A stretch of DNA of 21,080 bases. Source: Amoeboaphelidium occidentale (taxonomy: Eukaryota; Aphelidiomycota; Aphelidea). The notes under the pieces are model-generated. The model did no database searches. It was not told where the DNA came from and saw only the letters and a list, made by a program, of their open reading frames with translations. Where the stretch lies: contig JALGPX010000076.1 in assembly GCA_023515795.1 (NCBI GenBank), positions 42,155 through 63,234 on the forward strand, read 5' to 3'. The translations under genes were made by a program, and so were the position numbers. Positions 1 through 21,080 of this stretch are shown here, piece by piece (position 1 is the stretch's first letter; each line of letters starts with the position of its first letter).

Positions 1-117
1 GAACACCTGCACTCTCTTCATCATTATTTTTTCACAAAGCCTCTAAAAGCCTTCCAGATATATCGCTTCCATCACGATTTCGCGCTATTTCTTCAGTTGA
101 AACCAGATTCACTGCAA

Positions 118-1423
118 ATGCAAAGCGAGGCCTCACAAAGATCAGATGGCAACCGGAAGAATGGAAGACTGGAGATCGACATTAAAGAAGCGATTATGAA
201 CAAGAGACCTAAAACTGCTCATGGCACGCCTTCATCAGCCCAGAAGACAAAGTTCCAGAGAATCAGAGACTTTCCAAGGTCGTGCCCTTCATTAGCAGCA
301 TTCAAGAACCTTCAGAAAATTGGACAGGGAACTTTTGGGCAAGATTTTGTTGTTCTTAAGAGTTCGTGGTAATCTTTAGAGAGGTCTTCAAAGCAGTGGA
401 CAGGCGGACAGAGAAAGTCGTGGCTCTGAAGCGATTATTCCGAACAGACGAACAGACCTTCAAAGATGATGAGCACAAGCGAAGGACTGTTGAAGAAGGG
501 GTACGTGTGTTATTATTCTTGGTTAATTGTAGATTCCCGTAATTGTTCTTCGAGAAATTAAGATATTGAAGATGTTGCAACACGAGAATGTTATTCCTTT
601 AATCGATATCGCCGTAGAAAGGGATTCCACTTCTGCCCTGTCAAACAAGTATTTCGTATTGCCTTTTATGGCTCATGATCTTGCTGCATCGTTACAGAAG
701 GAACCTCACTTGTTCACTTTGCCTGTTATTAAATGTTTTCTGTGGCAGATACTACAGGGTGTTGCATATTTGCACGGCTGCGGAATATTGCACAGGGATC
801 TTAAGCCTGCAAACTTGTTAGTATCAAGCGAAGGTTGTTTGAAGATTACTGATTTTGGTCTAGCTCGGCCCGTGGATCCCAGAAAGAATGATGAGTACAC
901 TGCAAACGTTGTAACAAGATGGTATCGCGCGCCAGAGTTATGCTTGGGAAGTTTAAAGTACACACAAGCCATTGATATGTGGGCAGTCGGCTGTATATTT
1001 GCAGAAATGCTTCATAAACGTCCTGTATTTCCAGGTGTTTCAGATGTTGATCAAATAGTGAAAATATTCGATATATGCGGAGTGCCATCAGATTCTGAAT
1101 GGCCTAATTGGAGGAGTTTGCCTGGATTTGCATTTGTGGACTTGTCAAGAGTACCTGGGCCTTTAGATAGAAGGGGTGAATATAGTCGCGTGAGGCCAAT
1201 GTTTATTGATGTCTGTAGTCACGAAGGTTGCGACTTATTGGAGAGGCTATGGAAGTATCATGCTGCTATTCGAGCTAAAGCTGTTGATGCACTTGGATCT
1301 CCATTCTTTACTGTTCCACCATATCCTCTAACAAAGGAAGAGTTACCAAAGTTCAGGATAAGTCACGAATATCAGAATTTCATGGATTTAAAGCGTTTAG
1401 AAGAGCTGAAACGGAACCTTTAA
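118..1423 (+). CDS. BUR1: Bur1/Cdk9-type cyclin-dependent kinase (P-TEFb-like), three exons
   Basis: CDK that phosphorylates the RNA polymerase II tail and elongation factors in the nucleus (family knowledge). Exons 118-338, 380-500 and 533-1423 give 410 residues. Splicing restores the glycine loop GQGTFGEV, the lysine in VALKRLF and [12 protein letters not shown], which matches the PITALREIKIL helix of Cdk9. Further on are [16 protein letters not shown], the T-loop [10 protein letters not shown] and AIDMWAVGC. The tail [14 protein letters not shown] and SHEY resembles fission-yeast Cdk9. Intron 1 (41 nt) is GC-AG and intron 2 is only 32 nt. The start is the first in-frame ATG, but the frame stays open upstream to the window edge, so the N-terminus could be longer. 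Ctk1 is a less likely alternative because the C-terminal tail fits Cdk9 better. MET3 follows 96 bp downstream on the same strand. Confidence 0.88.
339..379 (+). other. 41-nt GC-AG intron in the Bur1/Cdk9 gene
   Basis: The donor is GCAAGA and the acceptor is TTTAG. Removing 339-379 joins TTTGG to AGAGGTCTTC and gives the expected TFGEVF of the kinase glycine loop. Read through, the frame stops at 370-372. No GT donor nearby gives this join. Confidence 0.8.
501..532 (+). other. 32-nt intron in the Bur1/Cdk9 gene
   Basis: Donor GTACGT, branch-like TTAAT, acceptor TTGTAG, phase 0. Splicing joins EEG to [12 protein letters not shown], the Cdk9 signature helix. It is the shortest intron supported by homology in this window. 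Confidence 0.8.
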
Positions 1424-1426
1424 TAG

Positions 1427-3332
<1,906 letters not shown>

Positions 3333-3378
3333 GATCGCATGAAACGTAAATTGTTTGTCAGGGCTGAAACCGCACGAA

Positions 3379-5754
3379 ATGGACCGCTTACAATTAATAA
3401 ACGAAAAGAAGGAATTTTCTGAGCAACTTACGGAATACACAACGGATAAATGGCAAATCTCTCAGTTGGGTTTCGATTACAACGTTATCGCAGTCTTTGG
3501 TTCCCAGAGCACCGGAAAATCGACACTGCTGAACCGTTTGTTCGAGACTGAATTTGACGTAATGGACACCGCCAACAGAAAGCGAACAACTAAAGGTTCC
3601 TTCCATTCTTCCGTAGAAGTCTGACTTATTTGAAGGTGTCTGGTTGAGTAAAGCTAAAAGTTCAAATGTTTTGGTTCTTGATGTCGAAGGCACGGATGGA
3701 AGGGAGCGTGGCGAAGATCAGGAATTCGAGCGAAGGACTGCCCTGTTCTCATTGGCTGTAGCCGAAGTCATTATCATCAATTTATGGGAGAACATGGTGG
3801 GTCTGTATAACGGTGCAAACATGGGACTGTTGAAGACTGTTCTTGAAGTCAATTTGCAGCTGTTTCATCACGATCGCGCAGATGATCAGCAGTCACAGAA
3901 GACCCTGCTCTTATTCGTCATAAGAGATTTCATTGGTACCACTCCATTGGAGAATCTGAAAGAAGTTATGCGTGGATCATTGGAGGGAGTCTGGGCTGAG
4001 CTTGGTAAACCGAAAGGCAGCGAGAATGCCTCTCTCTATGACTTTTTTGACTTTGAATTCACAACATTACCTCACAAGATTCTACAGGCTGATAAGTTTG
4101 ACCAAGAAGTTATGCAATTAAGACAGCGTTTTGAAGGTGCGGCATCTGCTGATAATTCATGTTTCTTCAAAAGCAATTATCACAAAAACATTCCTGCAGA
4201 CGGTTTTCCATATTTTGCAAAGACTATTTGGGAGAAGATTACGTCTAATAAGGATCTTGATCTTCCAACACAGAGACAGTTGTTGGCGCAATATCGCTGT
4301 GATGAAATCACAACTATTGTCTTTGGTCGTTTTTGTGACGACTTAAAGGAAAAGGAGGCATTAGCTGATGCAGGGAATGTTCTTGAAGACTTTGCAAAGT
4401 TGCAAGAAGTAAGAGAGAAAGCTTTAGAGTCTTTTCAGAAAGATGCTTCAAGATATCACAAGGACGTTTTTGATAGAAAGAATGACGAGTTACTGGAAAA
4501 ACTGAATTCAAAACTTCATTTACTGTTCTTATCACAGTTGCGCAATCTTAGAAAGAAGGCGGTCTCTGATTTCAAGACGAAAGTTCAAGCGATTCTTCGT
4601 AGCTCAGATTCAAAGGCTGCAGAGAATTTAATACTAGCCCAGAATGAAGCCAAGGAGTACTTTTCTTCATCTGCAAAAGAAGCAATCTTATCGAAAACTG
4701 GCTGGTCTTGTGATGAAGAGATCAAGTCATTTATCGAAGAGATTTATGAAGTATCCTCGTCCTTAAGGAGAGAAGAAATGAACAGAACTCTTAAAAAGCT
4801 TCTAAAAGGGTTCTCTCACAAAATTGGTGAAGTTGTATGTGATGAATTCTTGGATATGAAACCTACAATGTGGGATTCCATACTTGATGCTTATAAGGAA
4901 AACACCAGAAAGACCGTCGAAACATATGCTACCAAGCTGTCTGATTTCGGAGCCAGCGAAGAAGAAATTGATGAATTGGATGATCAGCTAGAAAGAGAGA
5001 TATGGGAATCGTTCTGGAACAAAGTATTGGAAGAATGTTCAGAATCTATGCTACAATTGAAACTACGGAAGAAGTTTGAAGACTTGTTCAGATATGATCA
5101 AGATGGGCTTCCAAGAGTATTCAAACAAGGAGACAATATTGACAAGTTTTTCAAAGATGCCAGAGATTCCTGTGAGGGTTTAATTCAATTATTTTCAAAG
5201 ATGCCATTACCAGACCCACTTTACGAGAATGAATACATCAAAGAGACTGAAGGATATGATGAAGAACGGCGTGCTATTCTAATTCTATCGCAAAGCAAAC
5301 AAAGAGATCTTTTGGAACGCTTGAAACGTGATTCTGATGCTATATTTATGGAAGTTAAAAGAGGCCTGATGACTACATTCTCTGAAGTTCCAAAGGAGAT
5401 GTGGTTGGCTTTGGCTGTTCTTGGTTTCAACGAGTTCTATTCTTTGCTGTCTTTCATGCTTTCTAATCCATTGGTTCTTTCACTTTTAATTGTTGTTGCG
5501 ATATCAGGGTAAGACTTATCAAGGAGATACTTGAATTCTGTAGGATCGTGTTATATCAAACTGGAACATTGAATATTGTGCTGAAGACCTCTATCAAAGT
5601 AGCAATGCAGAATATCAAGCCTACTATCGATATCATCAGAAATGTCTTAAAAGAAGCTTTGCAACAGGCAGCGCAAGCCGTGAATAATGGTAACATAGAG
5701 ATGGAACAGCTATCACCAAAACCTAAATCGCCAAAAGACAAAAAGGACGAATAA
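3379..5754 (+). CDS. SEY1: Sey1/RHD3-type dynamin-like GTPase for ER membrane fusion, three exons
   Basis: Atlastin-like GTPase that tethers and fuses ER tubules. Exons 3379-3595, 3636-5508 and 5544-5754 give 766 residues (yeast Sey1 has about 776). Motifs: P-loop GSQSTGKS (41-48), TTKGVWL restored by splicing, the switch region DVEGTDGRERGEDQ, and the guanine-binding RD in VIRDFIG. A long helical middle leads to a C-terminal membrane hairpin (WLALAVLGF to the AISGIVLYQTG join), then an amphipathic helix and a charged Lys/Asp tail. Intron 1 (40 nt) has a CTGAC branch motif and intron 2 (35 nt) has donor GTAAGA. The first ATG, MDRLQLINEKKEF, aligns with the Sey1 N-terminus. The longer frame upstream starts only at TTG and is not used. 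The gene converges on prefoldin 2 with 8 bp between stop codons. Confidence 0.95.
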
Positions 5755-5762
5755 TAAACATT

Positions 5763-6172
5763 TTATTTTACTTCCTGCTGTGGTGCATTACTTGGCGTGA
5801 ACATTGATTTGTACTTTGCTTGGAATTCCAGAAGTTCCTTTTCACGTCGCCTAACAGATTCAACCAATTTAACCATCATCTCTGCGATGTTCTTTTCCTT
5901 AATTTCAAGGTCTGGCTTGACTTCTTTAACGGTCCTTTCCACAAGCACATCGTTTATTAAGTGGAAGCATTTTCGATCATCATTCAGCTTTGCTAATGCG
6001 TCGATTACAGTTCTAATAGTCAGCGAACTAAGACACGAAATTGCGCGCACCTGTGCTCCTCCTTCTCTCTCTCCAGACTCCCTATTTTCATGGCCAGGCT
6101 CTGAATTTCCATCTTCATTGACTGGAACTTTGCGAATATTTCCTGTGGCTTTGGTTCGTCAGAGCTTGACAT
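5763..6172 (-). CDS. GIM4: Prefoldin subunit 2 (Gim4), two exons
   Basis: Beta-type subunit of the hexameric prefoldin co-chaperone, which hands nascent actin and tubulin to the CCT chaperonin in the cytosol. On the minus strand the exons are 6172-6051 and 6012-5763, giving 123 residues. Exon 1 starts MSSSDEPKPQEIFAKFQSM and forms the first coiled-coil arm. A 38-nt intron (6013-6050, with CTGAC branch and TTAG acceptor) joins it to RTVIDALAKLNDDRKCF. The family signature VLVERTVKEV follows, then the second helix. The longest single frame without splicing begins inside the intron and lacks the first coil. The stop is 8 bp from the SEY1 stop, so the convergent transcripts must overlap. Confidence 0.92.
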
Positions 6173-6311
6173 GTTTGTATCACTTCAGAAATTAGAATTA
6201 TTGCGCTCATACATTTTCATTTTGTGGATTAATAGAGCTGCGTCTTTTATGCAGCGGTCACTGATTTTTCGGCTCAGACTTGCCTACTGAAACTGGGGTG
6301 TCTTTCTCTTG

Positions 6312-7011
6312 TTAAAAAGTAATGAACTGCGACATTAGCCATGTAATTAGCCGCTGTAACTTCCTTCGTAACAACGAGATTCTAACCAGTTGAGGTCTTG
6401 TAGTTTTGCGCTTCAGAATTCCAGTTCCTTCATTCTCGGTTTATGTCAAGAGGAAAAGAGCATACTGGAGTATTTACGGAAAGCTGTCGATGCTTCTTCT
6501 TTACCAACTCTTCCTTCAACTTGATCACATCCGGTTTCATTTTCTCTGTAAGTATCACTTTACCATGAACTTCGAACATCTTGTTCGGTTCGAGTTGCGA
6601 ATCACTCAGAGCGTGCAACCAACGCTTTTATGAGTTCAAACAACATCCAAGACACACTGAACATGGATCATGAGTTAATTTGAATCCATGAAGCCTGAGC
6701 TCATAGATCTAATCCCNCTTCAACTTGATCACATCCGGTTTCATTTTCTCTGTAAGTATCACTTTACCATGAACTTCGTACATCATGTTCGGTTTGAGTT
6801 TCGAAGCACTCAGAGCGTCCTGTCAACGCTTTTATGAGTTCAAACAACATCCAAGACACACTGAACATGGATCATGAGTTAATTTGAATCCATGAAGCCT
6901 GAGCTCATAGATCTAATCCCGCTACAGGGCGCGAATTTAAAATTTCACCTCTGTGATTATAATATCTTTCTCCAAGAGTCATAAGGCGATGAAATCTGAT
7001 GCGGTGTTTCA
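6312..7011 (-). pseudogene. Possible small unrecognised gene or gene remnant crossing the 6717 join
   Basis: Family not recognised. On the minus strand an open segment from the ATG at 7011 begins MKHRIRFHRLMTLGERYY. A second segment (about 6788 to 6718, repeated in 6584-6430) contains MMYEVHGKVILTEKMKPD, then KLKEELVKKKHRQLS. A frame starting NEGTGILKRKTTRPQL stays open to a TAA at 6312. In the right-hand copy a 42-nt GT-AG intron would end in TTGACAG just before DALSASKLKP. In the left-hand copy the acceptor AG is gone. A second candidate start, MANQSRISERL, lies further upstream near 7062. The exon order is my inference. It may be a real spliced gene, a decayed paralogue or chance open frame. 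Confidence 0.25.
6514..6920. repeat. 203-bp dovetail repeat around single n at 6717
   Basis: 6514-6716 and 6718-6920 align over exactly 203 bp with no indel. The outer parts, about 60 and 90 bp, are identical. The roughly ten differences fall in a middle block of about 50 bp. Because the match ends exactly at the n on both sides, it looks like two contig ends carrying different alleles or copies of one segment. Confidence 0.85.
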
Positions 7012-7225
7012 TGATCACTTTTTGCGCTCATAAGTCTTTCAGAGATTCTACTTTGATTTGCCATTTGTGAACAGATAGCCCCTTTACTGAAAAGGAAATT
7101 TATCTGAAGATATTACTGTTTATCTGCAGCTAAATTTCGTCGATGTTTGCTATGGAAAAGTCCGGACGCGAGGACTTTGATCGAATTTATTTCCATATGC
7201 GTAACTTGTTTTGCAGAAACCAGCT

Positions 7226-10200
7226 CTAGAACCCGCTAAATGCATTTTCGTCAATACTGTTATCCCATAGCTCGACTTTAGAATCGGCTTTGCCCCAAGC
7301 AATGAAATTCGAAGTATCGCCAGCATGACTGAACTTGGGCACATACGGAGCTGGAACTTCTCTTCGCCTCAGCTGATCCCATTCAATTCCTTTAAACCAT
7401 TTGTGTTTCTTGATATCATCTATACCACCAGGCCCACAACCAAGCCTTTTAGAAGGATTGCGGTTAAGTAAGGACTTGATTAAATCCTTTGCGTTGTTGT
7501 CAAAACCCCATGGAAACTCCACGTTTCCGTATAAGACTTTTCTGTAGATCGCAGCAACATTAGAGTCGTGGAAAGGAGTGTATCCTACGAGCATTTCATA
7601 AATAAGAATACCAAGAGCGTAGAAATCCACAGACTTGTTGTAGCCAGGCCCCCTTCCACCAAGTTCGGCATTAAGAATAATTTCTGGTGAAATGTATTGT
7701 GGTGTTCCACAGAAACTACTAGTTCTTTGTCTCCTGTTTGTAAGATACTTTGCAAAGCCCATATCAACAATTTTAATGTGTCCCATAGCATCTATAAGAA
7801 TATTTTCTGGTTTCAAATCTCTGTAGATGATCTGTTTCGAATGGATATCTTCAAAGAATAGCAAAACCTCTGCTGCATAGAATTTTGCTGTTTCGTTTGA
7901 AAATCGCTTCTGCAACGACAGCTGTGTGAAAAGCTCTCCACCAATAGCATACTCCATGATGATGTAGAGGCACTGATCATCCTGAAAAGAACCAATGAAT
8001 GAAACTATAAACGAAGAATTCATGTCACGTAGCACATTCCTCTCATTAATAACGTGCTTCACTTCTTTTGCTTTGTAAATGTCGGCTTTTCTCAGTACTT
8101 TCATGGCGAAGTACTTTTCTGAAACTTTGTGCTGAACCAAGTAGACGCGACCAAACGATCCCCTTCCAATGAATTGAATCTTTTCGAAGTCCTCTAAACA
8201 AGGATTTCGTATTTTGAAACTGAGCGATGGCCCAACTATCTTTGCAAACCTCTTAATGAAAGGAACAACAAAAGCGGAGCAAGTTATCAAGTTTCCCATG
8301 TGAGAGCTATGTGGAACCAGGGAAATCTCTTTCAAAGGGATGTCTTTCGTGCATGTAGAGGCCTCTTGAATTAGAAGACGTGATTCCACAAGTTCGTCTT
8401 GATCTCCGATCCATAAACCTAATGGAGTATTTAAATTCTTCAATAAGCGAAAAATATTTCGACAAACTATTGAATCCCATAATTGACTTGAAACCTGGTC
8501 TTCTCCGCTAAGGTCAATAGTCGACATGCGCCTTTGCACGGCATTAAGGAACCGGAATGTTCCCGAGTGACTGAATGACTTGTTTGGTGAAAACCAAGAA
8601 CTTTCTGACACTGTTGAATACATTGACCTCATACTATCATGTTTGATTATCTTCTGGTCGACGTAATGCGGACTATTCATATCAATAACGGGCGATATAA
8701 TCAAGTAGCCATTAACTTCCTCCTTGTACTTCCAAGCGGAATAATTCAATGCAACAGAAGCACCAAATCCATGACCACCCAATATTAAAGGCATTTCTGG
8801 GTCATTGAACTTCAAGTGTCTAATTAAAACTTTTACATCGCTAAAAATAGATTCGGATGAAAAGCAAGCGTTTGCGTTATCAATACCTCTTAAATCCAAG
8901 GCATAAGCTGCCACATCACATTTTTGAGCTACTAGCCATGGAAGAAGAACTTTGATATCGGTCTGTAAGAAGACAACATTTGCAATGACTTTTTTGTTTG
9001 ATCCAGAAGTGAAAACATTGTATCGAATTTGCGAACCGTCGTTTGCCAGCAGATAGAACGGTTTCACATTTTTCTCTTTGTCTAATCCTAAGGCTACAAC
9101 ATTCTTCACAACAAGGTCTAGGTCTCTCAGTTTCGAATGCTTCATCGTGACAGAATCTGATTCTCCTTCCAAAACATCCTGATTATTAACGACGGATTCA
9201 AACTCGGTCGTCAGCTGTACTTTCTTGATATCATCCAATGTGACTATCCAGTCAGCAATTAACTTTCCAACGCTTGACAGAACGCCCATATGTGTAAGAC
9301 CAGGCAGGATATTAATGGAACTGGCTACTTTAGCGGCTCTAGGATAATGCACTAGCTTTTCTGGTATAAATAATTCCTCCTTCTCTCCAACATAAAAAGC
9401 AAATGGCTTTTTAAGAGCATCGAATTGCTTTTTTGGATTGTAACAAGAAAAGGCTTTTGTGAAATTATGCGTAGCAGAATCAACAATTTTGGGATTGACT
9501 TCATGTTCATGCTCTGACAAGAAGAACTGTTGTACCTGCTTGCCAAAAAGACTTTCTGTCAAAGAACTAATGTACATGTCTGAAGTTTTCCTTGGTGTCT
9601 TTTGTCCTTGAGACTGTTGCAACCTATTAATTGCTTCCCTGTTTGTGGCCTCAGCGGACGAAACACCAAAGTCAGGACTAACAAATACTAAACCATCAAC
9701 AGATTCCCAATCTTTCCATGTAGCATAATTCAAAAGCAATCCACCTTGATGATAATGACCTCCAACAAACACAGGTAAACCAGGATAGTTCAACTTCACA
9801 AATCGTATAAATGTTTTAATATCAACCCATATCTGCTCTTTACTTGGCGCAAACCCTCTCTCGCCACCAGAATTACCAAATCCCCTTAACTCTAATATAA
9901 ACGATAGCACGTTTTGTTGTTGTGAGCTTGTTTGCGACGCAACGATATCCAGAAAGTGCGAATTGCCAGCAATTATTATAAATACAGCTTCAGGTACTCC
10001 TTGCGGATAATATGAGCGATAAGAAAGTCTAATTCCATCTGTCGCTTCAACATACTCAATCTTGCCCTTCTTTATGCGTTGCAGTTCATTTAAAGTATCC
10101 TGTAGACCATGAATAACTGATTGAAGTATAATTTCGTTTTCCCTCTTTGCGAACTTGTTCAGCCCCAGTTTTCGAGACATTCGCTCGATCGATACACGAG

Positions 10201-10666
10201 ACTCAAGCTCTTCGCTTAACTGGAACTCCTCCTCCAATGCAACAATGCCCCGGACCTTACATACAACAACGTTCTCCTCTTCATTCGTGTCCATAAGTAG
10301 AAAAGCGTTTAGCATTCTCTCTCCCAAGTTCCTGGGCACAAATACCTCAATTTCAAATTCGCCGTCTCCCGTTCTGAACATCCCCAAATCTTCAAACAGC
10401 CCATGCCGTAACTCGCTTGTTCTCTTGAATGGAATTTGCCGGAGCAGCTGAACATCATCGAATATCATGTCTTTTGTTATAATGGCTTTAAGAGACGCTG
10501 CACAATTGGAAAGCTTGAAATGTGTCCTGATACGAAACTTGACAAAAGCCTTGCGCAAGTCAGCTGCATGGTGCTCCTCCACATCAGAATCGTTCTGAAA
10601 TATTTGTATAGATTCTATCGAGATCAACTCGGATGTCTGGATTTCCGTCGTCTGTACGTTTCCCAT
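7226..10666 (-). CDS. Myristoylation-type protein: two pseudo-alpha/beta-hydrolase domains fused to a PKA/PKG-like AGC kinase
   Basis: Single exon, 1146 residues, no named homologue recognised. MGNVQT fits the N-myristoylation consensus (Gly2, Thr6) and resembles PKA catalytic subunits. Residues 10-200 are not recognised. Residues about 203-476 form a monoglyceride-lipase-like fold whose nucleophile elbow reads GGHYHQGG, without serine; His459 remains. Residues about 537-808 are a second such fold with GGHGFGAS, Ser replaced by Gly633; Asp757 and His789 remain. Residues about 827-1092 are an AGC kinase: GRGSFG (834-839), Lys856, Glu875, YRDLKPEN (948-955), FCGTP. DFG is DMG (968-970) and APE is SPE. 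The protein ends FSGF, like the FxxF terminus of PKA. The kinase is probably active and the hydrolases probably are not. A ligand-sensing or regulatory role for the hydrolase folds is inference. It diverges from the ankyrin gene 83 bp away. Confidence 0.9.
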   Translation of the reverse strand: MGNVQTTEIQTSELISIESIQIFQNDSDVEEHHAADLRKAFVKFRIRTHFKLSNCAASLKAIITKDMIFDDVQLLRQIPFKRTSELRHGLFEDLGMFRTGDGEFEIEVFVPRNLGERMLNAFLLMDTNEEENVVVCKVRGIVALEEEFQLSEELESRVSIERMSRKLGLNKFAKRENEIILQSVIHGLQDTLNELQRIKKGKIEYVEATDGIRLSYRSYYPQGVPEAVFIIIAGNSHFLDIVASQTSSQQQNVLSFILELRGFGNSGGERGFAPSKEQIWVDIKTFIRFVKLNYPGLPVFVGGHYHQGGLLLNYATWKDWESVDGLVFVSPDFGVSSAEATNREAINRLQQSQGQKTPRKTSDMYISSLTESLFGKQVQQFFLSEHEHEVNPKIVDSATHNFTKAFSCYNPKKQFDALKKPFAFYVGEKEELFIPEKLVHYPRAAKVASSINILPGLTHMGVLSSVGKLIADWIVTLDDIKKVQLTTEFESVVNNQDVLEGESDSVTMKHSKLRDLDLVVKNVVALGLDKEKNVKPFYLLANDGSQIRYNVFTSGSNKKVIANVVFLQTDIKVLLPWLVAQKCDVAAYALDLRGIDNANACFSSESIFSDVKVLIRHLKFNDPEMPLILGGHGFGASVALNYSAWKYKEEVNGYLIISPVIDMNSPHYVDQKIIKHDSMRSMYSTVSESSWFSPNKSFSHSGTFRFLNAVQRRMSTIDLSGEDQVSSQLWDSIVCRNIFRLLKNLNTPLGLWIGDQDELVESRLLIQEASTCTKDIPLKEISLVPHSSHMGNLITCSAFVVPFIKRFAKIVGPSLSFKIRNPCLEDFEKIQFIGRGSFGRVYLVQHKVSEKYFAMKVLRKADIYKAKEVKHVINERNVLRDMNSSFIVSFIGSFQDDQCLYIIMEYAIGGELFTQLSLQKRFSNETAKFYAAEVLLFFEDIHSKQIIYRDLKPENILIDAMGHIKIVDMGFAKYLTNRRQRTSSFCGTPQYISPEIILNAELGGRGPGYNKSVDFYALGILIYEMLVGYTPFHDSNVAAIYRKVLYGNVEFPWGFDNNAKDLIKSLLNRNPSKRLGCGPGGIDDIKKHKWFKGIEWDQLRRREVPAPYVPKFSHAGDTSNFIAWGKADSKVELWDNSIDENAFSGF

Positions 10667-10749
10667 TGTCGCTGCGATGTTCCGTCGATTAAAGCAGGTT
10701 CGACAACAATCAGATCGGAAAATGAGGGGTTTCAGCTTTTGCCCCTCAA
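10667..10749. promoter_or_regulatory. 83-bp shared divergent promoter region
   Basis: This is all the DNA between the start codons of the kinase fusion (-) and the ankyrin gene (+), so the two probably share control elements. TGAGGGG (10723-10729) and CCCCTCA (10742-10748) form a perfect 7-bp inverted repeat with a 12-nt spacer, one base before the ankyrin ATG. Each arm holds an AGGGG/CCCCT core, the yeast stress-response element bound by Msn2/4. Use as such in this organism is not shown. Confidence 0.5.
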
Positions 10750-11424
10750 ATGAATCTTGCGCAAGAACGCCTAAAATGCGCTTTGGATAACGGACATAAA
10801 CTGGTAGTGAAGAAGATGATTACTGATGGTTCGGTGCCTGTGCGCGTAGTATTCAACAATAGTGGATATACGACATTGTTCTACGCGATCCGTTATCAGA
10901 TGAATGATTTAGTGCTATTCTTACTGGAACATGGCCATGAGCTCAATGAAGAAGGAAATTTTGACTGCTCCAGAGATATCGAGCAGAATACAGCTTTGCA
11001 CGCGGCAATCTTGTATCAGAACGAAGCTGCTTTTTTGGCATATTACTCAAAGTATCCTCACGCTCTTTCTCTAAAGAACAAGTATGGCCAGAGTGTATTG
11101 CATTTCGCAGCACGAGCAGGTCTCAATAATGTTATTGAACGAATACTTGGGAGCGTTGATATTGATGATACGGACAATGATGGTAATACACCTTTGCATT
11201 ACGCAGCTTCATGGGCTAAACAGAGTACAATTGAGTACCTCATTAACCAGGGCTGCAAGTTTTACATGAAAAACAATAAGGGCTTCACTGCAGTTGATTG
11301 TTCCTTCTCTCATGATATTGCAAACTATCTACAACTCTACGCCATCGAAGTGTTTGAATTAACAAAGAAGGACAAAAGAAGATCACATTACGCTTTGCAA
11401 GAAATTACAAATTTTGAAGAATAG
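10750..11424 (+). CDS. Ankyrin-repeat protein, Avo2-like (TORC2 subunit candidate)
   Basis: 224 residues, starting MNLAQERLKCAL. It has four or five ankyrin repeats, for example GYTTLFYAI...LVLFLLEHGHE, NTALHAAI, YGQSVLHFAARAG and DGNTPLHYAAS...TIEYLINQG, ending near NNKGFTAVDCSF and a charged tail. Spacing and order follow budding-yeast Avo2, a non-essential TORC2 subunit at the plasma membrane, including the GH after the second helix and the final repeat with a proline-less VDC/IDV block. Yeast Avo2 is longer at its C-terminus. Ankyrin proteins are hard to assign by eye, so it could be another ankyrin adaptor. BMT2 begins 23 bp after the stop. Confidence 0.6.
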   Translation: MNLAQERLKCALDNGHKLVVKKMITDGSVPVRVVFNNSGYTTLFYAIRYQMNDLVLFLLEHGHELNEEGNFDCSRDIEQNTALHAAILYQNEAAFLAYYSKYPHALSLKNKYGQSVLHFAARAGLNNVIERILGSVDIDDTDNDGNTPLHYAASWAKQSTIEYLINQGCKFYMKNNKGFTAVDCSFSHDIANYLQLYAIEVFELTKKDKRRSHYALQEITNFEE

Positions 11425-11447
11425 ACATTTTCTATTGTGCTTTTCAC

Positions 11448-12233
11448 ATGTCGAAACGTTCCAAAAGGAAATCTTTGGTCTATCGACCCAAGACTATCAA
11501 TGCATCTGAGCCTAAATTCTTTAATCCGAAAACATCGCGTAGAATTATTAATGAATATCACGTGTTATTGAAGAGGCTAAAGCTGCATCAATATGATGGC
11601 GAGCAGGAAAAGCTTGACTTGGAGCGAAGGATCAACGAAGGATTAGATACTTACCAGAAGGCGAGTCTGCTTGGTCAGAGTAAAGAGCGTGGTGGAGACT
11701 CATCCAAGTGGTTATTGCAATATCTTGAGTTATCGAAGCCACTGTCTTTGTTGGATGTTGGAGCCTTGAAGAATAACTACAAGAATTTGAAGAATATCAC
11801 GGCTAAATGTATCGACCTCAATGCACAGAATGAAGAAATTGAACAGATAGACTTCTTTGAGTACAAACTGGAGAAAGGCCAAAAGCCTTATGATGTCGTT
11901 TGTCTGTCCCTTGTCCTGAACTTTGTCGACACGCCCACTCGAAGAGGCATCATGTTACAGCGAGTCCTTGATCTTCTGAAGGAAAATGGGGGATATCTTT
12001 ATATTGTTCTTCCGCTGGCTTGTGTAGAGAATTCGCGATACATGGATAATGAGCTATTTATAGAAATTGTTACTTCGTTTGGTTTCAAACTCCTCCAGGA
12101 ACACAAGTCTACTAAACTCGCTTACTGGCTATTTGAAAGGACGCCCGCCGCTGAGGTTAAAAAGCTTGACGTCAAGAAAAAGGAGTTACGGAAGGGAAGT
12201 AACAGAAATAACTTTTTCGTGTGCAATAAATAG
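11448..12233 (+). CDS. BMT2: 25S rRNA adenine-N1 methyltransferase Bmt2
   Basis: 261 residues. Rossmann-fold SAM-dependent enzyme that makes m1A in the large-subunit rRNA in the nucleolus (known for yeast Bmt2). The basic N-terminus MSKRSKRKSLVYRPK suits a nucleolar protein. Then come NPKTSRRIINEYHVLLKRL, QKASLLGQSKERGGDSSKW, the SAM-binding LLDVGAL, the acidic CIDLN, and DVVCLSLVLNFVDTPTRRG with ERGG, all family signatures. The end NRNNFFVCNK matches the conserved RNNF near the family C-terminus. Its start is 23 bp after the ankyrin gene stop. Confidence 0.85.
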   Translation: MSKRSKRKSLVYRPKTINASEPKFFNPKTSRRIINEYHVLLKRLKLHQYDGEQEKLDLERRINEGLDTYQKASLLGQSKERGGDSSKWLLQYLELSKPLSLLDVGALKNNYKNLKNITAKCIDLNAQNEEIEQIDFFEYKLEKGQKPYDVVCLSLVLNFVDTPTRRGIMLQRVLDLLKENGGYLYIVLPLACVENSRYMDNELFIEIVTSFGFKLLQEHKSTKLAYWLFERTPAAEVKKLDVKKKELRKGSNRNNFFVCNK

Positions 12234-12448
12234 GATAGTCTTTTTTTTGCAGTTTGATCGAAATCACGCCGAAGAACCGCTCATTTGGCGTGGTTTGTGT
12301 TCAATAGCATCGATAATAGCGGCCACTGATGGTAATTTATGTGTTAGACTTCAGAAATATCCGTGTCGACAACATTTCTACTGAGGCTGCCTCTTGACTT
12401 CTCCATATCCTCGTAAAAAGATGACACTCGCTTTTAATTAGAAAGCCC

Positions 12449-13738
12449 CTAGTTTATTTGACTTTTATGAACGTTCTTCACGTATGCCCTTAGTCGTGAT
12501 ATCGACTGTGGTGTCAAAATACACTCACCTCGAATGATGTTCTGTTTCGTGTTAACACTTCGCCAGTCCATTAGGTCTTGTTCTCTGATCATTCTGAATC
12601 CGTAAATGAGCGCTCTCGAGATGTTATCTAAGTTTGAGCAATCGAAGGAGCATAATTCGCGATTTCGAACAATGTAATGTGTTAACGGATATAATTTCGT
12701 CTGCTTTCCAGCTTCTTTTTCTAGTTGGAGGGTTGGACAAGAGTCAACGACTAGTTCTTTAACGCTTTTACCGAGTAATCGCTCGTTCATTGTCTTGAAC
12801 AGATCTTGAGTTATTAAGCTCTTTCCAATATCCAAATGTGTGATAGCGCATAGTGTCAAGACAGTCAAAACACTCATATCATCCATCTTGACGCCATTGA
12901 TGTTAAGCTTCTGCAAGTTTCTGCAAGACTGAGCCAACAGGACCACGCCGTTCTTGGAGGGATTGTAGCATGGGGAAATTCTTGTACCAAGACAAACATC
13001 TTGAAGCGATTTGCAATTATTAGCCAAGGCTTCCAAACCATAATCGCCAATATTCACTCCCAGAAGGCTTATCTTTCTGAGGTGTCTTAGAGTTGGTGCC
13101 AACTTCATAATGCAACCTTCCGTGATGGGTGCTTTAGAAACGCTCAGACTCTGTAAAGTGTCAAACCCGCCGCGTAATCCGTTCATCATCAGATTATCGA
13201 ACGATGATACTCCTCTAATATCCAAAGATCTTAAAGGTGTCTGTTTAATCATTGCTGATGGTTCAGTTAGAGGCCGGACATCTGAAACAACTATCGCAAT
13301 GTCCAAGGGTTTGCCTGAATTGCACAAAATATCTTGAAGGAACTCCACAATGTTCACAGCAAACAAACAGCCAAAGAATGTGATCTTTTGTAAGGTTGGA
13401 CATGCTTCAATGCATTGTCTTATGTGAGTGACATCGTCCTTCTTGAACGTACGAGAAAATCGAACAGTTTGAACCTTATCGCTGCATTCCAGAGTTTTCA
13501 CTATTGTGTCCCATGGAATTCTTTTGTAAAAACTAATGTCTCTGATATAACGGAACGCGTGCTGAGCTTCTGATAAGTATTCTTCCAAAACTTGTTGCCT
13601 GGAAAAGGATCGATATCTCCAAAGATAGCGCATTGACGCGTGATAAAAAGCCCAATTAACCTGAGCAGAGTTGTAAAGACTCTTCTTATCGTCTGCTAAG
13701 TGTCGCATGACCATAGACAAAATCTCAATTGGCAACAT
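12449..13738 (-). CDS. F-box / leucine-rich-repeat protein
   Basis: 429 residues. The N-terminus MLPIEILSMVMRHL followed by SLYNSAQVNWAFYHAS and LWRY is an F-box, which would bind Skp1 in an SCF ubiquitin ligase. The rest is irregular leucine-rich repeats of the cysteine-containing type (for example LEALANNCKSLQDVCLG, VVLLAQSCRNLQKLNINGV and ITHLDIGKSLI) that would choose the substrate. The longer frame to 13786 starts with TTG, so the first ATG at 13738 is used. No specific orthologue is recognised (Grr1, Amn1 and Pof-type proteins share this layout). The start lies 59 bp after the stop of the helicase gene on the same strand. The 215 bp to the BMT2 stop hold no gene. Confidence 0.75.
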   Translation of the reverse strand: MLPIEILSMVMRHLADDKKSLYNSAQVNWAFYHASMRYLWRYRSFSRQQVLEEYLSEAQHAFRYIRDISFYKRIPWDTIVKTLECSDKVQTVRFSRTFKKDDVTHIRQCIEACPTLQKITFFGCLFAVNIVEFLQDILCNSGKPLDIAIVVSDVRPLTEPSAMIKQTPLRSLDIRGVSSFDNLMMNGLRGGFDTLQSLSVSKAPITEGCIMKLAPTLRHLRKISLLGVNIGDYGLEALANNCKSLQDVCLGTRISPCYNPSKNGVVLLAQSCRNLQKLNINGVKMDDMSVLTVLTLCAITHLDIGKSLITQDLFKTMNERLLGKSVKELVVDSCPTLQLEKEAGKQTKLYPLTHYIVRNRELCSFDCSNLDNISRALIYGFRMIREQDLMDWRSVNTKQNIIRGECILTPQSISRLRAYVKNVHKSQIN

Positions 13739-13797
13739 GATGATGAAAACCAATTGTGAAACAGTTGATCCAGCAATGTGACACAAATAACTTTTAT

Positions 13798-15108
13798 CTA
13801 TTTTTTCAACGCAATTTGAATTTCTTTTGCTAATTTCTCATCGTACTTTCCTACTAGAGATGTAGCTCTTCCAGGCGCACCACATCTTGCTGTTCTACCA
13901 ACACGATGCAAATAATCCACAGCAGATTTAGGAAAATCATAAAGAATAACATGATCAACTTTCACAAGATCCATGCCTCTTGAAACAAGATCAGTACAAA
14001 GCAAAGTAGTTATTTTTCCTTCATTAAATTGTTCAATAATTTTAAAACGATCTTCCTTCTTTATGCGATTATGCAAAACAGCAAAGGCATCAACACCGCC
14101 AACCATTTCCATTACATCCGGCAAACTAGTCAACCAACCCTCTAAAGATAAGCAAGAGCCGAGTCTGTTACAAAATATGATCGTCTTCTGGTCTTTTGGC
14201 GGCAATTCAAGCAATACTTTGGATAAGGCCTTTTGTTTGTTATCGCCGTAACCGCTCAACTTTATGAATCTCTGCCTGAGCGATGGTACAGCACGATGAA
14301 GTCTCGGCGTAGAAATACGAACAATCTTGTTACCAAACTCTTTCTCTAATGTGATGTCTAATGTCTTGGGAACAGTTGCAGTTATAAAGATCTTTTGAAT
14401 TTTCTCCTGTGACGAGTTATTCTTCAAGTAGCCAAGTATTTCTCTGACCTTCTCGCCAAAATCTTTGATAAAGAGAGTATCTGCTTCGTCGATTATGATA
14501 CTTTGAATATCATCCGCTTGAAGCCGTTGGTCCATGAATTGGTACAACAATTTCTGGGGAGTTCCCACTATCAAATCAATTGGGCCCTCCGTTGTTTCTT
14601 TGTGCTTCGGAATCCTGTCGTAGATTCCTTCCACTCTGAATTTGGCGTGATGAGCTAGTGACTTTGCAACAGAAACGACTTGATGAACCAATTCTTTGCT
14701 GGGAACAAGAACGATCGATCTCGGTCTTCGAGCCATGCGTATGAAACCTTTGCTAACTTCGTCTTCCTTGAGCTTTTGTATTATAGGAAGGAGGTATGCA
14801 AATGTTTTACCTCCACCAGTCTCTGCCGCGCATAAAACATCATGGCCTTCAAGTATATGTGGAGTAGCCATAACTTGGATCGCGGTAGGTTTCTTCAGAC
14901 CAAGCTTTCCAGCTATATGAACAATATCTTTATGCAACCCAACAGACTCAAATGTTGACTTATTAACAAGATCTCTTAGATCATTCAAAGACATGTTATT
15001 CGTACGATGTCCATCTCCAACAACAGGCGATATCAAAGACATGTGGGCAGGCTTTACGACTTGACGCGATTGCGCGCTGAAATATCGCGATGGAAAGCAC
15101 CGTATCAT
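13798..15108 (-). CDS. MRH4: Mitochondrial DEAD-box RNA helicase, Mrh4/DDX28-like
   Basis: 436 residues. The first ATG gives MIRCFPSRYFSAQSRQVVK, rich in Arg, Ser and aromatics and without acidic residues, a mitochondrial targeting sequence. The longer frame to 15138 starts with TTG. Motifs in order: Q-motif GLKKPTAIQ, motif I AETGGGKT (about 95-102; usual form GSGKT), VPSKEL, GTPQKLL, DEAD (about 207-210), ITAT where most have SAT, IIFCNR, CTDLVSRGMD and HRVGRTARCG. Mrh4 and DDX28 act in mitochondrial large-subunit assembly on the 21S/16S rRNA (family knowledge). The Mrh4 assignment rests on size, targeting and the substituted motifs; another mitochondrial DEAD protein is possible. It shares a 89-bp divergent region with RPL35. 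Confidence 0.75.
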   Translation of the reverse strand: MIRCFPSRYFSAQSRQVVKPAHMSLISPVVGDGHRTNNMSLNDLRDLVNKSTFESVGLHKDIVHIAGKLGLKKPTAIQVMATPHILEGHDVLCAAETGGGKTFAYLLPIIQKLKEDEVSKGFIRMARRPRSIVLVPSKELVHQVVSVAKSLAHHAKFRVEGIYDRIPKHKETTEGPIDLIVGTPQKLLYQFMDQRLQADDIQSIIIDEADTLFIKDFGEKVREILGYLKNNSSQEKIQKIFITATVPKTLDITLEKEFGNKIVRISTPRLHRAVPSLRQRFIKLSGYGDNKQKALSKVLLELPPKDQKTIIFCNRLGSCLSLEGWLTSLPDVMEMVGGVDAFAVLHNRIKKEDRFKIIEQFNEGKITTLLCTDLVSRGMDLVKVDHVILYDFPKSAVDYLHRVGRTARCGAPGRATSLVGKYDEKLAKEIQIALKK

Positions 15109-15197
15109 TATGCGATTCAATAAGTTGCAAAGAGCCAAACTCGCCGATCAACCGAAGCGAGAAATTTTTTTTGAACACATCGAAATTTAAATCAACA

Positions 15198-15695
15198 ATG
15201 GTAAGCTATTATGACTAAATGCTACCGAGAGACGCCATGGGAACGTTGTGCTTTTGTTAGCCCTCAATGAATTATTGCATGGACGCCTCTTGGAATGCAT
15301 CAACACGATCAGATCTCTAATCATTCTAGACCAAAGTCAAGGCATACGAATTACAGAGTAAAGATAAGGCAGAGTTGGAGAAGCAATTGGAAGAGTTGAA
15401 GCAGGAGTTGGTGCAGTTGAGGGCAGAGCAGGCTAAGCAGGGAAACCAGAAGGCTTTGACCATCAACGAAGTCCGTAAATCCATTGCACGTGTTCTCACC
15501 GTTATCCACCAAAAGCAAAGAGAAAACTTGAGGGCTTTGTATGCAGACAAGAAGTACAAGCCTCTTGACTTGCGCGCTAAGAAGACCCGTGCTATTCGTC
15601 GTAGATTAACTCCATATGAAGCCAGCAGGAAGACTGCTAGACAATTGAAGAAGGAACGTCACTTCCCTATGAGAAAGTATGCAGTCAAGGCATAA
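15198..15695 (+). CDS. RPL35: 60S ribosomal protein L35 (uL29), intron directly after ATG
   Basis: Structural protein of the large ribosomal subunit near the exit tunnel. Exon 1 is only the ATG (15198-15200). Exon 2 is 15330-15695. The product is 122 residues and starts [20 protein letters not shown], which matches the L35 N-terminus. It continues with [37 protein letters not shown] and ends [12 protein letters not shown]. An intron right after the initiator codon is common in fungal ribosomal protein genes. Without splicing the longest frame lacks the first residues. It converges on the FANCE-like gene with 17 bp between stops. Confidence 0.95.
15201..15329 (+). other. 129-nt intron of RPL35
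   Basis: Donor GTAAGC follows the ATG directly, and acceptor TTCTAG precedes ACCAAAGTC. It is two to four times longer than the other introns here. I found no convincing C/D or H/ACA snoRNA boxes in it. Confidence 0.85.
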
Positions 15696-15712
15696 TAAAC
15701 GACGCGCTTATA

Positions 15713-16935
15713 TTATATCTTCTTGATCTCTTGTATGATGGACTGTTTCAGGAAGGAATCGACATGCTTTTCGCATATTTGAAGCAGTTCGTCCTTGTGT
15801 TCTACCAAAAGATTGCTATTCTTAATGATGAACTGAAGTAGCAGCGTGTGTATTTTTAGCTCCATCTCGCCTATAACCTTTACCAGCGATTTAAAAATAG
15901 AAATGCTCGCCATTATGGAGCTATGATCATGTTTGATGTTCTTTAAGATGGTTTCACATACGAGTACCATACCTGCCACATTGTCTTCCATATGTGATCG
16001 TCTGCTCGATACATATCTATGGTAATTAGAAAAGCCCTTTAACATATTTACCTCAAGATCTTGCCTAAACATTTCTGATCAGCAGTATCAACTATAATTC
16101 TTAGCAGGTCAAATCTTGCAGGTGTTAATGAAAACTTAGCCTCAGATGAACATATCATAAAGAACATTTCTGTAGCATACACTCTAGTGTAATCACGCAG
16201 GATGTTTTGAATGTTTCCGGGACAATGATCACCCATTCGATCTATAAAAGGTAGAATGATATAACTCATTAAGGCTTTGAGGTACGACCAAGACGACCTC
16301 CTGCTAAGCACTATCTCTGTAAGGTTCACGATATCAGCCTCCGTGAAGACGTTGCAGTCGTAATCACGTACCGCCCGTGCAAAGTTCGATGAGTTCGATG
16401 CTTCCACAAGATCAGCAATAGCGCTGAAACTCTTTGTCTGTAACGCCTGTTTAAACCCATCGTGGATGCTTACTTGTTTGAATGCAGTTTCTGAAACAAG
16501 AGCCTTGTTTGAACATCTGGTGCTCGAAACCACTGCCATATCTTCTTCTGCGACAACATCCTCCTCAAAAGACCATTCATAACAACTTTGCGTTTCAGTG
16601 TGCTTGGCATCTGAAGCCCACAGCGATAAGACTGCTCGACTTTCTAGGCTCAGCTTAAATGCCTTGCTGCGCAATACGCCTTCAGCAACATAACAGAGAG
16701 TTTCACTATCCAAAACATCGCAGTTCCATTTGATGAGAGCCAAAAAGTATTTTAAATGTTTTTGTGACCTTTTTTGACCGTTGCATGCGCTCAGTAACTT
16801 TGTAACAATCAAGTTCATAAAGTCTCGCTTCGAGCATTCCATTCCGTAATAACTTATTAATACGTCCGCATCTAAACTGGGATGAAACAAGTCCTTGTCT
16901 ATAGAGGAAAGGAAATAAGATTGGCCTCTATTCAT
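15713..16935 (-). CDS. FANCE-like helical-repeat protein, two exons
   Basis: Exons 16935-16052 and 16016-15713 give 395 residues. A 35-nt intron (GTAAAT donor, TTCTAAT branch-like, CATAG acceptor) joins KCLGKILR to YVSSRRSHMEDN. The product is all alpha-helical. The C-terminal half has helical repeats of the kind seen in the Fanconi anaemia protein FANCE: LTEIVLSRRSSW, FDLLRIIVDTA, FKSLVKVIGEME, and the ending HVDSFLKQSIIQEIKKI, which resembles the FANCE C-terminal helix. FANCE links the FANCD2/FANCI pair to the Fanconi core complex in interstrand-crosslink repair. The N-terminal half is not recognised. The start is the first ATG (MNRGQSYFL); the longer frame begins with TTG. The assignment is from pattern memory only and another HEAT-like protein is possible. 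Confidence 0.45.
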
Positions 16936-17017
16936 TAATGAAACAAAGTCTATTGTTGATTTCAATCAAAAAGAACGCAAAATAGATTCGTAGATCTGAC
17001 TCCCGTTTCACTTTTAA

Positions 17018-17042
17018 TTGACTCAACATACGAACAGTCAAT
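17018..17042 (-). other. Hairpin just downstream of the Fanzor stop
   Basis: A 7-bp inverted repeat (17017-17023 with 17036-17042, arms ATTGACT and AGTCAAT, 12-nt loop) lies about 5 bases past the Fanzor stop. TnpB and Fanzor guide RNAs come from the 3' end of the gene and its flank, so the hairpin may belong to a guide RNA or the element end. This is inference. Confidence 0.35.
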
Positions 17043-17046
17043 GTAG

Positions 17047-17885
17047 TCACGCAACCGTAACTCCATCAACATCAGAGGTAACGTTCGTAACATGACCCCT
17101 ATTGTGGTCTTGAGCGGACTTGCGTCCCTCTGTTACTTCGGTTTTGTTATTGTTATTTTGTTCCTGCTTCTGCTGTTTTGGTTTGAATTGTTCTGGTTTT
17201 TCTCCGTTGTTGTTGTTCATGAAAGTAAATACGAACTTCATGTTTTTTGCAGCGTTCACGTCTCTGTTCCAGTATCTGCCACAAGTAATCTTCGAGCAAA
17301 TCTTCAGACGCCATTTCCTTCCTTTTGGTAGAACAGTGAAACATTTAGCGCAAATCTTGCTGGTATTGTATTCCCAAACGTATCTACACGGAATCTTTCT
17401 TTGTTTCAACGCTTTGTAAAAGCCAACCTTCGGAATTGGAGCGTGACCACGTGAACAACTAGAAAACTTGCCACCACCAAAAGCAACAAAGACTTTCTTT
17501 CCCCTTCTTTTGATACGCTTGATCAAATGATCATAAGCCCATTGTTTATGAATGTCACACTTTCTTCTTAAAAGACGCCACTGATGAGATCCGTAAAAAG
17601 ACATCAAAGTATTCAAATTTTTAGCAAAGTAACTCAAATATTGTTTGAACTCAAGGACTGTGGCTACCTTTGCAGAAGGCATATCGGCATTGATTTTACC
17701 GATATCAGTCCGTTTACTCAACCAAACCGTTCGTTTCTTCGCAGAGAATTCAATACCAGACAATTGTCTCCATTCTCCCCCAGAACAACCAAAAGACCCA
17801 TTTTCATCATACGCATCAAACAAATCTTTCCTCCCAGGGTCTAAGCCAATGACAACAGTATCTTTTAAATCAACCGGAACATAAA
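17047..17885 (-). CDS. Fanzor C-terminal fragment: RuvC core, zinc finger, low-complexity tail
   Basis: Starts in-frame at the n at 17886 and ends at TGA 17049-17047. The first catalytic Asp is in VIGLDPGRKDLF. The middle has FVAFGGGKF and GHAPIPKVGFYKALKQR, a typical Fanzor stretch. Fanzors are reported to use a relocated glutamate, and Glu in YVWEYNTSKIC sits where it is expected. The zinc finger is CAKC plus CSKITC. The last catalytic Asp is in YWNRDVNAAKN. So all three catalytic positions appear intact. The last 55 or so residues are rich in Asn, Gln and Lys. The two hydrophobic plus-strand frames here are antisense shadows. Confidence 0.88.
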
Positions 17886-18135
17886 NAATAGTGTTTGAAC
17901 TCAAGGACTGTGGCTACCTTTGAAGAAGGCATATCGGCATTGATTTTACCGATATCAGTCCGTTTACTCAACCAAACCGTTCGTTTCTTCGCAGAGAATT
18001 CAATACCAGACAATTGTCTCCATTCTCCCCCAGAACAACCAAAAGACCCATTTTCATCATACGCATCAAACAAATCTTTCCTCCCAGGGTCCAAGCCAAT
18101 TACAACAGTATCTTTTAAATCAACTGGAACATAAA
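17637..18135. repeat. 249-bp dovetail repeat around n at 17886
   Basis: 17637-17885 and 17887-18135 match over exactly 249 bp without indels and with a few substitutions. Both copies end at the n. Encodes the first RuvC motif region. Confidence 0.85.
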
Positions 18136-18256
18136 ATTTCTTGTCGTCCACCATATTGAAACCAAAATCATCGGGACCTTTGTCCCCATCATGGATTTTT
18201 TTCATTACATGAAATCCAACCGAAACACCATCAGTTACCATAGAATAACCAAATGA
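17887..18256 (-). CDS. Fanzor fragment between n joints (linker plus first RuvC motif)
   Basis: Open throughout, from FGYSMVTDGVSVGFHVMKK through KFYVPVDLKDTVVIGLDPG to KVATVLEFKHY. It carries the first RuvC aspartate. The left 249 bp repeat the fragment below it and the right 312 bp repeat the fragment above it, so almost nothing is unique. It differs in sequence from both (for example FNMVDDKKFYV against LITVDDKKVYV), so it samples a different copy or allele. Confidence 0.8.
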
Positions 18257-18569
18257 NTTTACCGATATCAGTCCGTTTACTCAACCAAACCGTTCGTTTC
18301 TTCGCAGAGAATTCAATACCAGACAATTGTCTCCATTCTCCCCCAGAACAACCAAAAGACCCATTTTCATCATACGCATCAAACAAATCTTTCCTCCCAG
18401 GGTCCAAGCCAATTACAACAGTATCTTTCAAATCAACCGGAACATACACTTTCTTGTCGTCCACCGTAATTAAACCAAAATCATCGGGACCTTTGTCCCC
18501 ATCATGGATTTTTTTCATTACATGAAATCCAACCGAAACACCATCAGTTACCATAGAATAACCAAATGA
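17945..18569. repeat. 312-bp dovetail repeat around n at 18257
   Basis: 17945-18256 and 18258-18569 match over exactly 312 bp without indels and with a handful of substitutions. Both copies end at the n. Confidence 0.85.
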
Positions 18570-18922
18570 ATGACATTTGCGTAACCAAGGTTTCATCTCA
18601 ATTGTTTCTTCCCAGCGAGCTTCCGCTGTTTCCATAAAATACTGTTGTGTTCTTTTTCCTTTTTCTATCAAGTCCTTATCAAAAGGAAAGACCCAGTCGC
18701 TTCGGTTCTCCTTAACACATTGGTAAACCTCAAATAGGCAAGAAGTGTCAATGTTAACGTATCCGTTACGATTTTGATAGATGGGTGCCAACGTAAATGT
18801 TCTTAGTCCCCTTCCTCTTCGCTTAGTTTCAACGCGGGAAGCAGCATCTTCATTTTGATGGTCTCTAAAGAAGTCCAAAATTTTGTAGAGCAGTGGCAAG
18901 TAAAGGTGCCAATTCGTCTTGA
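18258..18922 (-). CDS. Fanzor fragment between n joints (middle domain to first RuvC motif)
   Basis: Open throughout, from the region NWHLYLPLLYKILDFFRDH through LRTFTLAPIYQNRNGYVNID, CLFEVYQC, RWEETIEMKPWLRKC and SFGYSMVTDG to GLDPGRKDLF and SKRTDIGK. This middle part precedes the RuvC core in Fanzors and likely contacts DNA or guide RNA (inference). 526 bp repeat the next fragment and 312 bp repeat the previous one. Confidence 0.8.
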
Positions 18923-19449
18923 NCCAGGGTCTAAGCCAATGACAACAGTATCTTTTAAATCAACCGGAACATAAACTTTCTTGTCGTCCACCGTAATGAA
19001 ACCAAAATCATCGGGACCTTTGTCCACATCATGGATTTTTTTCATGACGTGAAATCCAACCGAAACACCATCTGTTACCATAGAATAACCAAATGAATGA
19101 CATTTGCGTAACCAAGGTTTCATCTCAATTGTTTCTTCCCAGCGAGCATCCGCCGTTTCCATAAAATACTGTTGTGTTATTTTTCCTTTTTCTACCAAGT
19201 CCTTATCAAAAGGAAAGACCCAGTTGCTTCGGTTCTCCTTACCACATTGGTACACCTCAAATAGGCAAGAAGTGTCAATGTTAACGTATCCGTTACGATT
19301 TTGATAGATGGGTGCCAACGTAAATGTTCTTAGTCCCCTTCCTCTTCGCTTAGTTTCAACGCGGGAAGCAGCATCTTCATTTTGATGGTCTCTAAAGAAG
19401 TCCAAAATTTTGTAGAGCAGTGGCAAGTAAAGGTGCCAATTCGTCTTGA
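18397..19449. repeat. 526-bp dovetail repeat around n at 18923
   Basis: 18397-18922 and 18924-19449 match over exactly 526 bp without indels. Substitutions include CVKENRSDW against CGKENRSNW. Both copies end at the n. Confidence 0.85.
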
Positions 19450-20107
19450 TCTTTAACTTTTCTAGGCTTAGCCTTTTTACAGCTGTTCTTGCTTCAAAAC
19501 GAAATACACTTGCTCCAACGCTATACCCATCAACCCAATTGAACTGTATTGCTTGCAATATTCAACCAGTTTCTTGGCCAACGTTGGTTCTTGTTTTTTA
19601 GGATCATCAGACATTTCATATATGAGCATTGCTATCAAATAACCAGCAGCGCTTTTACTGCGTGCCATGCTCATGAACACCCCTGGTAAAGCCTTTTCTA
19701 ACAAAACCTGCAACCAACGAGTTATTCTGCCAAGCAAAGTAGTTGAAACGAAGGTTTTGCATCTTGTTTCATACTCTCCAGCCAGATGCACTATCGATTG
19801 TGACAACCCGTCTCCATTGGGCAATTCTAAACCAACCTTCTTCAGCAATGCAGCATAGTCGTTAACTACTCTTTCCAAGTCACCCTCCAGACTGTTTGAA
19901 TGCACGTATTTTGTGCGGCACGTAGCCGCAACAAACAAATTACACAACATTCCATCTTTTCCTGTTGTGACAAGCCCAATATTTTTTCCAGCAGCCAACA
20001 TATCCACCAAGTATAGGTTAAATAGGTTTGATGCATGAATTCTGATTAAGTTCATCCTCTCAACATAACTTTTCAGTTTCACTAGAAAATCTTGAGACTT
20101 GACATTC
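18924..20107 (-). CDS. Fanzor fragment with a frame change (N-terminal helical region to first RuvC motif)
   Basis: Two overlapping frames. The first runs from the n at 20108 through MKLKSYVERMNLIRIHASN, KYVHSNSLEGDLERVV and MARSKSAAGYLIAMLIYEM, and would stop near 19477. The second is open only from 19561 onward, with FNWVDGYSVGASVFRFEAR, RLSLEKLKIKTNWHLYLP and onward to VVIGLDP. The switch must lie between about 19561 and 19480. Options are a 1- or 2-base indel or sequencing error, decay of this copy, or a 23-nt GT-AG intron at about 19567-19545, shorter than any other here. No other copy in the window covers this spot, so it cannot be settled. Confidence 0.75.
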
Positions 20108-20576
20108 NTAACCAGCAGCGCTTTTACTGCGCGCCATGCTCACGAACACCTCTGGCAATGCCGTTTCTAACAAAAACTTCAACCAGCGTGCTATTCTGCC
20201 GAGCAAAGTAGTTGAAACGAAAGTTTTGCATCTTGTTTCATATTCTCCAGCCAGATGCACTATTGATTGTGACAACCCGTCTCCATTGGGCAATTCAAAA
20301 CCAACCTGTTTCAGCAATGCAGCATAGTCGTTAACTACTCTTTCCAAGTCACCCTCCAGACTGTTTGAATGCACGTATTTTGTGCGGCAAGTAGCCGCAA
20401 CAAACAAATTACACAACATTCCATCTTTTCCTGTTGTAACACGCCCAATATCTTTCCCAGCAGCCAACATATCCACCAAGTATAGGTTAAATAGGTTTGA
20501 TGCATGAATTCTGATTAAGTTCATCCTCTCAACATAACTTTTCAGTTTCATTAGAAAATCTTGAGACTTGACATTC
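19640..20576. repeat. 468-bp dovetail repeat around n at 20108
   Basis: 19640-20107 and 20109-20576 match over exactly 468 bp without indels. I count about 24 substitutions (about 95% identity), about ten of which change an amino acid. Both frames stay open. Confidence 0.85.
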
Positions 20577-20860
20577 TTTAACAGGCCAACCTTGACTGTA
20601 GACGTTGCATACTCATAGGACGCGTCTACGTTCCTCATTTTAACTGGAGGTTTGTAATTGGCGCACTTCTTTGACGAGGCTCTTTGATGGTCCGTCCCAC
20701 CACATGACTTGCACTGTTTCGTAGAGGTCTCTTCGGGACTTTCATCATTCACAAGAGCAACACCAGCAGCGACAGTTGAAACAGCCGTGGCACTTTCTTG
20801 AGAAGGGATTTCGGTACTTAAAGCAATTTCTTGCTCTTTCTTTTTCTTCCTTTTAGGCAT
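20109..20860 (-). CDS. Fanzor N-terminal fragment with zinc knuckle
   Basis: Starts at ATG 20860 with MPKRKKKKEQEIALSTE, a lysine/arginine nuclear-localisation-like stretch. A Thr/Ser/Glu-rich linker follows, then a zinc knuckle CKSCGGTDHQRASSKKC, then YKPPVKMRNVDASYEY and the helical region to MARSKSAAG at the n. An upstream in-frame ATG at 20956 would add 32 Cys/Phe-rich residues; I prefer 20860 because of the basic start. No stop codon interrupts the fragment. Confidence 0.8.
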
Positions 20861-21080
20861 TGTCACAAAACAAGCCTGAAACCAAAGATCACCCAAACAA
20901 GCTATGAGAGAAAAGACGCATAATTGACACGTACAAAATATGACATTTATTTGCATGTCAGGGCCGATTACACTAGCCCTGTTTATTAAATGTAAACTGG
21001 TGTAGATGTGTGATATTTGACCATGTCGCTAAACTGATCACTGCAAGAGTCCAACAGAAAAGTGGCCATTCTTTGTGCCA
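20861..21080. other. Fanzor upstream flank with two adjacent hairpins
   Basis: No gene seen in these 220 bp. TGACAT (20941-20946) pairs with ATGTCA (20955-20960), and AGGGC (20960-20964) pairs with GCCCT (20976-20980), so two small inverted repeats abut. They may mark the element's 5' end or its promoter, but this is only a suggestion. Confidence 0.35.

Follow-up and report, generated by a model that had tools for sequence, protein, structure and literature searches.

How is a PKA-like kinase controlled when it shares one chain with two lipase-like domains that lack the catalytic serine? This question is raised by a gene of Amoeboaphelidium occidentale at positions 7226..10666 on the minus strand of the window, the 21,080-nucleotide stretch of contig JALGPX010000076.1 that we analyzed. 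All features of the gene given below lie on the same strand. The gene encodes, in order, an N-terminal domain, two pseudo-hydrolase domains, and a PKA-like kinase. Its open reading frame codes for 1,146 residues from the ATG, is open from stop to stop for 1,197 codons, and contains no N bases, in agreement with the original prediction of an uninterrupted 3.4-kb frame; the GC content of the window is about 40%. Pfam placed Hydrolase_4 in two stretches of the protein and Pkinase at residues 827 to 1091. With the whole protein as query, NCBIfam returned 14 kinase-type families, every one below its cutoff, and each hydrolase domain gave one weak match, far below cutoff. We searched the full-length protein against its own genome and obtained 47 matches (best 40 of 190 candidates). 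Residues 1 to 809 were covered only by the gene itself, and the remaining 46 of the 47 matches started at or after residue 810, in the kinase part.

The PKA-like kinase domain spans residues 824 to 1096 (7379..8197), and its catalytic residues K856, E875, D950, N955, and D968 are intact. We found that these residues are kept in all five full-length proteins with this layout, the window protein and four relatives described below. The same is true of the Glu positions equivalent to E127, E170, and E230 of PKA, which we take to be the acidic positions that read substrate arginines. Activation-loop position 984 is Ser or Thr in each of the five proteins. The kinase domain is followed by an AGC-type C-tail ending in F-x-x-F-COOH (residues 1097 to 1146 plus the stop codon, 7226..7378). 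This hydrophobic motif is found in 4 of 5 proteins and is missing in P0004.

We compared the kinase with solved kinase structures and found that PKA-C alpha scored about 306 to 312 bits and PKG 254.9 bits (best 60 of 2,417 matches). The highest values, near 312, count in an expression tag that the query happens to match, and 306 is therefore the fairer figure. The kinase was originally described as PKA/PKG-like. The PKA-like part of this description stands, but PKG is not an equal relative, since PKA-C outscores it. The kinase domain shares 48% identity with mammalian PKA-C alpha and 49% with the PKA-C of its own genome (L002). In a 12-row kinase tree, the five fusion kinases formed one clade (100/99). 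This clade adjoins the pair made up of L002 and mammalian PKA-C (97/97) and is separated from five further AGC-type kinases encoded in the genome, in a tree that was built without PKG, L008, and further own-genome kinase matches, has a long row (L006), and leaves 5 of its 9 inner branches open. The L002 row probably retains a short intron between CGTPDY and APE. The fusion kinases did not group inside the PKA-C clade of this tree.

Two changes set the fusion kinases apart from PKA-C. At position 983, which corresponds to Trp196 of PKA, the five fusion proteins have S, R, F, M, and F, so that the Trp is lost in every one. All five also carry a net insertion of 7 to 8 residues at the PKA Lys213 loop, and none of the 7 other aligned kinases has it. 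In the window protein, an 11-residue loop (residues 999 to 1009, 7640..7672) replaces the 4-residue SKGY loop of PKA-C, a net insertion of 7. The PKA-C of the same genome (L002) retains both the Trp and the short loop. Trp196 and the Lys213 loop of PKA-C are presumably contacts for the regulatory (R) subunit. Loss of the one and insertion into the other suggest that R-subunit binding is weakened or lost, and the fusion kinase may thus be independent of the R subunit. A frame elsewhere in the genome (L021:811-1842) resembles a PKA regulatory subunit: it contains a pair of cNMP-binding domains as well as the sequence RRTSVS, of which RRTS is as expected for an R subunit. This shows that the genome retains ordinary cAMP-PKA parts.

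At the other end of the chain, residues 1 to 170 (10157..10666) form a conserved orphan domain that starts with MGN. We found no Pfam match for it in any of the five proteins and no PDB match at an E value of ≤10. All five N termini read MG[N/Q] and fit the N-myristoylation pattern at Gly2, and the genome encodes an N-myristoyltransferase. Gly2 of the fusion protein is therefore a predicted myristoylation site. The peak 19-residue hydropathy in the five proteins was 1.46 to 1.85, and the usual threshold of 1.6 was exceeded only in P0003 (1.85, within domain 2). Because the peak lies at a different place in each protein, we saw no conserved membrane helix.

Both lipase-like domains appear to have the alpha/beta-hydrolase fold, as judged from profile matches. 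Domain 1, of the Hydrolase_4 or monoglyceride lipase type, spans residues 200 to 478 (9233..10069), and domain 2 spans residues 509 to 812 (8231..9142). In a six-frame scan of the genome, Hydrolase_4 (PF12146) scored 58.8 bits at 9287-9922 and 41.3 bits at 8354-8923, both above the family cutoff of 27 bits. The matches cover positions 28 to 233 (domain 1) and 29 to 219 (domain 2) of the 239 positions of the model, and each domain matched in 5 of 5 full-length proteins. Against solved structures, the domain 1 profile matched poly(3-hydroxybutyrate) depolymerase best (E = 3.2e-7), then the monoglyceride lipase of Mycobacterium tuberculosis (E = 4.2e-7) and further monoglyceride lipases; the domain 2 profile matched monoglyceride lipases best (E = 3.8e-4). 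These matches to structures are partial, covering about positions 3 to 152 of 285 in domain 1 and 91 to 267 of 303 in domain 2. A direct comparison of the two domains showed them to be related, with a profile-profile probability of 99.9 and an E value of 2.6e-32 over 265 columns. Each contains a variable stretch where a lid is expected (residues 346 to 405 and 669 to 735).

We found that neither domain has the Ser in GxSxG of active monoglyceride lipases. The first elbow reads GHYHQGG (residues 303 to 309, 9740..9760), with Y305 in place of Ser and Q307 in place of the elbow Gly. The second reads GHGFGAS (residues 631 to 637, 8756..8776), with G633 in place of Ser. When aligned with monoglyceride lipases, the domains have Y305 (with the M. 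tuberculosis enzyme) and G633 in the serine column, as the original prediction had it for these two elbows. With two partial relatives (P0025 and P0026) added to the five full-length proteins, the nucleophile Ser is gone from 6 of 6 first domains (Tyr in five, Gln in P0025) and from 7 of 7 second domains, where the residue is always Gly. The other triad positions are Glu430 (9377..9379) and His459 (9290..9292) in domain 1 and Asp757 (8396..8398) and His789 (8300..8302) in domain 2. Y305, Q307, E430, H459, G633, D757, and H789 are invariant in all five full-length proteins. Under random placement, which ignores the general conservation of a pocket, the chance of all three triad positions being invariant is about 0.009 per domain. 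The His expected in each domain and the Asp expected in the second are thus present in the window protein, but the domain 1 His is not universal: P0025 keeps the Glu and has Thr at the His459 position, which suggests that the domain 1 pocket may be drifting. Loss of Ser from both domains makes this a clean case of paired pseudoenzymes.

We propose, with a probability of roughly 60%, that the protein is a myristoylated, PKA-derived kinase whose control or targeting comes from a tandem pseudo-hydrolase module that has lost catalysis and not from a cAMP-binding subunit. According to this model, the myristoylated N-terminal glycine would hold the protein at a membrane, and the two pseudo-hydrolase domains would bind a ligand or partner. 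Binding would alter access to the kinase or its activity. The kinase itself would be catalytically competent and basophilic (RRxS/T type) and would have lost part of its surface for the regulatory subunit that binds cAMP. Regulation of the kinase by the pseudo-hydrolases is suggested by the co-conservation of module and kinase in one chain. If the module does gate the kinase, this would be a second-messenger kinase rewired by domain capture, and the aphelids, as algal parasites, would have gained a signaling protein of their own. We also considered whether a conserved autophosphorylation site connects the module to the kinase. RRxS-type sites upstream of the kinase number 2, 0, 0, 0, and 1 in the five proteins (0.50 to 0.71 expected from shuffles), and we dropped this candidate because the sites are not conserved.

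The main alternative gives the tandem domains a structural role only, as a scaffold or docking platform, either for protein partners or as an intramolecular pseudo-dimer, with no sensing of a small molecule. The NDRG hydrolases, which are catalytically inactive, have been suggested to act as adaptor or scaffold proteins, in the part of that paper available to us (PMC12132217). Consistent with such a role, a segment with the pattern LNYxxWxxRExVxGYxFxSP follows each elbow; it is conserved within each domain and common to both, as an interface might be. The invariance of the triad-position residues in the five full-length proteins is not obviously required of a pure surface scaffold, however, and we regard this alternative as possible but doubtful.

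Sensing of a lipid by the pseudo-hydrolases is plausible, as a guess from their fold. A bolder form of the proposal makes the protein a soluble alpha/beta-hydrolase receptor kinase, in which the two dead pockets would bind monoacylglycerol or another acyl lipid, which might come from the algal host, and would directly gate a PKA-class kinase freed from cAMP control. In this specific form, we consider the idea unlikely. If it is true, PKA would have a lipid-gated counterpart, and we know of no other receptor kinase built on the alpha/beta-hydrolase fold.

One or both hydrolase domains might still be enzymes that use an unconventional nucleophile or register. Domain 2 retains Asp757 and His789 in 5 of 5 full-length proteins, and Ser637, four residues past the lost serine, is invariant in 7 of 7. 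Against this, the nucleophile column holds Tyr or Gln in domain 1 and Gly in domain 2, and Gln replaces the second elbow Gly of domain 1. An HG-type oxyanion stretch is a motif of active hydrolases; at the place of the AGNS of domain 1, domain 2 reads LQTD, and we saw no sign of this motif there. Ser637 would probably lie about a helical turn out of place. We therefore think residual catalysis highly unlikely.

We also compared conservation along the chain. Mean pairwise identity among the five proteins was 67% in the kinase, 50% in the C-tail, 42% in the N-terminal domain, 46 to 53% in the core parts of domain 1, and 40 to 56% in those of domain 2. It fell to 26 to 31% in the two lid stretches and 14 to 22% in the linkers. 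The hydrolase cores are thus kept while the loops drift, which indicates that the folds are under constraint. If the hydrolase part were a decaying passenger from a gene fusion, the loss of the domain 1 His in P0025 and the highly variable lids would be expected. The cores, however, have few gaps at 40 to 56% identity across five divergent full-length proteins, and the Gly of the second elbow is identical in 7 of 7. Decay is hard to reconcile with this pattern and has very little probability in our estimate. Conservation rather than decay had been suggested from the first sequence alone, and both the substitutions and the architecture are indeed kept across relatives.

An ankyrin-repeat frame (10750-11424, plus strand) is divergent from the kinase gene, and 83 bases (10667-10749) separate the two ATGs, so that the two may share a promoter. 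The neighboring frames at 3617-5512 and 11418-12233 (both plus strand) encode an ordinary Sey1/RHD3-type GTPase and an ordinary Bmt2-type 25S rRNA methyltransferase, respectively. The translation of a frame at 1947-3332 (plus strand) resembles ATP sulfurylase fused to an APS-kinase-like part and is a candidate for such a fusion. At the contig end (16900-21080), a coding piece at 17050-17913 (minus strand) appears to be TnpB/Fanzor-like, with a Pfam match to a Cas12f1-like TNB domain (E = 1.7e-8). Repeat copies around it are 94 to 98% identical and start directly behind isolated N bases (17886, 18923, and 20108). The contig end therefore looks like misassembled overlaps of one element.

The search that identified the relatives used residues 170 to 820 as the query. 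Among 6,529 candidates, we found the window protein and four further full-length proteins (P0002, P0003, P0004, and P0005) within a length range of 1,122 to 1,183 residues, and the four are 37 to 46% identical to the window protein over the query region. All five contain Pkinase and Hydrolase_4 and align end to end with the same domain order. Thus, the fusion of two nucleophile-less hydrolase domains to a kinase, as first proposed for this frame, is a layout common to four other full-length proteins and is not confined to one assembly. P0005 is named as an Amoeboaphelidium protococcarum protein. Aphelids are fungal relatives that parasitize algae and are probably a sister lineage of fungi; the suggestion to look among early-diverging fungi thus led to relatives of early fungi. 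P0004 bears a Partr_v1 identifier. According to the part of the source paper that we had, such identifiers belong to the predicted proteome of Paraphelidium tribonemae, from a Trinity transcriptome assembly (PMC6299283). P0004 is therefore a fusion relative from a transcript-derived proteome, and both parts are spanned by this transcript-derived protein in a relative rather than in the window species. That separate genes were joined by an assembly or gene-model artefact is extremely improbable: the contig end at about 17.6 to 20.4 kb looks misassembled, with a single N before repeat copies, but the gene has no N, and the architecture recurs in four other full-length proteins, one of them from a transcript-derived proteome.

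We did not find a parent hydrolase. When we looked for relatives of the pair with a single hydrolase domain (E ≤ 1e-5, 3,423 candidates), we obtained 2 proteins, the partial fusion relatives P0025 and P0026. Domain 1, used as the query against bacterial and archaeal genomes, gave 95 matching stretches, none of which was confirmed. A profile search with the five-protein alignment (best 8,000 candidates) gave 22 matches, 3 fusions and 19 proteins that cover 18 to 27% of the query, and added no fusion to those already known; it missed its own members P0004 and P0005, so that its recall is incomplete and species absences should not be read from it. The PKA-derived fusion kinase family has so far been found in aphelids, together with P0002 and P0003, which carry no lineage assignment.

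In a partial literature search, short of an exhaustive survey of architectures, we found no description of a pseudo-hydrolase-PKA fusion. In its main text, an A. protococcarum expression study does not contain the terms "lipase," "cAMP," or "MP228." The terms "lipase" and "hydrolase" are likewise absent from the main text of the Dictyostelium kinome paper (PMC1420674) and from that of the paper on "rogue" kinases (Rakshambikai et al. 2014, PMC4177888). A rogue kinase, as defined in the part of the latter paper available to us, has the kinase domain of one subfamily together with a set of domains that is not typical of any kinase subfamily, and the genomes treated are those of six model eukaryotes plus one eukaryotic pathogen (PMC4177888). 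The fusion architecture appears to fit this concept as given there. Because we found no description of it in the literature searched, we call the fusion an apparently new, lineage-restricted architecture of the rogue-kinase kind.

The hydrolase domains resemble the monoglyceride lipases and Hydrolase_4 (PF12146) in that most of the model is matched and the elbow, acid, and His positions are recognizable. They differ from these in that they lack the nucleophile serine, occur in tandem, and are joined to a kinase. With non-catalytic hydrolases such as NDRG, they would share a fold that serves binding or scaffolding, a possible likeness in the way they work. The plant receptors GID1, D14, and KAI2 and the neuroligins are non-catalytic alpha/beta hydrolases that are used for binding or scaffolding. 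We know of none of these that lies in tandem with a kinase on a single polypeptide. The kinase resembles PKA-C in its catalytic and Arg-recognition residues, in its FxxF end (4 of 5), and in its MGN-type N terminus, which PKA-C itself has. In contrast to PKA-C, it has more than 800 extra N-terminal residues, forms its own clade, has lost the Trp196 equivalent, carries the 7- to 8-residue insertion at the Lys213 loop, and has Gln for Glu in GTPEY. The usual control of PKA comes from a separate subunit that binds cAMP. In the fusion, the PKA-like kinase is permanently joined to a conserved partner module that consists of two dead lipases.
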